This document shows, piece by piece, positions 1 through 64,000 of a stretch of 64,000 nt of DNA. Below the pieces are notes generated by a model. The model worked only from the letters and a program-made list of their open reading frames with translations, did not search any database and had not been told where the DNA came from. A program made the position numbers and the translations under genes. Source of the DNA: a virus. Each line of letters opens with the position of its first letter. Positions within the stretch are counted from its first letter, which is position 1. The stretch lies in the IMG/VR virus record IMGVR_UViG_3300042922_000707, positions 1-64,000 of that record; one strand, 5' to 3'.

Positions 1-1135
1 CACCCTCCTCCAAGGTCCAACCATTATATATTGCACTTGCTCCAATACTTTCAGCAAGCGACACAAGTATACTCATCATTGCTAAGTTTCTTGCTGGCGT
101 CCAACATACGGTGCTCTTTATGTTAGTCTTTTCAGACTTTGGTATATCTAAGTTAGGGTCTGTCAATACGCTACTTCCCAATTGCCCAAGCCACTTAATA
201 TCAATGTATTTTACTACCGCACCCAAATCATTGGCTATTGCCTGAACAGCTTCCCACTCACGCTCTGCACTCTTTTGACCCATGTCAAAAAATGCCATTA
301 CAACTTCCTTACCTTCTATCTTCTTCGCAACATAGGCACTGGTGGAACTGTCAATACCACCACTTGCACATACAAGTACTAAATTGTTATTCTTGGGTGG
401 TAAGCTGGAAATTGTCTTTGTGTGCAACTCCTCTTCCACGTGACAGAATTGTTTAAAGTTTATGTAATTGATTGTATACGGGTTGACATTTTCAATTCTA
501 TTTCTGCTAAATATATTCTCTTTGCCAAATATATCTTCAATAAACTCTCTCTCACTTGCAAAATAAAAATCATTTTTGTCTGTACCATACCAAAGCGTTT
601 TAAAGTCTTTGATTAGTACTACCTCATCTGGGTTGCCTATCTTGGCAAAAGCACATGCAAAACCCCCACTTAGAATTGGAAATACCTCATGCTTAAGTAT
701 ACTATAGCAGTCTCTAACCGTGCCGTAGGTTGTATGTCTATATAATAAGTCCAACACCAGCTCTGAGTCTAATTTCATATCCGTAAGTGAGTACTTACTA
801 CATAGCTCTTCGTCATTTGACACAACGCCATTATGAGCAAGGACATAGCCATGCTTTAATACTGGCTGTAGTGAATCCACATCAGTGCTTGCAATCTCCG
901 TCATAGGCTGTGCCCGTGCATTAAGTATTACAAAATCTCCACTGAAGTCCATATTGAAAAATGGCTCACTACCTGTTGGAAGTTCTGTACTTTTGAGCCA
1001 CTTCCCTGTCCTTACACTTACAATACCGTAACCATCCTGACCTCTAAGGCTAGTTTTTTCCATCAGTTGCACTATCTTTTTTACCTGCTCTGTGTGGTTA
1101 CCTTCTCCAAACCTAATACCTGCAATTCCGCACAT
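1..1135 (-). CDS. queC: Glutamine amidotransferase-QueC fusion (7-cyano-7-deazaguanine synthase), 3' part outside window
   Basis: The visible 378 residues join a class II glutaminase domain to a QueC domain. Cys2 directly after the initiator Met is the expected N-terminal nucleophile, and the HNGVVSN loop lies at about 101-107. This decides the start at 1135 rather than the in-frame ATG at 1144; AAGGAGG lies about 10 nt upstream. The PP-loop ATPase motif SGGIDSS is at 258-264 and the QueC motif WTPARN at 345-350. QueC converts 7-carboxy-7-deazaguanine through the amide to preQ0 using ammonia and ATP; the fused glutaminase would supply ammonia from glutamine. Such fusions are known from phages with 7-deazaguanine in DNA. 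The gene has its own promoter at 1167-1196. Asparagine synthase is a less likely reading because of the WTPARN motif. Confidence 0.93.
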   Translation of the reverse strand, partial: MCGIAGIRFGEGNHTEQVKKIVQLMEKTSLRGQDGYGIVSVRTGKWLKSTELPTGSEPFFNMDFSGDFVILNARAQPMTEIASTDVDSLQPVLKHGYVLAHNGVVSNDEELCSKYSLTDMKLDSELVLDLLYRHTTYGTVRDCYSILKHEVFPILSGGFACAFAKIGNPDEVVLIKDFKTLWYGTDKNDFYFASEREFIEDIFGKENIFSRNRIENVNPYTINYINFKQFCHVEEELHTKTISSLPPKNNNLVLVCASGGIDSSTSAYVAKKIEGKEVVMAFFDMGQKSAEREWEAVQAIANDLGAVVKYIDIKWLGQLGSSVLTDPNLDIPKSEKTNIKSTVCWTPARNLAMMSILVSLAESIGASAIYNGWTLEEG

Positions 1136-1166
1136 TAAGTTCATACCTCCTTAATTTATATAGTAC

Positions 1167-1196
1167 AGTATAAAACCAACCATAAATAATTGTAAA
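1167..1196 (-). promoter_or_regulatory. Promoter of GAT-queC
   Basis: On the minus strand TTTACA (1191-1196) is followed after 18 bp by TATACT (1167-1172) and then GTA. The box sits just upstream of the AAGGAGG of the fusion gene. The -35 box overlaps the T-tract of the preceding terminator. Confidence 0.75.
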
Positions 1197-1221
1197 ATAA
1201 AAAGCCCTGAATTAGGGCTTT
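1190..1221 (-). terminator. Rho-independent terminator after the kinase gene
   Basis: AAAGCCCT (1201-1208) pairs with AGGGCTTT (1214-1221) around a 5-nt loop. On the minus strand the stem is followed by TTATTTTA. The stem overlaps the kinase stop codon. It may also stop plus-strand transcripts, since ATTTTT follows the stem on that side. Confidence 0.8.
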
Positions 1222-1798
1222 ATTTTTGACACTCCGGTTCGTTAACTAAGTTTTCCAGCACTCTTTCCCAAGTTGACCTACTCTCAGTATTAACTGACCA
1301 AATCCTTATATTTTTATGTGTTTCAGAAAGCTCCTCCATCAACTTATAGTATTCGGATTGCTGACGGATTGATTCCTCTGTGCAGAAGTTTATATCCAAA
1401 TGTGATGCCTTATCACGATTTAATCTTTCTTGCATTACACCCAGGTTACCACAGAACAAATTAAGTATTATAACGTCATAGTCTATTTTGTCCAAGCGGT
1501 CCATCAGCCCTGCACAAACATCACTGAAGTTGTAGTTTCTATAGCCAAGTCTACAATAAACTTCCTCTGAAATAAATGTTCTGTCAAACAGCAAGTTAAC
1601 TCCTGTTCCGGAAGTGCTTTCCATATAATCCACTAAAGCACAGTACATTTTAGTGGACTTAAATTTTCCAGTTGGTGCCTTATCTCGATGTCCGCTTAGT
1701 CTATACAGATTAGTATATGGTAACTTCTCTCGGAGCCAGTTAGTAATTGTCGTCTTTCCTACGCCCTGAGGGCCTTCTACAATAATTAATTTACTCAT
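1220..1798 (-). CDS. P-loop deoxynucleotide/deoxynucleoside kinase (thymidylate-kinase-like)
   Basis: This 192-residue protein starts with a Walker A motif GPQGVGKTT at about 9-17. A FDRTF segment at mid-protein resembles the DR motif of thymidylate and deoxynucleoside kinases. The size fits this group. It is the last gene of the folE-to-kinase unit and overlaps the dUTPase gene by 4 nt (ATGA). With dUTPase and ThyX next to it, dTMP phosphorylation is the simplest role. Because the same unit carries folE and unknown enzymes, a kinase acting on a modified deoxynucleotide is an open alternative. Substrate cannot be read from the sequence. Confidence 0.75.
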   Translation of the reverse strand: MSKLIIVEGPQGVGKTTITNWLREKLPYTNLYRLSGHRDKAPTGKFKSTKMYCALVDYMESTSGTGVNLLFDRTFISEEVYCRLGYRNYNFSDVCAGLMDRLDKIDYDVIILNLFCGNLGVMQERLNRDKASHLDINFCTEESIRQQSEYYKLMEELSETHKNIRIWSVNTESRSTWERVLENLVNEPECQK

Positions 1799-2304
1799 TT
1801 TCCGGAGCTCCCTATTAAGCCTTCCATCCTTTTGGATACTTTCTTAAGCAGTGTCGAAAGGCTTACCTCTTTGCACTTCACTCGAGGAGTTTTTACCATA
1901 ACTGCCTGGCATATTGCCTTGGACATTGGGTAGTAAATTGCATTATCCATCCCTGGCAATAACTTAATTTCCTCTTGCGTAATTACTTTATCATTGTAAA
2001 ATACTGCTGGCACATTATTGCAGTTTTGAATAGGAACTAACCACTCCCCTCTGAAACCACTGTCAAATACTCCCGCCCTTTGCTGTAGACCTTTGGTGCC
2101 TGTACTGCCACGCTCTTTAAGTATAACAGCATACCTATCACTAAAAGCGGACTTTAGTCCAGTAGAGAATTTGTGGATTTGTTGGGGCTCTAGTACGAGG
2201 TATGGGTCCAGCAATATTCCATAAATATCAAGTCCAGCGTCCTCCTTTCTCTTTGTTGGAATTACCGCCAAACTATTTATTCTAGCCCAATATATCTTTG
2301 CCAT
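1795..2304 (-). CDS. dut: dUTP diphosphatase (dUTPase)
   Basis: The 169-residue protein has the trimeric dUTPase signatures: EDAGLDIY at 21-28, an RGSTGTKGL segment near 65-73 and GVFDSGFRGEW near 78-88, which contains the uracil-pocket region. It hydrolyses dUTP to dUMP, the substrate of the neighbouring ThyX, and keeps uracil out of phage DNA. AGGAGG lies 6 nt before the ATG. It overlaps the thyX end by 23 bp and the kinase start by 4 bp, so the three genes are probably translationally coupled. A related dCTP deaminase fold is less likely given the motif spacing. Confidence 0.85.
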   Translation of the reverse strand: MAKIYWARINSLAVIPTKRKEDAGLDIYGILLDPYLVLEPQQIHKFSTGLKSAFSDRYAVILKERGSTGTKGLQQRAGVFDSGFRGEWLVPIQNCNNVPAVFYNDKVITQEEIKLLPGMDNAIYYPMSKAICQAVMVKTPRVKCKEVSLSTLLKKVSKRMEGLIGSSGK

Positions 2305-3151
2305 TGTTACCCTCCTGTGCCTGCATCATTATTAAATACTGTTTGTAGCCCTCTAATACCTTAGCCTTAGTTGGCATCTTACCACAGCATTTTTTGCCCT
2401 CAATACAATAACCAAGCTGTTCGCATTTAGGTACCATATATTCCAATATTTCGGGTACGTATTTTTCCAACTCATCCTTCATCATGGATGCTATTCTTCT
2501 TATTTCCCATTGGGCTCTATTGCACAGGCGCTCGTTCATAAAGTGAATCATAGCCTGAAGTGAGAACACTGTGTTAACTCTAGTCTCACAGCCATTTGGA
2601 AGTACAAATCTAGCATCCTCGGCAGGTATGTCAAGTGCCTTTAGGTCACCATAGATAGTGTTTAGGTACTCCATTGCATCCACATAAATTACTTCTGCAA
2701 CTTTATTCTTTTTGATGCTCGGTGGGGTTATGTAATTAAAGCCATCCTCTTCCACGTATCTCTGTGAACGCTGGTTATGGTCCACACCCACACTGTGTCT
2801 AACATACTGGTGACTGAATGCCCTGCTTGCCCCTTCCACATGAAATTTAAAATGCACACTCCTTAAGGCAGACCCATGATTTGTGTCTATTACATGCTTT
2901 CCGATGTGCTTAATTCCATTTTGTGAGTCGTAGCAGATTTTTGCAAAGTCTCCTATTTGGTAAAACAGGTCCTTCAACTCATCAACATTCAAAAGTTGTA
3001 CAACTGGTTGTGACTCCCTGTCCTCACTATCCTCTTCATCAGGTATCACAGCAACCTTACATCCCTCAGCCTTATTGCTGGTGGTACAGTCTAAGCAAGA
3101 TTGACTAGCACACTTCAAAATTCCATCCTCTACCAATGTCTTTATTTTCAT
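2282..3151 (-). CDS. thyX: Flavin-dependent thymidylate synthase ThyX
   Basis: Residues 118-132 (RHSVGVDHNQRSQRY) match the ThyX signature, with Ser where the third position is usually Arg. ThyX makes dTMP from dUMP using methylene-tetrahydrofolate and FAD. At 289 residues it is longer than usual. The extra length includes a Cys-rich N-terminus (Cys14, 19, 22, 31) and a C-terminal cluster (CEQLGYC...KCC) that could bind metal. AGGAGG lies 5 nt upstream of the ATG. It sits between the radical SAM gene and dut in one unit. The altered signature residue may be tolerated; activity is inferred. Confidence 0.85.
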   Translation of the reverse strand: MKIKTLVEDGILKCASQSCLDCTTSNKAEGCKVAVIPDEEDSEDRESQPVVQLLNVDELKDLFYQIGDFAKICYDSQNGIKHIGKHVIDTNHGSALRSVHFKFHVEGASRAFSHQYVRHSVGVDHNQRSQRYVEEDGFNYITPPSIKKNKVAEVIYVDAMEYLNTIYGDLKALDIPAEDARFVLPNGCETRVNTVFSLQAMIHFMNERLCNRAQWEIRRIASMMKDELEKYVPEILEYMVPKCEQLGYCIEGKKCCGKMPTKAKVLEGYKQYLIMMQAQEGNNGKDILG

Positions 3152-3213
3152 TACTACCTCCTATTATTTTAGTGACTTGGGATAGATTTATTCCACCCCA
3201 AGCCATCTTTGGT

Positions 3214-4221
3214 TTATTTATTAAGTTGCTCTTTAAAAATCTTATCCAAATCCATAAAGTGGTTTGCTGTGTCATTCCACTGTTCGGATAAGTATGGGTA
3301 GGACCAGAAACAGCCCGGGCACTCTTCTCTATCCTTGTGCCATGCCGCAAGGAATTCTTCTAAATTGTCTTGGAAGTTGAATACATTAAACTTACAAATG
3401 TTCTCTCCCTTTCTATACCCGCACACTCTGAAAGAGCCATCCGCATCAATTGTGAGTATTTCATCTTTGGTACAATGCCAATTCAAATTGTCCAAGTATC
3501 TAAATAGGTCCGCGAACCAGTTTGCATTGTTCTGTATATTAACTTCCTTGTCATTCTTCATTCTAAGAAGTTCTTTCAACTGCTCTTTCAATGCAAGTTT
3601 ATCTTCTTCATCCAGTATGTACTCGGATAACTCACCCTTTGGCGGGAAGAAGTCATATTTACCATCCTGGTCCCAATGGATAACATTGAGCCCAACTGTC
3701 AGACCAAACTGACTAACATACTTAACAATGTCAACAAGGTTTCTGCAATTCATTTTGTGTACAGTTATTATACCCAAAAGTTCTTCGACACCTTTTTCCT
3801 TCATGGCAAGTAAGTTTTCCAATCCCTGCCATCCCTTATCTTTTATATCACCCTTATACTCAGTATCTATGTTAACTAAATCTATTGGTATGCTGAAGTT
3901 CTTTAGTCCAGCGTTTACAACATCGTCACAGTACTGTTCAAACAACTCCTTAGGAGCGGAACTGTAGATTCCATAGTTGTAATCCTTAATGCCTTCAATA
4001 ATCTTAGGCAGTTCTTCCTTAAGCATAAAGGGCTCATTGCCTAAAATTAAGTTAAACTCTACACCAGCATCTTTAAGTATCTTAAATGCACTTAGCCACT
4101 GCTCTGTAGTTAACTCTGGTCCTTGTAACTTGCTGTCGCGTATTCTACAATACTCACATCTTCTTGGGCATTTCTTTGTCAAGTATACGCAACTTAATGG
4201 AAATTTTATATCCTTATTCAT
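3214..4221 (-). CDS. Radical SAM protein with SPASM-like C-terminal Cys cluster
   Basis: The 335-residue protein has the radical SAM motif CPRRCEYC at about 18-25 (CxxxCxxC, first 4Fe-4S cluster). Its C-terminal part (about 245-320) carries spaced cysteines in WHC, RVCGY, NICKF and ECPGC, as in SPASM or twitch domains that hold extra clusters. The start codon overlaps the SDR stop (TAATG). No close functional subgroup is recognisable. It is not QueE, which is encoded separately at 6578-7219. Its place between an SDR and thyX in the folE unit suggests a modification of a nucleotide, a deazapurine or a peptide. That is inference only. Confidence 0.8.
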   Translation of the reverse strand: MNKDIKFPLSCVYLTKKCPRRCEYCRIRDSKLQGPELTTEQWLSAFKILKDAGVEFNLILGNEPFMLKEELPKIIEGIKDYNYGIYSSAPKELFEQYCDDVVNAGLKNFSIPIDLVNIDTEYKGDIKDKGWQGLENLLAMKEKGVEELLGIITVHKMNCRNLVDIVKYVSQFGLTVGLNVIHWDQDGKYDFFPPKGELSEYILDEEDKLALKEQLKELLRMKNDKEVNIQNNANWFADLFRYLDNLNWHCTKDEILTIDADGSFRVCGYRKGENICKFNVFNFQDNLEEFLAAWHKDREECPGCFWSYPYLSEQWNDTANHFMDLDKIFKEQLNK

Positions 4222-4925
4222 TACTTCCTCACCTGTCCTCCATCAATTATTATATTGGAGCCTGTCATAAATGGGCTGTCCAATATCATTTTAACAACTG
4301 GTACTATCTCTTCTGGCCGTGCCTCTCTTTTTTGTGGTACCTGTGCATCCAAAAGTTCCTGTGGTGCGTCCCCTGGTACTAAGTTTGTGTTGAAGTAGCC
4401 AGGGCTTATGCAGTTTATCCTCACCAATTCCGGCTTAAACGTACACAATCCTTCAGTTAGTGCTATTATGCCTGCCTTTGCCGCCGCATATAATGGAGTC
4501 TCGCTGTCCGCCTTTACACCGCAACATGACGCAATACTTATTATGTTCAACTTACAGCAGTCATCCATTGCACCCTGTATAAAATGTTTAGTCACAAGAT
4601 AGTGTGTCATTAAATTGACATCCAAAATATTAAATTCCTGTTTCAGGTCATACAGTAAAAAACTATCCTCTAGTGGCATGTAGCCTGCACAGTTTAAAAG
4701 CAAGTCACATCTAACCACGCCTTCCTTCACTAATTGGTCCACTACAGAAGCTGGGCTTTTATAGTCTACTTTTATGTGATGCACCGTTACTCCATCCGCT
4801 TCAATATTTAAGTAAGGCTTACTTCTACCTATACAATAGATTGTGTCATTGTATTGAATAATACCCTCTATTATAGCTTTACCTAACCCACTTGAGGCTC
4901 CGCTGATAACAATTACTCTGCCCAT
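4221..4925 (-). CDS. Short-chain dehydrogenase/reductase (SDR)
   Basis: The classical SDR features are present in 234 residues: glycine-rich NAD(P) motif SGASSGLG at about 8-15, an NCAG motif near 78-81, an ISIASCCG catalytic-serine segment, and YAAAK (Tyr-x3-Lys). The length is typical. GAGGAGG lies 7 nt before the ATG. It overlaps the 52-residue ORF upstream and the radical SAM gene downstream by single-base TAATG junctions. SDRs are uncommon in phage replication regions. Substrate is unknown; a sugar-nucleotide, pterin (made by FolE) or modified-base intermediate are all possible. Confidence 0.85.
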   Translation of the reverse strand: MGRVIVISGASSGLGKAIIEGIIQYNDTIYCIGRSKPYLNIEADGVTVHHIKVDYKSPASVVDQLVKEGVVRCDLLLNCAGYMPLEDSFLLYDLKQEFNILDVNLMTHYLVTKHFIQGAMDDCCKLNIISIASCCGVKADSETPLYAAAKAGIIALTEGLCTFKPELVRINCISPGYFNTNLVPGDAPQELLDAQVPQKREARPEEIVPVVKMILDSPFMTGSNIIIDGGQVRK

Positions 4926-5083
4926 TAAATTTCCTCCTCTAAAAGTTGCGTGTCAATAAATTTTAATATTTTCTGTATACATGCGTGGTGCTCGACATAT
5001 TCCGGGCATGTAGGGCTTGGTATATCCTCACCCCACACTAACTCCCTCAATGCTATAATTTTATTTCTTAACTGCTCATCCAT
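4925..5083 (-). CDS. Small protein of 52 residues, unknown
   Basis: This short frame fills the gap between the SDR and the 190-residue gene with a 1-nt gap upstream (TAATATG) and a TAATG overlap downstream, which suggests coupled translation; no strong Shine-Dalgarno is seen. The sequence is acidic with a mid-segment TCPEYVEHHAC containing two Cys and two His, a possible metal site, followed by a predicted helix. It is adjacent to the SDR-radical SAM pair, so a substrate peptide or small partner protein are possibilities, but there is no direct evidence for either. Confidence 0.6.
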   Translation of the reverse strand: MDEQLRNKIIALRELVWGEDIPSPTCPEYVEHHACIQKILKFIDTQLLEEEI

Positions 5084-5084
5084 A

Positions 5085-5657
5085 TTATCTATCCATGAAT
5101 TCTATGGTGTCAATTTTCCACACCTTATGCACTTTTCCACTTAGGTCCTCACAGATAGCACCAAAGTCAATACCTTCATCCTCTTCCATTCTACCCTCTT
5201 GGAACCACTGATGGAAATAACCTTCATGCTGTTCTTCATGCATATAAAATGCACCATTGTCTGGCTTACATCTTCTTTCAACAAGTGTAAATTTGCATCT
5301 TCTCAGTCCTGCACTCGCCTTGTCCAGTAAGTAATACATTTCTTGCTTAACATCAAAGTCTCTTAAAACTTCGTCTGTCACCACTGTATGCCCACTACCA
5401 AATAAACTGCTCGTTGCAGTTACCATAACTCCCTTAAAGTCCATACAGGCACTTAAGTAGTTAACAATCTCATTTACAAACTCTTCTATTGAGCCCGGCC
5501 ATTTCCATTCCATTATGTCCTTTTTAATCTGTTCCAAATCTGGAACATCATTTTTGCACAGCATGCCAACGCCAATAGTTAGTTCATCATGGGCATATTT
5601 AATATTACCTATGGTTACAACTCCCGGGTATGCTCCAACGAATTTAATCATGTTCAT
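5085..5657 (-). CDS. Conserved-looking hypothetical protein, 190 residues
   Basis: No family is recognised. The C-terminal part (GICEDLSG-like segment ending IDTIEFMDR) has the beta-strand pattern common at the ends of small phage proteins, and a His-rich stretch HEEQHEGYFHQWF lies before it. The start ATG overlaps the folE stop (TAATG), with AAGGAG just inside the folE end; a second ATG two codons on is also possible. It is co-transcribed with folE, the SDR, the radical SAM protein and thyX, so a role in that metabolic unit is likely by context alone. Confidence 0.7.
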   Translation of the reverse strand: MNMIKFVGAYPGVVTIGNIKYAHDELTIGVGMLCKNDVPDLEQIKKDIMEWKWPGSIEEFVNEIVNYLSACMDFKGVMVTATSSLFGSGHTVVTDEVLRDFDVKQEMYYLLDKASAGLRRCKFTLVERRCKPDNGAFYMHEEQHEGYFHQWFQEGRMEEDEGIDFGAICEDLSGKVHKVWKIDTIEFMDR

Positions 5658-6232
5658 TATCTCCTTATCATTGATAAAAACTCCTGTCTAATTGCAGGGT
5701 CAGTTAAGAATGTTCCTCTCATTTCATTAGTGACAGTTATTGTACCTGGCTTTTTAACACCCCTCACTGTCATACACATGTGCTCTGCCTCTATTATAAC
5801 CGCACAGCCCTCAGCATCCAGTACTTCCATTATTGCATCCGCAATTTGACCAGTCAGTCTTTCTTGTATCTGTGGTCTCTTTGCATAGCCCTCTAGAAGT
5901 CTAGCAAGCTTACTTAAGCCAACAACTTTGCCATTTGGTATGTAACCTATGTGAGCAATGCCGTGGAATGGAACAAAGTGATGCTCGCAAAATGAATTAA
6001 ACGGTATCTTAGTTTCGATTACCATTGCACTTGTGGCTCCTTCGCTAAAGCCCTTCTGTAAATGTATTCTTGGGTCTTCTTTAAGCCCACTAAAGAACTC
6101 ACTATAAGCTCTTGCAAATCTTTCCGGTGTTTCTACCAACCCCTCTCTATTGGGGTCTTCGCCAATTGCTTCCAATATCTGCTTAAATGAACTGGCTACA
6201 ATTTCTTCTGCTGGTGTTAATTTTCTACCCAT
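5657..6232 (-). CDS. folE: GTP cyclohydrolase I
   Basis: FolE opens GTP to dihydroneopterin triphosphate, the first step of the 7-deazaguanine pathway and of folate. The 191 residues match the usual length, with zinc ligands Cys82, His85 (FCEHH) and Cys153 (EHMCMT) all in place and the PFHG motif after the first pair. The ATG at 6232 is chosen over the longer frame because AAGGAGG sits about 7 nt upstream and the protein then begins as the family does. It heads the unit that runs to the kinase, driven by the promoter at 6264-6293. Confidence 0.95.
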
Positions 6233-6263
6233 ACTAGCCTCCTTAAAATTAATTTTGCAATAC

Positions 6264-6293
6264 AGTATAAAATGAATCAAGTAAAAATGTAAA
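6264..6293 (-). promoter_or_regulatory. Promoter of the folE unit
   Basis: Minus strand TTTACA (6288-6293), 18 bp, TATACT (6264-6269), then GTA. It directly follows the terminator of the queD-queE unit and precedes the folE ribosome binding site. Confidence 0.75.
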
Positions 6294-6332
6294 ATAAAAT
6301 TAAAAGACTCACTTTGATTTATGTGAGTCCTT
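6294..6332 (-). terminator. Terminator of the queD-queE-77aa unit
   Basis: GACTCAC (6306-6312) pairs with GTGAGTC (6323-6329), extended by flanking A-T pairs. On the minus strand the stem is followed by TTTTAATTTTATTTT, which runs into the -35 box of the folE promoter. Confidence 0.75.
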
Positions 6333-6339
6333 AATTTAA

Positions 6340-6573
6340 TCAATTAAGTGTGCCCTTTTTGTACTCCTCTAGCTGTCTTCCTAGAAAGTCATTAATTCCT
6401 TCGTAAAGTGCATTTCTTCTCTCCAGACTACTAATTTCAATTTCACATAGAAACAACTGGTTTTCCAAGTGTATTATCCTATAGTGGCTAAATAGTCCGA
6501 AAACTATGTGGAATACTAGACTTAGTGCTAACAGCGAAAGCAAAATGAATTTTTCATTTTTAGTCTTCCACAT
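6340..6573 (-). CDS. Small single-pass membrane protein, 77 residues
   Basis: One hydrophobic segment (about residues 9-30, [19 protein letters not shown]) follows a short basic N-terminus; the rest is a charged, coiled-coil-like helix. The topology suggests a short cytoplasmic N-terminus with an outside tail, or the reverse. The start follows queE by 4 nt, with GAGGGG overlapping the queE stop, so it is translated from the queD-queE message. No family is recognised. It resembles accessory membrane proteins such as spanin-like or superinfection-exclusion factors only in general layout. Confidence 0.6.
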
Positions 6574-6577
6574 GCCA

Positions 6578-7219
6578 TTATACCCCTCGCTCTTCCGGTG
6601 GCCATATAAATTTATGTATCTGTAATTGCATTCTGCAGTTATTCAATTTGTTCTCCAGAATAAATTCAACAATTCTTTTTGGCTCAATTTTTCCAAACAC
6701 AGGGCTAAAGAATACTTGGCAATTTGGCTTACAATTAATTATAAGCTGTTTTGCATCCAAGAGGTCTAATTCACTTCCACATACAAATTTAAGAGCGTCC
6801 TTACTCTGCAGTATATCCAAGTTGCTTAGTTGCATACAAGGTGACATAAGACTGCTTGGAGTCTTCCAGTCCATTGTTATGCACAGTGATGGATGGTTAG
6901 GAAGTTCTGATATATCACATGAGCCATTCGTCTCTATTTCAACTTCAAATCCATCCCCCAACAGTATTGTACAAAGTGAAATTAAGTCAGCACCCTGTAA
7001 TAAGGGTTCACCACCTGTAATTGTTACACGTTGTACATTACTTGCCAATACCAGGTCAAGCACCTCTGGAATAGACATTTCCTTTCCACCCTCATAGCTG
7101 TATGAGGTATCACAATAAGAACATCTCAAATTACATCCAACAAATCTTAGAAACAGTACCGGGTATCCTTGGTATCTACCCTCACCATTCACACTAACAA
7201 AGTGTTCCAAAAGTTTCAT
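6578..7219 (-). CDS. queE: 7-carboxy-7-deazaguanine synthase (radical SAM)
   Basis: QueE converts carboxy-tetrahydropterin to 7-carboxy-7-deazaguanine. The radical SAM motif CNLRCSYCD (Cys29, 33, 36) follows the family hallmark FLRFVGCN, the N-terminus EHFVSVNGEG fits, and the ITGGEPL SAM-binding motif is present near residue 68. Length (213) is normal. GGAGGAGG precedes the ATG. It lies 17 bp after queD in the same unit and so supplies the step between QueD and QueC. Confidence 0.95.
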   Translation of the reverse strand: MKLLEHFVSVNGEGRYQGYPVLFLRFVGCNLRCSYCDTSYSYEGGKEMSIPEVLDLVLASNVQRVTITGGEPLLQGADLISLCTILLGDGFEVEIETNGSCDISELPNHPSLCITMDWKTPSSLMSPCMQLSNLDILQSKDALKFVCGSELDLLDAKQLIINCKPNCQVFFSPVFGKIEPKRIVEFILENKLNNCRMQLQIHKFIWPPEERGV

Positions 7220-7236
7220 TTATTTCCTCCTCCATT

Positions 7237-7683
7237 CTAGGAATATGGGCACATAGCCTTATGTACCATCTTTCTTGTCAATGTTGCATAACTGTTCCTA
7301 GTTTCCCAAAGTTTAATTTCCTCCAACGCCACATGTGCTGGAAGTTCTTCTTGTATCGTCACCCACAAATATCTTATCATATTCTCACAGGTAGTATTGA
7401 AATCAAAGTAATTATTTAGATAATTGTGGTCCAATGGCTCTATAACTTCATTTACTATGCCTTTCAATTCCTTAAAGTCAATTAGAAGTCCATCTCTTCC
7501 GGGTTTGCCCTCTATCGTTACTTCCATATGATAACTATGTCCATGTGAGTGTTCACATTTACCCTCGTATGGTACCAAGTGGTGCCCCGCCTCAAAATCA
7601 AATTCTTTTGTTAATCTAACAGGGACGTTTTCCATTATTTCTGGGATTCCTTTACATCCCTCAACTCTTGTTTTAACTAGCAT
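7237..7683 (-). CDS. queD: 6-carboxy-tetrahydropterin synthase
   Basis: QueD converts dihydroneopterin triphosphate to carboxy-tetrahydropterin. The zinc and catalytic residues are visible: FEAGHHL (31-36), catalytic Cys43 in CEHSHGHSY (43-51), LDHNYLN and the late WET motif. Length is 148. AAGGAGG lies 10 nt upstream of the ATG. It is the first gene of the queD-queE-77aa unit under the promoter at 7711-7740. Confidence 0.94.
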   Translation of the reverse strand: MLVKTRVEGCKGIPEIMENVPVRLTKEFDFEAGHHLVPYEGKCEHSHGHSYHMEVTIEGKPGRDGLLIDFKELKGIVNEVIEPLDHNYLNNYFDFNTTCENMIRYLWVTIQEELPAHVALEEIKLWETRNSYATLTRKMVHKAMCPYS

Positions 7684-7710
7684 GTCTAATGTACCTCCTT
7701 TTTATATTAC

Positions 7711-7740
7711 AGTATAAAACCAATCACACTATTTTGTAAA
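7711..7740 (-). promoter_or_regulatory. Promoter of the queD unit
   Basis: Minus strand TTTACA (7735-7740), 18 bp, TATACT (7711-7716), then GTA. It is placed directly upstream of the queD ribosome binding site. Confidence 0.75.
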
Positions 7741-7754
7741 TTAGTGGTCGCTGT

Positions 7755-7784
7755 GAAAAATGTGAGTGCTGGGTACACTCACAT
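7755..7784 (-). terminator. Terminator after the 357-residue Lys-rich protein gene
   Basis: TGTGAGTG (7761-7768) pairs with CACTCACA (7776-7783) around a 7-nt loop, and TTTTTC follows on the minus strand. Confidence 0.75.
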
Positions 7785-7832
7785 TCAAATGTTAAATTAT
7801 GTAGATTCACCTTGATATATAATTCTACTTAA

Positions 7833-8906
7833 TTATCTGTTATAAACAGACTTTCTTCTTTCTTTTGTCAATAAATCTGTTGTCTCAATTTTTTGAACAT
7901 CAACTTTCTCGTCAAAAGCAAGCTTGTAAGTTCCTGCAAGTGCTCTCGCTAGAAATATTGCATATCTCTTTTCAGTGCTTTCGAGTGACTCATTCTTAGC
8001 TCTGTCTCCGGCTGTTAATGTACTAATTCTTTCAGCAAGTGGTTTGTACTCTTCTGACTTAACAAAGTCCACAGCAGTAGTTACACTTACATGCCACAAC
8101 ATGTCTTTTCCAAATAACACATTAACCTGACCTCTGGTTGCTCTATTGGCTTCCATTATCTTTGCACTGTAGCCCGACGCCTTAGCTTCCTGAACTAACT
8201 TATATTGGTTAACATCTTGTGGGTCTCTTAGTACCCATTTTGGATATCCATCAACTGGCTTTCTTGGCTCTTTTGGAGTTTTTGGAGCTGGTGTCGCTTT
8301 TCCTATTATTCCAACATCTTCCAATTCCACACCTGGTGTAATTGCTTTCAGTGCCTCTTCTGTTAATGCAATAGGACAATCTGCCTTAAGCATTTTCATG
8401 GCAGTCACTTTACTTACAAGGTAAGTAGCCAATAATAATTCTATTGCCTGGTCCTTACTATTGAATTTCTTAACCTCACCAGTTAAAATATCCATTATGT
8501 GCCCACTAACGACTTTTTTATTGGACTCCATTTTTTCTTCGATCTCGATTTCAATTGCAGTTTTACCTGTTCTAAATGACTGTTTAAATTTTACCGCCGC
8601 TTTTGGTTCCTTTGGTGCTTTTGGTTCCTTTGGTGCTTTTGGTGTCTTTGCGGAAATTTCTTTCTTAGCTTGTGTACCTGTTTCTGTGGCAACAGCCTCA
8701 ATAATTTCTCCGCCCTCATTCATAACCTCATTAACCTGCTCGGAAGTTAATTTCAATTCGGATTCCATAAATGCTCTTCCCATTCTCTCACTGCTAAATT
8801 TTCTGTTGTTTACTTCCATTTTAGCAACTTTGCCATCATCATTCTTATGAAGAATAACATTAACGGGCGTCTCACCAAATACCTTATTAATTTTTACCTG
8901 AGTCAT
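7833..8906 (-). CDS. Lys-rich protein with KAPKEP repeats, 357 residues, unknown
   Basis: The protein has an N-terminal domain, a basic Lys/Pro/Ala-rich linker with KAPKEP-type repeats near residues 90-105 and a second KTPKEPRKP stretch near 215, and a C-terminal domain. This layout suggests a nucleic-acid-binding or histone-like protein, but no domain is recognised. The ATG at 8906 has GGAGAGG 8 nt upstream and is preferred over the in-frame GTG at 8915. Two tandem promoters upstream and its own terminator downstream suggest a monocistronic, highly expressed early gene. Confidence 0.75.
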   Translation of the reverse strand: MTQVKINKVFGETPVNVILHKNDDGKVAKMEVNNRKFSSERMGRAFMESELKLTSEQVNEVMNEGGEIIEAVATETGTQAKKEISAKTPKAPKEPKAPKEPKAAVKFKQSFRTGKTAIEIEIEEKMESNKKVVSGHIMDILTGEVKKFNSKDQAIELLLATYLVSKVTAMKMLKADCPIALTEEALKAITPGVELEDVGIIGKATPAPKTPKEPRKPVDGYPKWVLRDPQDVNQYKLVQEAKASGYSAKIMEANRATRGQVNVLFGKDMLWHVSVTTAVDFVKSEEYKPLAERISTLTAGDRAKNESLESTEKRYAIFLARALAGTYKLAFDEKVDVQKIETTDLLTKERRKSVYNR

Positions 8907-8956
8907 AACTAACACCTCTCCTTTATTTTATGTGAACAATATTACAGTAGGATTTT

Positions 8957-8985
8957 ATTATACAGTACAAACATCTAAATGTAAA
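8957..8985 (-). promoter_or_regulatory. Proximal promoter of the KAPKEP protein gene
   Basis: Minus strand TTTACA (8980-8985), 17 bp, consensus TATAAT (8957-8962). Confidence 0.7.
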
Positions 8986-9030
8986 CACTAAATAATAAAA
9001 TCACTGAAATATTTTGTTCCTTTGTAATGC

Positions 9031-9060
9031 ATTATAAAACCGTATTGCCATTATTGTAAA
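9031..9060 (-). promoter_or_regulatory. Distal promoter of the KAPKEP protein gene, with inverted repeat
   Basis: Minus strand TTTACA (9055-9060), 18 bp, TATAAT (9031-9036). An 8-bp inverted repeat, TTGCCATT at 9045-9052 and AATGGCAA at 9066-9073, brackets the -35 box and could be an operator. Confidence 0.7.
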
Positions 9061-9089
9061 ATAAAAATGGCAAAAAGAGCAAATCATGT

Positions 9090-9314
9090 TTAATCCCAAT
9101 GTCCGTGTTTCTTCATAATCTCCGTTACCTCTTCTGCATAGGGCTCATCCATATTTATGACTATGTATCGTTTATCCTGCACATCTGGAATTTTCTTATT
9201 TAATTTATTCATCATTTTGTGCAAGTTAAGTTGGTCTGTTATGGATAGGAACTGCAAAAACTTCCTGTTGATTACTAGGAACTTGTCAAATTTTCCACCT
9301 TGTGCGTTAAGCAT
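9090..9314 (-). CDS. Hypothetical protein, 74 residues
   Basis: The frame starts at an ATG 5 nt after GGAGG; a longer TTG start at 9326 would overlap that site and is less likely. The sequence is mixed charged and hydrophobic with an IPDVQDKRYIVINMDEPYAEEV segment suggestive of a small alpha/beta fold. No family is recognised. It follows the exonuclease gene closely and is the last gene before the tandem promoters of the KAPKEP protein. Confidence 0.6.
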   Translation of the reverse strand: MLNAQGGKFDKFLVINRKFLQFLSITDQLNLHKMMNKLNKKIPDVQDKRYIVINMDEPYAEEVTEIMKKHGHWD

Positions 9315-9329
9315 ACAAACCTCCAAAAT

Positions 9330-9905
9330 TTAATCTATAAATTTACCCATCATTCCCTGTTTGTAGCACAGGAAAAGCCCAGCTGTGTCAAATCTAGCAT
9401 CATGGAATCCTATATCGCCAGCCCCATAAAATTCTCTAGCCATTGCAAGTGCAACCTCGGGTTCAATACCTAAAAACTTCATAAGCTCCTCAAGTTTAGG
9501 CCACTTGTTTCCGAATCTTCCTGGTATCTTACATATTGGTGTAAAATGTTTCATTGTGCAGAAGGTTGACTTAGGCTCAATTTGTAGTTTACATCGCATA
9601 AACTCTGTGTGTAGAAAATTCATATCAAATTGTGAATTGTGTATAACTAAATCGCTGTCTTTAAAATCCACAATCAGTTCGTTTGCTCTGTCCTGAAACC
9701 TAGTGCCTCCCGACAGCTCAGACAGTCTTTCCATAGTGAACCCATGTACATCAGATGCCTGTTTTGGCATTTCATCCACCATGAAAAATTGATTAACTGC
9801 TCCCTTAAATTTTAAGGCACTGTCTGTTATTATGTAAGATAACTGTGCAATCTGTCCGGGTTTAAAACCTGTTGTTTCTGTGTCTAAAAATAGTTTGTTT
9901 GCCAT
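9330..9905 (-). CDS. DnaQ-like 3'-5' exonuclease (DEDDh family)
   Basis: The 191-residue protein starts with the exo I motif FLDTETTG (Asp8, Glu10), has an exo II segment VIHNSQFDMNFL and an exo III region HDARFDTAGL with the expected His and Asp. This fits the proofreading-subunit/RNase T superfamily, acting on 3' ends of DNA or RNA. GGGAG lies about 9 nt before the ATG. It sits downstream of the clamp-loader genes in the replication region. Because the polymerase at 13969 has its own exonuclease domain, a repair, RNA-processing or host-DNA-degrading role is as likely as replication proofreading. Confidence 0.85.
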   Translation of the reverse strand: MANKLFLDTETTGFKPGQIAQLSYIITDSALKFKGAVNQFFMVDEMPKQASDVHGFTMERLSELSGGTRFQDRANELIVDFKDSDLVIHNSQFDMNFLHTEFMRCKLQIEPKSTFCTMKHFTPICKIPGRFGNKWPKLEELMKFLGIEPEVALAMAREFYGAGDIGFHDARFDTAGLFLCYKQGMMGKFID

Positions 9906-9920
9906 TCTAAATATCTCCCT

Positions 9921-10454
9921 TTATTTTATAGTGTGGTTGCCATTGCTGAAAACACCTGACAATAGCATTTTTTCTAAATTGTGACTTAACCTAATTTCTC
10001 TATTAGTTCTACTACAGTCACCCAATGTTATTTCAAATAAGTCATCATTTCTTTCCCTTATAAAAATTCTGTAGCCCCTTGTGAACAGGGATGTATGCAA
10101 TAAACTCATTTGAGTCGTGTATATTTCCAGCTCTTCGGATTCTATGGACTTTAATGTTTCATAGTAGCCATGCTGGACGGGTATTGCTAGTTCATCTATA
10201 TCTGACTCATCCATGAAAAATGTTATCATCTTACTTTGCACAATTTCCTTCATTTCCTCACCTCCTACTAATGCCTTAATTTTGTATAACAGCGTTGTCC
10301 TTATCCACTGGTTACATACTTTAGGCTCTGACGGATAGCCGTAATAGTCCACAATTGGCTCATTATTAATGCTTACTACCTCGACATCATTTTCTTGTAG
10401 CCACTTATTTATTTGTTCATCATTTGCACCATCAAAGGTTTTTATTTGGAACAC
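9921..10454 (-). CDS. Hypothetical protein with Cse60-like N-terminus
   Basis: The first 40 residues (FQIKTFDG...INKWLQEN..VVSIN) resemble the small Cse60-type domain found in Bacillota proteins; the remainder is unrecognised. A GTG at 10454 with AAGGGG 8 nt upstream is the likely start; an in-frame GTG at 10463 is also possible. Inside the gene GGAGGTGAGGAA immediately precedes ATG at residue Met69 or so (about position 10252), a site strong enough to allow a second, shorter product. It follows the delta-like gene after 12 bp. Confidence 0.6.
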   Translation of the reverse strand: MFQIKTFDGANDEQINKWLQENDVEVVSINNEPIVDYYGYPSEPKVCNQWIRTTLLYKIKALVGGEEMKEIVQSKMITFFMDESDIDELAIPVQHGYYETLKSIESEELEIYTTQMSLLHTSLFTRGYRIFIRERNDDLFEITLGDCSRTNREIRLSHNLEKMLLSGVFSNGNHTIK

Positions 10455-10466
10455 TCTATGCACCCC

Positions 10467-11348
10467 TTACATTATATACAGTATAAAGCTGTATACGATT
10501 TTGTCATTACATTTCCCGGTCTTGATTTTAAAGTCCAAATCAAAGAGCTTATCTATAATTTGCACCAATGCGTGAGTACTATAATGCTTGGACATTTTCA
10601 TGCAGTTGTTGACAATAAATTTAGGTATCTTTGTTATCTTTACAATCTCATCAGCACCTCTGCCCTGTTCCATCATACTCTTTACAGCCAACACTTTTCT
10701 GTATTGTGTATAGAGCAATGATAGAAGCTTAACATTATTCTCATTCAACTTGTGATAAATATAGATTGCCTTTTCTGCTTCCTTATTACAAATTGCGTCA
10801 ATCATATCAAAAACTTTAAAATTATCCGGTATATGGCAAACTGTCTCAATATGCTCTTCAGTTATTTTATCCTGTGTGTAATTATTAAGCTTGGCAATGT
10901 TGTTCTTTAAATCGGACAAATTATTCTCACTAACTGCCACAAGAAGTTCTGCAGTTGCTTTGGTTATTTTTAAATTACTTTGTGTATACGCTACGAGCTC
11001 CCCCGCTGTAAGTTGCTTAAACTCCACTAATTCTACCCCTATAGGAAGGTTGGAGCACTTACTTGTTATTACTATTAAGTAGTTAACGGTGGGTTTAATG
11101 ACCTTTATAAGCTCCGAAACAAAGGAAGGGTTGTCAACTACTATAATAGTTCTTTTCCTAAACAGCCCACGGTTAAGGATTAGCTTCTGTATGTTGTTTA
11201 CATCATACTCTTCAAACCTTAGCACTTCCGAATCCGTCTTATCCTGCAATACTTTAATGCAGTTCTTCATCATTTCTCTCTCTTCTCCGGCAAAGACAAA
11301 GTAGTTTCCATTACTACCTTTATTCACACTCGCAAGAAATTTATTCAT
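10467..11348 (-). CDS. holA: Clamp-loader subunit, DNA polymerase III delta-like
   Basis: The 293-residue protein has the layout of delta: a degenerate AAA+ domain beginning NYFVFAGEEREMMKNCIKVL, an ENNLSDLKNNIAKLNNY helix segment that in this family follows the collar linker (E-N-x-L-x2-L-x2-E/N-I-x-K-L), and a C-terminal all-helical collar. Delta opens the sliding clamp. The ATG overlaps the delta-prime stop by one base. Together with the next two clamp-loader genes this is a complete bacterial-type set, rare in phages. Confidence 0.8.
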   Translation of the reverse strand: MNKFLASVNKGSNGNYFVFAGEEREMMKNCIKVLQDKTDSEVLRFEEYDVNNIQKLILNRGLFRKRTIIVVDNPSFVSELIKVIKPTVNYLIVITSKCSNLPIGVELVEFKQLTAGELVAYTQSNLKITKATAELLVAVSENNLSDLKNNIAKLNNYTQDKITEEHIETVCHIPDNFKVFDMIDAICNKEAEKAIYIYHKLNENNVKLLSLLYTQYRKVLAVKSMMEQGRGADEIVKITKIPKFIVNNCMKMSKHYSTHALVQIIDKLFDLDFKIKTGKCNDKIVYSFILYIM

Positions 11349-12202
11349 TAAATCACCCCTCTCAACCTGAGCATCAATGTGTCCACAAACATTGTGAAGT
11401 TAACAGGAACACCCATCTTTCTCTTATAGGAGTCCAGTATTTTAACATTTCTATATGCCTGTTCGGGTGTTATATCGAACTCCTTGTACTTGTCCAAAAG
11501 TGCAATGTCTGTTATAAACTCCTCAGCACCTATTTTTACAAAGTGCAAATCCGTGTATATAACTATCATGGTGTCCAGTAGCAAGCTTAAGTTTTCCTCA
11601 ATGGGCTTCACATGCTCAATAATGTTAAATATGTTTCCAACAGACGTCTTTGGCAAATTGAATATAATTTTAGTGGCAATATTTCTAACATCCACGAACA
11701 GCTTACCCGCTATCCTATCTACAGTCCCAAGAACTCCCTTACAGTAGTTTTGTAGCATTCTATACTTTTTGATGTTAGGATAATTCAATTTTACATACTC
11801 TTCAATCTCGTCGTCTGTATATAGCTTCATTTTAAATAGGTTACACCTACTCTTAATGGTGGTAAGCACCTTACTTGGGTCCTCACACAGTATTAAAAAT
11901 CTTACATGTTCCGGGCATTCCTCCAGTACTTTAAGCAGTGCATTTTGACTCTGGACTGTTAAATTATCCGCATTCCTGATTATGTACTCTTGAGAGCTCA
12001 TATTAACAACCTGCTCTAGTATCTGTCTAATCTGGTCAACCTTTATCTTTTCCACGCCATCCCCAATTACAGTTGAGGATGGGTAGCATTCCAAGGCAAG
12101 GGTTAACTTTCCCATGCCCTTCTTACCCACAACAATGCATGGTTTATCATTATTCAGAACCAGTTGTTTCATTTCCGACTGACCTATCAATTTCTGTCCC
12201 AC
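11348..12202 (-). CDS. holB: Clamp-loader subunit, DNA polymerase III delta-prime-like
   Basis: A P-loop GKKGMGK lies at about 27-33, a sensor/SRC region at TTIKSRCNLFKM, and the hallmark segment QNALLKVLEECPEH is clearly that of delta-prime/DnaX proteins. Unlike many delta-prime proteins the P-loop looks intact. The zinc-binding cysteines of cellular delta-prime are not seen. The likely start is a GTG with weak AAAGG upstream, inside the end of the preceding 60-residue gene, so translation is probably coupled to it. Partners are the delta-like and DnaX-like proteins encoded on either side. Confidence 0.85.
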   Translation of the reverse strand: MGQKLIGQSEMKQLVLNNDKPCIVVGKKGMGKLTLALECYPSSTVIGDGVEKIKVDQIRQILEQVVNMSSQEYIIRNADNLTVQSQNALLKVLEECPEHVRFLILCEDPSKVLTTIKSRCNLFKMKLYTDDEIEEYVKLNYPNIKKYRMLQNYCKGVLGTVDRIAGKLFVDVRNIATKIIFNLPKTSVGNIFNIIEHVKPIEENLSLLLDTMIVIYTDLHFVKIGAEEFITDIALLDKYKEFDITPEQAYRNVKILDSYKRKMGVPVNFTMFVDTLMLRLRGVI

Positions 12203-12332
12203 CTTTCTTATTAAAGTAATACATAGGAGCGGAACTGTGTCCCCTCGTGTAACTATATGGTAACTTCACACCAGGTGGTAGACTAAACATCCAACCCAGC
12301 ATACTTACCAATTTCTTAAATATGGATTTCAT
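12150..12332 (-). CDS. Small basic protein, 60 residues, unknown
   Basis: The frame begins with an ATG about 12 nt after GGAGG (a further ATG 9 nt upstream is too close to it). It encodes a short amphipathic N-terminus (IFKKLVSMLGWMFSL) and a polar tail, and its end overlaps the delta-prime start by 53 bp. The overlap and good ribosome binding site suggest that it is translated, perhaps to feed ribosomes into holB. No family recognised. Confidence 0.5.
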   Translation of the reverse strand: MKSIFKKLVSMLGWMFSLPPGVKLPYSYTRGHSSAPMYYFNKKGGTEIDRSVGNETTGSE

Positions 12333-12352
12333 TCCTCGCATCCCTCCACAAA

Positions 12353-12568
12353 TTACTCTTTTTTACTCCACTGTATGATACCCCACACGTTTAATCCAGT
12401 ATAGAATATATACATAGCCAATTGAGCATAATCTCTTCTAATAATGCTATAGAATACCCAAATTAGCCCCGCTATCATCCAAATCCACATGCCCCATAAT
12501 CTTTTGTATATGACGCCCACATTTCCAATTATACTACCAATTGTGGCAACCCAAGACATAAACAACAT
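12353..12568 (-). CDS. Small three-helix membrane protein, PnuC/SemiSWEET-like in pattern
   Basis: The 71 residues form about three hydrophobic segments (4-20, 24-43, 48-66) rich in Trp, ending NVWGIIQWSKKE. The pattern resembles half of a PnuC-type nicotinamide riboside transporter or a SemiSWEET-like unit, and full PnuC genes are known in phages. As a dimer it could transport or bind a nucleoside or nicotinamide precursor. The start overlaps the dnaX stop (TAATG). Identity is uncertain. Confidence 0.6.
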   Translation of the reverse strand: MLFMSWVATIGSIIGNVGVIYKRLWGMWIWMIAGLIWVFYSIIRRDYAQLAMYIFYTGLNVWGIIQWSKKE

Positions 12569-13593
12569 TAATTTCTCCCCAGTCCTAATTTAAGTAACTC
12601 ATTTTGTATTAAAAGATATTCATTGTCACTGTATCGTAATTCTGTGTCTAGCTCCTGCAAAGCCTCCAGAAATTTGAAGTCTACAATAGTTGAGTGCCTT
12701 TTAATGTCCACCAAGTTCTCGGGACTAGAATTGATATAGTCAAGCGACTCCTCACCCAGTTTACTATAAATCAAACAATCGTTGCAGTAGTTAAACAAGT
12801 CCTTTATAAATTGTCTCATATCCACACCACTGTAATAAATTGACTTCAACTGCTTAAGTAACTCTGGTGGATTGCTTATATTATTCATAACACCCAAAAT
12901 GGTATCCATGCCAACACTACCCAATATTTTAAGTATATCAGAATATGTTATACCTTCCTTATAGTTCCTAACCTGGTCAAATATACTAATAGCATCCCTC
13001 ATACTACCCTTGCCCATTTTAGCAATGTACATAAGAGCAGTATCTTCCATTTCGATACCCTCTTGTCCGGCAATGTACTTTACACGCCCAAATAGGTCCT
13101 TAACGTCAAAACGTTGTAAATCAAAGCGTTGGCATCTGGAGAGTATAGTCGCTGGAATCTTCTGTGGGTCTGTCGTACATAACATGAATATTATATGTGC
13201 GGGTGGCTCTTCCAAAGTCTTCAACAGGGCGTTAAATGCTCCTGTACTCAACATATGAACCTCGTCTATTATGTAAATCTTAAACTTACCCTTGCTTGGT
13301 CTGTGATTAACTTCCTGCCTTATATTTCTAATGTTCTCGACGCCGTTATTAGATGCTCCATCTATCTCAATTATGTTCATGTCAAGTTCCTGGCGTGTAA
13401 GAACTCCGTCCTCATTTACCATTCTAGCTAGGATTCTAGCCGTAGTAGTTTTACCTATTCCACGTGTTCCTGTGAATAAATAGGAGTGACTTATTTCATC
13501 ATTCTTAATTTGATTTTGCAGTATAATTTTAACATGGTCCTGTCCACAAACGTCCTCAAATACTTGAGGTCTATATTTCTGATATAAACTCAT
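12568..13593 (-). CDS. dnaX: Clamp-loader ATPase, DnaX (tau/gamma)-like
   Basis: The product begins with the DnaX hallmark SLYQKYRPQ.F.DV.GQDH, has Walker A GTRGIGKTT at 42-50, Walker B IIDEVHML, and the arginine-finger segment ATILSRCQRF. At 341 residues it is gamma-sized, without the long tau tail. The four-cysteine zinc module between Walker A and B of cellular DnaX is absent, as if trimmed. The ATG at 13593 has AGGAGGAAGAGG upstream; longer in-frame starts are rejected. It works with the delta and delta-prime proteins encoded just downstream to load a clamp that is not encoded in this window. Confidence 0.92.
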   Translation of the reverse strand: MSLYQKYRPQVFEDVCGQDHVKIILQNQIKNDEISHSYLFTGTRGIGKTTTARILARMVNEDGVLTRQELDMNIIEIDGASNNGVENIRNIRQEVNHRPSKGKFKIYIIDEVHMLSTGAFNALLKTLEEPPAHIIFMLCTTDPQKIPATILSRCQRFDLQRFDVKDLFGRVKYIAGQEGIEMEDTALMYIAKMGKGSMRDAISIFDQVRNYKEGITYSDILKILGSVGMDTILGVMNNISNPPELLKQLKSIYYSGVDMRQFIKDLFNYCNDCLIYSKLGEESLDYINSSPENLVDIKRHSTIVDFKFLEALQELDTELRYSDNEYLLIQNELLKLGLGRN

Positions 13594-13855
13594 TAGCCTC
13601 TTCCTCCTGCTGTGCAAATTTCTTAAATGGGCCGTCAAATGAAAAATCCGATAATTTGTGGTTTAGTAATTTTTCTCTTGCCTCATATTTATCCTTCAAA
13701 GTGCTTACTAAAATTTTAACAGGTAGACGTTTATCCAGTGATGCACCATTTTCCCAATTACTTCCCCTCAATGACGCTAAGCCTTTTTCAATCTCTTCAA
13801 TGTCCCTATCCAGTTGCCCAAACTCTTCAAGTATCTGTTTTACAGTTATATCCAT
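13571..13855 (-). CDS. Small coiled-coil protein, 94 residues, unknown
   Basis: The sequence is strongly charged and predicted mostly helical (DRDIEEIEKGLASL... KYEAREKLLNHKL). Its end overlaps the dnaX start by 23 bp, so it probably belongs to the clamp-loader unit. GGAGG precedes the ATG. No family recognised; a clamp-loader or polymerase accessory is possible by position only. Confidence 0.65.
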   Translation of the reverse strand: MDITVKQILEEFGQLDRDIEEIEKGLASLRGSNWENGASLDKRLPVKILVSTLKDKYEAREKLLNHKLSDFSFDGPFKKFAQQEEEANEFISEI

Positions 13856-13890
13856 AACTTACCTCCATTTTTATTTTATATTGTGCAGTA

Positions 13891-13944
13891 CACCCCCAAA
13901 ATAAGTACCTTAATTCTACCATTATAGCCCTTTTTATGGGGGTG
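13891..13944 (-). other. Recurrent intergenic element, copy 1 (AATTAAGG motif in a hairpin)
   Basis: The plus strand has CCTTAATTCTACC at 13908-13920 inside a hairpin whose 8-bp stem is CACCCCCA (13891-13898) and TGGGGGTG (13937-13944). The element lies between the polymerase stop and the start of the small coiled-coil gene. No T-tract follows, so it is not an ordinary terminator. Four other copies occur at 22093, 28365, 50979 and 59903. Confidence 0.55.
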
Positions 13945-13968
13945 TAATACATTTATACTGTAATATTT

Positions 13969-16389
13969 TTATGCAAACACGCTCTCTTCATACTCATCCT
14001 GCACTTCCGACTCTTCTTCACCCAAATCATCATCCAATTCCTCAAGAATTAGTTTTTCATTGTCCTCTCCAACTTCTTCATGCCCTTCCCAATGATATAC
14101 TGGTCCATACCATTGCTCACTTACTTCAGCATCTACTTTTATAACTATACCGCCTCTTTCAATAAGTCTACTACATGCGTCAATCATGCACTGCTTAATA
14201 ATTGGTATAGCCTCTACCAAGTTAGCTTTTGGTATGGAAGTAATAACCTCGTCATGCACTGTAGATATAAGAGTAACATCCAATTCTCTCAGTCGCCTAT
14301 TGGCATATATGAATGCCATGGCTCTTTTAGTTATCTCAGCACTGGAGCCCTGCATTATAGAGTTTACACACTGTCTCTCAGCATCTGAGCGTATCCATGC
14401 ACGGCTGTCCTGCAAATCCGGAAGTCTTCTTTTTGTATGGTACAGCATTTCCACGTATCCTTTTTCATATGCGGAGTCCAGCACGCTTTGAGTGAACTCT
14501 TTAATTGCAGGAAAGGTGTCAAAGTATCGCTCAATCTCTCGTTTAGCCTCTGTCTCAGTACAATCCAGTCCCTCTGCAAGTCCAACCTCAGTCATACCAT
14601 AGTTAAGTCCAAGGACTATTGCCTTAACCTTACCTCTCCATGGGCTTTTATACCCTGTGTCGTCATTGTCCAAGTACTCCTGTTCTGGGTGCCCGGGAAA
14701 GAATAATACTGCCTGTTGTACATACACATCCTTGGCATTCCTATATGCGTCAAGCATCGTCTCATCTCCGGACAGTACAGCTAGAATACGTGGCTCTATT
14801 TGTGAGTAGTCAGTGGAGCATAGGACATTTCCTTCCTCTGCAATAAAGCAACGTCGTATCTTCTTACCAAAGTCAACCTTAACTTCCTGCCCCTCTATTA
14901 ATAATTTCTTTGACTTAGAAGGGATATTTTGTAGATTAGGGTCGGAACTTGAAAACCGGTTGGTAACTGCCTTATAGGGGTTAAAGGAAGTATGAACTCT
15001 TCCGTCAACTGGACTAATAGCCTCCAACAGACCATCACAGTAAGTTCCTATCATTTTCTTAACTGTTCTATATGCTAAAATGCTTTTGCATACTGAAAAT
15101 TGTTTAGCGAGCCTTTGCATAACCTTCTCGTTTGTAGCCTTGCCGTCCTTCTTAGTAGTTGGCCAACCCCATATTGAGAAAAATAAGTCACCTAACTGTG
15201 GGGGGCTGTTTATGTTCAACCCAGGTATAAAAGATGTCCTTAAAGTGTTCCTGTCAAATACCTTAGCCTTACCATTCTTTGTGCTAGGCGGAACATTAAC
15301 AACCTGCACATGGGGATTATCGTCCAGGAATTTATCCATCAATTCCTGCAATTGGGTTTTTATTGTCTTCTCAATGGCAACCTTGTACCCCTCAAATTCT
15401 TCCTTGTTTGCATTTACTCTATCCACGTCAAGTAACATACCTCTACGCTCTGCCGCAATTACTGATGGCAAAACCTGTAACTGTATTACATAGTAGGACT
15501 CAGCAAGACCGGGTCTCTTCTTTATGTGGCTTTCCGCAAACTCCATCCATTCCCAATGAAGTATGGCATCTTTGCATGCATAATAGCCAACCATCCATAT
15601 TGGAAAGTATGCACATGGCGTCTTTTCAAATATCTCATCAAATTTGTCCAATGGATTTTGTTGGTACTGTTTGAGCCACTTATTACACAAGGGCTTCAAT
15701 TTATTTACTGGCTCATTTTCATTTAATACCCTTGATGCTAAATATCCCTCAAACGCAATATCTGGCATTTCAATGCCCAGATTTATCCAAACTACATGGC
15801 TGTCAAACTTACCATTGAATGTTACAACACCACAGTATTCATCGGACATGTCTATGTCGTCAATACTGTTTAGAGTTCGCATACTGTACGCAAGAGATTC
15901 TTCTCTTTTCTTTCTCATAACAGGTGCCATATTTTCTTTTATAAATTCCACAGGTAATTGCTTACCCTCCACAGGCTCTATACAGTCAAGGTGATGTATC
16001 GGTATATACCAGGCATTACCATCACATGGCGTATAAAAAGATATGCCTACTATGTTGTCGCCATGCCATATCTTTAGACCCATAGTCTCTGTATCGTATG
16101 AAAATCTTCTGCACTCCTCAATAGAGCGAAGTAGTCTATCCAACTTCTCGTCCGTGTCCACTATTATGTAATTGCTGGGCCACTCTGAAAGTACGTTTGG
16201 GTGCTTTTTCTTAAACTCATCCACAAGTATGGAAACCGTTTGTTTTATCTTACCAATACTTTTTCCAGCTCCGGACTTCTTAACAGTCCTTTTCTCAGTC
16301 ATGGAGGATATAATTTTATTTATTTCTTTAGGATTTATTACATCCCTCTTTAGATTATTATCAACACCAAAAAGTAAATTACGTTTCAA
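13969..16389 (-). CDS. polA: DNA polymerase family A with 3'-5' exonuclease
   Basis: The phage replicative polymerase is 806 residues. The exonuclease domain is intact: YDTET (Asp99, Glu101), FNGKFD and YYACKDA. Polymerase motif A is STDYSQIEPR (Asp527), motif B has Arg585, Lys589, Leu593 and Tyr597, and motif C is VHDE (712-714). There is no 5'-nuclease domain. Leu593 is at the position of E. coli Phe762; Leu there is known in viral polymerases and is linked to slower, more accurate synthesis. The start appears to be TTG with AAAGGATGG upstream, 3 bp after a 29-residue ORF. The C-terminus is very acidic. Confidence 0.96.
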   Translation of the reverse strand: MKRNLLFGVDNNLKRDVINPKEINKIISSMTEKRTVKKSGAGKSIGKIKQTVSILVDEFKKKHPNVLSEWPSNYIIVDTDEKLDRLLRSIEECRRFSYDTETMGLKIWHGDNIVGISFYTPCDGNAWYIPIHHLDCIEPVEGKQLPVEFIKENMAPVMRKKREESLAYSMRTLNSIDDIDMSDEYCGVVTFNGKFDSHVVWINLGIEMPDIAFEGYLASRVLNENEPVNKLKPLCNKWLKQYQQNPLDKFDEIFEKTPCAYFPIWMVGYYACKDAILHWEWMEFAESHIKKRPGLAESYYVIQLQVLPSVIAAERRGMLLDVDRVNANKEEFEGYKVAIEKTIKTQLQELMDKFLDDNPHVQVVNVPPSTKNGKAKVFDRNTLRTSFIPGLNINSPPQLGDLFFSIWGWPTTKKDGKATNEKVMQRLAKQFSVCKSILAYRTVKKMIGTYCDGLLEAISPVDGRVHTSFNPYKAVTNRFSSSDPNLQNIPSKSKKLLIEGQEVKVDFGKKIRRCFIAEEGNVLCSTDYSQIEPRILAVLSGDETMLDAYRNAKDVYVQQAVLFFPGHPEQEYLDNDDTGYKSPWRGKVKAIVLGLNYGMTEVGLAEGLDCTETEAKREIERYFDTFPAIKEFTQSVLDSAYEKGYVEMLYHTKRRLPDLQDSRAWIRSDAERQCVNSIMQGSSAEITKRAMAFIYANRRLRELDVTLISTVHDEVITSIPKANLVEAIPIIKQCMIDACSRLIERGGIVIKVDAEVSEQWYGPVYHWEGHEEVGEDNEKLILEELDDDLGEEESEVQDEYEESVFA

Positions 16390-16392
16390 TCT

Positions 16393-16482
16393 CTACCATC
16401 CTTTCTTTCTGTTCGCGTATGGGCAGTCTCTTCTTCCACCACAGCTACCACATCCATAAGCTATCTTGTATGCACATTTCAT
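16393..16482 (-). CDS. Cys-rich microprotein, 29 residues
   Basis: A short frame begins with an ATG about 8 nt after GGAGG and ends 3 bp before the polymerase start. Four cysteines (Cys3, 11, 14, 20) in CAYKIAYGCGSCGGRRDC suggest a mini zinc-binding fold with a basic tail. It lies directly between the promoter at 16512-16541 and polA, so it is either a real microprotein or a leader peptide coupling translation to the TTG-started polymerase. Confidence 0.5.
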   Translation of the reverse strand: MKCAYKIAYGCGSCGGRRDCPYANRKKGW

Positions 16483-16511
16483 TCCTTCCACCTCCAATTA
16501 GTATACAATGC

Positions 16512-16541
16512 AGTATAAAAGGTTTCAATTTATATTGTAAC
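16512..16541 (-). promoter_or_regulatory. Promoter of the polymerase unit
   Basis: Minus strand GTTACA (16536-16541), 18 bp, TATACT (16512-16517). Confidence 0.7.
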
Positions 16542-16573
16542 ATAAAAAAGGATGGAATATTAAATTCCACCCC
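16542..16573 (-). terminator. Terminator after the SSB gene
   Basis: GGATGGAAT (16550-16558) pairs with the segment around ATTCC and ACC (16564-16571) with one bulge. TTTTTTA follows on the minus strand, just before the -35 box of the polymerase promoter. Confidence 0.7.
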
Positions 16574-16588
16574 CTTAGCCAGCTCTAG

Positions 16589-17257
16589 TTAAAATGGTAT
16601 GTCTTCATCATCGTCAATTGGCTTAAACCTATTAGTCGCACCCTGTCTTTTTGTTGGAGTTGAGCTTGCCGCTCCTGCCCCACCCTTTAGCAATGCAACC
16701 ATTTCATCATAGTCCTTCTTTAGTACAAAGTCATAGATGTCTGGTCTCTCTGGTAACTTCTCAATTGGTATTAATAATTCACTTTCATCATATGGGTCGA
16801 TGTCATAGGAAGTTCCAGTATCACCGGATTTACCGTTTCTAAGTATTTCATACACATGCTTTCTTAAGTCTTTTTTCTTGCTTATTAAGTTAAGGATACG
16901 ATTTATTACATCCCTACCTCTATCCCATAACTCTATCTTTGGTTCCTTTGGTACTTTTCCCTTTTCGTCTGGTCTCCAGCTTAACAGATACAGGAATAAT
17001 CTTAGTGATGTCTTGCTACCCTGCTCACACATTGCACAAGGTTTCTCATACATCTTTAGGCACTCCACATATCTCTTCTTTCCGTCCACCTCTATTTGGT
17101 GCGTAAGTAATACGTTTAGGTCATCCGCATCCTTGTGCAGGAATTGAACATCTGCTCTGTCCCCATCCTCTTTCAACCCAAAAAATCCGACATTTGCTCC
17201 AGTGGCAAAAGTGTCAATTGCGCCTTTAATTGCATCAATACCTTTAAAACCTGCCAT
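16589..17257 (-). CDS. Single-stranded DNA-binding protein (gp32-like)
   Basis: The 222-residue protein has a Cys-rich segment CLKMYEKPCAMC (about 66-77), like the zinc subdomain of T4 gp32-type SSBs, and ends with an acidic tail DDDEDIPF typical of SSBs that recruit replication partners. A Gly/Ala/Ser/Thr linker precedes the tail. AAGGTGG lies about 9 nt before the ATG. It is encoded just upstream of the DNA polymerase, with its own terminator. Identification rests on the tail, the Cys pattern and context. Confidence 0.8.
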   Translation of the reverse strand: MAGFKGIDAIKGAIDTFATGANVGFFGLKEDGDRADVQFLHKDADDLNVLLTHQIEVDGKKRYVECLKMYEKPCAMCEQGSKTSLRLFLYLLSWRPDEKGKVPKEPKIELWDRGRDVINRILNLISKKKDLRKHVYEILRNGKSGDTGTSYDIDPYDESELLIPIEKLPERPDIYDFVLKKDYDEMVALLKGGAGAASSTPTKRQGATNRFKPIDDDEDIPF

Positions 17258-17319
17258 AAATAATTTCCACCTTTCTTGTTTTAAGTTTTTTAGTTTGGAA
17301 AGTGTTTAAAGTGTTTTGG

Positions 17320-17481
17320 TTAGGAATTAAGTTGTTGGTTAAATTGATTAATGACTAGTTTGAGTCTATTTTCAGGCATTATCCCATCGGCACTAACTTT
17401 TCCATCCTTCTCAGTAATGATTACAAAGTTACCCCATAAAATATGTCTCGTCTTTTTTAGTACTGTGATAAGTCTTTTCAT
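17320..17481 (-). CDS. Small basic protein, 53 residues, unknown
   Basis: An open frame with GGGAGG about 10 nt before its ATG lies in the otherwise empty gap between the sigma factor and SSB genes. The N-terminus is basic (MKRLITVLKKTRH) and the rest mixed. It is driven by the promoter at 17563-17592 and probably co-transcribed with the SSB gene. No family recognised. Confidence 0.55.
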   Translation of the reverse strand: MKRLITVLKKTRHILWGNFVIITEKDGKVSADGIMPENRLKLVINQFNQQLNS

Positions 17482-17519
17482 AGACCAATTCCCTCCCTAA
17501 CAAATTACCTACGTTCCGT

Positions 17520-17573
17520 AAAATAAAAATAGGCTTTATACTGTACTTGTATTTTACAATGCAGTATAAAGCC
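17520..17573 (-). terminator. Palindromic terminator/operator overlapping a promoter
   Basis: GGCTTTATACTG (17532-17543) and CAGTATAAAGCC (17562-17573) are a perfect 12-bp inverted repeat. On the minus strand TATTTTTATTTT follows, so it can end the sigma-factor transcript. Its right arm contains the -10 box of the promoter at 17563-17592, so it could equally be an operator. Confidence 0.6.
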
Positions 17574-17592
17574 ATTCGTTCGTTTATGTAAA
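17563..17592 (-). promoter_or_regulatory. Promoter of the 53aa-SSB unit
   Basis: Minus strand TTTACA (17587-17592), 18 bp, TATACT (17563-17568). The -10 box lies in the palindrome at 17532-17573. Confidence 0.7.
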
Positions 17593-17599
17593 CTGGTTT

Positions 17600-18217
17600 T
17601 TAAAAATTATCTGCTGTGCATAACTGACTTGCTAGAAAAGGCTTAACCTTTCTCCATAGTAGACTAATGTATGCTCTGCTGTACCCTAGTAGCCTGGCAA
17701 TCTCTGCGTCTGGCATTTCCGGGCTTTCCATTTTATACTTAACAATGCCCATAGTTATATCATCAAAGCCGTTGTGTTTTAGCATCATCTCAATTTCAAC
17801 TCTTTCAAATCCATCCTCTTCATTACATTGGAATTTTATAAATGCACTTCCTTCTTCCGAAGTACTTTCACCTTCACCGCATATACTAAATTCGTAACTG
17901 AAGCAATTTGAGTAGTTATTTGCCTTCTCATTGTCGTTTGTACTTCTTCTGCACAAGTTCTTTATCATGTTCTGTGTATGTGCATAGTACAATGTCGTAA
18001 ATTTACCCTTCTCCGGATTATAGTTTCTTAATGCCTCCCAACACCAGATACTGCATAGCTGTCTTTTCTCCTCAATTTCTCTCCCGTCCATGAGTCCCAC
18101 CTTTTGGTACCATTTGTAGGAAGCATCCTCAATTATTTTCTTACAGCCAATTATGAAGTCCTCTTCACCCATTTCACCATTTTTAACCATTAATGCCATT
18201 TCTTGAACATTGTTCAT
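17600..18217 (-). CDS. Phage RNA polymerase sigma factor (sigma-70 family)
   Basis: Residues about 68-95 (NPEKGKFTTLYYAHTQNMIK) match sigma region 2, and the C-terminal MPDAEIARLLGYSRAYISLL segment (about 168-187) is a region 4 helix-turn-helix that binds the -35 element. At 205 residues it has the size of phage or sporulation sigma factors without region 1. AGGAGG lies 7 nt before the ATG. It has its own promoter at 18442-18470 and a leader of about 220 nt with a stable hairpin. It probably redirects host polymerase to middle or late phage promoters, but which ones is not evident. Confidence 0.85.
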   Translation of the reverse strand: MNNVQEMALMVKNGEMGEEDFIIGCKKIIEDASYKWYQKVGLMDGREIEEKRQLCSIWCWEALRNYNPEKGKFTTLYYAHTQNMIKNLCRRSTNDNEKANNYSNCFSYEFSICGEGESTSEEGSAFIKFQCNEEDGFERVEIEMMLKHNGFDDITMGIVKYKMESPEMPDAEIARLLGYSRAYISLLWRKVKPFLASQLCTADNF

Positions 18218-18622
18218 TTGTAAATCCTCCTAGTTTAGTTTAGTTTGTTATATCAAATCACACTTGTAGCGTGAATGTTGAAATTTTACCCAAAAATATC
18301 ACCCATTTAATAATTCTCTGTCTAATATTACGCACCAAGCCAATTATCAAATGGGCTAAATTTTAATAGTTCAATTCTTAGTACTATAAGTAGGGTGCTT
18401 GCCGTCTATGTAATTTCATTATGTATTAACTTTACAATATTATTATACAACATTATTTTACATATTACAACAAATTTTTACTTATTTTTAAAAATTATGT
18501 ATAATTTAAAAGTTATTTGCAAAAATAAGTAATTTACACATATTGCCCTAATATGAGTTCCTTGATAAACTATTATATTCATTTGTCAATGTTCTTTTCT
18601 AAATAGTGCCTGCTAGTGCCTG
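18218..18622 (-). other. Long noncoding leader and promoter region of the sigma gene
   Basis: This 405-bp stretch is very AT-rich and has no convincing gene. It contains the sigma promoter, a roughly 220-nt 5' leader and a 14-bp hairpin: on the plus strand 18302-18315 (CCCATTTAATAATT) pairs with 18342-18355 (AATTATCAAATGGG) around a 26-nt loop. The loop side holds AATTCTCTGTC, reminiscent of the recurrent CCTTAATTCTGCC motif. The part above 18480 shows only AT-rich DNA. Confidence 0.6.
18442..18470 (-). promoter_or_regulatory. Promoter of the sigma factor gene
   Basis: Minus strand TTGTAA (18465-18470), 17 bp, consensus TATAAT (18442-18447). It lies about 220 bp from the start codon. Confidence 0.65.
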
Positions 18623-18823
18623 CTACCATTGTCGCTGTTCCTTTATAAAATTAACCTGCTCGAATTCCATACAGCCACAGTCAACTGTGAACCCATCGTT
18701 TATGGACACATACTGTTCTACCAGAGCTTTTGCCTTATCCACAGCCTCTTCCTTGGTGTCTCCCTCTGCAACAACACTGACGCCAAGTTTGTAACTCATT
18801 TCCACATCCCATTTATTTTTCAT
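18623..18823 (-). CDS. Small protein, 66 residues, unknown
   Basis: An ATG 8 nt after GGGGAGG starts this frame; the in-frame GTG at 18832 is too close to the site. The sequence (SYKLGVSVVAEGDTKEEAVDKAKALVEQYV) suggests a beta-strand followed by a long helix. The 66-residue protein at 25059-25259 has the same size and a similar layout (GITAQIG...GDETKEEIDKVWEQ), so the two may be distant paralogs. It is the last gene of the helicase-primase unit. Confidence 0.6.
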   Translation of the reverse strand: MKNKWDVEMSYKLGVSVVAEGDTKEEAVDKAKALVEQYVSINDGFTVDCGCMEFEQVNFIKEQRQW

Positions 18824-18839
18824 ACCTAGCACCTCCCCG

Positions 18840-19889
18840 CTACAAGAATTTCAATACTTCAACACCTTTTCCATTTTTAACTACATCGTTCATGTCCTTC
18901 GCCCAGTCAGGGTACTTAATTAAATTTAATCTAAATGTACTTGAGTAATTGTCTATTATTCTAGCAGTTTCTTTTTGTCCATAGTCATCATTATCCAAGC
19001 CCAAGTTTATATTCTTCACACCCATTGTGGCAAGTACTTTAGCCTGCTCCTTAAAAAATATCCTACCTCCTATCCCGGTAGTAGGCATTCTCAATGTCCA
19101 CCCACTTGCAACATCTATTTCACCTTCAACAAGAGTAATTCCATTCTTCTGTATCATGTCCGACATCCATTTCTTTGGTGTAGCAACATAGTCCCTATAA
19201 ATGTAGTAGGCTCCGAACATCAAATGTTTCTTTGGTATATCCTTTACATTAGTATATCTTACATCATTATAGGAAGTGATTGGACGTTTTTTAATAAAGA
19301 AAATATTTCCCTTTAAGTCTCTCATAGGAAATACAACGCTGTTGGTTGATTTATCATACCCTATCTCTAGATAGTCCTGCATTTTTTGTGGTATAAATCT
19401 AACCTCTTCCATGTAAGGATGCACATACTCATAGTATTGCTCCAAGTCGCTTTCCGGAACGAATCTATCAAATCTTTCACTCGTTCTAGATTGACCAAGT
19501 CCCAATCCAGGTCGTTCACCCTGCACCGCTAAATTGAACTTCTTTAGTAGCCACTTGTAACCCAGTTCTGGCTTAGGGGGAACAACAATTCCACCGGAGG
19601 AATCCCTTTTAACACCCAAGTCCAGGCATTTTGCAACAAACATTGGTAAATTGTCTCCATGTTCCCCACATGTGAAACAGTTATACTGACCATCATCAAC
19701 ACGAACACCCATACTGGGTTTTCTCTCCTGCCCATCCTTGTGAAATGGGCACTTTACCATCAAGTTACTACCGCTCTCTACTGGCCTACCAAAGTATTCT
19801 CTGCCATGCAGTTCTTCCATTTCTTGGGCCAATAAGTGCAATACTACTTCCAACTCAACAATGAGGGGCGTATCCCATACAACGAGCAT
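18840..19889 (-). CDS. DnaG-type DNA primase
   Basis: The 349-residue protein has a CHC2 zinc-binding domain (CPFH at 47-50 and CFTC at 71-74) and a TOPRIM segment with the conserved VEGEID and later DNDDYGQK motifs. It lacks the C-terminal helicase-binding domain of long primases, so interaction with DnaB may differ. It synthesises RNA primers for lagging-strand synthesis. The ATG overlaps the upstream stop (TAATG). It lies downstream of DnaB and upstream of the sigma region in the replication unit. Confidence 0.92.
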   Translation of the reverse strand: MLVVWDTPLIVELEVVLHLLAQEMEELHGREYFGRPVESGSNLMVKCPFHKDGQERKPSMGVRVDDGQYNCFTCGEHGDNLPMFVAKCLDLGVKRDSSGGIVVPPKPELGYKWLLKKFNLAVQGERPGLGLGQSRTSERFDRFVPESDLEQYYEYVHPYMEEVRFIPQKMQDYLEIGYDKSTNSVVFPMRDLKGNIFFIKKRPITSYNDVRYTNVKDIPKKHLMFGAYYIYRDYVATPKKWMSDMIQKNGITLVEGEIDVASGWTLRMPTTGIGGRIFFKEQAKVLATMGVKNINLGLDNDDYGQKETARIIDNYSSTFRLNLIKYPDWAKDMNDVVKNGKGVEVLKFL

Positions 19890-20107
19890 TATTTATCACC
19901 ACCCAATACAGTTTTAAGTCTCTCATTGTGCTTAACTGCAAATGAATTCAATTGCTCTTCATTGAAATTAAAATCTTCCTTAAGTGTTTCCAAACTTGCT
20001 AATAGTGATGCCTGTAATACCTGAAGTCTATTTTGAACTACAAACTCGGAAAACTCCTTAGAGTTATTCGCCAGCTTTCCAGCCCTTCTTCTTTCCTGTC
20101 TATTCAA
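19889..20107 (-). CDS. Small charged protein, 72 residues, unknown
   Basis: A TTG at 20107 preceded by GGGGGTGA is the likely start; a GTG at 20116 would overlap the binding site. The N-terminus NRQERRRAGKLA is strongly basic and helical, the rest is helical and acidic. Many Bacillota phages have a small Arg-rich protein beginning in this way next to replication genes, but I cannot name a family. The stop overlaps the primase start. Confidence 0.6.
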   Translation of the reverse strand: MNRQERRRAGKLANNSKEFSEFVVQNRLQVLQASLLASLETLKEDFNFNEEQLNSFAVKHNERLKTVLGGDK

Positions 20108-20603
20108 TTTTTTCACCCCCTTTCTTTACTCTATACTCGCATTCAGTAGCCTCACAGTCAAATGGCTCCAAATCCAGTTGTCTAAATATTTCTCTTAGTA
20201 CGCATTCATCACAGTTTACCACGTTACACGGATTGCACCAGTCCATCGCACGTTGTGCCAGTTCGTCAATTGCATCCCTTGACACTTTAATAAGTTCATT
20301 TGATAGTACTTCTTTCTCAAATCTATCCTTCTTTAATTTTGCTTCTGACTTAGGTAAGCAGAATAGGTCTGTTGCTTTCATATCCCTAATTAAGCGTTGC
20401 CTTAAATTTCCATCTATCCTACCCATTATTGAGTCTGTTACTTTCAACGCAAGTGTTATTGAGGTTTTGATATACTTTCTCTCTTCCGCTGTCAAGTTAC
20501 CTCTCTCATCCCAGTCCTTTAAAAATTGTTCCTGCATTGTACCAATTAAACAGTAAAGCATTACTACATCCTTACGCTCGGACTCGTTAAGGAAAGTTTT
20601 CAT
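20100..20603 (-). CDS. Hypothetical protein with C-terminal Cys cluster, 167 residues
   Basis: The N-terminal two thirds are helical and charged. The C-terminal part contains CNPCNVVNCDEC followed by CEATEC, a likely zinc-binding module. The layout resembles a DUF5651-like group of phage proteins found near DnaB/DnaG genes; this assignment is from memory of the pattern and is tentative. GGAGGTGA precedes the ATG. It lies between dnaB and primase and may be a replication accessory. Confidence 0.65.
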   Translation of the reverse strand: MKTFLNESERKDVVMLYCLIGTMQEQFLKDWDERGNLTAEERKYIKTSITLALKVTDSIMGRIDGNLRQRLIRDMKATDLFCLPKSEAKLKKDRFEKEVLSNELIKVSRDAIDELAQRAMDWCNPCNVVNCDECVLREIFRQLDLEPFDCEATECEYRVKKGGEKIE

Positions 20604-20618
20604 ATGTTATCACCTCCA

Positions 20619-21992
20619 CTAAAATATGTACTCACTTGTCTGTATTACTTTGTTTTCTTTCTTATCCTTGGAACCTCGCTTTGCCTGTGGTTGCTCGTCT
20701 TCCTCCTCTTCCGGTCTGTCGAAAAGATTTATAAAGCCCCTATCTATGTCCCACACAAATTCCTGCTTTCCACCAATGCCGTATCTATTCTTCGGAACAT
20801 TTATCATAACTATGTTTCCTTTTCTTGCAAATGTAACAACACGGGTGGCATCCTCACCTGCACTGTTACTCTCCATGAACTGGTGAGTCTCTGGTGCATC
20901 TATCTGGTCACTGCCATTCTTTTTGTTCTTGTCCCTACCCTTTGCCCAGTCTCTTCCTATCTGACCCGTAACTAATATAGGTATTCTCTTTTTGCTGGAC
21001 AGTCTGTAAAAGTTTCTAGTAAGGAATATATACCTCTCTCTTATTGTTCCAAACTTCTTAACTGTACCTATTAAGGAAAGTTGGTCAATGCCAACAATAT
21101 CTGGCTTAATAATATCAATTAAATTCTCAATGTCCTCAAAAGTACATTGAGCGTTGTCCTCATTTGTGTAAACCATAAAATCTGGATTGTCTTCATCCTT
21201 AAGCTCTTCAAGATACTTAATATAGTCGTCCTTTGATAAATCAATTGGTACTATTCTACCCCCAACACTTTTATCAACTTTTCCGAGCTCTGTATTACCT
21301 TTCATAAGCCCAAGGTTACTAAAATTTCCATTCCATGTATCAAAACGGAAACCCACAAGGACTTTGCCCATCTCTCTACTTATTAAAAGTACTTTCTTTT
21401 TTGACCTACCCCATGCCGCCCACAAAAGGAATAAAAGCAGCCATGACTTACCTTCACCAAGGTAACCACCAAGCATTACAAAGTCTTCTTCTTGCCAACC
21501 GTTAGTCAGGTCATCCAACCATTCCAAACCAGTGGGTATCCCTGTCAGACCCTTCATTTCCATTCTTTTCAAATAGTCATCTTTTCTAACATCTGTGTCT
21601 TTCGCTAAATTGTGACCCACATGCCTAAAGTCAAGCGTTTCTGCAATTTCCCTTAGTTGTGCCCTTAGGAAGTCAACGGCGTCAAAACTATCCTCTCTTA
21701 GCTTTTCGTCACCTTCTTTAAGTATTGGAACTATTTTATTATAGACATACTGCTCTCGTAGTGAATTTACTAAATATTCCTCCGACTCACCTACCTTAAA
21801 CACCTCAAAATCAGGGTATTTTGCAAGGAACGTGTGTATATCAGGAACCTGTCCTACTTTTCTCCAATGCGTATGTATAAATTCAAATTCTTCTTTACAA
21901 AATTCAAAATAAGTTTCATTTATTTTGTTTCTCTGTATTATACCAATATCTTTCTGCTCCAAAATGTGATTAATTATTTGATACTCTACCAA
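20619..21992 (-). CDS. dnaB: DnaB-type replicative helicase
   Basis: The C-terminal RecA-fold domain is clear: GIPTGLEWLDDLTNGW, Walker A GGYLGEGKSW, Walker B segment PDIVGIDQLSL and the later VTGQIGRDW region. The N-terminal domain of about 130 residues is divergent. It unwinds DNA at the fork, loaded by the DnaC-like protein encoded upstream. A TTG at 21992 with GGGAGG 8 nt upstream is preferred; the ATG at 22031 would lie above the possible promoter at 22015-22044. Length from the TTG is 457 residues. Confidence 0.9.
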   Translation of the reverse strand: MVEYQIINHILEQKDIGIIQRNKINETYFEFCKEEFEFIHTHWRKVGQVPDIHTFLAKYPDFEVFKVGESEEYLVNSLREQYVYNKIVPILKEGDEKLREDSFDAVDFLRAQLREIAETLDFRHVGHNLAKDTDVRKDDYLKRMEMKGLTGIPTGLEWLDDLTNGWQEEDFVMLGGYLGEGKSWLLLFLLWAAWGRSKKKVLLISREMGKVLVGFRFDTWNGNFSNLGLMKGNTELGKVDKSVGGRIVPIDLSKDDYIKYLEELKDEDNPDFMVYTNEDNAQCTFEDIENLIDIIKPDIVGIDQLSLIGTVKKFGTIRERYIFLTRNFYRLSSKKRIPILVTGQIGRDWAKGRDKNKKNGSDQIDAPETHQFMESNSAGEDATRVVTFARKGNIVMINVPKNRYGIGGKQEFVWDIDRGFINLFDRPEEEEDEQPQAKRGSKDKKENKVIQTSEYIF

Positions 21993-22014
21993 GTCAATGA
22001 CCTCCCTACAATAT

Positions 22015-22044
22015 AGTATAAACGAACTCAACTACTTTTGTATT
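22015..22044 (-). promoter_or_regulatory. Possible promoter of the helicase-primase unit
   Basis: Minus strand AATACA (22039-22044), 18 bp, TATACT (22015-22020). The -10 box matches the local family but the -35 box is weak, and the predicted start is very near the ribosome binding site. Confidence 0.4.
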
Positions 22045-22092
22045 ATGCAAAATATACTGTACCTTTGCATTGTGTTTAATGCTACTGGTACG

Positions 22093-22106
22093 CCTTTAAT
22101 TCTGCC
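22093..22106 (-). other. Recurrent intergenic element, copy 2
   Basis: CCTTTAATTCTGCC on the plus strand, in the gap between the helicase-loader gene and dnaB. On the minus strand it is followed by a hairpin: GTACC (22086-22090 region) and GGTAC with inner GCATT and AATGC arms, at about 22058-22091. Confidence 0.5.
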
Positions 22107-22162
22107 CATGTAATACCATTTCGTGTTACAGGTATAAAGTTACAACCCCAATTTACAGCCCG

Positions 22163-22882
22163 CTAAAAGCTCGAACGTAAGTCGGAGGACCTAACTTCAT
22201 AGCACTCACACCCATTTACTATTCTGCTGTGCAACCTACTACCCAACACACCCTGCAATTTCTGTGGCGGTAGGTTACCAGTTAATATAAGTCCCCTGTC
22301 ATTTGACAATGCAGAGTCTACAATATTAAAAAGTAAATCTAAGGTAGTTTTAGTCTGACCGTCAAACCCAATGTCATCAATCATTACTAAGTGGCTCTTA
22401 TAAATGTTGTTATTTATTAATTCCAAAAAGTCGGACTTGTTTGAAAACCTAGCTTTATAAGTCTCTGCATATTGGCTGAATGGAACAAACAGCACAGGAG
22501 TAAATTCATTCTCAACGTACTCCATTATCCTATACTCATTAATCATCCTTCTAAGGAAGTCGTTTAGCAGTACCAAGCCAAGTGAAGTTTTGCCCGAACC
22601 TACGTTTCCATATAGGTATATGCCCTTTGTATAGTTAGCGTCGGATGTCAATCTCTTTATGTGCTCTACACCAAGGTCCACATCCTCCCTCACAATTTTG
22701 GATAAATCCTCTGGAACCCAATCCCTATACTTCTTAGGGACATTGTTTATTCCATAAATGTACTCTGTTTTATAGTAAACAGCACAGCCATCGTTGCACT
22801 GCCCTCTTCTGCACGTTCTGGAAACAGTGCATTTATTCCTATCAAATACAAAGTCCTGTTCATCAAAACTCGTAAACTTCAT
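22163..22882 (-). CDS. DnaC-like helicase loader (AAA+ ATPase)
   Basis: The 239-residue protein carries Walker A YGNVGSGKTS (91-100) and Walker B HLVMIDDIGF (164-173), typical of DnaC/DnaI loaders. Its N-terminus has a four-Cys cluster (Cys18, 24, 29, 33) as in DnaI-type loaders that bind zinc. It loads DnaB at the origin. The ATG overlaps the initiator stop (TAATG) and GGAGG precedes it. The gene order initiator, loader, helicase is a classic phage replication module. Confidence 0.9.
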   Translation of the reverse strand: MKFTSFDEQDFVFDRNKCTVSRTCRRGQCNDGCAVYYKTEYIYGINNVPKKYRDWVPEDLSKIVREDVDLGVEHIKRLTSDANYTKGIYLYGNVGSGKTSLGLVLLNDFLRRMINEYRIMEYVENEFTPVLFVPFSQYAETYKARFSNKSDFLELINNNIYKSHLVMIDDIGFDGQTKTTLDLLFNIVDSALSNDRGLILTGNLPPQKLQGVLGSRLHSRIVNGCECYEVRSSDLRSSF

Positions 22883-24495
22883 TATACCAAGCCTCCTATC
22901 CTTATATCTGTCCCGATACCATACACTTTCTCATGTATAGCCTTTTGTATTTCATCGTATTCCTCATTTGCAGGTATCATAACATTTTCTACATAGTCCT
23001 CTAAATACATAAAGTCCTGTGAAGATATTTTATCCTTAACCTCATCTGTAAGATATCCATTAACAAACCACCTACTTATGTACCTACCAAAACTTGGTAT
23101 ATCGTCATCCTCAAAGTAGTCATTTGGAACCCATTTGATACGCCTCATATAATTTCTATCTTCTTTTCCATCAATAAGCCCGTACTTCTTTAGCCACTTG
23201 GGTTTCTCATGTTTCCACAACTCCATCAACTCAGGGAGCTTATCTCTATAGTCACTATCTTCTTTGTATACAACACTGCCTGACCCTGCCACAGTAGGAA
23301 CTCCTGAATACTCGGACAAGTTTATTATCTGTTTTAAAATACTACCCTTATTATTTAATAGTAAATGAGCATAGATTGGATTTGGATAGCTTTCTAAGTC
23401 TAGTCCCTTTATCTTACCTTCACGGTAAGTCTCTAAAAATACATCAACCACCTTTGCCAGCTGTTCCATTGTTAATCCATAGGAACCATTCTGCTCATAC
23501 AGTAGTTTAAATGTTCTGAAACTCCTTTCGCTTACCTTACATGCGGTGCCATAAATTTCCTTTAGTCGATGCTCATAGTATAAACATAACTCATCCACAT
23601 TGAAATTCTTAAATTCCTTTTTACTTAATTTATCTAAAAACTCTTGAGAAATTTTATCCTTCTTTTCTTGATGCTCTTTTTTCTTTTTCTGCTCTTTTAA
23701 ACTTTTGGCTTCCTTATAGGACAAAGGTTTATCAAAGTCCTCTTTTTTGATGTCTGTATTTAGAAGGTGAGTAAAAAATGATTTAGACTGAAAATGCGTA
23801 GCATTATTATTTTTTATATTTGTATTTTTTATATTTGTATGTTTCTGTGTGCGAGTTTCCGCATACGGTGGTGTGCGAGTTTCCGCACACGGGGGTGTGC
23901 AATTTCCCGTAACTTCCTTATTTCCTAAGTACTCATCCAGCTCTTCCTTATCCTCAATACCACGTAAGCTATCAAAATACTCAATAAATTCATTTCTTTC
24001 TTTTAGCATTTCTTCATAATCTATCTCACTGTCTATGCCATTGTACCGCATAATTTCTTCTTTAGATAAACATTTCCATAAATCAAGGAAGTATAAAGTA
24101 GCCTCATTTATATGTAGGTCAAAGAATTTATTTATGTATTCTATGCTGTCATAGTAATCAATAATGCTCCTGTTTGAAATTCTGTAGATGTACCCCTTTT
24201 CCTCAATTCCTAATATCTTATCAAAAACCTGTCTTCTAGATATACCTAAATCACTTGCTATAGTTTCAACCCTTGGAAAAACAAAACCCTTGTAGCCAAC
24301 TCCAGAATTTTTAAAATTGTATGATATCAAATAAGCTATAACAAGCCTTTCATCTAATTTAAGTGCCTGGTCGGTCAATAGACTATTGGGTATAACTGTA
24401 ACTCCATCACATCTTCCCATAAAATTATGGTTTATCCAATACCCCTTGACACTTGCTTTAAGCGACAATTCTGCGGTATTTTTGAAGTAGTTCAT
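22882..24495 (-). CDS. Replication initiator with N-terminal winged helix (DnaD/O-like)
   Basis: The 537-residue protein has an N-terminal winged-helix region with the helix-turn-helix ETIASDLGISRRQVFDKI followed by EEKGYIYR. A Lys/Glu-rich linker separates it from a C-terminal part (residues about 290-537) that may bind the loader. The middle holds a low-complexity stretch, repeated CTPPCAETRT-like and NIKNTNIKN, encoded by DNA iterons at 23811-23910. GGAGGAGG lies before the ATG at 24495; a longer start is rejected. Its position directly before the loader and helicase genes, with iterons inside the gene, fits a lambda O-like initiator. Confidence 0.8.
   Translation of the reverse strand: MNYFKNTAELSLKASVKGYWINHNFMGRCDGVTVIPNSLLTDQALKLDERLVIAYLISYNFKNSGVGYKGFVFPRVETIASDLGISRRQVFDKILGIEEKGYIYRISNRSIIDYYDSIEYINKFFDLHINEATLYFLDLWKCLSKEEIMRYNGIDSEIDYEEMLKERNEFIEYFDSLRGIEDKEELDEYLGNKEVTGNCTPPCAETRTPPYAETRTQKHTNIKNTNIKNNNATHFQSKSFFTHLLNTDIKKEDFDKPLSYKEAKSLKEQKKKKEHQEKKDKISQEFLDKLSKKEFKNFNVDELCLYYEHRLKEIYGTACKVSERSFRTFKLLYEQNGSYGLTMEQLAKVVDVFLETYREGKIKGLDLESYPNPIYAHLLLNNKGSILKQIINLSEYSGVPTVAGSGSVVYKEDSDYRDKLPELMELWKHEKPKWLKKYGLIDGKEDRNYMRRIKWVPNDYFEDDDIPSFGRYISRWFVNGYLTDEVKDKISSQDFMYLEDYVENVMIPANEEYDEIQKAIHEKVYGIGTDIRIGGLV
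23811..23910. repeat. Iterons and AT-rich direct repeats inside the initiator gene: candidate replication origin
   Basis: A 24-nt unit beginning GTGTGCGAGTTTCCGCA occurs at 23847-23870 and 23871-23894, with a partial third copy starting at 23895. Each contains a palindromic GTGTGCG and CGCACAC-type arm. Directly beside them a 15-nt AT-rich unit TTTTTATATTTGTAT is repeated twice (23811-23825, 23826-23840). Iterons next to an easily melted stretch within an initiator gene is a common phage origin design. Confidence 0.65.
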
Positions 24496-25012
24496 ATGCC
24501 TCCTCCTTATCCTTTGCGTCAATTATTATACTAAGTTGTGTATTGGATAATTCAGTTATTAGTACCGGGTAATCAAAATATGCGTGGGATAATGTTATGC
24601 CCTGTAACTCCTTAACCATACTAAAGAAGTCCCTCCAGTTGCCCATATAATTATCACACACCTTTAGCCAATCAAGTTCATAGAAGTCAAAGTAATGAGC
24701 AATTCCCATCAAGTAGCAGTACAACTTCAATTGCTCTGAACTAAGTTTCATTGCCAGTTCTATGGGAAGGTGTAACAAATTGCCCTTAGTGAACTCTTCA
24801 CATTCTAAAAATGACTTGTAGTTTTCTGGCTCTGGTAACTCTCTTTTGCCAAAATTTAAGTGCATTGGACTACAGAAATCCACTATATGTATGTCTATTT
24901 TTATAAACTTTTTTGTCCTGTCATATATCATCTCTTGTTCCAATTTGGATATTTTTCTAAGTATGTGGTGAGACAATTCCGTACCATATAACTCAATGCC
25001 ATCTAACTTCAT
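24458..25012 (-). CDS. Hypothetical protein, 184 residues
   Basis: The mostly helical protein has aromatic-rich segments (YCYLMGIAHYFDFYELDWLKVCDNY) and no recognised domain. AGGAGG lies 5 nt before the ATG. Its end overlaps the initiator start by 38 bp, so the two are probably coupled, suggesting a role in initiation or its regulation by position only. Confidence 0.65.
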   Translation of the reverse strand: MKLDGIELYGTELSHHILRKISKLEQEMIYDRTKKFIKIDIHIVDFCSPMHLNFGKRELPEPENYKSFLECEEFTKGNLLHLPIELAMKLSSEQLKLYCYLMGIAHYFDFYELDWLKVCDNYMGNWRDFFSMVKELQGITLSHAYFDYPVLITELSNTQLSIIIDAKDKEEAYELLQKYRRIVA

Positions 25013-25021
25013 ATTATCCTC

Positions 25022-25060
25022 CTTTGCATGATAAAAATTAGCTGTAAATCAGCTAATTTT
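25022..25060 (-). terminator. Terminator after the 66-residue gene
   Basis: AAAATTAGCTG (25034-25044) pairs with CAGCTAATTTT (25050-25060) around 5 nt; TTATC follows the A/T-rich arm on the minus strand. The stem includes the stop codon of the 25059-25259 gene. Confidence 0.65.
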
Positions 25061-25259
25061 AGTCTTTGGCATATTCCATTATAACTCTTTCCACTTCCCT
25101 ACTACATGCATTCCATCCCTGTTCCCAAACCTTGTCAATTTCCTCTTTTGTTTCATCACCTGTTAATACTAATTCCACCTCTGCAGATGGCTTTATGTAC
25201 TGTGTTCCAATTTGAGCTGTAATGCCCAAACCAACCTTAATTCTTCTTAAGCTAGCCAT
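25059..25259 (-). CDS. Small protein, 66 residues, unknown
   Basis: The ATG at 25259 lies 8 nt after AGGAGG. The protein has a beta-rich N-terminus (RRIKVGLGITAQIG...EVELVLTGD) and a C-terminal helix, similar in layout to the 66-residue protein at 18623-18823. It has its own promoter (25295-25324) and terminator, so is a single-gene unit, perhaps strongly expressed. No family recognised. Confidence 0.65.
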   Translation of the reverse strand: MASLRRIKVGLGITAQIGTQYIKPSAEVELVLTGDETKEEIDKVWEQGWNACSREVERVIMEYAKD

Positions 25260-25294
25260 GTCTAACACCTCCTAAACAAATTATTTTGTATTGC

Positions 25295-25324
25295 AGTATA
25301 AAGCCAATCTACCCTTAATGTAAA
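25295..25324 (-). promoter_or_regulatory. Promoter of the 66-residue gene
   Basis: Minus strand TTTACA (25319-25324), 18 bp, TATACT (25295-25300). Confidence 0.75.
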
Positions 25325-25412
25325 GCGAATTCCTTCCACTCAGGCAAAAATAAATACCGCTATAGGTCGCCAACCCTTAACGGCATTTAATGGGGGTATA
25401 TTAAAATGTATG

Positions 25413-26060
25413 CTATTTTTCTGACTTAGGCCCACTCTTCGGCTTTTTCATCATCAATGCATAAGTTATATTAACTATTGTCGCATCTGCAATGTCGGAC
25501 ATTGTAAGTGAGCCTAACGATACAGCTTCCTTAACAGCGTCCTCATTTGGTATTTCTTTTACCTCAATGCACTTCTTAACGGAATTCCATAAATCATATT
25601 TATCTGAGGCTGGAATTGGAGTTGCACTTGAAAATGCGTCAAGTGCCTGCTCTTCTGTAAAATTGAAATGTTCCATAAGGTATTCTCTTGCTGTCTGCAA
25701 ATCTGAAAATACTTCTCCGTTCATTTCCACACGTACAAGCTCCTCTGCATTTTTATACATAAGGCTAGTAAGTTGAATACCATTTATTTCCTTTTGCACT
25801 TTAAATAAATCCAGCTCGAAATGTCCAAGTCTGCTCTTTAGAACATTAAGTAGCTTTTCCGAGTCAATCTTACTTCTGTCCTGTGCAACTAACTCTAAAT
25901 CCTTTCCCTCATGGGTTACTTTCTTCATTGCTTTTTCCTGCATGTAGGGCTTTATTTCGGATTTTATTGTTTCCAGTTCCTTTGTATACTTGTCCACAAT
26001 TGCGTGAATTTCTGCATACCGCTTTACTTTCTCATTAAACTGAATTTCATTTTCTATCAT
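25413..26060 (-). CDS. Hypothetical protein, 215 residues
   Basis: The N-terminal half is helical and Lys/Glu-rich (KYTKELETIKSEIKPYMQEKAMKK), the C-terminal half more mixed. AAGGAGG lies 8 nt before the ATG. A TATAAT-type promoter (26089-26118) is directly upstream. The start, with a helical segment then VTHEGKDLELVAQDRSKIDSEKL, recalls small phage proteins adjacent to recombinases or nucleases, but no family can be named. Confidence 0.65.
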   Translation of the reverse strand: MIENEIQFNEKVKRYAEIHAIVDKYTKELETIKSEIKPYMQEKAMKKVTHEGKDLELVAQDRSKIDSEKLLNVLKSRLGHFELDLFKVQKEINGIQLTSLMYKNAEELVRVEMNGEVFSDLQTAREYLMEHFNFTEEQALDAFSSATPIPASDKYDLWNSVKKCIEVKEIPNEDAVKEAVSLGSLTMSDIADATIVNITYALMMKKPKSGPKSEK

Positions 26061-26088
26061 TTAATACTGCCTCCTTGTTGTTTAGTAC

Positions 26089-26118
26089 ATTATAAAACAA
26101 CTCAAGGGTTATTGTAAA
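26089..26118 (-). promoter_or_regulatory. Promoter of the 215-residue gene
   Basis: Minus strand TTTACA (26113-26118), 18 bp, TATAAT (26089-26094). Confidence 0.7.
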
Positions 26119-26128
26119 CGGAAGTAAC

Positions 26129-26437
26129 TTAATCGGGTTGGTTTTTATAATTAGGTAAATGTTTACCTCTGTCACCCCACTCAGCTCGATTAAAGTATGC
26201 AAGTTCTCCGTATTTGTCTTTATCCTTATACTTCTCTATTTCTTCTATTTGAGCGTCATTCCAATATCTTATACCACGTGTCCCGGGTCTATAAGATTTC
26301 GGTATGGGCCTTTGTTGCCCTTCTTCCTCCAGCTTGTCTCCGAATTTATCCCAATTTCGTAAAGTGTTGGGATGAACATCAACAATCTTAGCGACTTCAC
26401 TAATTTTTCTGTAGGGCATGCCCTTTATATATATCAT
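26129..26437 (-). CDS. MerR-like helix-turn-helix DNA-binding protein
   Basis: The 102-residue product contains YRKISEVAKIVDVHPNTLRN, a MerR-type winged-helix recognition segment, followed by a GIRYWNDAQIEEIEKYK segment as in MerR proteins (wing and second helix). It lacks a long dimerisation coil, so resembles excisionase or MerR-like phage regulators. The ATG 8 nt after AGGAGG is chosen over an upstream GTG. It has its own sigma-A-like promoter. It may regulate early transcription. Confidence 0.75.
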   Translation of the reverse strand: MIYIKGMPYRKISEVAKIVDVHPNTLRNWDKFGDKLEEEGQQRPIPKSYRPGTRGIRYWNDAQIEEIEKYKDKDKYGELAYFNRAEWGDRGKHLPNYKNQPD

Positions 26438-26491
26438 GTTATACACCTCCTGTCCAGTGATATTGATTTGTTGTGGCTACACTACAATACT

Positions 26492-26520
26492 ATTATACAA
26501 TATTTCTATACTAATGTAAA
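26492..26520 (-). promoter_or_regulatory. Promoter of the MerR-like gene
   Basis: Minus strand TTTACA (26515-26520), 17 bp, TATAAT (26492-26497). Confidence 0.7.
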
Positions 26521-26533
26521 GTTTTATTTATTT

Positions 26534-28261
26534 TTAAATGGCGTCCAATATGTCCTTAATTTCGTTTGGTGTAATTGCCCGCTTGCCTGTTATTATTTCA
26601 TCAAAAATCTGCTGTTTACGTGATAGAACTTCATTGACTATATACTCATCTATGGAGCCCCTACACAAGAGTCGAATAATTGTTACATTATTCTTTTGTC
26701 CTATACGATAGGCTCTATCCTCTGCCTGTGCTATGTAGGCGGGTGCCCATTCCAGGTCCATAAATATTACATAGGTAGCCACAGTTAAATTCAATCCCTC
26801 TCTGCATGACTGGGAAGTACCAATAAATACTTTACAGCTATCATCATCTTGAAATTTGTCTGCCTGCTTTTTCCTGTCCTGTGGAGCAACTACTCCTGTG
26901 ACATACGCAGGATTGTATTCGGCAAGCAGTAACTTCAGTCTTTGTGTCTCTTCCTCAAATTGACTGAATACAATTGCCTTCTCACCATTTTTTACTATAT
27001 CTGAAATAATGTCAATTAGTTCCTCATGTTTTACACTTGGAGCATCACTACCTATTAATTCCGGGTTAGTTGTAACTTGCTTTAGTCTTAGCAGTTTTAC
27101 CATGGGATTGGAAAGCCCTCTACCTATACCCAATTCTGAAAGCTCTTGTTTTATCCGGTCTCTTACCGCCTTGTAAATCTGTGTCTGTTTACCACCCATC
27201 TCGACATAAACATTCTTATAATTCTTTTCCGGCATGTCCATAACTTCCGACTTTGTTCTTCTAAGCATATTGGACCTAACTATCTTACCCAACTCATCCA
27301 ATTTTCTAGTACCCGTTATCTCTCTTCCAAATCTACCCTTAACTGACTCATAATAGGACCACTTGAAGTGGTGAAATTCCCTACTCTCAACACCAATAAA
27401 AGTTAAAGGTGTCCAGGCCTCTTCATGGTTATTTATAATGTAGGTACCCGACATGACTACCTTAAATGGTATATCCCGCAACTGACTCAATGCTCCCCAA
27501 ACAGCCCCACTCGGGTTTTTCATTTTGTGGCTTTCATCTATTGCTATACCATCTATTGGTATTAGTTCAAGTTGCTGAATATGGTTTTTGACCTGCTCAT
27601 AACCCATAATAAAATATACAAGCTCTTTGCATGTATATACATTTCTTAATTGCTCCAACCGCTTTTTGCTGTCACCCTCTATGGTTATTACTTTTGCATT
27701 GGGTAACCAGAATTTAATTTCATCCCTTACATTATACTTTAAGCCAGCTTTAGTTACATACAAAACCTTGCTAAACCCATCTCCATATTTTTTCCTTCTC
27801 CACTCACAGCCACTGATAAACTCCAACGTTTTCCCGAGTCCCATGTCATCCCCAAGTAGGAAGGAATTTCTATTCATCATATAGTGAAACGCTTCTATTT
27901 GGTGACCATAGGGTTTTAATTGAATGTCACCTTTGAAGGGCATTTCGATTGGGTATTCCTCGACACATTCCAAATTTGTGTAGTACTCTCTTTTTGTCAT
28001 GTCCCTCTTCATCTTCATTAATTTAAGTTCCGGTATGTCCCCAATAATTTCAATCTGCTCAAAGGTTCTCAGCACTTTGGTTATGTCCAATAACGGTACT
28101 TCTATCTCACCGGAGGAAAGATTTTTCCACTTTCTAGGTAGCTCCTGTACCTTGTCCTTATAGTACTTACTATCAGGAACTTTTAGAAACAGACTGTACT
28201 CACAGATATGTTTCATATCCACTGCATCTCTCTTTTCCATGGATACATTCATTATCATCAT
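26534..28261 (-). CDS. SNF2-family DNA helicase/translocase
   Basis: The 575-residue protein has SNF2 motifs in order: Walker A GDDMGLGKT (137-145), DESH box near 245, a SGTYI motif III, and the C-terminal motif VI QAEDRAYRIGQ. This is the core ATPase with no clear accessory domain. Such phage proteins translocate on double-stranded DNA and may act in replication restart, recombination or displacement of bound host proteins. GGAGG lies close before the ATG. It is served by the promoter at 28278-28307. Confidence 0.92.
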   Translation of the reverse strand: MMIMNVSMEKRDAVDMKHICEYSLFLKVPDSKYYKDKVQELPRKWKNLSSGEIEVPLLDITKVLRTFEQIEIIGDIPELKLMKMKRDMTKREYYTNLECVEEYPIEMPFKGDIQLKPYGHQIEAFHYMMNRNSFLLGDDMGLGKTLEFISGCEWRRKKYGDGFSKVLYVTKAGLKYNVRDEIKFWLPNAKVITIEGDSKKRLEQLRNVYTCKELVYFIMGYEQVKNHIQQLELIPIDGIAIDESHKMKNPSGAVWGALSQLRDIPFKVVMSGTYIINNHEEAWTPLTFIGVESREFHHFKWSYYESVKGRFGREITGTRKLDELGKIVRSNMLRRTKSEVMDMPEKNYKNVYVEMGGKQTQIYKAVRDRIKQELSELGIGRGLSNPMVKLLRLKQVTTNPELIGSDAPSVKHEELIDIISDIVKNGEKAIVFSQFEEETQRLKLLLAEYNPAYVTGVVAPQDRKKQADKFQDDDSCKVFIGTSQSCREGLNLTVATYVIFMDLEWAPAYIAQAEDRAYRIGQKNNVTIIRLLCRGSIDEYIVNEVLSRKQQIFDEIITGKRAITPNEIKDILDAI

Positions 28262-28277
28262 GCCACCTCCTTTATAC

Positions 28278-28307
28278 AGTATAAAACCTGTCAGCCTAAA
28301 GTGTAAA
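28278..28307 (-). promoter_or_regulatory. Promoter of the SNF2 helicase gene
   Basis: Minus strand TTTACA (28302-28307), 18 bp, TATACT (28278-28283), then GTA. Confidence 0.75.
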
Positions 28308-28364
28308 AGGCAAGTTACTTAGTAATTTTACTATTAATATATGTAAGGAACCGCTTTGTACACA

Positions 28365-28378
28365 CCTTAATTCTAGCC
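28365..28378 (-). other. Recurrent intergenic element, copy 3
   Basis: CCTTAATTCTAGCC on the plus strand in the gap between lysin and SNF2 genes, downstream of the lysin terminator and upstream of the SNF2 promoter. A CTGCT/AGCAG mini-hairpin lies nearby (about 28416-28428). Confidence 0.5.
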
Positions 28379-28451
28379 TAGTGCTACGAAAAACAAGTTT
28401 AAATAATTTGCTACACTGCTAAACAGCAGGCCTTTTTACGCTCCCGTCAAA

Positions 28452-28493
28452 TAAAAAAAAAAAGAATAGAGCCTCACTTCAAAGCTCTATTCT
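28452..28493 (-). terminator. Strong terminator at the end of the structural/lysis region
   Basis: AGAATAGAGC (28463-28472) pairs perfectly with GCTCTATTCT (28484-28493) around 11 nt, followed on the minus strand by 11 T residues. Confidence 0.92.
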
Positions 28494-28500
28494 CATTAAC

Positions 28501-29064
28501 CTACTTTTTCAACATCTTGCTGAATAAAGAACCCGGGTATGGATGCCCATCGAAAAACTTCATTGTGCCATCATCAAATCCAAATGAGGACTGAACTTTA
28601 GCTCTAAGCTCTGCTGTGTGCTTAATTTCCCATGCCTCTAATATCTTGAAATATTCCAAAGGGTCTATGGACACATTGTCTGACTTCCTTCTTACTTCAA
28701 AATGTAAATGACTACCAGCCGCATTTTGTGGGTACACATACCCTGTATAACCCTCTACCCCAATTCTAGAATACTTATCCACCTTCTGACCAACTTTCAC
28801 TGCCCTGCTACCCAAGTGGCAGAAGAGTAGATAATACCCATTAAGGTCATCCATTTTAACATAGTTACCCCACTCCCAGGTAGTGCTACCCTTATCCAGT
28901 ATAATCTGGGAGGACACAATTTTTCCATTTGTGGGTGCCACTATGTTTTTGTTACCGATGCCCACACAGTCAATCCCTTTGTGGGGCCTTTTGTCCCCAT
29001 TGGGTAAAATACGTGGACCAAAGTTCGAGGTTATTTTATACTCGCCTTCATATAACTTATACAT
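28501..29064 (-). CDS. Endolysin, M23 peptidase (LytM-type)
   Basis: The 187-residue product has the M23 zinc metallopeptidase motifs: HKGID (HxxxD) and SHLHFE (HxH), in a domain that cuts peptide cross-links of peptidoglycan. There is no signal peptide, consistent with release by a holin. About 45 C-terminal residues after the catalytic domain may bind the wall. The ATG at 29064 (MYKLYEGEY) with AAGGGAAG upstream is chosen over a longer frame overlapping the holin gene. It is the last gene of the late region, followed by the strongest terminator in the window. A tail-associated lysin is less likely given the neighbours. Confidence 0.85.
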   Translation of the reverse strand: MYKLYEGEYKITSNFGPRILPNGDKRPHKGIDCVGIGNKNIVAPTNGKIVSSQIILDKGSTTWEWGNYVKMDDLNGYYLLFCHLGSRAVKVGQKVDKYSRIGVEGYTGYVYPQNAAGSHLHFEVRRKSDNVSIDPLEYFKILEAWEIKHTAELRAKVQSSFGFDDGTMKFFDGHPYPGSLFSKMLKK

Positions 29065-29278
29065 CGCTGTCACTTCCCTTATTACTGTCTCTATTGGCGT
29101 CGACCATGCCTTCTCCAATAATATAGGCTACCAATGTTGCACATGCTGAAACTACTGCTACAACTTGCTCTATTGTTAAGTCCGGTACCTTGAACGCTAC
29201 CATTAAAGCAGTTAAAAATCCAGTTACAGCTACCCAAAATTTACGGGATGTCAACTTCTGTTTCCAATTGATTTTCAT
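29057..29278 (-). CDS. Holin (phi-LC3-like)
   Basis: The 73 residues begin KINWKQKLTSRKFW, a start typical of phi-LC3-type holins, then two hydrophobic segments (about 15-31 and 39-55) and a charged tail. Such proteins open the inner membrane for the lysin. The ATG follows AAGGAG by 8 nt. It overlaps the lysin start and the neighbouring membrane-protein gene. One of three consecutive membrane proteins before the lysin. Confidence 0.8.
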   Translation of the reverse strand: MKINWKQKLTSRKFWVAVTGFLTALMVAFKVPDLTIEQVVAVVSACATLVAYIIGEGMVDANRDSNKGSDSDV

Positions 29279-29516
29279 TATCCTCACTCCTTCCTATCTT
29301 AACTACATTCTCATTCTTTGCCTTCCAATAATAAAAACCGGTACTTGCGGCGACTTCCGCAAACAGCCCCGTTATTATGTAGCTTAGTGGTGAAAGGTCA
29401 CCAGTTCGCCACATTAATACAAATGCAAGGGCAACAACAATCGTGGTACTAATCCAAACTGTGTACAGAATCTTCTTTGAAAACTCCGTCTTGTACTTAA
29501 TCTTAGAAATTGGCAT
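29241..29516 (-). CDS. Two-helix membrane protein, holin/antiholin-like
   Basis: Ninety-one residues with a basic start, a hydrophobic segment at about 16-36 (TVWISTTIVVALAFVLMW), a second at about 44-60 and a charged C-terminus. The position immediately before the holin and lysin and the topology suggest an antiholin or second holin. AGGTGA lies 6 nt before the ATG. Its end overlaps the holin start by 38 bp. Confidence 0.7.
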   Translation of the reverse strand: MPISKIKYKTEFSKKILYTVWISTTIVVALAFVLMWRTGDLSPLSYIITGLFAEVAASTGFYYWKAKNENVVKIGRSEDNENQLETEVDIP

Positions 29517-29539
29517 TCTATTCACCTAAACCATCCTTT

Positions 29540-29851
29540 CTATTTTGGTGGCTCTGTTGGTAAGTCCAGAATTTCCTCACATAATTTTTCCATAACTCCA
29601 TTCTGACCTAACCCATGATACTGAGTGTACATGTTTCGAATATTCTCTTTGGCGTAAATGGGACAATAACCCTTTTCCATCCAATAGTTATATTCTTTAA
29701 TAATCTCATTCCTTAGCAAAGCCTGTAGCCCAAGCTCGACCGCCTCCAGGCGTACAAATTTCTTCTTGACCCATACGACTAGAGCAGTGAAGCAACTTAT
29801 TACGCCACCAAATAAAGCTTTCACCCAGTACTCTTTCACCCAATCTTCCAT
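29540..29851 (-). CDS. Membrane-anchored lysis-cassette protein, 103 residues
   Basis: A hydrophobic segment (ALFGGVISCFTALVVWV, about 12-28) is followed by a cytoplasmic helical region. This pattern, with KEYNYWMEKGYCPIYAKENIRNMY, recurs in Gram-positive phage lysis cassettes upstream of holin genes. GGGAG lies 6 nt before the ATG at 29851; the longer frame to 29923 is unsupported. It begins a short unit under the promoter at 29960-29988. Confidence 0.65.
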   Translation of the reverse strand: MEDWVKEYWVKALFGGVISCFTALVVWVKKKFVRLEAVELGLQALLRNEIIKEYNYWMEKGYCPIYAKENIRNMYTQYHGLGQNGVMEKLCEEILDLPTEPPK

Positions 29852-29959
29852 ATACCACTCCCAAAAGTTTATTATTTTAGTTATATAAAGTGAGCCCAGT
29901 AGCCTTTTATTGAGGGACCACATGGACTCATTAACTAACCTGGTTGTAATTATGGACTT

Positions 29960-29988
29960 ATTATAACATTCCCTAGTATAATTGTAAA
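29960..29988 (-). promoter_or_regulatory. Promoter of the lysis cassette
   Basis: Minus strand TTTACA (29983-29988), 17 bp, TATAAT (29960-29965). Confidence 0.7.
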
Positions 29989-29997
29989 TAATTACTA

Positions 29998-31911
29998 TTA
30001 ATCATTTATAAAATTTTCCCTCACCCAGAGGCGAGGAAGTTTTCTATCCGTATAATTGAAGGTTGACTGCCCATGCACATTAGGAATCCACTTTCGTGCC
30101 GACGTATTTATTAGGGCTTTGGAGCTAAAGTAATTATACTCACGTCTCCTTATAACAGCAACACTTGGTAATCGTCTGAAACTCTTTGCCAGTCCTAATA
30201 AAGCGTGGCTCTCTACCTCGGACAAGTCAAATTGCCTAATTATTCCGTGGGAGTTCAACAAGGTATTTTGCAGAATATATGCCACAGCAGGTAAGTCCAA
30301 TGGTAACTTAATGTCCAGAGTGGAACTTATTTCATACTGGCTTGCCCTAAGGATAGTTGCCCCACTTGGTAAATTCACAACCTCTCTGGAAACTGTGGTA
30401 GCCGTGGAACTCATATCCGAATGCACTCTTCCCATAATCCATGCATACCCAGACAACTCAGTTGACTTACCAAGTCGGTAACTACTTAGTAAAGAACCTC
30501 CAATTATCTCAGCACTGCCTGGCATAATGGAACCTCTCATTTCCCGAAGGACTGCCTGTGAGTGCAATTCATTTTCTAACTTCAAAATTTCCACTTTAGA
30601 GTTTAGGTTACTTAAATCAGACGCAATCAAGACTGCCCTTGATTCCATTGTAAATGTATTAAGAATATTTACCAAGGATTTCAAACTATTTAATAGGATG
30701 TCCGCTCTGCCCTCAAGACTATCCGACATGGTTTCACTTAGTATGGTTGTAGTGCTATACATTTCACTTGTTATCTTTAAGTTAGCTGTACCTGGTTGAT
30801 GTGTCGTTGGCTGATAGTAGGTTGAGTGCTTGTCATTTGAATGTAGCATACTTTTTACCGTGGCACTTGAGTATAAGTCACCCCTAAGCTTGTTGGTAAT
30901 TATCTTACTTCTCATATTGCTGTAACCATAGTCGCTTTGTACATGGGCTGTGGATGCAAGATTGTCCTCAAGTTTCTTTATAATTGCACTAGAGTTAAGT
31001 ACAAACTTGTTCAGTATGTTAATTATGGATGGAAAGTCGTTAAGTGTCTTTGCTTGAATTATGGCACTACTCATCATATGGTATTCATCTGAAAATGCCA
31101 TCCAATTTGGGTCACTATATCTAAATCTAATGCGGGGTGGTAGCTCTGACTCCCTTGAACGTATAAAAAACAGACTGTCACTCTTAACTGCTATGTTAAG
31201 CCTTGTCTTTCCTGACTGAATTAGGTTAAGGACTATCTGTGCTATGTCAACCGTTATGGCTGTATTGGTCACATCAATTTCCATTAATGGGTCACCCAAG
31301 GTCATGGGCGTCAGCCATGTTGCTGAATACTCATCCCAACTATTTAGACACTCAATAATTTCAATCTTCCCAAGTCCCTCTACCGCAAGATTTAACATTA
31401 GCTCAATGGATTTATTTATCATGCCCTCATTAATAAGTATCTGCTTTATAAAGGAAATGTCTATGTCTATATAGGATATGTAACTACCCTCGGGCAGGAC
31501 ACCAGTTATTAAAGTCTCTCTCCCACCATGGTTTAGGGTAGGTCGGCTTTCCCTTGTGTAAGTGTCCCGTACTGCGGCTAAAATTTCTTCTTGCCTTGGG
31601 GCCTGAATAAGGCGGTAGGCAACGTCCAATTCCGAGGTACCCGCCACCTTCAATGTACTTGCCAGGACATTTTGGTATGGTATTAAAAACCGGGATAGAA
31701 AGTCAAAGTCGATTGGCTTAATTACTGCGGTGCTGTATTTATCTCTTTTAAATGGTATCTTTGCACTACCCTTTAGATTTCTTATCCCATCTCCGTACAG
31801 TGCGTTAAATAGAACATCCAATTCATTTCGGTAGCCAAGTTTCGCAATTCCTTGCCCATCCCCACTACCATGCCCTCTTACCACTGCGGTGGAAGTAATT
31901 ATTGTATCCAA
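29998..31911 (-). CDS. Large repeat-rich appendage protein, 637 residues
   Basis: The protein is built of many degenerate units of about 20-25 residues with the core pattern (S/T)-x-A-x-I/V, for example YSSATVKSM, YSTTTILSE, LPSGATILRA and LPSVAVIRRR. This beta-repeat pattern suggests an elongated fibre or surface protein. TTG start with AGGAGGTGA upstream. It is the last gene of the tail block, a usual place for host-contact proteins. No known enzyme domain. Confidence 0.75.
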   Translation of the reverse strand: MDTIITSTAVVRGHGSGDGQGIAKLGYRNELDVLFNALYGDGIRNLKGSAKIPFKRDKYSTAVIKPIDFDFLSRFLIPYQNVLASTLKVAGTSELDVAYRLIQAPRQEEILAAVRDTYTRESRPTLNHGGRETLITGVLPEGSYISYIDIDISFIKQILINEGMINKSIELMLNLAVEGLGKIEIIECLNSWDEYSATWLTPMTLGDPLMEIDVTNTAITVDIAQIVLNLIQSGKTRLNIAVKSDSLFFIRSRESELPPRIRFRYSDPNWMAFSDEYHMMSSAIIQAKTLNDFPSIINILNKFVLNSSAIIKKLEDNLASTAHVQSDYGYSNMRSKIITNKLRGDLYSSATVKSMLHSNDKHSTYYQPTTHQPGTANLKITSEMYSTTTILSETMSDSLEGRADILLNSLKSLVNILNTFTMESRAVLIASDLSNLNSKVEILKLENELHSQAVLREMRGSIMPGSAEIIGGSLLSSYRLGKSTELSGYAWIMGRVHSDMSSTATTVSREVVNLPSGATILRASQYEISSTLDIKLPLDLPAVAYILQNTLLNSHGIIRQFDLSEVESHALLGLAKSFRRLPSVAVIRRREYNYFSSKALINTSARKWIPNVHGQSTFNYTDRKLPRLWVRENFIND

Positions 31912-31946
31912 TTCTGTTCACCTCCTGTCCACGCAAAACAGACCAT

Positions 31947-33446
31947 TTAAATAGGCCTACTAATTAACTTTACTTGGAATATCTCATTACCAGTGTTTAC
32001 CATCTGTGGTAAAACCCTAATATAGACAATTCTCCTCTGACCTGCATTAAGCCTGAACCTAACTGGGTACATTGGAGAAAATGGATTTTCAATAAGGGAC
32101 ATTTCAATTTTAGTTCTGTACTCTGGGATAATGGAGTCATCCAAAAGCACATAATTTCCCTGTTGTATTCCAGCTCTACCATCCTTCGTCACACTTAACT
32201 CTATATTAAAGTCACCCGTCTCGTAACCACTTATAACTTCTACTGCCATCACGTTGGATTGATGACCACCTACCAATGTTCCAAAACTTAAAGGTCGGAG
32301 TTTTATTCTATCCGGTGTTGTGTACATGTCATAATCTACATTGACATCATCAAATGCCATTCCAGTTTCCAATGAAAGCATGTAGACTTGTGTATCAACA
32401 TCTAAACTCTTTTTGAACCCCTCTTCCGGTGTTGCAATTTCCAATAACTCTGACACCGTTGCTGTTATATCCGCAAAGCTAACAGAAATCCTCTTAAGCA
32501 GTGGCTCGTTCTCACGTTCATTGTGAATCCCACACAGTAGTATAAATTTACTTAAGTACAGGTCATTAGAAAGTTCCCCCCATTGTGCTTCTGTTATTTT
32601 CTGGAGTGTGGAACTGTTCATACCTGAGTTGAGTATTTCCTGCTTTGGTACAGTAACCCACTGCCCATCCGCATAAGATTTGCACACAATGCCATCCAAT
32701 GATACTAGGAATCTTACTCTCGACTTAGTCAGTACCGACTGAGATATCACTGGTGCTTGCTCCATTGCCGTGTAGGTTATTAGCGTTGGAGACTCAAGTA
32801 ATTTGTATGGTTGGAATAATGGAACAGTGAGTGACAATTTTGGAGCATTGACAGTGTCCTCCCATGCAATTAGGTCAAAGGTACTGCCCAACTCTTTCCA
32901 TCTGTCTTCGGGTATCACGGACAGGTCCAGTACCCCAAACTGAAGGAAATCCTGCCTAACCAATGGCTCAGCAAGTCCAGTGTCAACCCATTCTCCATAT
33001 GCAAAGCTGTAAATTATTCCATTATACTTTATTAAAAATTCCGCCATGGGCATGTAGTTGGATAAATCATATTCAACCTCCAACCCATCCCCATTTACAG
33101 TGACTGTATATGCCACCTTATAGTCTATTCCGTTCCGTGACATTTGAATAGTATAAGGCTTGCCACCCGTGGTGTTAGGCCAATTGGTAAGTCTTATCAT
33201 TTTAGTCCGGTCTGGAATTTTAAATATGTAGTAGGCAGTGCCAGTTGATGCTCCATAGTAGGGCACTAACAGGGATTCCCCAGAAAACAGATAATCATAA
33301 TTTATGTCCTCCACTCTTGCCGTCATATTATCGTCCACTATTATGCTTCTATCCACCATTATTTGGGCACCATATCTATCATAAAATTTTATTAAAGACA
33401 TAAAACCCATCATACCGCCTGCATTTGCTAAAAGTTTTAAATGCAC
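31947..33446 (-). CDS. Tail appendage protein, 499 residues
   Basis: No domain is named with confidence. The middle contains two copies of a short module (around GEWVDTGLAEPLVRQDFLQFG and DGQWVTVPKQEILNSGM), each followed by a segment with I-x-E-x-x-W-x-E-L, which also occurs once in the neighbouring SPRY protein. The start is taken as GTG at 33446 (AGGTGA 5 nt upstream), after the SPRY gene's stop; an ATG at 33491 would overlap it. Probably a tail-tip or fibre component. Confidence 0.65.
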   Translation of the reverse strand: MHLKLLANAGGMMGFMSLIKFYDRYGAQIMVDRSIIVDDNMTARVEDINYDYLFSGESLLVPYYGASTGTAYYIFKIPDRTKMIRLTNWPNTTGGKPYTIQMSRNGIDYKVAYTVTVNGDGLEVEYDLSNYMPMAEFLIKYNGIIYSFAYGEWVDTGLAEPLVRQDFLQFGVLDLSVIPEDRWKELGSTFDLIAWEDTVNAPKLSLTVPLFQPYKLLESPTLITYTAMEQAPVISQSVLTKSRVRFLVSLDGIVCKSYADGQWVTVPKQEILNSGMNSSTLQKITEAQWGELSNDLYLSKFILLCGIHNERENEPLLKRISVSFADITATVSELLEIATPEEGFKKSLDVDTQVYMLSLETGMAFDDVNVDYDMYTTPDRIKLRPLSFGTLVGGHQSNVMAVEVISGYETGDFNIELSVTKDGRAGIQQGNYVLLDDSIIPEYRTKIEMSLIENPFSPMYPVRFRLNAGQRRIVYIRVLPQMVNTGNEIFQVKLISRPI

Positions 33447-33465
33447 CTTGCTCACCTCATTCCAT

Positions 33466-34215
33466 TTACAGTATACCTTTAATTTCACCATATTTACCCG
33501 TATCCAGGGTTAACTTATACAATGCACCTTCTGATAAATCCTCTGACTTTGGCATTGCCAACACCAATGCATCTGTACTATTAATCAAGTCAAATAATGA
33601 AACGCCGTATTGAATAAAATTTGCCTCCGTTAACTCTACTTCAATGAACTCTTTATTCTTATATGTATAGTATTTACCATTTGAGATAACTAAGTGAGTA
33701 CCTGTTCCATATGGAGAGTACCCGTCTGGAATCCCATATAGAAATTCAGAGTCCCCAAAATTCACGTTACACTGATTACCGGAAGTACTTGAACCACTTG
33801 ATACCGCGGGATATACCAATCCCATGCTGATAATGTCCGAGTGAGAAACACCAACCAGCACTCCATTTTTGTAAAAGGACAGCGTGCCAATATCTAAATC
33901 TATTGCCACCCCAATAACGTCGTTCACACCAAAAGTGGGACCATAACTTAGGGCTCCAGGATACTTAGGTCCTGTATTATAGTAATATCTAGTATTAGAG
34001 GTTGTGTAGCTAGATGCATTCAAATTTGCCAAAGCATTCACAATACCAACCATTGCTGAGGAAAGTTGGACAAAGCTAATCTCCCAATACCACTTACCAC
34101 TGCTTTTACCCTTATTGGCACGAACTGTACTGTTGTAATTAGGTATTACAGCAGTAAGGTCTTTATTACTCAATGATGCTCCACTACCTTTATTAATAGG
34201 GTCCCAGGTAATCAT
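33466..34215 (-). CDS. SPRY-domain tail protein
   Basis: Residues about 5-165 read as a SPRY/B30.2-like fold: GKWYWEISF, then FGVNDVIGVAIDLDIGTLSFYKNGV, the classical strand sequence of SPRY domains. The C-terminus contains one copy of the YTYKNKEFIEVELTE...FIQYGV module shared with the 499-residue neighbour. SPRY in phage tails probably mediates host or protein recognition. It overlaps the previous gene by ATGA. Confidence 0.8.
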   Translation of the reverse strand: MITWDPINKGSGASLSNKDLTAVIPNYNSTVRANKGKSSGKWYWEISFVQLSSAMVGIVNALANLNASSYTTSNTRYYYNTGPKYPGALSYGPTFGVNDVIGVAIDLDIGTLSFYKNGVLVGVSHSDIISMGLVYPAVSSGSSTSGNQCNVNFGDSEFLYGIPDGYSPYGTGTHLVISNGKYYTYKNKEFIEVELTEANFIQYGVSLFDLINSTDALVLAMPKSEDLSEGALYKLTLDTGKYGEIKGIL

Positions 34216-35285
34216 ATCGGTGTAACCTCCAATCTTTGAATTGACTCATATTCGGTTAGGAGTCTACTCGTGTACAATTTTCCAGCACCTAGGTCCTGTA
34301 TGTAAAGCATTTCTTCGTCAAACTCCGTTATGCTTGAGTACTGCAATTTGGATGATATTAATCTAAGTTCTGCCACTCTGACATAGTTCGCAGTTCCATG
34401 CTTTTCCACTATAAGTATCCGGTAGTATAAGTAAGAGCCGGGAGTTTTTATTTCATATGCCTCCCATACATTTGTAACCGGTATTGGAATATCTATCCGG
34501 ATGTCCAAAGTATCCCAAACCAACCCATCCTTGGAGCCTTCAAATCTCCATGACCTGGGTGCCTGATTAGCAGTAACGGGCCCCCTCAACCTGTACTCCT
34601 CTACGTGTTGCGGATAGGGAAGTTTAACTTGTAGCCATTGTGGTGCCACCCACGACGTAGAACTAGATACCCAAGCATCCGCATCAATCGCGTTGAGCCC
34701 GTTGAAGGCCTTCCAGGCCGAATAAGTCACATTGTAGACACTGCTTGCACTGGCTTCAAATCCATCCTGAATATTGGACAGCATTGTTGGTATTATAGAT
34801 ATACCATCAATTGGCTCCGTTATGCCAATACTCTTTATATTACTGCGTGAGGCGGTTGGAATTTCTATTTCAAGCTCTGCATCCCAAGAACCCACTACCA
34901 ATAATCCTTCCCCATACGTTACTGCAATGTTTTCATTTGACATGTAGTCCTCTTTAAAATCAAACTGCCTATGGAAGACTGGTGTACCTGTGTCCTCTTT
35001 TGCAATGGGGTACTCAAAGAATACATTAGCACTGTCTTCAGAATCTATTTCAAGCCTAACTAAATTGTCACCAATATTCAAGTAATCCAGTGGTATGATT
35101 GCACTTATATTAAGCGGTGGTTCCTGGAATTCATTTGAACTTTGGAACTCCACACTATTTATCAGTATACGGTACTTTATTCCTACCCCAACGGTGCCAC
35201 TGGCTATAGAGCTAAATTCTATTCCATCAGTATCCATGTACCATGTATTTGTCTTTGAGAAATGCACGCTTACTATAGTAGCCAT
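34212..35285 (-). CDS. Tail protein with F5/8 type C (discoidin) domain
   Basis: Residues about 170-315 match a discoidin-type carbohydrate-binding module: FEASASSVYNVTYSAWKAFNG, then WLQVKLPYPQHVEEYRLRG, SWRFEGSKDG and a C-terminal YYRILIVEKHGTANYVRVAELRL. The N-terminal 150 residues are a separate beta domain. AGGAGG precedes the ATG. It likely binds cell-wall or capsular sugars. It is one of several carbohydrate-binding-like proteins in this block. Confidence 0.85.
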   Translation of the reverse strand: MATIVSVHFSKTNTWYMDTDGIEFSSIASGTVGVGIKYRILINSVEFQSSNEFQEPPLNISAIIPLDYLNIGDNLVRLEIDSEDSANVFFEYPIAKEDTGTPVFHRQFDFKEDYMSNENIAVTYGEGLLVVGSWDAELEIEIPTASRSNIKSIGITEPIDGISIIPTMLSNIQDGFEASASSVYNVTYSAWKAFNGLNAIDADAWVSSSTSWVAPQWLQVKLPYPQHVEEYRLRGPVTANQAPRSWRFEGSKDGLVWDTLDIRIDIPIPVTNVWEAYEIKTPGSYLYYRILIVEKHGTANYVRVAELRLISSKLQYSSITEFDEEMLYIQDLGAGKLYTSRLLTEYESIQRLEVTPI

Positions 35286-35302
35286 TTATTCTACCTCCTT
35301 CC

Positions 35303-36328
35303 TCAACTGAGTGTTACTTCAATTTCATATATATAATTGGTACTGGGTGAAACTGTTTCGTCCATAAATGACATAATCCCGTCGTCTTGCGTTTCAAAAA
35401 TTACTACCCCATCTCTCTTCAGCACAAGCCCTCGAAAGAACTCATCCGTCAAAATAGGTAACCAATTTAAGGAAACAACTTTATGTGCATGTATTTTCTC
35501 CGGAAGTAGGAGTCTGGTAGGCACCCACTCCACTAAGTGAGAGATGATGTTCACTAAAAACTCGTTGCCCCACAAAGCAATTCCATGCGTCCCATACATA
35601 TCGGATACATCAAACTCCAATATACTTGCCTCAGTGAACTCAATAGTTCTCGGTGTGGCTATGTTAGGGCAATTAGCATAAGTTACTGTATCCAAGTCCC
35701 ATGGCTGTGTTATCTTACCCACTCTTACACTTCCGGCTGACTGCAACTGTGCCAAGCTAAGTTTCATTAAAAGCTGTTCAAGGTACCCACTTCCCATTAT
35801 AGTTGGCCTCCACAGTAAAATCGCTGTGCTGTGCAAACGCAATGGCTGTCCATTGAAGTTATCATTTGGATAGTTGGGGTCAACTATAACTGCTTCCTGC
35901 CCTGTAGGAGCAATTTCTCTGTATGGAAATAATGCACTGCTGACATCGATGTCTATTGCATTAAAATAGTAGGCGCCTGTTCCATCCCCAGATATCACTA
36001 CACTATGCTCCCCATAGGGTAGGTTCAGTAACTCGTAATCCAGTGCAGTCTCAACAAGCACCGGGCCTGCCTGTGTAAATGTGTCAATTAATATTCCATC
36101 TATGGTGACATTATTTATACATCTATTGGGGGAACGTCTACCAATTAGCCTTAGCTTGTCACCAACAAAATTAAACTTAACAGAAATTGCATTTGTCATA
36201 TTAGCAACGTAGTAACACCCAAATCCAGATGTAAAGGTTGCTCCTTCATAGCTTATCAGTTTATCAGTTTCTTGATATCTCTTCCATCCGGCTTCCGGAT
36301 TTGGTAGAGACTGCCCAATTACTGCCAT
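35303..36328 (-). CDS. Tail protein with galactose-binding-like N-terminal domain
   Basis: The N-terminal 140 residues (GWKRYQETDKLISYEGATFT, then NNVTIDGILIDTF and VVISGDGTGAYYFNAIDID) have the strand order of a beta-sandwich carbohydrate-binding module used to wrap ligands such as sugars. The middle and C-terminal parts are unrecognised beta-rich domains, with a final Fn3-like stretch. GGGGTGA precedes the ATG. Likely a receptor-binding or spacer component. Confidence 0.65.
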   Translation of the reverse strand: MAVIGQSLPNPEAGWKRYQETDKLISYEGATFTSGFGCYYVANMTNAISVKFNFVGDKLRLIGRRSPNRCINNVTIDGILIDTFTQAGPVLVETALDYELLNLPYGEHSVVISGDGTGAYYFNAIDIDVSSALFPYREIAPTGQEAVIVDPNYPNDNFNGQPLRLHSTAILLWRPTIMGSGYLEQLLMKLSLAQLQSAGSVRVGKITQPWDLDTVTYANCPNIATPRTIEFTEASILEFDVSDMYGTHGIALWGNEFLVNIISHLVEWVPTRLLLPEKIHAHKVVSLNWLPILTDEFFRGLVLKRDGVVIFETQDDGIMSFMDETVSPSTNYIYEIEVTLS

Positions 36329-36341
36329 GTACTCACCCCAC

Positions 36342-37085
36342 TTATCCTATCACATTCAAGACTCTTTTAGTCTGCATTGGGCTATTCTCAGTTAATTTAA
36401 CTGGTATGGATGATACCTTGCCTCCATATGATAAAAATATCTTACCTGAAATGCCCTTATTGCATCTTATAATTAAATCCAGCATTACACACCTGTTCAT
36501 CAAGTCATACACAATTTCATACTTTAAATTAAATTCTAAGTCTTTGTGTTTGTGCTCTTTTGTGTACCCAATAACATAATTAAGCGTCTTTTCATTTTTA
36601 TTGACTGGCTTGCTTCCCCTCATCCTTATTTCTGAGAGCCCATTCGCATATTGGATTATGTTATTATAAGGGGGCTGTTCCTTGAATTCAATTGCCTGTC
36701 CCTCATACTCAAATCCTGCAAACAGAATTTCCCCATTTACATTAAAAATACCCGACTGGTCAAACTCTATAAAGTAGTAGACAGTTTTATCCTTTAGCAT
36801 AATCTTGTCATAAAGTTCTAAAGACTCTTTATCCAATTTAAAAAATCCATTCTTTTTGTCAAATATAAACTTCAGCTGTGCCTTGTCATCCAATGACTGT
36901 ATCTGCTGTAGGTCCAAGTTAGTGAATCGGATAATTCCACTGTCGCTAGAAAATGGTACTGCTATACTACCACCAGACTCTGTAATTCTAAATTTTTCCA
37001 CATTCTGAATGTCAAGCATGCCAAAATGTATCTCTTCCGATTCCTTAATAACTGTACCATCTTTCATATGTGCTACCCAATTCAC
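36342..37085 (-). CDS. Hypothetical tail-region protein, 247 residues
   Basis: GTG at 37085, 8 nt after GGGAGG, is the likely start (an in-frame GTG at 37094 is too close). The protein is mixed alpha/beta without a recognised domain. It sits among tail-fibre genes and is translated with short gaps to both neighbours, so is probably structural or an assembly factor. Confidence 0.6.
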   Translation of the reverse strand: MNWVAHMKDGTVIKESEEIHFGMLDIQNVEKFRITESGGSIAVPFSSDSGIIRFTNLDLQQIQSLDDKAQLKFIFDKKNGFFKLDKESLELYDKIMLKDKTVYYFIEFDQSGIFNVNGEILFAGFEYEGQAIEFKEQPPYNNIIQYANGLSEIRMRGSKPVNKNEKTLNYVIGYTKEHKHKDLEFNLKYEIVYDLMNRCVMLDLIIRCNKGISGKIFLSYGGKVSSIPVKLTENSPMQTKRVLNVIG

Positions 37086-37099
37086 TAACAGCACCTCCC

Positions 37100-37633
37100 T
37101 TATTGATATTGGTAACTTATTCTAGTCAACCAATCCACCTGTCCTGCACCGGCAGTAGGCTTTGCGTATAACTTTAATTTTATTTTAGCATAGTTTCCTT
37201 TGTCTGTGTTAACATTTCCTGTGTTGGCTTGCCCTAAAATTGTACGCTGGTCACCTGCACAAGAAATCACTGGGCAGGCATCATCGTGTCTTAATGACCT
37301 CCAATAGTCACCTTCCCAAAGTCCAGTCGTGTCATTAATAGCTCCCCACTGTCCTGCACCCGCTAATTTTGCACTGTCAAAGAATTGGGCAGACACAATT
37401 GCCTCTGTTTGACCCGCTACCCTTAAGTCCGTTGTCTGACCATTTATATCCCTTACAGTCAAATCAACATTTATCATGTCTGCTACAGCTGATGCTCCTG
37501 CTCTGTTGTTCCATACGTGGAATACGGTAGGTATACTATCACTACCTGCATCTACAACCCCGGCGTCCCATTGTGCCTGTTGGGCAGTTTCTGCTTCATT
37601 CCACCATTGTACGATTGGTGGTAAAGATGCCAT
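37100..37633 (-). CDS. Hypothetical structural protein, 177 residues
   Basis: Rich in Ala, Gly and Asp with many predicted strands and a repeated Gly-rich (GAGQW, GAGQVDW) theme, and few Lys. AGGAGG precedes the ATG. Such small beta-rich proteins are common near tail fibres. No family recognised. Confidence 0.6.
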   Translation of the reverse strand: MASLPPIVQWWNEAETAQQAQWDAGVVDAGSDSIPTVFHVWNNRAGASAVADMINVDLTVRDINGQTTDLRVAGQTEAIVSAQFFDSAKLAGAGQWGAINDTTGLWEGDYWRSLRHDDACPVISCAGDQRTILGQANTGNVNTDKGNYAKIKLKLYAKPTAGAGQVDWLTRISYQYQ

Positions 37634-37647
37634 ATTACATTCCTCCT

Positions 37648-38526
37648 TTATTCGATAACATAAATTTGTAATTCAAAAGTTGTGTCATTTCCATTGTTGC
37701 TTATTTCTATATAAATGGAGTTGCTACCTGATTCATCAATGAATGGTATGTCCATTATATCCCACAAAATACTGTCCACTAATCCAGATGCATAAACCCA
37801 CTTACCACCAGAATCTTTTGTTTTAATCTTTAATTCAAACTGCCCTACATAGCCATCTGATGGTGTTAACCTAATGCCCTTTATCATCCCCATTGGAACA
37901 AATTGTAACCAACCAACATAGGAACCTGCATTTGCAACAAATTGGGTACCATTTACCTCAGTCAATGAAGTGTTTGCACTTGCTGTCCTAAATACAATTC
38001 CAAGTTCATTGTCGGACACAGTAGCAACCTTACCGGACATACCGCTGTAGTTATTGGGTACGTCTTTTAGCTGTGTAAACTTTATAATTCCATCATGTAC
38101 TACACTTCCAAACGTTTCGCTAGTTAGCGTACCCCCTAAAATTACAAACACCTTATCGCCCGAATTAAGAGGGTAGTTGAACGTAAGCGTCGTCTCTGTT
38201 GACTGAATGTAATCCTCTTCAATGCCCTCAAAAACAAACATTCCATTCTTTATGACAAGCAATTTATCCAGTACTGGGTTGTAGGAAAAGTCGGTAAGCA
38301 TTATAGTTGTCTGACCTTGAGTTATAGTTGGGAAATATTCAAATACTAAGTTACTCCCCATTGCCCTAATTTCATCCAATACGTCCGGTAGTGGCTTTTT
38401 ATCCAGAAACCTGTATATGGCATCCATTGGGTGTTGTTCTGCCGCAGTTCTTCCAAACAGTCTACGATGGTCGCCGTCTATTAAATTTGTCTGCTTCTGG
38501 GACATTCTTAAATTACTGCCACCCAT
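37648..38526 (-). CDS. Tail fibre-like protein, 292 residues
   Basis: The N-terminal 60 residues are polar and helical, then beta-rich repeats follow (TTIMLTDFSYNPVLDKLLVIKNG, LTFNYPLNSGDKVFVIL), the typical signature of a phage fibre module that connects to the baseplate. GGGGGTGA lies 4 nt before the ATG. No enzymatic motif seen. Confidence 0.65.
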   Translation of the reverse strand: MGGSNLRMSQKQTNLIDGDHRRLFGRTAAEQHPMDAIYRFLDKKPLPDVLDEIRAMGSNLVFEYFPTITQGQTTIMLTDFSYNPVLDKLLVIKNGMFVFEGIEEDYIQSTETTLTFNYPLNSGDKVFVILGGTLTSETFGSVVHDGIIKFTQLKDVPNNYSGMSGKVATVSDNELGIVFRTASANTSLTEVNGTQFVANAGSYVGWLQFVPMGMIKGIRLTPSDGYVGQFELKIKTKDSGGKWVYASGLVDSILWDIMDIPFIDESGSNSIYIEISNNGNDTTFELQIYVIE

Positions 38527-38540
38527 TAAATCACCCCCTA

Positions 38541-39653
38541 CTAATCATTCATTACAATTAAAGCAAATCTGTATGGGTCTACAGACGCAGTTAAATGATT
38601 TGTGTCACGTGTTACTTTAACCCAAAAGTATTTGGACTCTCCATTGGGTAGGTCACCCAATTCCACAGGACTTGCAAATGTACCCGCCACACCGGCTACA
38701 TCCTCGGCAAGCGTAACCCACTGGTAGCCAAAATTGGCATCATATTGTACTGCACCCACAGATATATTATGGAAGGTGTTTGGCGTACTGTTATGAATTC
38801 TGAATTTCTGTAGTATGTTACCATTGGACATTGTACCAAGAGATATATCTTGAGTAGGCAACAGAAACTCCTCACCCTCATCTGTTATACGATAGACATC
38901 AAGAACATCTCCGTAATAGTATATATCACCCTGCTGTACTTGTATTGCAGTATATAGCAATTCCTCACCCAGTGCATTAACGATTCTTAAGTTAGCATCA
39001 AAAGGACCCAGGTAATTTGTCAAGTCCAATTTTGCACCATTCTCAGCCCCTACAGTTACCTCCTCCAGCAACTCAGCTGTACTAGAAAACAACTGTACAA
39101 CATAACCCGTGTTAAGATTCGTTACTTGTAGGTACTTATTTCTGAATATCTTTACATAGTCTACGTCAAATGGAACACTTTCATCTTCCAAAGGCCCGTT
39201 TATAACTAAGCCTATCTTACCCGCTCCAACCATTTTTATAGTTCCAATTAAAGTCCATGTCTCACCATCCTGGCTACCATACCCCGTATAGGAAAGTCCA
39301 ACTTTTTCAAGTCTCATATAGGGGTAAGTCATTGCAGTATCCTGGCTTGTGTCGTACCATTCAAGTAGTTCCACGTAGTCATCCATACTTTTCCATGCAA
39401 CTATGCCGGAAAAATCCGATTCCAATACGGGTAGGTAGCTGTTTGATATCTCAAATACAAAGTCTGTATCCGGTGTATCCAACAGCACTAAAAACGTATC
39501 CGCCCCATGCTTAAGTCTTAGGAATCCGGGTCTTTCCGTTAAGGAGTATCTTTCTGGGTCGGAGGAGGATAAAGTATATTCCATTCCTAATGATGTTGAA
39601 TTAAAGTCATCCATAAACATCAGTCCATTTAGTACTTTATTAAGTTTGGGCAT
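38541..39653 (-). CDS. Tail protein with GH43-C2/laminin-G-like lectin domain
   Basis: The N-terminal 175 residues (MFMDDFNSTSLGMEYTLSSS, then GFLRLKHG, SGIVAWKSMDDYVELLEWYD, LIGTIKMVG, GKIGLVING) follow the concanavalin-A-like sandwich of GH43 C-terminal domains. No catalytic residues are expected. The C-terminal 190 residues are beta-rich Ig-like. Likely sugar-binding. GGAG precedes the ATG. Confidence 0.75.
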   Translation of the reverse strand: MPKLNKVLNGLMFMDDFNSTSLGMEYTLSSSDPERYSLTERPGFLRLKHGADTFLVLLDTPDTDFVFEISNSYLPVLESDFSGIVAWKSMDDYVELLEWYDTSQDTAMTYPYMRLEKVGLSYTGYGSQDGETWTLIGTIKMVGAGKIGLVINGPLEDESVPFDVDYVKIFRNKYLQVTNLNTGYVVQLFSSTAELLEEVTVGAENGAKLDLTNYLGPFDANLRIVNALGEELLYTAIQVQQGDIYYYGDVLDVYRITDEGEEFLLPTQDISLGTMSNGNILQKFRIHNSTPNTFHNISVGAVQYDANFGYQWVTLAEDVAGVAGTFASPVELGDLPNGESKYFWVKVTRDTNHLTASVDPYRFALIVMND

Positions 39654-39680
39654 ATTATCTCTCCTCTCTGTTTATATTTT

Positions 39681-39986
39681 CTATGAAAGTATTTTAAAGT
39701 GTTGTTCCATATTGACTGTTCTGTTTAGGTGAATCATGGAAAGTGGGTGTCCTTCATCCATCAACTCTCTGACTTTACCAACTGCTTCTTCCAGTGAGTC
39801 AGTTTCTAAAACATTTCTCCAGTGCTCTTTTCCTGTACCATTCATTGTATTATAGGTACCATCTACTCTTTCTGACGTGTAAACGGTGCCACCAAAATAG
39901 GTGTAAACCGTCTCGTCGCCACTTGTGTCAACAAAATGTGTTCTCAAATATACTGCAAACTGTTTTACCTTTCTATGTGCTGGCAT
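39681..39986 (-). CDS. Small tail-region protein, paralog A (101 residues)
   Basis: It begins MPAHRKVKQFAVYLRTHF and contains GKEHWRNVLETDSLEEAV. The neighbouring 102-residue protein at 40001 shares the same pattern throughout (GGxxY, EHWxxVxExDSI), so the two arose by tandem duplication. AAGGAGG precedes the ATG. Function unknown; expressed with tail-tip genes. Confidence 0.7.
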   Translation of the reverse strand: MPAHRKVKQFAVYLRTHFVDTSGDETVYTYFGGTVYTSERVDGTYNTMNGTGKEHWRNVLETDSLEEAVGKVRELMDEGHPLSMIHLNRTVNMEQHFKILS

Positions 39987-40000
39987 ACTGTATCCCTCCT

Positions 40001-40309
40001 TTATACCATAATTTCAAAATTCTCATCCAATTGTACTCTTTGTTCCAACTTAATACGCTGGAATGTATGTCCCAATGCAACCTGCTTTTTAACTTCCCTA
40101 ATTGCATCAACAATTGAGTCAATTTCTGCTACTAATTTCCAATGCTCCGAGCCAACACCAACCATTTTATTGGAATAGGGCGCTCCTGGCATGGAGTCCA
40201 TTATGTCACCGCCATAGTAAAAGAAATTTTCCTCTCCACCAGACTCTACAGTGTAGTTCATTTGAACGTATACACCAAAATTCTTTACTCTTCTGTAATC
40301 AACTGGCAT
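40001..40309 (-). CDS. Small tail-region protein, paralog B (102 residues)
   Basis: It begins MPVDYRRVKNFGVYVQMNY and contains GSEHWKLVAEIDSIVDAI, aligned along its length with the gene at 39681. AAGGAGG precedes the ATG. The pair lies between the 1101-residue protein and the lectin-like tail protein. Confidence 0.7.
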   Translation of the reverse strand: MPVDYRRVKNFGVYVQMNYTVESGGEENFFYYGGDIMDSMPGAPYSNKMVGVGSEHWKLVAEIDSIVDAIREVKKQVALGHTFQRIKLEQRVQLDENFEIMV

Positions 40310-40310
40310 A

Positions 40311-43300
40311 TTATATTTCCTCCTTTTTTAATAGTTTGTTACTCTTTTGAATACTTCTTCTTCTAAAGCCCTTAAGTTTGTCAAGCTTTAGGTCCTCATC
40401 CGAGTGGTGGCTCTTGTAATACTCAATCATTTTATCAATAATGTTTCTTACATACTTAGCCCCCTTTAAGCCCGTTTTCTCGGATTCCGTTATATTGTTT
40501 AAAATACCCTCGGAATACCATCTAACATGTCTAAATATTTTCCAATAGTCCTGCCTACCTTCCATGTTTGGATTATTATATCTATCATAGCTGTCCGGGT
40601 AAAACTCTGGAATTTTATCCTCTGTGTCTGGTATTTGATGGTCGAGCCAATCAAACAGTGCTGTTATGAAATGCTTTATTGCCTGCTCCGGTGTACATCC
40701 TGCGTATCCGGATAGATTTGTTCTAAATAGCAGTTCCATAAAATCTATTACATTTTTGAGTATGTCCAAATCAACAAGGACTCTGCCCTTGCCCTCATCC
40801 TTTCCCGGTAATGGGTCTACCATAAATCCATTTATTGGGTTATTTATGTAGTCCCAATTATCATTTGGTACAAGCGGGTCATCATATGGACCATCACTGG
40901 GCATAAAGTACCACCTTCTGTACATCTCATCAAATAGGAACCCAATTTCTACTATAACTTCCTTTAGCTTGTCTAACTCTGCATCATCCAAAGTCACGCC
41001 GTTCTTTATCTTCTCAACCAGCTCCTGTCCAAGTTGGTACAGTTCCTCTGTCCCGTCACGTTCCAAAAGTAGTTCATGGAATACGGAAACCAACTCTCGT
41101 TTATCATCTGACAATTGGTAAATTTTATCCACAAATGTAAGTTTTTCCTTGGAGCCCTGAAGTAGTCTTTCCATATCCAATCCTAAGATTTCCTTGTCCC
41201 CCACTTTAATTCCCTGAAGTAGACTTTTAATGTCCGGTGCAGGCTTGTCTAACTTGTCCAGACGCTCTTGAATCTCGATTAAGTCTATCAAATACTCCCC
41301 ATCATCCACTGCGGTTATAAGCCGACCACCACCAACTGCGTCCCTAAGTTTTAGGCTAAGTTGCAACATTATCACTAAATTGAGTAACTCCCGTGGTCCC
41401 TTGTCCGCATGCCCTATGTGAGTTCTATCTATTTGGGTTAACTGCCTAAATTGAGCACCTATGTGCATTATATATATCTTTCTCCAAGACTTTAGAACTC
41501 GGGCACTGTCTTTTATTATATCAATGTCCCTTGACTGTTTATCTAACTCCGTAGGGTCTTTAGCACATACGGAATCTTTCTCTTTTCTTGTCAATTGGTG
41601 TAAGCGTTTTATAATCCTAATTTCCACCATTTGCCTTTCAAACTCTATTAAGAATTCCTGTAGTAATACGTCTCTGTCCTTGCTATCCGCTTGGTACTCC
41701 AAGTCCAGTTGCTCCATTTCCTTCCTTAGTTTACCATCCAAATGGTGCATTGAGTAGTCAAGCAGTAATTCTTTTTGCTCTGTAGTAGCGGAATCCTTCA
41801 ATCCTTCCTGTGCTATCAGTTGCCTTAACGTTTTGTCAAGGAGTTCAAATGGCTTGGACTGTGTGAATTTCTTAATTTCGGGGTCTCCGGTAAGCATACC
41901 ACGTATTATATATGGCATTTTATTTGAGAAATCATAGCCCGCAATTTTGGAATTTATAATACCTTTTTGTTCCTTTGATAGCATATAGGACCTAGCCAGC
42001 AGTTCCTGAAATATTGACTTTACTTCTGTACTTAATACGCCTGACTGCAATATGGATATGTCCTTCAAGGATTTGGATAACCTGTGTGGTGGCATATTTA
42101 TTACTGCCCCAATCATCAATCTGGTTGCACTATGTAAATGCTTCTGTAGTGTAAATTCCTTTCCAAATTTTAGATAGTTGTCCAGTGCCTGGGGTACAGA
42201 AGAATCCTTAAATTTTCTAAACAGCCCCATCATTTCCCTGTCCGTAAATACCTGCTTTGTATGATGTAGCTCTGAAGACACTTGACTTGTATTTAGAATC
42301 TCTCTGATTGTGTTTAGGTAGGACTCAATTAGTTTGTCCAACTTTATCTCTCTCTCCGTTCCAATATCCAGAATCAACAGATGAGTAATTTCATCCACCC
42401 ATTGCTCTATTGTAGCGGCGTCTATATATCCTAGGGCAAGTTCACGCTCCGATTTACTAATTCCAGTATAAGTGGACAAAATAAACTCTTCCCCTTCCGC
42501 CCGCAGTGAATACATGTCCTTAACAAGCGTAGCCTCACTTTCACCTTCCAAACCATATGAAATATCATCCACTATCAATTGGTACAATGCTCGTTCAAAC
42601 CATCCCATTACACTCAGCTTAGCCTCTCTTAGCTCATAGGAGCCTGTGTACTGTTCCTGTTCAATTCGTGCATTTTTTAATTCGCTTGAGCTTAGTAGGC
42701 CCTTCCCTATAAACTGCAACTGCTTAACTATCTCTGCTGGGTTTTCCATATCCAGCGGGGTTCCCATTTCCTTTTCCGGGTAAGCTCCCAATTCCATACT
42801 ATTAACTGGAATATATATTCCAGTACTATCAACAGTGGCACCATTAAGGTACTGCAAGAATTCATTTAACTCTACTTCACCTATAGTTGCACTCAGCCCA
42901 CTTATTAGGGCATAATCCATAATCTCGGTAGTTTTAAGTCTATCCGTTTTCTCCACATGGGTAATTAAAATTTCTTGGAGCCCTCTAAACAGATTTTGCC
43001 ATTTAATTCTCTGCACCACCAATTCCGGATTTGATTTTTCTGTGCTTATACCTTTGCTAACTTGTGCAGACTTTAGTTTTCCGAGTTCCAACATCCTGTT
43101 AATGTATAATACCTTGCTTATTACTAACATGGGTAAACCAGTGCTGTTTATGTAGCCCTCACAAGCCTTAATTCTGTCCGTTTCCATTGTTCCCGTAAGG
43201 GTTAAACTAAATGCACCTTCCGTTTTTATTGCCTGTTTAATGAGCTCGTTCTGCACTTCCTTCATTTTAGTAGCATGCAGGACATTAAAAATTTCAACTA

Positions 43301-43616
43301 ACTTGGACTTATCTGTAAACAGTGTGCCATGGCTGTTCAGTTTAGTTTCCTTGGCAGCCACCTTATCCAACATTAGTCCCCACTGCTTTTCAATGGCCTC
43401 AATTTCTATATTTCTGTCTAGTAGTAGCATTCCGCTAAAGACATCCCCCACTCGCTTTTCAAATGGTAAATAGGCAAAATATAAGTATTTCCAAAGGGCA
43501 GTGGGTAGAAAGGAAAATGAATATGAATTGTCGTAGCCACCTTGAAAAGATATTCCGTATGCGTTAAAATTCTTGCCTGACTTTAATAGTTCTTCAAAGA
43601 AATTACCATAATTCAT
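40311..43616 (-). CDS. Large helical tail-region protein, 1101 residues
   Basis: Almost entirely helical and highly charged, with long Leu/Lys/Glu-rich segments and no signal peptide or transmembrane segment. It begins with an aromatic-rich segment (GISFQGGYDNSYSFSFLPTALWKYLYF). The pattern fits a long rod-like or fibre-associated structural protein rather than the tape measure, which is separately encoded at 48041. ATG with GGAGGG upstream. No recognised domain. Confidence 0.65.
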   Translation of the reverse strand: MNYGNFFEELLKSGKNFNAYGISFQGGYDNSYSFSFLPTALWKYLYFAYLPFEKRVGDVFSGMLLLDRNIEIEAIEKQWGLMLDKVAAKETKLNSHGTLFTDKSKLVEIFNVLHATKMKEVQNELIKQAIKTEGAFSLTLTGTMETDRIKACEGYINSTGLPMLVISKVLYINRMLELGKLKSAQVSKGISTEKSNPELVVQRIKWQNLFRGLQEILITHVEKTDRLKTTEIMDYALISGLSATIGEVELNEFLQYLNGATVDSTGIYIPVNSMELGAYPEKEMGTPLDMENPAEIVKQLQFIGKGLLSSSELKNARIEQEQYTGSYELREAKLSVMGWFERALYQLIVDDISYGLEGESEATLVKDMYSLRAEGEEFILSTYTGISKSERELALGYIDAATIEQWVDEITHLLILDIGTEREIKLDKLIESYLNTIREILNTSQVSSELHHTKQVFTDREMMGLFRKFKDSSVPQALDNYLKFGKEFTLQKHLHSATRLMIGAVINMPPHRLSKSLKDISILQSGVLSTEVKSIFQELLARSYMLSKEQKGIINSKIAGYDFSNKMPYIIRGMLTGDPEIKKFTQSKPFELLDKTLRQLIAQEGLKDSATTEQKELLLDYSMHHLDGKLRKEMEQLDLEYQADSKDRDVLLQEFLIEFERQMVEIRIIKRLHQLTRKEKDSVCAKDPTELDKQSRDIDIIKDSARVLKSWRKIYIMHIGAQFRQLTQIDRTHIGHADKGPRELLNLVIMLQLSLKLRDAVGGGRLITAVDDGEYLIDLIEIQERLDKLDKPAPDIKSLLQGIKVGDKEILGLDMERLLQGSKEKLTFVDKIYQLSDDKRELVSVFHELLLERDGTEELYQLGQELVEKIKNGVTLDDAELDKLKEVIVEIGFLFDEMYRRWYFMPSDGPYDDPLVPNDNWDYINNPINGFMVDPLPGKDEGKGRVLVDLDILKNVIDFMELLFRTNLSGYAGCTPEQAIKHFITALFDWLDHQIPDTEDKIPEFYPDSYDRYNNPNMEGRQDYWKIFRHVRWYSEGILNNITESEKTGLKGAKYVRNIIDKMIEYYKSHHSDEDLKLDKLKGFRRRSIQKSNKLLKKEEI

Positions 43617-43642
43617 ATAACTGTTCCCTCCATAAAATATTA

Positions 43643-43668
43643 AGCAAGGGGGAATGAACCCCCTTGTC
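43643..43668 (-). terminator. Strong hairpin between the 328-residue and 1101-residue genes
   Basis: CAAGGGGG (43645-43652) pairs with CCCCCTTG (43659-43666) around 6 nt. On the minus strand CTTAATATTTT follows. The weak T-tract suggests a partial terminator or message-stabilising hairpin. Confidence 0.55.
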
Positions 43669-43669
43669 T

Positions 43670-44656
43670 TTATACGACGCTTGGTTTAAGTATTGCAACC
43701 CCATATTGAACGTTTGAAGAGTTATTAAACATGGAATATGGAGCATTCAGTGCAAAATACTTATAAACTTTTTCCGGCTTTTCTGGGTCCACCGAACCCT
43801 TATTGATAATAAGCTCGTCCTGATGAACAACAGAACTTCTGTCTGTTACAATTATGGCATCCAGCTCACCTCTGTAGCCATCCAATCCATGCCACATGTA
43901 AGCAGGTGACATATGATATTTGTGCGTCCAATTGGAAGGTCCTAGGATGTGCTTGTCCACAAATTCATCTGGAGTTGTTATACTTAACACATGTGCCTGG
44001 AATGGATATCCTGAACGAGTCTTCAGCATACAAACATCAGTTACTGCATTACCCGTCTTATCTCCAAAAGTTCTTGGGTAATTTGGAACCATGTCACTAG
44101 ATACTGTCATTCCAAAGTTGCCCTCTGTGTCCGGGTCAGCTCCTTCAAACCCCTTAACCATACCAAAATAACCAAATGATATCAAATAGTCATCAAAGTT
44201 GGCATTCGGGTCTCCCATTAATACTGAAGCGATTGTGTCCTTGGATAAATACATCCAGAATGATATTGGTAACCACCCCTTAACAGTTGCCTCCGTATCT
44301 CGTCTAAACCACGCCCATTCAGCGTACTCACTTACATTGTCTGCAGACCAAGTGTCGGTCTCTGCGTCATAACTATGACCAAATCTAGTTTTAACCATGT
44401 AGTGGTTTGGTTCTTCCACTGCATCCACTGTGACCATTGCTGGTTTCATAAATTCCACATATACTGTAGCACCACCTGTGGTAGTAGTCTTAATTACAAA
44501 CTTGTCCACCATTGCGTCAATTTGTTCTTGTAGTGTACCCCCTACTGGGTAGGCAATTGCCCAAGCGTCTGCACCATGAGCGGCATCCGTTACTGTCGTA
44601 AGTATGGACCTTAGAAAGTTAGTTGCATTTGTGTAACCTGTAATCCATTTTGGCAT
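43670..44656 (-). CDS. Structural protein, 328 residues, tail region
   Basis: The protein is beta-rich with a Trp-rich segment (WAWFRRDTEATVKGWLPISFWMYLS) and an Asp/Gly-rich C-terminus; it resembles phage baseplate or receptor-proximal proteins in composition, but no domain is named. TAAGGAGG precedes the ATG. It is followed by the hairpin at 43643-43668, which may set its expression level. Likely a virion component by position. Confidence 0.6.
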   Translation of the reverse strand: MPKWITGYTNATNFLRSILTTVTDAAHGADAWAIAYPVGGTLQEQIDAMVDKFVIKTTTTGGATVYVEFMKPAMVTVDAVEEPNHYMVKTRFGHSYDAETDTWSADNVSEYAEWAWFRRDTEATVKGWLPISFWMYLSKDTIASVLMGDPNANFDDYLISFGYFGMVKGFEGADPDTEGNFGMTVSSDMVPNYPRTFGDKTGNAVTDVCMLKTRSGYPFQAHVLSITTPDEFVDKHILGPSNWTHKYHMSPAYMWHGLDGYRGELDAIIVTDRSSVVHQDELIINKGSVDPEKPEKVYKYFALNAPYSMFNNSSNVQYGVAILKPSVV

Positions 44657-44672
44657 TATAATACCTCCTTAA

Positions 44673-45086
44673 TTATGGTAAATTCTTTGACATAAAATCC
44701 AAGTCAACCCATATCACCTTAGATGTTCCAGATACGTTGTTATATCTAAGTTCTAGAGACTGACCAAAATCAACTCTTTTGACACCTTTGAGTGTCTTTA
44801 TTTGACCCAACTCCTTTGTATATATAGTATCCAAAATAACTGAATTGTCCATATACAGTGACCAGTAATCCATATCATCAAAACCACTCTGCATCACTGT
44901 AACTTCTAGTAGCTCCAGTTCTGAATTTGGAAGTAGGTTACCTGGTGACCCCAACTGAAAGTTAATTGGGCCTACAAGGGGTGGGATATGAAATCTATAA
45001 CCCTTTGTATAAGTATTCTTAAATTTAGGGTACAGCGGGTAGGGTAATTTACTTATCTTACCATCTAAAACTATTACTCCTGACAT
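44673..45086 (-). CDS. Hypothetical tail-region protein, 137 residues
   Basis: Beta-strand-rich (SGVIVLDGKISKLPYPLYPKF, SLYMDNSVILDTIY). AAGGGGTGG precedes the ATG. It lies between the 328-residue and 140-residue structural candidates, and is probably a small baseplate or fibre-attachment protein. Confidence 0.6.
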   Translation of the reverse strand: MSGVIVLDGKISKLPYPLYPKFKNTYTKGYRFHIPPLVGPINFQLGSPGNLLPNSELELLEVTVMQSGFDDMDYWSLYMDNSVILDTIYTKELGQIKTLKGVKRVDFGQSLELRYNNVSGTSKVIWVDLDFMSKNLP

Positions 45087-45097
45087 AAAACCACCCC

Positions 45098-45520
45098 TTA
45101 AATTAAGTCCAATTTTATTATGTTTCCTTTATCCTCAACCAGTCCACCAACTGACGGATTGTACCTTTGATAGAATATACCAACAGTGTACGTCGTTGAG
45201 AAAAGGAATGTTACTTTTATCTGTGTATAATCATCATATATGTCTTTTATAAACCTAAACTGCAACTCTTGTGATTCTCCTATGTCTATGCCTATAACGT
45301 CATCGTCTTCATTGTATAGAAATACCTGTGGGTGTGTTAGCCTAAAGTCCAGTTCACTGAAAACATGTGTATGCTCCGGGACTCCGCCATTGCCTGGCCC
45401 GCTACTTCCTCCCCCGCCATCTCCCACATATCCAAAGAATCCAGCTATTCCGGGGTCGCCTGTTTTCTCAAATATCATTTTAAGTATTGGCTCATAAAGC
45501 CCATTTGGCTGCCAAGACAT
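45098..45520 (-). CDS. Gly-rich tail protein, 140 residues
   Basis: A flexible Gly/Ser stretch (GDGGGGSSGPGNGG, about 33-46) joins a short N-terminal helix to a beta-rich domain. This design is common for fibre-attachment proteins. AGGAAGGTGA precedes the ATG. No family recognised. Confidence 0.6.
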   Translation of the reverse strand: MSWQPNGLYEPILKMIFEKTGDPGIAGFFGYVGDGGGGSSGPGNGGVPEHTHVFSELDFRLTHPQVFLYNEDDDVIGIDIGESQELQFRFIKDIYDDYTQIKVTFLFSTTYTVGIFYQRYNPSVGGLVEDKGNIIKLDLI

Positions 45521-45548
45521 ATAATCACCTTCCTATTTTTACAAAATA

Positions 45549-45577
45549 ATTATAGCACAGTAAAAAGTCTAATGCAA
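45549..45577 (-). promoter_or_regulatory. Promoter of the tail-tip block
   Basis: Minus strand TTGCAT (45572-45577), 17 bp, consensus TATAAT (45549-45554), directly before the 45098 gene. Confidence 0.7.
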
Positions 45578-45596
45578 TATATTCTTTTTCATATGC

Positions 45597-47315
45597 CTAG
45601 AAACATATAGATTTGATTTCCCACCCAATTGTTTGATTGCTTGGACTCAAATCCGCATAGCCAGTTATGTTTAAAAGGGTCAACCTTATCTGGTCCGATG
45701 GAAATAGTTTAGTCTGTGTAGTACATTTGATTAACGCAATAAAGCTTGAATTTACGGGCACAGGGTCAGCACTGCTCAAGTATAGTATACTTCCTCCATA
45801 CACTTCCTGAATAGTGTTTTTAAGTGCAAGTCCCGCCTCATAGGTTGGGATTCCCTTTTTATTGAGCTCTGTGCTGTCTGCAAGTCCCTCCGGATTAGCT
45901 TGCTCTAATATGTCGTCATAGCTGAAATCGGAAGTAATGCTCCAACCTGAGCCATCTACTTTCAACATGTTAATGATTGCTCCAATAACATCGTCGTCCA
46001 ATGAGGAATGAATTGATATACGGGCCTCGTTAAATATGCCTCTCATGTCTAAAACTATATTATAGGATTCTCTTGGTTGTAACCATACATCTTTTGTCTT
46101 CCATGTTGCAGTAGCCTGCCCAAAATACCTACCCGTCGACTTTGCTACTATGTTATCTGCATTCACAAAAGCTTCCAACTCTATAGTATCAAAGAATGTT
46201 CCATCGCTTAATTCTGTCTTTATTGCCGTTATTCTGTATATGTCCGAAGCTGTGCTTACCCGCTCACTTAACCTTGCGACATCGCCTATTTGCAGTGCGG
46301 GGTGAGCAACTGCCACTATTGATATTCTACGTGTTACCCTTAACATCATTGCAAAGGCACTCTGTGCCGCAAGTTTTCTTTTCTGTGGTGTGTTTGCCCA
46401 TGGTATCGTAATCTTTGCCGCTCTCGGGAAAGTAGGCCTTAGCCAATCCGCAAACTGCTTATTCTCAAATTCTTCCCATCCTGTGTCAGACGCTATGATT
46501 AAAGTATCTCGTGCATCCTGTGTGTCTATTACAAAATCACCAGAGGATAGATTTAAATAATCCTTAAATACCACAACTGGCTCTGCTGTCCCCGAGGGGT
46601 ATATATTTCTCTCCGCCCTAATTGTACCAATATTAGTAGCATAAATCTTGTATCCGATTGAGTCAGTGAGTTGTTTAATTGCGTCTATATACTTTAGACC
46701 AAGCTCAAAGCTTAGGTCGGATGTTATAGTGTATGCAGAGCCGTCTTCAAACTTTGACTCTTCTACCTCAGCTACAAGCCCTGCCTTATTGATTAGGTCA
46801 GCAATCAATGCACTAATTAATAATGGTGCATCTGGGTCATACTCATAAGTCAATTCCTTTGCATCATCTGGAATAATTTGTTGGTCCAGCAAGTACTTCA
46901 TATTGTCTCTAGCTGTAACCTCAAGCTCTGAATTGTCTGCACTTATTTTTACCTTATCAATCACACCAGTGAAAACATGCAGTCTCTCATCTCCATAGCC
47001 CACCCAAGCCTCTACTTTGTTTTCCGGGTACATTGAGTATTGGTATCCGGAACGCTCCAAGTCTAAATGTGGAAATTTGTCAGGTAGGTAATGAGGACTT
47101 TTTGTGCCGTCCGTATTTTCAATAACAAACGTAATTTCGGATGCAAGTGAATCCTCTCTCCTGTCCCAACCAAATGACTTTACATTTCTCAGTACCCTTG
47201 GTGTGTCATTAAGTACTTGATTATTCCAAACACTTATTTCAATTGTGGGCATTGCTTTGTCCACCTGTAAATGCTCTCTTATATAATCCTTTATAGCTCC
47301 TTCAAAGTGTAACAT
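45597..47315 (-). CDS. Tail hub/baseplate protein (late-control-D/XkdQ-like)
   Basis: The 572-residue protein combines an N-terminal beta domain (EISVWNNQVLNDTPRVL...) with an internal segment DVARLSERVSTASDIYRITAIKTE, as in the hub proteins that form the tail tip. Length and gene order (after the tape measure and a 241-residue protein) fit a tail-associated hub. The ATG at 47315 overlaps the previous stop (TAATG). No lysozyme or peptidase motif seen. Confidence 0.7.
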   Translation of the reverse strand: MLHFEGAIKDYIREHLQVDKAMPTIEISVWNNQVLNDTPRVLRNVKSFGWDRREDSLASEITFVIENTDGTKSPHYLPDKFPHLDLERSGYQYSMYPENKVEAWVGYGDERLHVFTGVIDKVKISADNSELEVTARDNMKYLLDQQIIPDDAKELTYEYDPDAPLLISALIADLINKAGLVAEVEESKFEDGSAYTITSDLSFELGLKYIDAIKQLTDSIGYKIYATNIGTIRAERNIYPSGTAEPVVVFKDYLNLSSGDFVIDTQDARDTLIIASDTGWEEFENKQFADWLRPTFPRAAKITIPWANTPQKRKLAAQSAFAMMLRVTRRISIVAVAHPALQIGDVARLSERVSTASDIYRITAIKTELSDGTFFDTIELEAFVNADNIVAKSTGRYFGQATATWKTKDVWLQPRESYNIVLDMRGIFNEARISIHSSLDDDVIGAIINMLKVDGSGWSITSDFSYDDILEQANPEGLADSTELNKKGIPTYEAGLALKNTIQEVYGGSILYLSSADPVPVNSSFIALIKCTTQTKLFPSDQIRLTLLNITGYADLSPSNQTIGWEIKSICF

Positions 47316-48040
47316 TACCAACCCACCCCCGCCTGATAAGGTGCATTAAATATGCAGTCAACGTAAAAACAGTCCTCTGAAATCATTGTAACATCCTCAA
47401 CTACTATTACACCCCTATAGAAAATCCCCAATTCATCTTTAACAGCATGCACCTTATAGGCGTTTGCCATAAAATCCAGATACGCATTGGGGCTATTGAA
47501 GTACAGGCTAAATTTACTGGTTGCGTGCCCTCTGCCTGTCTGCTGGAATACACTGAATCCCCTAAGTATCCCATGGGTTGTTGGTGTTGCTTCCTGTCTG
47601 AACGGTATTGGCTTTCTAAATAGGCAGTTTATCTCGTCATACCCAATTATCTTTATCTCACCCAAGCTTGCATCACTTCCACCATCTGACTCAATTTTAA
47701 TGTCTCTCCACCCCGGCAAAGCTTTTATGGATGGTGAAAATTCCCATGCGGCTGGTCCTTCAATTGTATGTAAAACAGCCCCATCAATTGACATCTCAAG
47801 ACTACCGCCCCCCATAATCGCCCTTGTAAATTTGATTTCCGATAATGGATGCATTAGATTTATAGTTTCTCTGGCATACGCACCATTGTTATTCATTCCA
47901 ATAACACTCCAATCAACGCCATTGGCATCGGTGCCCGAAAGTATTAGGGCACCTCCACCAAGAGTTAAACCACTCCAATTGTTATCCGGATAGTATCTTC
48001 TTTCCATTTCCGCCATTCTATATAATCTACGTCTAGCCAT
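47315..48040 (-). CDS. Distal tail-like protein, 241 residues
   Basis: The position directly after the tape measure and before the hub is that of Dit-type distal tail proteins, and the size fits. The sequence is beta-rich with an N-terminal basic stretch (MARRRLYRMAEMERRYY). GGAGAGG precedes the ATG, immediately after the tape-measure stop. No motif confirms the family, so this is by order and size. Confidence 0.6.
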   Translation of the reverse strand: MARRRLYRMAEMERRYYPDNNWSGLTLGGGALILSGTDANGVDWSVIGMNNNGAYARETINLMHPLSEIKFTRAIMGGGSLEMSIDGAVLHTIEGPAAWEFSPSIKALPGWRDIKIESDGGSDASLGEIKIIGYDEINCLFRKPIPFRQEATPTTHGILRGFSVFQQTGRGHATSKFSLYFNSPNAYLDFMANAYKVHAVKDELGIFYRGVIVVEDVTMISEDCFYVDCIFNAPYQAGVGW

Positions 48041-50158
48041 CTAGCCTCTCCTCCTTCTGTTGTCTAAAAAGTGTGCAAGTGCATCTTCAGAAGTTTTGAA
48101 TATGTCTTTCCAGTCATCCTCTGTACGAGGTGCCTCTTGTAACTCAAACACGAAGTTTGCACCACTTACTGTAAACCCAGCTGAAGTAGCCATCGTGGAC
48201 GCCCTAAACTGCTTCAATGATGTGGAATTGATAAATGATGGGGTTCCAAAGTCCTGCACCAATTTTGCGGTGTTGTCCTTTATTTCTTCTGTTATATCCT
48301 GAATACGATTTAATATCTCGTATTTTTTGGCTTCCGCTTTTTCCTGTAGCTTACCGGTTGCCGTACTTGCAATAGCTGTAACCTCTTGTAACTTAGCCTT
48401 CAAAACCTCTACAGTGCTCAACATCAATTGTTTCCACATGGTTTTGTTGGTGTCATTGTCATGTAGGTTAGCTTTTCCCTCTGAAATTTGTATCTGATAC
48501 TTGTACTCATCGTCTATAAGGTCAATTGCGTCCTGTGATTTCTTTTTACCACTACCACCCCTTGAGCCAAGTCCCTCAAATTTAGGTACATCGCCTGCTC
48601 CCGGAGCTTCCATGTCCAAAGTTGGCGGGCCTTCTGGTAATGCTACATCCTTCATTGCCTCACTGGCAGTTAATGCCGCATTCCTCAGCTCAGCCATTCT
48701 ATTAATAGTATCATCTATCCCTGTCCTAACTGATGCAAGTGCATCATTAGTAGCTTGAGCCGCAATCTCCATTGCATCCCCTATACCTGGTATCCAAGAA
48801 GTCATCCAGGCAATCATCTGCATAATTAAGTTTATTGCCACCATTATGCCGTAGCCCATCATTTGGAATGCCAACAATACCGCATTGCATCCGTATAGTA
48901 TCCAATTCTTAGCTGAATCCCAATTTTGAACAAGTTTCACAATGGCTAGAATTACCAACCCAATAATTGCAATTATCCAACCAATTCCTACCGCCTTCAG
49001 TGCAACTCCGAATGCCGCCGTGATACCAGTTGCTACAGTTGTGGCACTGCTATAGGCTGTCATCATTCCACTCAAAACAGATATTGCAGTTGCAACACCA
49101 TAGATTATCGGCTCCACTGCCATGGACGCCTTAAATATTAGCCAAGCCTGCACTGCAAACAGAATAGCCTCAGAAATCCAGTACCAGTTGTCCCCAAACC
49201 ATTTAAAGAATCCCGCAAGTTTATTACCCGTTTGTTCTATATCTGCCACAAATTTAGTCAGTTGCTCAAACACCCAAGATAAGGCATCTCCAATACGCTG
49301 TGTCCACACATCTAAAGTGCCATCGTCTCTCAACCTTTGTAGCTCATTAATAAATGTTATTGCGGACTCCTTAGCATTGTCAAGAGACTTAAATCCTATA
49401 TCCCTACCAAACTCGCCCAAGACGTCCTGTATAGTGCTCCAGAGTCCCTTGCCCGTTACTGCTAACTTATCCATCATACCCGGGTACTTGGATTGCATGT
49501 GCGTGGCCAGTGCATTCATTAAGTCATCCAGACTTCCCACGTATGCACCTGCATTATCAAATTCTAGACCCATTGCCTGTAACTGTGTTCTGGTTACAAT
49601 ACTCATCTCGGCGAGCCTCATTAAGCCATAACCAGTATCCCCAGAGGCAATACGCCCTAACCAGAAAGCAACTTCCTCAATCTCTTGCCCAGTTCCTGCC
49701 GCGGCATCACCCGCAACCCTTAGTAATTCTATACTACGAATTCCGTAACTTTCAAGGAGCAAGTCTGCTTTTACTACCTCATCTAATTGGTATGGGGTAA
49801 ATATTGCAAAGTCTCTCATTTCTTGCATACGTTCCTGAGCGGCATCCATAGACTTTAATAAAACGCTGTATCTGAGTAGGTAATTTTCAAACTCTGACGC
49901 ATTGCCTATAGTAAAGTCTATCAACTTTTTACCTGCATACATGCTGAATAGTGAGCCTATTAACATCCTTAGTCCTTCCAACTCACCTCTTGCATTCCTT
50001 ACAGACGAGTTCATCTGTTGGAACATTTGCCTACCCTGCTTGCCTGCCTGGCTACTTACCTTGCCCAAATCCTGTAGCTGTGTCTTTGCCTGACCAATTC
50101 CTTTAGTAAAATTAGTCAAAACTGCCTCAAGAATAACCCTTACTCTGCTATCTGCCAT
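48041..50158 (-). CDS. Tail tape measure protein
   Basis: The 705-residue protein starts with a coiled-coil region (TNFTKGIGQAKTQLQDLGKVSSQAGKQGRQ), has a membrane-like stretch in the middle (WIIAIIGLVILAIVKLV) and further hydrophobic segments, then a helical C-terminus: the tape-measure pattern. By the usual relation of tape length to tail length, about 0.15 nm per residue, the tail would be near 105 nm. AAGGAGGTGA precedes the ATG. It is preceded by the frameshifted chaperone pair, as expected. Confidence 0.92.
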   Translation of the reverse strand: MADSRVRVILEAVLTNFTKGIGQAKTQLQDLGKVSSQAGKQGRQMFQQMNSSVRNARGELEGLRMLIGSLFSMYAGKKLIDFTIGNASEFENYLLRYSVLLKSMDAAQERMQEMRDFAIFTPYQLDEVVKADLLLESYGIRSIELLRVAGDAAAGTGQEIEEVAFWLGRIASGDTGYGLMRLAEMSIVTRTQLQAMGLEFDNAGAYVGSLDDLMNALATHMQSKYPGMMDKLAVTGKGLWSTIQDVLGEFGRDIGFKSLDNAKESAITFINELQRLRDDGTLDVWTQRIGDALSWVFEQLTKFVADIEQTGNKLAGFFKWFGDNWYWISEAILFAVQAWLIFKASMAVEPIIYGVATAISVLSGMMTAYSSATTVATGITAAFGVALKAVGIGWIIAIIGLVILAIVKLVQNWDSAKNWILYGCNAVLLAFQMMGYGIMVAINLIMQMIAWMTSWIPGIGDAMEIAAQATNDALASVRTGIDDTINRMAELRNAALTASEAMKDVALPEGPPTLDMEAPGAGDVPKFEGLGSRGGSGKKKSQDAIDLIDDEYKYQIQISEGKANLHDNDTNKTMWKQLMLSTVEVLKAKLQEVTAIASTATGKLQEKAEAKKYEILNRIQDITEEIKDNTAKLVQDFGTPSFINSTSLKQFRASTMATSAGFTVSGANFVFELQEAPRTEDDWKDIFKTSEDALAHFLDNRRRRG

Positions 50159-50170
50159 ACGTTCACCTCC

Positions 50171-50907
50171 TTACTGTAGTCCATTTTGTTGACGCTTGTT
50201 TTTCAACCTATCCAGTTGCTCCAAGCCTGCCTCTCCATCATACATGAGCTTATGTCGCTTTTGCTTTTTGCCCGCCGTCTGTAATTCCTCAAACTTGTCT
50301 TTAAATGAGGAAGCAAGTTCCTCTGGTTTGTCTGCATGAACAATATTCAATAGAGTATAATAGTCCATAAACTTGCTGGAAACTTCGGCAACCGCTCTCC
50401 GTTTTATCAACTTAAAGTACCTAAATATATCATCTATGTCACATTGCCCCAATTGATTGGGCGACCATTTGTATTCATAATATATAGTGTCCTCTACTGT
50501 AGCAAACATACCCAGAACATCAATCTTTCCTTCTTTACCGGTGGCCCCTAGATTGCTTGGTTCTGACGTATGTTGTTCTTGAAAAAACCCACTATTACCT
50601 CTTTGTCAATTCCATATAGGTTCAAGAGCTCTTCAAATATTACTATGAAGTCCGTTATGTAAATTTCCTCTATTGTCTCTGTTGTCAAGTCTGTTAACTC
50701 ATACATAACTTGCTCTACTTGTCCTATATTGTCGCCTATGTAGCCAACTATCCCATCAGCTAATTTGCTGTCATCCTCCACATCCAATAATGCAAAAAGT
50801 CCCAAGACTAATCCAGAGAATTTAGAAACAACTTTCTTAAATTTTCCATACTTGAGTACCTTGAGTTCTACATTAATATCATCTAACTCTATCTGCTTTG
50901 TTTTCAT
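50171..50907 (-). CDS. Tail assembly chaperone, long form made by -1 frameshift (G-T type)
   Basis: The frame that ends at 50171 is open upstream without a start site of its own: no ribosome binding site precedes its first ATG at 50509. At 50581-50587 the minus strand reads TTTTTTC within codons GGT TTT TTC, an ideal T TTT TTC slip sequence. Slipping back by one base joins residues 1-109 of the short form to the second frame (next codons CAA GAA CAA), giving about 245 residues. This is the well-known tail-chaperone arrangement before a tape-measure gene. The stimulator downstream has not been analysed. Confidence 0.85.
50548..50907 (-). CDS. Tail assembly chaperone, short form (G type)
   Basis: The 119-residue product starts MKTKQIELDDINVELKVLKYGK, an N-terminal pattern of Gram-positive siphophage tail chaperones, and is acidic and helical. 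GGAGGAGCGAGC precedes the ATG at 50907; the longer frame to 50967 is not supported. It binds the tape measure during tail assembly, with the longer frameshift product. Confidence 0.8.
   Translation of the reverse strand: MKTKQIELDDINVELKVLKYGKFKKVVSKFSGLVLGLFALLDVEDDSKLADGIVGYIGDNIGQVEQVMYELTDLTTETIEEIYITDFIVIFEELLNLYGIDKEVIVGFFKNNIRQNQAI
50581..50587 (-). other. Programmed -1 frameshift slippery site
   Basis: Minus-strand TTTTTTC, in-frame T TTT TTC, near the end of the short chaperone gene; see the long form at 50171-50907. Confidence 0.8.
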
Positions 50908-50975
50908 GCTCGCTCCTCCTAGAATATGCACAATTATTTTATTATAGCAAAGGGGTGCCGTTTCCATGCACGAAC

Positions 50976-51016
50976 ACCCCTTAATTCTGCCATTACTGCC
51001 CTTTCATACAAGGGGT
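50976..51016 (-). other. Recurrent intergenic element, copy 4
   Basis: Plus-strand CCTTAATTCTGCC (50979-50991) in a hairpin with ACCCCTT (50976-50982) and AAGGGGT (51010-51016), between the major tail and tail chaperone genes. A TATAAT (50941-50946) lies downstream on the minus strand but has no clear -35 box. Confidence 0.55.
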
Positions 51017-51048
51017 AATATATTTATACTACTTGTAAATTTTGCCCA

Positions 51049-51852
51049 CTAGCTTACGGTTACTGTCGTGCTGGTTGTATAACCACCATATGTGGCAGTT
51101 ACAGTCGCTATACCAGCTCCAATACCCTCTCCACTTCCGGCATTACTGATTGTAAGTACAGTCTCCTTGGAAGAAGTCCATACACACTCATCTGTAACGT
51201 CCTCAGTTGTCCCGTCTTCATAAACAGCATTGGCACTGAATGCCTGTGTCTGTGCTACGGTAATTGTAGGGTTACTTGGTGTTAAATAGAAATTAATTAG
51301 TCTCTTCGTTGGGCCTGGCAATACAGCACTTTCATCCCCAATCCTAAACAATTGGTCGCCCAATGGTCTTTCCTCATCTGGATATGCCGCCCACTCACAA
51401 GGCACAACCCACTCAGAATCCAATTTGTACTGAAGATTCAAGTTAGTCTTACTACCCGCCTTGTAAATTATAACATCTCTAGACTTATCATTGAATCCTG
51501 CACTTACAGGATGTATTCTAAGTCTTCCCGCCAATGGTTGCATTCTAAGTCCTGGACGCTGTCCAAACGTTAGTGCCTGTCCATCTGCATCGCTGGCAGT
51601 TGGTGCAACTCTCTTTATTGCAACTAGGCTTGTGTCTACAACGTTTGTCTTGTAGGATGCCTTCTCACCAATTAAAATACTGTCAACAATTGTAGTGCCA
51701 AACTGGTCAATCTCATTTATATCATGCCAGTCAGCCTCATAATTGAACTCTCCACCACCTTTGGTTAAACCCAAGTAGACCTCAACGCCACCTCCTGGTG
51801 GTGTGTAATACAAGTCTGCAACTCCAATGGTAATTTTATCAATTTGTCCCAT
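51049..51852 (-). CDS. Major tail protein with C-terminal Ig-like (BIG2) domain
   Basis: The 267-residue protein has an N-terminal tail-tube-like domain and a C-terminal BIG2 segment (PTITVAQTQAFSANAVYEDGT, then VTDECVWTSSKETVLTISN and ATVTATYGGY), a surface Ig fold common on tail tubes. GGGAGG precedes the ATG, which overlaps the upstream stop (TAATG). It is flanked by connector genes and the tail chaperones, the usual place of the tube protein. Confidence 0.85.
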   Translation of the reverse strand: MGQIDKITIGVADLYYTPPGGGVEVYLGLTKGGGEFNYEADWHDINEIDQFGTTIVDSILIGEKASYKTNVVDTSLVAIKRVAPTASDADGQALTFGQRPGLRMQPLAGRLRIHPVSAGFNDKSRDVIIYKAGSKTNLNLQYKLDSEWVVPCEWAAYPDEERPLGDQLFRIGDESAVLPGPTKRLINFYLTPSNPTITVAQTQAFSANAVYEDGTTEDVTDECVWTSSKETVLTISNAGSGEGIGAGIATVTATYGGYTTSTTVTVS

Positions 51853-52088
51853 TATTTTTTACCTCCCTTCATTAGTATAGCCTGTCTTGCTTCATTGTCC
51901 TTCTTTATTTGCTCTCTAGTCTTTGAAACATCTAGGCTACCATCATTTATATCAACTGCTAAATGGTTGTTTATGAGTTCGTCTGCTACAGCGTCCTCGC
52001 ATACCATAACGTCTCCATTTACATATTGATTGCCATTGTGACTATAATTGCCCTGTGGGCCTAAGCCAGTAAATAATACATTTTTCAT
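51852..52088 (-). CDS. Small head-tail region protein, 78 residues
   Basis: Begins MKNVLFTGLGPQGNYSHNG, with a segment GDVMVCEDAVADELINNHLA similar in pattern to the N-terminus of the 173-residue protein at 53933 and to YqbF-type phage proteins. GGAGGTGA precedes the ATG. Function unknown; probably a minor structural or assembly protein. Confidence 0.6.
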   Translation of the reverse strand: MKNVLFTGLGPQGNYSHNGNQYVNGDVMVCEDAVADELINNHLAVDINDGSLDVSKTREQIKKDNEARQAILMKGGKK

Positions 52089-52099
52089 TTAATCACCTC

Positions 52100-52606
52100 C
52101 TAGCCTGCAAAGGTACGGAAGAATATGTCGAAATCTATTTGCACAACACATGCAGGTACCTTAATCTGTGCAAATAACTCTGTTGATATATTATCAAATC
52201 GAATTCCACGTACTCTTCTGTATACTACCATTCCACCTGCCTCCGTCTCGGAAGGGTCTATTCTAAATGAGCTTAGGACTGGTGTCGCTCTTAACACGTT
52301 TGCTATGAGCTCAGCTTCCTTTATTTTTGGTAGCATTTCTTCCTGAGTCTCATAAGAATATGGGGCAGTGTAAAGAATTTGGAATGGGTATTGTTCTGCC
52401 TCTATGTCAAGTACTTCATTGGCAGACTCTGTATCTATTTCTATGGGTTCTATAAATACAGCGGGTAGATACTCTTTTATTACTTCCGGTGCAGGAAGAA
52501 GTCTAAATCCGCCTATATTTATGTTCTTTACCGTCAAGGGAAGTTCAGTGTCAAGTACTTCCTTTATTTTCTTAGTTATTTCAGTTGTATAATAAAAATT
52601 CTTCAT
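52100..52606 (-). CDS. Head-tail/tail completion protein, 168 residues
   Basis: The order (connectors, gp10-like protein, this protein, major tail protein) is that of tail-terminator or completion proteins in siphophages, and the size fits. The sequence alternates strands and helices, with no named motif. The stop and start overlap with neighbours (52606). Confidence 0.6.
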   Translation of the reverse strand: MKNFYYTTEITKKIKEVLDTELPLTVKNINIGGFRLLPAPEVIKEYLPAVFIEPIEIDTESANEVLDIEAEQYPFQILYTAPYSYETQEEMLPKIKEAELIANVLRATPVLSSFRIDPSETEAGGMVVYRRVRGIRFDNISTELFAQIKVPACVVQIDFDIFFRTFAG

Positions 52607-53127
52607 TACTCAGCACCTGCCCTCTGAATTTGTGTTACAAAGTTGTTTAAGTGTTTTTGGTAGGGTTGCTCAAGGAACTTAGTAGCCTCAATGCCCACTG
52701 TTATACCTCTAATTGGCTGTCCGGTTATAGTGCTAATGAACTGCTTACCCTTCATTGTTATCAATCCGTGTGACCTTGCCCACCATATTAGGTCCAGCCT
52801 ATCCATACCATTCCTATCCACGAATGGCACATAGTGCCTACGTGTCCCCTCATGTATATAAATCGCATAGTCCACACCGGAAAACACTTCACCCACAATA
52901 TGGTCGCCTGAAGTACTTACTCTATTGAGTATGCTGTTAATTAAACGCCCCTGCCAAATATGCTCTGTACTTCTTATTATTTCCCTTGCATCATCTCTTA
53001 TGTCCCTTGTAACAAGATTCATTATTTGTGTCACACGACGTTTGGTGCTTTCTTCCTTACCAGTTAAGTACTTTACAGCCTGCTCATTCTCTATTATTAT
53101 TCTAAAGCTATCTGCCACTTGTACCAA
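52606..53127 (-). CDS. HK97 gp10-like head-tail joining protein
   Basis: The 173-residue protein has the gp10 pattern: a helical N-terminus with DIRDDAREIIRS, then GRLINSILNRV, VDYAIYIHEGTRRHYVPF and a C-terminal FLEQPYQKHLNNFV. The YAxYIHEGTRxHxVP signature is characteristic. It is a connector between head and tail. ATG overlaps neither start strongly; spacing to the next genes is tight. Confidence 0.82.
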   Translation of the reverse strand: MVQVADSFRIIIENEQAVKYLTGKEESTKRRVTQIMNLVTRDIRDDAREIIRSTEHIWQGRLINSILNRVSTSGDHIVGEVFSGVDYAIYIHEGTRRHYVPFVDRNGMDRLDLIWWARSHGLITMKGKQFISTITGQPIRGITVGIEATKFLEQPYQKHLNNFVTQIQRAGAE

Positions 53128-53130
53128 CCC

Positions 53131-53412
53131 CTATACATTCTTGTCTTCCAGCTTAAGCTTATACACGTCTCCCATGATAAAAACTTCTTGAACTGTGAAT
53201 TGAGCTCCGGTAGCCTCGTTTGTTATGACGTCACCACGTTTGATTGCAATTTCATCATCTATAGTTATATAACCTATGTCATCACTTGTTATAAGGGCTG
53301 GAATGCCCCTCATGGAACCTTCCTGTGCCTGTTTATATACAGCAGAGCGGTTGCTTACAGTATGCGTGGCGGGTATAATGGTTATGCTTGTATTAAACAA
53401 TTCATGAATCAT
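53131..53412 (-). CDS. Head-tail connector-like protein, 93 residues
   Basis: A small beta-rich protein (IPALITSDDIGYITIDDEIAI, then VITNEATGAQFTVQEVFIMG) in the usual place of head-completion proteins. The start overlaps the next gene's stop (53409-53412, ATGA). Probably a head-tail adaptor. Confidence 0.65.
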   Translation of the reverse strand: MIHELFNTSITIIPATHTVSNRSAVYKQAQEGSMRGIPALITSDDIGYITIDDEIAIKRGDVITNEATGAQFTVQEVFIMGDVYKLKLEDKNV

Positions 53413-53759
53413 AGATACCCACCTCTTACTTTTGAGATACCATAGTTCATAGGTGCCCCACCATTTTTAATTCTGTCCTTGTCCAACTTAGCTAGAATTG
53501 TGGCAAGTGCTTTCTCATTCAACTTGTAGGAATAGTCGTCAACTTGTTCACTTTGGTAAGTCCTATCCTTACTCAAATAAAGTATGAGTTCTGTTGATAC
53601 AAGTTTAATCAGTGCATTTGTTGTTTCGTAGGGCTTCAACACATACTCATCAATGATAATGGTTGAGGCTTCCACTAACAATTCTAGTTTGTCATCCGGA
53701 ACTTTGGGCTTTGGTAACTTTGTCAAAGAACGTGCTTCTGTCAACGTTAAATATGCCAT
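53409..53759 (-). CDS. Head-tail connector protein (gp6-like), 116 residues
   Basis: The predominantly helical protein (LTEARSLTKLPKPKVPDDKLELLVEASTIIIDEYV) matches the gp6-like head-tail connector pattern, which forms a ring under the portal. Its order after the capsid gene fits. The preceding 55-residue ORF ends 5 bp before its start, with AGGAGG in that gene's end. Confidence 0.7.
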   Translation of the reverse strand: MAYLTLTEARSLTKLPKPKVPDDKLELLVEASTIIIDEYVLKPYETTNALIKLVSTELILYLSKDRTYQSEQVDDYSYKLNEKALATILAKLDKDRIKNGGAPMNYGISKVRGGYL

Positions 53760-53763
53760 ATCC

Positions 53764-53931
53764 TCAACCTCCTAATTTAAACCCGTTGTCTAAGATGTAT
53801 TTTACAAGCTCCACCTTAGTTGGGAACTTATCTACTGGAAGTGGTATTTTCTTTTCCACTGCCATTTCAGCAATTTCTTCATAGCTGTGATAACTTACAA
53901 ACTTGGTCAGCATCATCCTAGTATGTGCCAT
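53764..53931 (-). CDS. Small protein, 55 residues, HeH/LEM-like
   Basis: A short frame with AGGTGAATAGT before its ATG fills the gap between two connector genes. The C-terminal FPTKVELVKYILDNGFKLGG resembles the last segment of the preceding 173-residue protein (SDVFQFLIDNGFNIGE), a small helix-extended-helix-like motif. It may be a duplicated fragment. Function unknown. Confidence 0.6.
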   Translation of the reverse strand: MAHTRMMLTKFVSYHSYEEIAEMAVEKKIPLPVDKFPTKVELVKYILDNGFKLGG

Positions 53932-53932
53932 A

Positions 53933-54454
53933 CTATTCACCTATGTTAAAACCGTTGTCTATAAGGAATTGAAATACGTCTGACTTCTTCTTAAGGAAAT
54001 CCGGAATATCAATTCCGCTCTCACCAGCTTGTTTCATCATTTGCTGTAATGTAGTTTCCTTATAATAAGCTTCCTGCTTTTCTGTTAGCTCCGCATCCGT
54101 GTCTGACTCATCCGGTAGCTTATTTTCTGGGTCTTCATCTTCCGGTAGCTTATCTTCCGGTAGCTTATCTTCTGGGCTTACCTCTTCTGGTAGTTTATCT
54201 TCAGGTGTAGTAGTCTCTTCCTTTTTTACTTCCACAATAGCTGTGTTTTGAGGTGCTCCTTGCCCTTCAATTCTACCCGTGTCGCCCTTTTCCTCGGGCT
54301 CTGTAGCTTTTATAATACGGAGTACAGTGTACCCGTCCTTCGGTAATTGTCTTACTATGTCATCACTCAGTGTCACTTCTTCATTTTTTACTAGCTTCAC
54401 TACACCAGCAATTTCATGGGTTAATGAACCTGTCCATTTTATTATCTTTGGCAT
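53933..54454 (-). CDS. YqbF-like protein with EDKLPE repeats and HeH/LEM-like C-terminus
   Basis: The 173-residue product has an N-terminal beta domain (IIKWTGSLTHEIAGVVKLVKNEE, then YTVLRI) like phage YqbF proteins, a low-complexity linker with four or five PEDKLPE-type repeats (about 89-118), and a C-terminal DVFQFLIDNGFNIG segment of the HeH/LEM kind. It lies between the capsid gene and the connectors. Probably a head-associated accessory. Confidence 0.65.
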   Translation of the reverse strand: MPKIIKWTGSLTHEIAGVVKLVKNEEVTLSDDIVRQLPKDGYTVLRIIKATEPEEKGDTGRIEGQGAPQNTAIVEVKKEETTTPEDKLPEEVSPEDKLPEDKLPEDEDPENKLPDESDTDAELTEKQEAYYKETTLQQMMKQAGESGIDIPDFLKKKSDVFQFLIDNGFNIGE

Positions 54455-54479
54455 TACTAAACAACTCCTTCCAAATGTG

Positions 54480-54513
54480 AGTAAAGTTTAGGAGGATTTC
54501 CCTCCTAAACAGT
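54480..54513 (-). terminator. Terminator after the major capsid gene
   Basis: GTTTAGGAGG (54486-54495) pairs perfectly with CCTCCTAAAC (54501-54510) around 5 nt; TTTACT follows on the minus strand. Capsid genes often have such hairpins to boost their own level. Confidence 0.75.
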
Positions 54514-54527
54514 CTCCAATTTTATTC

Positions 54528-55502
54528 TTATGCTAATGCTGGCTTTATGTTATAAACATAACCTGAAGCCTGAATTTCCTCAATTGCTACATCCAACTTC
54601 ATTGTTAACACAATGATATACTGTCTTGCAGTAATGTCCTTGTCAGTCTCAACCTGTATCTTTCTAGAAATACCTGTAATGATATTTTTAGGGTGTATCA
54701 AGATTGATTGTCCAAGACCAGTGATTGGAGCTCCTGCACCTTCACCATCTTCATCATATGATAAGTTACTTGGCATTAATGATACTCTTTGTATTGGCAC
54801 ACCAAGAGCAGAAGTGTTAGTGTTTTCCAGCAAGTATCTATCGCCAACTGCTGTGTTTCTCTGAGCAATTAATTGTCTCCATCTAAGCTCTGTAGTTCTG
54901 TCAGTGTAGAATTTATACTGCTCAGGAACTCTTATAAACTTCTCAGGAACTTTTAAATAAGTCTCTGCCCATAAAGAATCACTAATTGGTTGTGCTTTCC
55001 AGTCCAATGAGTTTCCAGCCTTAACCTGCTTAATTACGCCGTTAAGAAGTGCTAAATAGTCGTCAGTTGCATTTGCTGTGTCGCCATTAATTATAAGCTC
55101 TTCCAAGTCTACAGCGGCTCTTTCAGCAATCAACTGCATAATAGTATCCTTGAATCCTTCTTGCTCAATGTTTGCTTCAATAGTGTCATAAGAAAGTCTA
55201 ATTTCTGCAATAACTTCCTTTGTAGTTAACTGAACTGTACCTGAAGTTGGTTTAGCTCTCTTGTCAGCCGCTAAAGCAGTATTCTCAATACCCCTTCTTA
55301 AAATTCTGTCTGCAAATCCAATCTTCTCAACTTTCATTGAGTCACCTGGGAATGTAATTACACGACAGTCCTTCATAATTGTAGGAGTATCCTGTACCAT
55401 TCTAAGGAATTTGTCTCCTTGCTGTGGGTCTAAGTAACCCCCATTAGTTTTAAGATCTGATAACACTAAGTCCGCTTTTTGAATAATTTCGTTATTTGTC
55501 AT
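54528..55502 (-). CDS. Major capsid protein (HK97-like)
   Basis: The 324-residue protein lies just after the protease/scaffold genes and before the connectors, with the expected length and composition: an N-terminal helical part, then segments such as ELIINGD (E-loop region) and IITGISRKIQVETDKDITARQ near the end as in HK97-fold capsids. ATG at 55502, 8 nt after GGAGG, is chosen. A perfect hairpin at its end (54486-54510) suggests high expression. Confidence 0.85.
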   Translation of the reverse strand: MTNNEIIQKADLVLSDLKTNGGYLDPQQGDKFLRMVQDTPTIMKDCRVITFPGDSMKVEKIGFADRILRRGIENTALAADKRAKPTSGTVQLTTKEVIAEIRLSYDTIEANIEQEGFKDTIMQLIAERAAVDLEELIINGDTANATDDYLALLNGVIKQVKAGNSLDWKAQPISDSLWAETYLKVPEKFIRVPEQYKFYTDRTTELRWRQLIAQRNTAVGDRYLLENTNTSALGVPIQRVSLMPSNLSYDEDGEGAGAPITGLGQSILIHPKNIITGISRKIQVETDKDITARQYIIVLTMKLDVAIEEIQASGYVYNIKPALA

Positions 55503-55537
55503 TATAAATTCCTCCATTCTATCCTATGATTTTTTTT

Positions 55538-55945
55538 TTACTTACCGCTGAATCCAAATGCACTGTCAAACACTCCTGCAGTCTTCTTAACTTCTTTCCC
55601 GCCTGCTGGTTCATCTCCACTAACGCTTGAAGACTTTCTTACACTTTCCAACTTTTCAACTCTTTCTGAAACTGACTTAACTGTTTCTGAAATTCCAGAC
55701 AACGTCTCAGCTATTGGACCAAGTGCAGACTTAATTACCTCTTCCGCAGTTTTCTCAACTTGCCCTGTTACTTCACCTGCTGTCTTAGTTGCATCTTCTG
55801 CCTTTTGCACAGCATCCTCTGTTCCTTTTTCCAGCACTCCAACCTTCTCACTTACTTTGCCCAAATCAGATTTTAATGACTCAATGCCTTCTGTTAATGG
55901 TGCTAACACTTGTTCCATTGCCTTTTGAATATCTTCTGCTTTCAT
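55538..55945 (-). CDS. Nested scaffolding protein (in-frame internal start)
   Basis: Inside the 326-residue gene GAGGAGGACGAG precedes ATG at 55945, in frame with the C-terminal coiled-coil region. The resulting 135-residue product (MKAEDIQKAMEQVLAPLTEGI...) is a helical, charged protein typical of a scaffold. Protease genes with an embedded scaffold start, as lambda C/Nu3, are a known design. Confidence 0.6.
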   Translation of the reverse strand: MKAEDIQKAMEQVLAPLTEGIESLKSDLGKVSEKVGVLEKGTEDAVQKAEDATKTAGEVTGQVEKTAEEVIKSALGPIAETLSGISETVKSVSERVEKLESVRKSSSVSGDEPAGGKEVKKTAGVFDSAFGFSGK

Positions 55946-56518
55946 CTCGTCCTCCTCTTTTATTACATCTCCAGATTTAATTTCTGAAAACACATTGTTA
56001 AGTTTACTTATCCCCTGCTCAAATTCTTTTAGAAGTTTAGCATTAACAGGGCTTTCTGTCTTCTGGACCTTAATTGACTTTTCCTTATCCGCCTTGACAA
56101 GTTCTGCACTCTTCTCGATACCCACTGTACCTAAAGTTTCTAGAATGTACTTTTTGAACTCATCCAACTCTTTTTCTATGTCCGCTTTGGGTGTCTCAGA
56201 ATTTGTCCACCACAGTATGTCATACATTACATCTCGCATTACATTGTAAGAGTCCCATAAGCTATTCCATGCCTTTTGTCTTTCCATTGTTACTCTAAAG
56301 GACGGTTTATCATCCTCTTTAATAAGCACACCCTTAACAGCACTCATAACCTTTTCCAATAGTGTTGCGTTGCTCTTTTGTACTGGCTCTGCCACCACTA
56401 CCTTTTCTTCTTCCGGTTGATAGTCATCACTCTTATAGAGCATTAACTTCTGTTTATTAGCTCCTTTATTTACAAGGCTAATATATTGAACTTCTACATC
56501 CTTAAGTTCTCTTGGCAT
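55538..56518 (-). CDS. Head maturation scaffold/protease C-terminal partner (XkdF-like C-terminus)
   Basis: The first 25 residues (ELKDVEVQYISLVNKGANKQ) match the C-terminal extension of XkdF-type proteases, and the rest is a helical scaffold with long coiled coils. It starts at an ATG overlapping the stop of the 135-residue protease domain (TAATG), so the usual XkdF protein is here split into two genes. Its C-terminal half is also made separately from an internal start at 55945. Confidence 0.7.
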   Translation of the reverse strand: MPRELKDVEVQYISLVNKGANKQKLMLYKSDDYQPEEEKVVVAEPVQKSNATLLEKVMSAVKGVLIKEDDKPSFRVTMERQKAWNSLWDSYNVMRDVMYDILWWTNSETPKADIEKELDEFKKYILETLGTVGIEKSAELVKADKEKSIKVQKTESPVNAKLLKEFEQGISKLNNVFSEIKSGDVIKEEDEMKAEDIQKAMEQVLAPLTEGIESLKSDLGKVSEKVGVLEKGTEDAVQKAEDATKTAGEVTGQVEKTAEEVIKSALGPIAETLSGISETVKSVSERVEKLESVRKSSSVSGDEPAGGKEVKKTAGVFDSAFGFSGK

Positions 56519-56925
56519 TAATCCTCACCTCCCACATCTGGAATTATTTCATGCTCTTCTACTGAACGAGCAAAACCAGCAAGACTAAGTCCTGTTATTT
56601 CTTCATTTTCAACCTGTTCCCAAGTTTCCTCTTTTTCTACCTTTATGGCAACAATCCAACTGCCTTCCACAAATCCATCCGGGTCATCTTTCTGTGCTAA
56701 GTAGCTTTCACATACATAGCCCTCGTCTGGGTCAAAGTCATGTTGTTTATCCACATTGTGCAGGTTCATCTTTTTCATAAACCCGTACGCCATTTTCTCT
56801 ATTTCTTCGGATGTCATAAAGTCACCCTGTGTATCTTCCTCCAGTGGAACATATACTGGACACTTTATAATTCTCTTGCTGTCATTCTTTACAAGTCTTG
56901 TTATAGTGTTGTTAAATTTTCCCAT
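56518..56925 (-). CDS. Prohead protease, XkdF-like (S78-type)
   Basis: The 135-residue domain contains the XkdF pattern: CPVYVPLEEDTQGDFMTSEEIEKMAYGF split motif, then NLHNVDKQHD, GSWIVAIKV and GLSLAGFARS. In this family His and Ser of the catalytic set lie in the HNVDKQHD and GLSL regions. It cleaves scaffold and capsid during head maturation. ATG at 56925 after GGAGGTGA; the separation from its C-terminal partner is unusual. Confidence 0.75.
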   Translation of the reverse strand: MGKFNNTITRLVKNDSKRIIKCPVYVPLEEDTQGDFMTSEEIEKMAYGFMKKMNLHNVDKQHDFDPDEGYVCESYLAQKDDPDGFVEGSWIVAIKVEKEETWEQVENEEITGLSLAGFARSVEEHEIIPDVGGED

Positions 56926-56937
56926 TAGTTTCACCTC

Positions 56938-57813
56938 CTACTCCAATGAATTATATTCCTCTTGTGTCAAGTACTCAAGTCCACATCGGCAGTTTATTAT
57001 TTCTTCTGCTGGTGCACCATGCTCTGTGTCACCCGGATACATTAGTTGAAAACCACCCACGTTAAACGTCTCATTTATTAATACCACTTGACCCTCTGCC
57101 AATTGGTGAGTCTTTCTTACACTCTCGTCCAAGGAAGTTCTCCACTTCTTAGCATAATATATTCCAGTGTTCACATTGTAGTAAAAATCCACATGGTTTG
57201 TGGCACCAAGTATTTCTGTTCTCGCCACTGTTATGGCCCGGTTTATGCTGAATGCTGGCAAGTCCTTAATTTCTTGTGCTATTTCAGTAAAATGCCTTCC
57301 TTCCTCATATCCCTTGACTAAAAATTCCCTAACTGCCTTCTCTGTAGTTTGATTTACCTGCTGTGCCCACTTAATGGACTTTGTCTCCAAGAAATTACTT
57401 ATATGTATATCAAACTTGTTTAGGTCTATGTCAAACCCAATCTCTTTTATAAGTAGTTCCACAGTGTCCGACATAAGTCGAAACATTGTACTGTAGTATA
57501 GACCCTGTAGTTCATCCTGCCATGTATTGGAGTCGTTTGTTATGTATTCCCTAACAAATCCCTCATAGCTCGTGACTTCTATTTCTAATTCCTTAACTAC
57601 AGGAACATACTTGTTTACCCTATCCGAGTACGCTTGCATTTGGTTGCCCAATTGAGTGTGTATAATGTCAATAAAAGTATCTATCTCATTTACAGCAAAG
57701 TCTGCCCATACTGGGTTTGTTACTATTCCCTTTATCCATTCCTCGGTGGTTTCCATTTTCAGTAATGCAGTTTCTATAATGGATGCCATCTTTAGTAGCT
57801 TAGTCTTCTTCAT
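56938..57813 (-). CDS. Head morphogenesis protein (MuF/SPP1 gp7-like)
   Basis: The 291-residue protein has the MuF-type C-terminal motif with SLDESVRKTHQLAEGQ, a GGFQLMYPGDTEHGAPAEEIINCRC segment and the classical NCRC ending, which defines the minor head protein family. It lies between portal and protease as expected. It overlaps the portal gene's end by 14 bp. Confidence 0.9.
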   Translation of the reverse strand: MKKTKLLKMASIIETALLKMETTEEWIKGIVTNPVWADFAVNEIDTFIDIIHTQLGNQMQAYSDRVNKYVPVVKELEIEVTSYEGFVREYITNDSNTWQDELQGLYYSTMFRLMSDTVELLIKEIGFDIDLNKFDIHISNFLETKSIKWAQQVNQTTEKAVREFLVKGYEEGRHFTEIAQEIKDLPAFSINRAITVARTEILGATNHVDFYYNVNTGIYYAKKWRTSLDESVRKTHQLAEGQVVLINETFNVGGFQLMYPGDTEHGAPAEEIINCRCGLEYLTQEEYNSLE

Positions 57814-59425
57814 ACTCCGCCACCTTCTTTATCTCGTAAAGAACTTCTTTTAGGATTGTAGTTACTTCTTGCTTGCTAAAGTTGTTTGACTTCTGTACTT
57901 CGCCTTCTTCTATTTCTTCCTCTGGCTCATCCACAAGTGCCCCACCTATACGACTTGCAATTGACTCTATTTCCATTTTCTTAATTGTCATGGATAGTGG
58001 TAAGTCTCCCCACTCCTCTTCAATTACATTCATCTTCCTGCCCAACAAGTCACTTAATGCCTCAACCAATGTGTTTGGTGTAGCAACTCCACTGGTTATG
58101 TATGGTGCAAGTGCCTTACTTAGTTCATACTTGTCAGTCAATTTAGGGGACTTGAATCTAAACTCAACTAAGTCGTACCCTAAGTCTCTTAGTATTCTGT
58201 TAAACGGTTCGGACAGTTCTTGGCGTTCTGGCTCAAATACAAGTGCTTCTGCAACTGCTCTGGCTGTCTGTGCCGTAGATTTACTATAGTCCTGTGATTC
58301 CCCTGTGTAGATTGGTGGTATCCTGTAACTAGAGCGTATCTTATTTCTGTTGTTCTTGTCATAGTCTTGGAATAGTCCATCCTGCTGTATGAGCTCTGTT
58401 AATGGCTTTACATCTATCTTGACGTTACTATTTCGCTTATTCTCTGACTCAACAATGGAATCGTCTTCCTGAAAAGATTCAGCTTCCAGCAGTAGGAATC
58501 TAAATGCTTTCGCATTACCATGCAGTTCCGAAATGGCATCGTGTGCCTCTTGTGTTAATTGCCCATTTTCTATTAATATAGCCGCTGGAACAATTCTACC
58601 ATTGTCGAAAAATGAGATATTCAGCTCTTCCGACTTTCTACTGCCCACAATGCTTGGAACTTTTCCAATGTACCTAGGTACTCCATAGTGATTATAAATG
58701 GACTCTATCTTAAAGTGTATTAAGCAACTTGCTTTATTTTCCTCATTGATGCTATCCCCATATTCACCCGTATGTTTGTCCATAGGACGTGGGTCTCCAT
58801 ACTCTTTGAAGAATATTCTTTTGCCCCCATCATTCATTGCGTAACGGTGGAATCTGACTGGTATGGTCATGTTCTTAGTCTTTTTACGCCCTTCGCCATA
58901 CTTGACTTCCATTGATATGTCCACTGCATTGATTGGTTTAAGGATTCTAACCTTACTGCTGTTGTTTACAAACTCAAACCCGCATGGAACACCATTCACG
59001 TTCTCAATTACTTCCAGGTACGCATTACCGTTCCTCTCTCTATTATCAACTACCTTTTTAGTTAATTGTGTAAAACTTTCTTTGTAGTTGGCATAATGAA
59101 AAAGTAATTCAGCTTCCTCTTTTTGCTGTAGAGCAACGGCCTCCAGCTTCTTGTCATAGCTTGTACTATTTGTATCTATTACGGGCACAATCTCCCAACC
59201 AAATCCAGTTATGTTGTTTTTATATGCATCAATGCATTCCCCAAGTATATTACTGTACTCTGGAAATTTAAGTAGTGCATATAAATCATATGGTGGTGTA
59301 TATGCACCTCCACCGTAGTCAAATGTATCTTCTGGCTCTGATACTTGAGCATTTGCAGGCAATAACTTATTTTCTATTACTGACGCTTTTATCAAGCTTC
59401 TTGTTGCATTTTGTATGCCACTCAA
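57800..59425 (-). CDS. Portal protein
   Basis: The 541-residue protein shows the HK97/PBSX-type portal pattern: YALLKFPEYSNILGECIDAYKNNI and later SKSTAQTARAVAEALVFEPE and LSEPFNRILRDLGYD. TTG start with GGGGTGAG upstream. It forms the ring through which DNA enters the head. A TTGCAT/TATAAT promoter (59492-59520) is just upstream, so capsid-portal transcription can begin here. Confidence 0.9.
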   Translation of the reverse strand: MSGIQNATRSLIKASVIENKLLPANAQVSEPEDTFDYGGGAYTPPYDLYALLKFPEYSNILGECIDAYKNNITGFGWEIVPVIDTNSTSYDKKLEAVALQQKEEAELLFHYANYKESFTQLTKKVVDNRERNGNAYLEVIENVNGVPCGFEFVNNSSKVRILKPINAVDISMEVKYGEGRKKTKNMTIPVRFHRYAMNDGGKRIFFKEYGDPRPMDKHTGEYGDSINEENKASCLIHFKIESIYNHYGVPRYIGKVPSIVGSRKSEELNISFFDNGRIVPAAILIENGQLTQEAHDAISELHGNAKAFRFLLLEAESFQEDDSIVESENKRNSNVKIDVKPLTELIQQDGLFQDYDKNNRNKIRSSYRIPPIYTGESQDYSKSTAQTARAVAEALVFEPERQELSEPFNRILRDLGYDLVEFRFKSPKLTDKYELSKALAPYITSGVATPNTLVEALSDLLGRKMNVIEEEWGDLPLSMTIKKMEIESIASRIGGALVDEPEEEIEEGEVQKSNNFSKQEVTTILKEVLYEIKKVAEYEED

Positions 59426-59491
59426 AATCTCACCCCATTTGGTTTGTTAAAGTCATTTAATGTAACTTCTGACTATATATCTTACAAACAT

Positions 59492-59520
59492 ATTATAATA
59501 TAAAAATTTCCATTATGCAA
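59492..59520 (-). promoter_or_regulatory. Promoter of the head gene block (portal)
   Basis: Minus strand TTGCAT (59515-59520), 17 bp, consensus TATAAT (59492-59497). Confidence 0.7.
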
Positions 59521-59555
59521 CATATTTTGGAAAAATTTATTCAAAACTTTTTAAT

Positions 59556-59855
59556 CTATTTATTTTCCACAGTAGCTCCAGTTTTGGAGTTAGGATTCCT
59601 GTTTATAATTATCTGCCTTAGCTTTAAAGAGTACTCAATATCGTTGCTTAGTCTGGCTAAACTCTCAAGAAAGTAGTTACTGCTCCTGGTAGGAATAATC
59701 TTTCTCTGCACCAACTTTATAGCCTTCTTTCCCGCATTAAAATTGTTTAGGTGTGTATGGCCACCTTTAAAATCCTTTGCTCTATTATACACTACAAAAC
59801 CCTTACCACTTCTGAATATCATAAAACTACCGCTAATATATATGGTTCCGCTCAT
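59556..59855 (-). CDS. Small basic protein, 99 residues, unknown
   Basis: A basic protein (GKKAIKLVQRKIIP, NRNPNSK) with a beta-rich N-terminus. GGAGGTAGT precedes the ATG. It lies between terminase and portal, where small terminase- or packaging-associated proteins are sometimes encoded, but no family is recognised. Confidence 0.6.
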   Translation of the reverse strand: MSGTIYISGSFMIFRSGKGFVVYNRAKDFKGGHTHLNNFNAGKKAIKLVQRKIIPTRSSNYFLESLARLSNDIEYSLKLRQIIINRNPNSKTGATVENK

Positions 59856-59882
59856 ATACTACCTCCGTCGTACAAAACGCAG

Positions 59883-59941
59883 TAAGGGCTCGTTATAGTG
59901 TGCCTTAATTCTGCCATTTTGCGGTTTTATTGCACCCCTTA
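59883..59941 (-). other. Recurrent intergenic element, copy 5
   Basis: Plus-strand CCTTAATTCTGCC (59903-59915) between arms TAAGGG (59883-59888) and CCCTTA (59936-59941), with an inner GTGC (59900-59903) and GCAC (59932-59935). It lies between terminase and the 99-residue gene, only about 50 nt from the latter's start. Confidence 0.55.
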
Positions 59942-59942
59942 A

Positions 59943-59976
59943 TAGTAAAATACTACCCATTTTTTGGGTAGTATTC
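59943..59976 (-). terminator. Hairpin after the terminase gene
   Basis: AATACTACCC (59949-59958) and TGGGTAGTATT (59964-59974) form a 10-bp stem. On the minus strand TTACTATT follows, a weak T-tract. Confidence 0.6.
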
Positions 59977-59980
59977 ATTA

Positions 59981-61600
59981 TTATGGTACAATGGCAGACT
60001 TCCCAGTCTGTCTTCTTCCTTGCAATCCCTCTTTCCTTGAAACTGGCTTAACTATATCTAATAGGTAGCACAGTGAGTCAAGTAAGTCGTCTCCTGTCTT
60101 AGCCAGTGGAAAGAATATATACTGGTCCAAGAACTCTTTTACCACATCAATTGTTTTATTTTCCCAATTCTTTTTGATAAGTGCTGGTGGTAGATACACA
60201 CATGCATTCTCGAATCTTGGTACAAGCCCACGTATTCTATCCTCTTTTGACCTTGCCCTTGGTGCTAAAGCCCTTATGGAGAAGAAGTCATTTTCTATGC
60301 CCATTTTTTCTTGTGCGTAGAATTTAATGGTCTCCTGAAATCCGACTTCCTCGATTGCATAGACGTCTATTTTCCATTTATTCCTTAATTCAAATATTAT
60401 GTCAACTCTTTCCTTTGGGTTCATCTTATCGTAAACTATGTCTAAAACAAACCAATGATTGTTGCGTGTTATTGCTGTAACCCATATAGCATTGTGGTCA
60501 TTTTTCTTCTTCTTTTTTGACGCAGGGTCATACGTCATTATTATTGTAACCTTTTCCCTTCTTGGCTTATCCAAGAGCTTCCAACCTTCACCCGGTATGT
60601 AGATTTCCCTTACAATTAGGTAGTGTGTCATACCACTTCCCAACTCACCCAAATGAAAAACGTCACCCCTCCAATGTCTAATCCATCCATTTTTAAAGTC
60701 AGCCTTAGCCTCATCCAGTGGATTCAGCATGTACTGGCAATTGAATATATAGTTACCTTGGATTCTTCTTTGCTCCTCAAGGAACTCTGGTGTTAGACGT
60801 TCTGGAAAGCTTAGTGTTCCATCCGCCATAACTGCGGGCATAATGATAGCGTCAAATAGGTCTTTATACTCATCCCCTAACAACATGCTATACAAGTCGT
60901 TATAATGGAAACGTGTTCCTATAACTATCAACTCTCTATAGATGTGTGGTGCCGGTGGGTCGAGTAGTGAGAAAGACAATTTAAAGTGTTGCTTTACTTT
61001 TTCAAGTTGCTCTGGTGTAGTAACATTCCTCTCGGAAACAAGGTCGTCCATTATTATTACATCATAGTGCTGGCCCGTTCTAGTTCTGTCTACTCCGGCA
61101 CAGGAAACGTTAGGCTCCTTATTCATTAGCGTGGCATCCTCTCCAGACGGAGTATTAGAAAAAGTAGGATTGCCCACTATTATTAAGGAACTGTCTGTAT
61201 CTCCACCTGTGATGTCGTCTCTTAATTTTAGGTGTGGAAATAGTTCTAATAATTTTCGGTTGTTTTTCAATTGCATACGAATTGAAGTTAAGTATGACTT
61301 AGCGTTTCCGTAAGTTTCATTGTCTATTAAAATACGAACTTCAGGATTCCTTATCATTCGCTGTATGGAGTAACCTATGGTAACCTCTGTACTCTTGAAT
61401 GTGGAACGTGCCAACTCTATGTGCAAATATCTCTTTCTGTCTGGTCTATTAATGAATTTATCTACTACTTTGTGTGGCCTAGGTCTCATATCCTTGTATC
61501 CTAAAACGTACCGGCACAGGTAGTACAAGTCTGTTTTACATTTTTCCCGCTCCACATCAAGCAGGTCGTCATTACTTATTGTATCTAGTGCTTGTGACAT
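59981..61600 (-). CDS. terL: Terminase large subunit
   Basis: The 539-residue motor packages DNA into heads. The ATPase has an atypical Walker A (ARSTFKST, about 64-71, without the usual glycine pair) and Walker B VIIMDD with Asp185-186. The nuclease part has TYDPAS (Asp358), AIEEVGF and a late DDLLDSL. ATG has GGGGGTGA upstream. No small terminase gene is recognised in the window; it may lie elsewhere or be divergent. A terminator/promoter module sits just upstream (61642-61682). Confidence 0.92.
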   Translation of the reverse strand: MSQALDTISNDDLLDVEREKCKTDLYYLCRYVLGYKDMRPRPHKVVDKFINRPDRKRYLHIELARSTFKSTEVTIGYSIQRMIRNPEVRILIDNETYGNAKSYLTSIRMQLKNNRKLLELFPHLKLRDDITGGDTDSSLIIVGNPTFSNTPSGEDATLMNKEPNVSCAGVDRTRTGQHYDVIIMDDLVSERNVTTPEQLEKVKQHFKLSFSLLDPPAPHIYRELIVIGTRFHYNDLYSMLLGDEYKDLFDAIIMPAVMADGTLSFPERLTPEFLEEQRRIQGNYIFNCQYMLNPLDEAKADFKNGWIRHWRGDVFHLGELGSGMTHYLIVREIYIPGEGWKLLDKPRREKVTIIMTYDPASKKKKKNDHNAIWVTAITRNNHWFVLDIVYDKMNPKERVDIIFELRNKWKIDVYAIEEVGFQETIKFYAQEKMGIENDFFSIRALAPRARSKEDRIRGLVPRFENACVYLPPALIKKNWENKTIDVVKEFLDQYIFFPLAKTGDDLLDSLCYLLDIVKPVSRKEGLQGRRQTGKSAIVP

Positions 61601-61641
61601 TAATTCACCCCCTGTTTTTAAATTCTTTTCTACGCAACATT

Positions 61642-61670
61642 ATTATAATACAAAAGCCCATGGAATACAA
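61642..61670 (-). promoter_or_regulatory. Promoter of the terminase unit
   Basis: Minus strand TTGTAT (61665-61670), 17 bp, TATAAT (61642-61647). The -35 box lies in the loop of the terminator hairpin at 61656-61682. Confidence 0.6.
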
Positions 61671-61682
61671 TATCCCATGGGC
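61651..61682 (-). terminator. Terminator after the 152-residue gene
   Basis: GCCCATGG (61656-61663) pairs with CCATGGGC (61675-61682), 8 bp with an 11-nt loop; TTTTG follows on the minus strand. It overlaps the terminase promoter. Confidence 0.7.
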
Positions 61683-61719
61683 CTAATTGATAAATTATAT
61701 TTAATTGATTTGTAACGGG

Positions 61720-62178
61720 TTACTTCAACTTACGCAGTCTTTCTATCAGTTCCTTAGGTGGCACCTCACCTTTATACCTATCCCGAAGTTTTTCTTTATC
61801 AATTTCCTGAACTTCCAGGTACAGGGTTTGTGGGCCATTTCCATTAAAATGAGTTGATGCAGTCCAATTGTCCGCATTTAAAATCTTAACTGGTGATGCT
61901 TGATTATTCTCTCTATCGTAGAGGAATACATACTCCCCATTCTTTGCATTTCTTTGCTCAATGGTGACATCGTTGTGCCAGTCCACATGCAGTACTGGAC
62001 AGAATGCCTTACAGCCGTTAGGGCAGTTCATACTAAATGGGGAGGGCATGCTGTCTCTTGTAGGACCTTCTACGCCTACTTGCATGTGCATTATAAAAGT
62101 TTCTCCGCACACCTCACATCTGTATGTAAATTTTTTCCATACTACCACTGGTGTTATGAATCTACGCAATCTACTCAC
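61720..62178 (-). CDS. Cys-rich hypothetical protein, 152 residues
   Basis: An N-terminal CEVCGETF segment and a CPNGCKAFCP segment (about 52-61) provide likely zinc ligands. The middle is beta-rich and the C-terminus helical. GTG at 62178 (close to GGAGG) or the TTG 9 nt later could be the start. Adjacent to the CYTH gene upstream and terminase downstream; no family recognised. Confidence 0.6.
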   Translation of the reverse strand: MSRLRRFITPVVVWKKFTYRCEVCGETFIMHMQVGVEGPTRDSMPSPFSMNCPNGCKAFCPVLHVDWHNDVTIEQRNAKNGEYVFLYDRENNQASPVKILNADNWTASTHFNGNGPQTLYLEVQEIDKEKLRDRYKGEVPPKELIERLRKLK

Positions 62179-62652
62179 CTACCTCCATAATCCTTTATTC
62201 AAATTAACATTGCTGTAGTTAGCATTACCAGTAACTTCCAAACCAAACCATGCCGGTGGTATGTAGGCTGCCGCTTTCTCCTCTGTTGGGAACTGGACTT
62301 CCACAGTCATAAGCCCATATAGGCTACCCAGATACATGTCAACCTCGGCATATAAGTTTTGCTCTAGGTCCAATAGGTACTTGAACCTATTCTTTGACAG
62401 CACATTACTACTCTGATTTGCAAACGCTTCATACATCTGTTTGTTTATTGGCATTTCATTCTCATCTCTGTAGTCACCAGAGGGTATCTTTGTGGTAAAC
62501 GTGTGTTCAGAATACAATCCCCCACTCCTTCTAACTCTTATTTCTGGAGTCTCGCTTATATAAGCTTGAACGATGTTCGTAACACTCTCAGGTTCAATTG
62601 GCAAATCCGGCAACTTTTCTACTAAAAACTTTCTTTCAATTTCTAATGGCAT
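62179..62652 (-). CDS. CYTH-domain protein (tripolyphosphatase-like)
   Basis: The 157-residue protein begins PLEIERKFLV, the ExExK hallmark of CYTH proteins (class IV adenylate cyclase, thiamine-triphosphatase and inorganic triphosphatase families). Later it has EIRVRRSGG, FTTKIPSG and EVDMY/VEVQFPTEEKAA segments that fit the triphosphate tunnel. CYTH members hydrolyse triphosphate groups, most often inorganic triphosphate in bacteria. The substrate here is unknown. Confidence 0.82.
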   Translation of the reverse strand: MPLEIERKFLVEKLPDLPIEPESVTNIVQAYISETPEIRVRRSGGLYSEHTFTTKIPSGDYRDENEMPINKQMYEAFANQSSNVLSKNRFKYLLDLEQNLYAEVDMYLGSLYGLMTVEVQFPTEEKAAAYIPPAWFGLEVTGNANYSNVNLNKGLWR

Positions 62653-62654
62653 AA

Positions 62655-63074
62655 TTATTTCACCTCACTTATATTTTTCCATTGCTCTAAATACTTCCAG
62701 TCCTCTAAATAACCGCAGTTATTGGAGTATGGTATAAAGTTGGGACCTAACTCCGTTGACTCATAATATGGAAATCCCTTGCATACGTTAGGTCTTGCAT
62801 TATGATTCTTACATTTTAGTGTAACATGGTCAAAACTATTGCACTTCCACCAGTATGTATCGCCCACCGCCTTAAATACAGCGTTAAATTCTGCCTCTGG
62901 GCGTAGTTTAAATGCCTCCAAAGCACTTATAGGTACCCAGTTTTCCTTAATGAATATAGCGTCTTCATTACCTGAGTCCGCCTCTTTGGCTATGAACTCC
63001 GGGGAGCCATGCTTCCCCAGAATTATAGCCTTACAACAACTGCCACACATTTTACAATTTCCCAATTGTGCCAT
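62655..63074 (-). CDS. YkgJ-like Cys-cluster protein
   Basis: CKMCGSCC at 7-14 (CxxCxxCC) and later C..C motifs (WWKCN, LKCKNH, NVCKGFPYY, NNCGY) match YkgJ-type proteins, thought to bind zinc or iron. 139 residues, ATG directly after the DUF932-like gene. Function unknown; a metal-dependent modification enzyme is possible. Confidence 0.7.
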   Translation of the reverse strand: MAQLGNCKMCGSCCKAIILGKHGSPEFIAKEADSGNEDAIFIKENWVPISALEAFKLRPEAEFNAVFKAVGDTYWWKCNSFDHVTLKCKNHNARPNVCKGFPYYESTELGPNFIPYSNNCGYLEDWKYLEQWKNISEVK

Positions 63075-63079
63075 CTCCC

Positions 63080-64000
63080 TTATGCTACTTTTAGTAATTT
63101 CAGGGCACCATCTAATAATGGGTGTCCGTCAATAGTTTTTTCAAAGTTCTTTTCATTGTATGTTGGTGTCCATCTAAATGGCTTGGTGTGGGTTGCAAAA
63201 TCGCTTACTGCATTTATTACACCCCATTGAGTACCCTTAAACTTCTTAAGGTCTGGTGCCTCATCATACCTTAGGAAAAACTCATTTCTCAATGCAATTA
63301 TATTGTCCTCTTTCTGGGCACCTGCCTCGTCCGGCATTGGTATTAATGCCTCAATAAACTCCACTAACTCCTTTCCACCAATGGACTTATTAACAAGCTT
63401 ATTCGCGGAAGCCTCCAAGTTACCCATATAATTTGCAGTGAGCTCCAATGTTTTTCTGGCTTCCTCCATCTTGTACTCCATTTTACCTATATGGTTTACA
63501 GACCAAGTTCTTTTTGCCTGCCCTAAGGCTAAGTTAAGGGTATTTTGACACACAACTCTAATTGGTGTAACAGCAACCTTAACAGCACCCTTTCCATCAT
63601 GTCCATTGGTAAATACTAAATAGGGCACAAATTCATCTTCTAGAATGTATGTGGAAGGCATTTTAGCAAGTAGCCAAACTCTTCTCCCAAAATTCAAGCT
63701 ACCAGCAGTTTCATAAGTAACTCCACCACCAAGTAGTTCATCGGTAAATGCAAACGCATCCTTATTCTGCACTATTTTATATTGTCCTGAAACTATGCCC
63801 AGTGGGTGCCCATTGTCACTTCTTACATTGCATATGGTATTGGCAATAGTCTGTATGCCCCCACCTTCCTGTGGTACATTAGTAAATACTGGCATTGGTA
63901 TAACTTCCCAATCCAATCCCGCAAGGTGCATTGCATCCTCGGAAGTCGGTGCATCCTTAATTACCTGCCCCAGTCCATGCCATGGAACTTGTCTAACACT
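63080..64000 (-). CDS. DUF932-like protein, 5' end outside window
   Basis: The reading frame remains open beyond the Met at 63931 to the window edge, and the extra sequence includes VPWHGLGQVI, a conserved segment of DUF932 (phage/plasmid-like) proteins, so the gene is longer. The remainder (DNGHPLGIVSGQYKIVQNKDAF, then RVVCQNTLNLAL) is typical for DUF932. The C-terminus has ATHTKPFRWTPTYNEK. Function in this family is unknown; it is often associated with phage early regions and plasmids. Confidence 0.85.
   Translation of the reverse strand, partial: SVRQVPWHGLGQVIKDAPTSEDAMHLAGLDWEVIPMPVFTNVPQEGGGIQTIANTICNVRSDNGHPLGIVSGQYKIVQNKDAFAFTDELLGGGVTYETAGSLNFGRRVWLLAKMPSTYILEDEFVPYLVFTNGHDGKGAVKVAVTPIRVVCQNTLNLALGQAKRTWSVNHIGKMEYKMEEARKTLELTANYMGNLEASANKLVNKSIGGKELVEFIEALIPMPDEAGAQKEDNIIALRNEFFLRYDEAPDLKKFKGTQWGVINAVSDFATHTKPFRWTPTYNEKNFEKTIDGHPLLDGALKLLKVA

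Follow-up and report, generated by a model that had tools for sequence, protein, structure and literature searches.

The 7-deazaguanines known from phage DNA carry small 7-substituents, and a few more of them were reported in 2023. The described set includes dPreQ0, dPreQ1, dADG and dG+ (PMC6884629). In phage 9g and the Queuovirinae, the dG+ system consists of FolE, QueD, QueE, Gat-QueC and DpdA, encoded in the compact order queE, gat-queC, queD, folE, dpdA. The window studied here, which is the first 64,000 nucleotides of virus record IMGVR_UViG_3300042922_000707, displays the same preQ0 genes, but with three promoters, with ThyX, dUTPase and a kinase interposed, and with DpdA not in the record. 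It also resembles the dPreQ1-containing Streptococcus phage Dp-1 in its preQ0 genes and in a family-A polymerase (about 30% identical), the Gram-positive host of Dp-1 being a further likeness; unlike the window, Dp-1 encodes a QueF/QueF-L homologue and DpdA, and no radical SAM (rSAM)/short-chain dehydrogenase (SDR) genes are reported there (PMC6884629). Since a group of 48 phages that have preQ0 genes but lack DpdA was described in 2019 (PMC6884629), that pattern is not new in itself. With a probability of about 0.6, we read the present interval as most of a DpdA-type phage DNA 7-deazaguanine island, with DpdA in an assembly gap and with tailoring by an rSAM enzyme and an SDR.

An earlier note, made from the sequence alone, had listed four preQ0 genes, and HMM searches confirmed them all, on the minus strand. 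FolE, a GTP cyclohydrolase I (5657..6232), matches PF01227 (E 9e-73) and exceeds the TIGR00063 cut-off, while QueD, a 6-carboxytetrahydropterin synthase (7237..7683), scores 93 bits with TIGR03367, over the cut-off, and carries the CxxxHGH motif. QueE, a 7-carboxy-7-deazaguanine synthase of the Clostridia type (6578..7219; phrog_2076, PHROG QueE E 3e-37), reaches 244.6 bits with TIGR03963, slightly below the cut-off of 260.1 bits. The 5' part of gat-queC (2..1135) encodes a class-II glutaminase, with the Cys directly after the ATG at 1135, fused to the first half of QueC, and it ends at the contig edge after 378 residues (PF06508 1.6e-24, spanning profile positions 3-124 of 210; GATase_6/7; phrog_10428 1e-31). 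Its architecture is that of the phage 9g and Queuovirinae proteins, at 26-29% identity and with active-site residues kept, and alignment with six phage Gat-QueC revealed conserved Cys1, SGGxDS, PARN and LEE. QueC motifs are SGGxDS, VPxRN, YPDC and C(x)8CxxCxxC (PMC13329287); the window protein reads SGGIDS and TPARN, and the YPDC-equivalent and zinc-Cys motifs fall past the contig end. At the YxQxHxxE position it reads MGQKSAE, and phage Gat-QueC likewise depart there. The gene identities support the proposed phage 7-deazaguanine DNA-modification pathway; the claim of intact motifs and a complete pathway is not confirmed as far as QueC is concerned, since the record stops inside the gene.

The contig that makes up the record is 76,232 bases long and ends within gat-queC, and scans for bridging contigs with both end sequences returned only a sister contig. 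Record and sister are 92% identical and have exactly 127 identical bases in common at both ends, the signature of a break at a node where contigs join in a k=127 assembly graph; the sequence adjoining gat-queC is therefore missing. When gat-queC is read on from the left end directly into the right end, the result is a short tail that is not QueC, which means that sequence is missing between the ends. The idea that position 1 is a physical end of the genome was rejected, since such an end would split gat-queC and since each end has an identical run of exactly 127 bases.

No DpdA was detected in the whole 76-kb record, a broad phage-DpdA profile included, and none was visible in the contig of the sister strain. 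PF01702 was discarded as a DpdA test, because it matches only 2 of 44 Gat-QueC contigs and misses known DpdA phages such as JenP1. The earlier observation that DpdA is not visible in 64 kb thus extends to the entire record. The suggested HMM search for DpdA, run over this record, found none; yet the record is broken next to gat-queC, and for this reason "no DpdA" is not evidence for a DpdA-free route. The record has preQ0 genes and no recognised DpdA in common with the group of 48 phages and with the Campylobacter phages containing dADG (PMC6884629), but an assembly break accompanies the absence in this record, and membership cannot be claimed. DpdA is present in 61 of 79 Gat-QueC contigs, and those without detectable DpdA include five longer than 40 kb. 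In the six cultured Gat-QueC phages checked, a queE, gat-queC, queD, folE cluster has a transglycosylase-type gene shortly after folE (annotated so in five, profile-detected in all six), and L018, the closest relative by Gat-QueC (40% identity), has rSAM, Gat-QueC and DpdA genes in that order, with ends that overlap. The supposedly missing DpdA therefore probably lies in the assembly gap beside gat-queC. Because no beta clamp was found in either strain, though clamp-loader-type genes are present, and because the clamp adjoins DpdA in most relatives, the gap may hold the clamp as well as DpdA. A gap segment with a 1-kb DpdA and the QueC 3' end would need to be identical, or unresolvable, in the two strains; as their longest identical run over the 11 kb that were compared is 185 bases, the missing stretch may be short.

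Between folE and gat-queC, on the minus strand, sit two candidate tailoring genes, encoding a radical SAM/twitch-type enzyme (3214..4221; PF04055 1e-12) that belongs to a family of virus proteins associated with DpdA islands, and an SDR (4221..4925; PF00106 4e-24) of a subfamily adjoining rSAM. Both were overlooked in the earlier note, and they are the most informative genes of the interval. The rSAM core CxxxCxxC corresponds to C18-C22-C25, and a search for the SPASM/twitch motif CX9-15GX4C...CxxC identified C250-x11-G262-x4-C267 together with C301-x2-C304, an auxiliary-cluster motif kept in most family members; core and auxiliary motifs together define a predicted SPASM/twitch enzyme. Its model (pLDDT 84) has a MoaA/PqqE/SkfB/BlsE-like fold, the neighbours of which act on many different substrates. 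Assignment to MoaA, PqqE, viperin or another family was rejected, none being over a curated cut-off. The rSAM is essentially absent among 50,697 deposited phage records, and the rSAM/SDR pair of this family was not detected in the fetched phage 9g and Queuovirinae stretches.

Besides the window species, 21 independent rSAM loci were found, 20 with DpdA nearby (one of the 21 rSAM contigs is without detectable DpdA) and 16 with an SDR, and the two genes recur as a linked pair in uncultured viruses, within their 7-deazaguanine islands. Every strong SDR relative from beyond the species adjoins rSAM, while five weak SDR matches do not. Islands L100, L102, L107, L111, L114, L127, L135, L144 and others resemble the window in that FolE, SDR and rSAM genes are clustered and accompanied by QueC or Gat-QueC; unlike the window record, they carry DpdA, and most have a clamp near it. 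rSAM and SDR are probably part of a modification cassette found in about twenty other uncultured viruses. Alternatively, the pair could act outside the base pathway, with the SDR as a pterin reductase beside FolE and QueD (tetrahydrobiopterin-like) or with both enzymes making a cofactor. In the biopterin route pterins are SDR substrates, the SDR gene directly follows folE in several loci, and the rSAM distantly resembles MoaA; however, most rSAM/SDR loci also have QueE or QueC/Gat-QueC genes, and the pair tracks DpdA and QueC and was not found at the weak SDR loci lacking que genes, which makes this explanation improbable. We also consider it unlikely that the virus uses a host DpdA or merely boosts host tRNA queuosine, its DNA being unmodified by phage enzymes. 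Both options have been offered for preQ0-gene phages without DpdA (PMC6884629), and as QueE is of the Clostridia type the genes may derive from a host queuosine pathway; against this, it is Gat-QueC, not the stand-alone host QueC, that is known from DNA modification in phages, and the rSAM is found almost only with viral DpdA.

Three further minus-strand genes intervene between rSAM and gat-queC, namely those for ThyX, a flavin-dependent thymidylate synthase (2282..3151; PF02511 1e-44, TIGR02170 over cut-off), dUTPase (1795..2304; PF00692 1e-5, phrog_135 1e-20) and a thymidylate-kinase-like P-loop kinase (1220..1798; phrog_761 4.9e-13). In a DpdA-independent nucleotide-level route, the phage kinase would serve to make a modified dGTP, which the family-A polymerase of the phage would then use. 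Such a route was earlier proposed for Campylobacter phages (PMC6884629), and it would agree with a phage that has its own PolA and kinase and no DpdA detected in 76 kb. The earlier note had seen the kinase as fitting this scheme; since it matches a PHROG thymidylate-kinase family and is grouped with ThyX and dUTPase, it appears instead to fit dTTP supply and is not evidently part of base modification. Moreover, the contig ends are assembly breaks, one of them beside gat-queC, and the relatives carry DpdA at the frequencies given above, so that the DpdA-free route cannot be drawn from the absence. Cui et al. (NAR, 2023) reportedly found transglycosylases in all phages with 7-deazaguanine modification, with the DpdA3 type behind complete replacement. 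Altogether, we regard the nucleotide-level route as highly unlikely.

For the DpdA-type island, we infer the following order of steps and tailoring chemistry. FolE, QueD and QueE would convert GTP to 7-carboxy-7-deazaguanine, which Gat-QueC, with its own glutaminase, would bring to the amide, nitrile (preQ0) or amidine level. DpdA, most likely in the unassembled stretch, would swap guanines in phage DNA for the modified base, and rSAM and SDR, perhaps with a 190-aa orphan (5085..5657, minus strand), may alter the 7-substituent before or after insertion. Family searches with this orphan gave phrog_11000 as sole match; its low-confidence model (pLDDT 50) has QueF-like proteins and GTP cyclohydrolase I as best PDB matches (QueF-L E 0.03), and it is possibly a T-fold protein of the GTP cyclohydrolase/QueF type. 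It has weak similarity to a 126-aa protein (hhalign probability 38%). One island branch additionally has a PIG-L-like deacetylase and a GT4-like glycosyltransferase, which suggest a final glycosylation of the product there; PIG-L, GT, the 126-aa protein and a second QueC-like gene were not found in the window or in the last 16 kb of the record. We give even odds to the proposal that rSAM and SDR, with the possible T-fold protein and, in that one branch, the PIG-L-like and GT4-like enzymes, build an undescribed hypermodified, possibly amino-sugar-bearing 7-deazaguanine of viral DNA. By analogy with phages 9g and CAjan, the modified DNA would resist host restriction. Two to five additional enzymes form a conserved cassette that is linked to DpdA in about twenty diverse uncultured viruses but not in phages that have been deposited; from it, larger hypermodifications of guanine can be predicted, which would escape the targets now used in mass spectrometry. 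Its analysis names genes to test and sets right an otherwise attractive argument for a DpdA-free route.

The near-identical promoter noted previously before each of three units is real. SigA-type promoters of the form TTTACA-N18-TATACTGTA precede, on the minus strand, the gat-queC (1164..1196), folE (6261..6293) and queD-queE (7708..7740) units, three of the four copies in the window, where 0 are expected. The fourth copy (28275-28307) stands ahead of an SNF2 helicase, and the promoter is therefore not specific to the preQ0 pathway. No Rfam elements were detected in the window and no tRNA was found. An intrinsic-terminator-like hairpin (1201..1221) follows the kinase gene, and the ORF list adds a 52-aa ORF (4925..5083) and a 77-aa protein with a hydrophobic stretch at its N-terminus (6340..6573), all three on the minus strand.

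We found that the preQ0 genes of this virus are accompanied by two enzymes that the earlier note had overlooked, a radical SAM protein (rSAM; 3214–4221) and a short-chain dehydrogenase (SDR; 4221–4925), both encoded on the minus strand between folE and ThyX. FolE (5657–6232), QueE (6578–7219) and QueD (7237–7683), each with a strong family match, and the class-II glutaminase-QueC fusion Gat-QueC (2–1135), whose nucleophile Cys comes right after the ATG at 1135, lie on the same strand where that note had placed them. The best model for QueE is the Clostridia-type TIGR03963 (244.6 bits against a cut-off of 260.1), a similarity suggestive of a Clostridia-like host. The three promoters said to be common to the pathway units were confirmed as TTTACA-N18-TATACTGTA, present in four copies in the window while none is expected by chance; since the fourth (28275–28307) lies upstream of a SNF2 helicase, this is a phage promoter type and not specific to the pathway. 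A terminator-like hairpin is located between the kinase gene and gat-queC.

The rSAM keeps CxxxCxxC and a CX11GX4C...CxxC arrangement of the kind usual in twitch/SPASM auxiliary clusters. In its predicted structure (pLDDT 84) it resembles MoaA, PqqE, SkfB, viperin, SuiB and BlsE, with TM-scores of at most 0.63 among the matches listed, the one exception being a score of 0.68 that was normalised by the length of a viperin-like target; such a model assigns a predicted fold, not a substrate. The SDR keeps the glycine-rich loop and the Ser, Tyr and Lys residues. Following folE, a 190-aa orphan (5085–5657, minus strand) belongs solely to a PHROG of unknown function. Among PDB structures, its poor model (pLDDT 50) comes closest to a QueF-like archaeosine synthase and GTP cyclohydrolase I, and at that model quality a putative T-fold enzyme is only a lead.

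We searched a viral collection and a prokaryote genome collection with rSAM alignments, no que gene being used. Twelve independent loci were recovered outside the species, including a Halanaerobiales metagenome-assembled-genome contig and L018, the locus with the closest Gat-QueC relative outside the species, where an rSAM homologue (31% identity, 127 bits) immediately precedes gat-queC and DpdA, the TGT-like transglycosylase that puts 7-deazaguanine into DNA, overlaps the gat-queC end. DpdA was found within ~8 kb in 12/12 of these loci and FolE in 11/12. Searching with the SDR added nine independent loci, all nine with rSAM and eight with DpdA, the ninth (L139) having no DpdA in 62 kb. In total, DpdA accompanies 20 of the 21 rSAM loci and SDR 16 of them. 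Every strong SDR match outside the species (at least 205 bits) stands beside an rSAM, some of these being near-identical contigs of one virus, while five weak matches (at most 139 bits) have neither rSAM nor que genes. Pairwise identity among the rSAM sequences falls to 19%, and thus they do not represent one recent lineage. Against 50,697 phage records the rSAM gave no full match and one partial match (E 8e-4), and against 72,556 plasmids none.

Two layouts recur in these islands, the clusters of 7-deazaguanine DNA-modification genes. In L107, L114, L115, L127, L136 and others the order, with variations, is FolE, SDR, rSAM, a QueC-related gene, a 126-aa protein, a PIG-L-like deacetylase, a GT4-like glycosyltransferase, DpdA, clamp and PolA. 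Both the deacetylase and the glycosyltransferase are weakly supported identifications, based on motifs and on profile matches to PDB diacetylchitobiose deacetylases (E 0.004) and a group-1 glycosyltransferase (E 0.003), respectively; single sequences had no match in Pfam. The 126-aa protein aligns weakly to FolE and to the 190-aa orphan. In L100, L102, L111 and L144 the order is a phosphoribosyltransferase-FolE fusion, rSAM, SDR, Gat-QueC or QueC, a second QueC-like gene, clamp, DpdA and PolA. FolE-phosphoribosyltransferase fusions occur in several rSAM islands (L100 6970–7992, by Pfam; L102 7024–7992 and L106 4782–5699, by similarity), and a divergent second QueC-like gene adjoins QueC or Gat-QueC in several (L100 11541–12242, L102 11342–12073, L018 4178–4882).

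The earlier note saw no DpdA. That reading extends to the whole record, yet it should not be taken literally, as the record is broken within gat-queC. A phage-DpdA profile iterated over relatives had no match in the window or in the final 16 kb of the record, a 14-sequence DpdA alignment matched nothing in the whole records of this phage or its sister strain, and the motif DSG[AG][FYW][ST] was not found in the window, the last 16 kb or the fetched sister-strain stretches. Pfam TGT was discarded as a test for DpdA, matching only 2 of 44 Gat-QueC contigs and missing known DpdA phages. By profile, DpdA is present in 61 of 79 other Gat-QueC contigs (55 by the iterated profile, 2 by the 14-sequence alignment and 4, two of them weak, by a further search). 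Five Gat-QueC contigs above 40 kb have none by profile, so absence is not unheard of, and a preQ0 set with no DpdA in view is a pattern described before. Separately, the Gat-QueC at L019 5986–7446, in a 201-kb contig, has no DpdA by profile and no recognised que neighbours within 6 kb.

The window covers bases 1–64,000 of a viral record 76,232 bases long, and the gat-queC gene overruns the first base of that record. The sister contig (75,238 bases; Gat-QueC 98% identical, DNA ~92% identical over the first 11 kb) stops at the same base within this gene, and at the opposite end it coincides with the right end of the record. At each end (window 1–127 and the record end) the two strains share an identical run of exactly 127 bases. 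A k-mer length of 127 is standard in metagenome assembly, and when contigs leave a common node of the assembly graph, their overlap is exactly k. The runs are most naturally explained by cuts at unresolved nodes in both strains, in which case both lack the sequence that joins the right end to the left. Scanning the viral collection with each record end returned the sister contig as sole match. For IMG/VR records classed 'linear', exact 127-base identity between strains at both ends usefully flags a k=127 assembly break.

In the pathway that we consider most likely, FolE, QueD and QueE would convert GTP to 7-carboxy-7-deazaguanine, Gat-QueC would take it to the amide, nitrile or amidine level, DpdA would place this product into DNA by base exchange, and rSAM and SDR would further change the 7-substituent; we infer this tailoring step, as well as its product and its timing. 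Phages 9g and CAjan are models for the shared part: 9g Gat-QueC and DpdA in E. coli, where the host supplies the earlier steps, yield dG+ in plasmid DNA, and modification in CAjan requires dpdA (PMC6884629). DpdA exchange is summarised as modification at the nucleic-acid level in PMC12783734, which also reports, citing Cui et al. 2023, further base modification in some phages. No report of an rSAM-SDR(-deacetylase-glycosyltransferase) cassette with DpdA was found in the open-access papers searched; precedent in subscription journals is possible.

A nucleotide-level route through the nearby kinase (1220–1798) had been suggested. Nothing points to a 7-deaza-dGMP kinase: the PHROG match of the protein is to a thymidylate-kinase family (E 5e-13), and it is encoded alongside dUTPase and ThyX, an ordinary dTTP supply set.

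Phage clamp-loader-type genes (delta-like, delta'-like and gamma/tau-like) occupy 10467–13638, accompanied by a family-A polymerase (13969–16389), and no beta clamp was detected in the record or its sister. Clamp and DpdA may both lie within the assembly gap, which fits clamp-loader-type genes without a beta clamp. Beyond the window, ~450 bases of the right-end stretch (L002 14480–14931; record G000:74479–74930) hold 17 perfect DnaA boxes (TTATCCACA), mainly in one orientation and often spaced by ~20 bases, within a 2.4-kb non-coding region close to the right contig end. This cluster, possibly an origin or a sink for DnaA, is kept in the sister strain with 14 perfect boxes.
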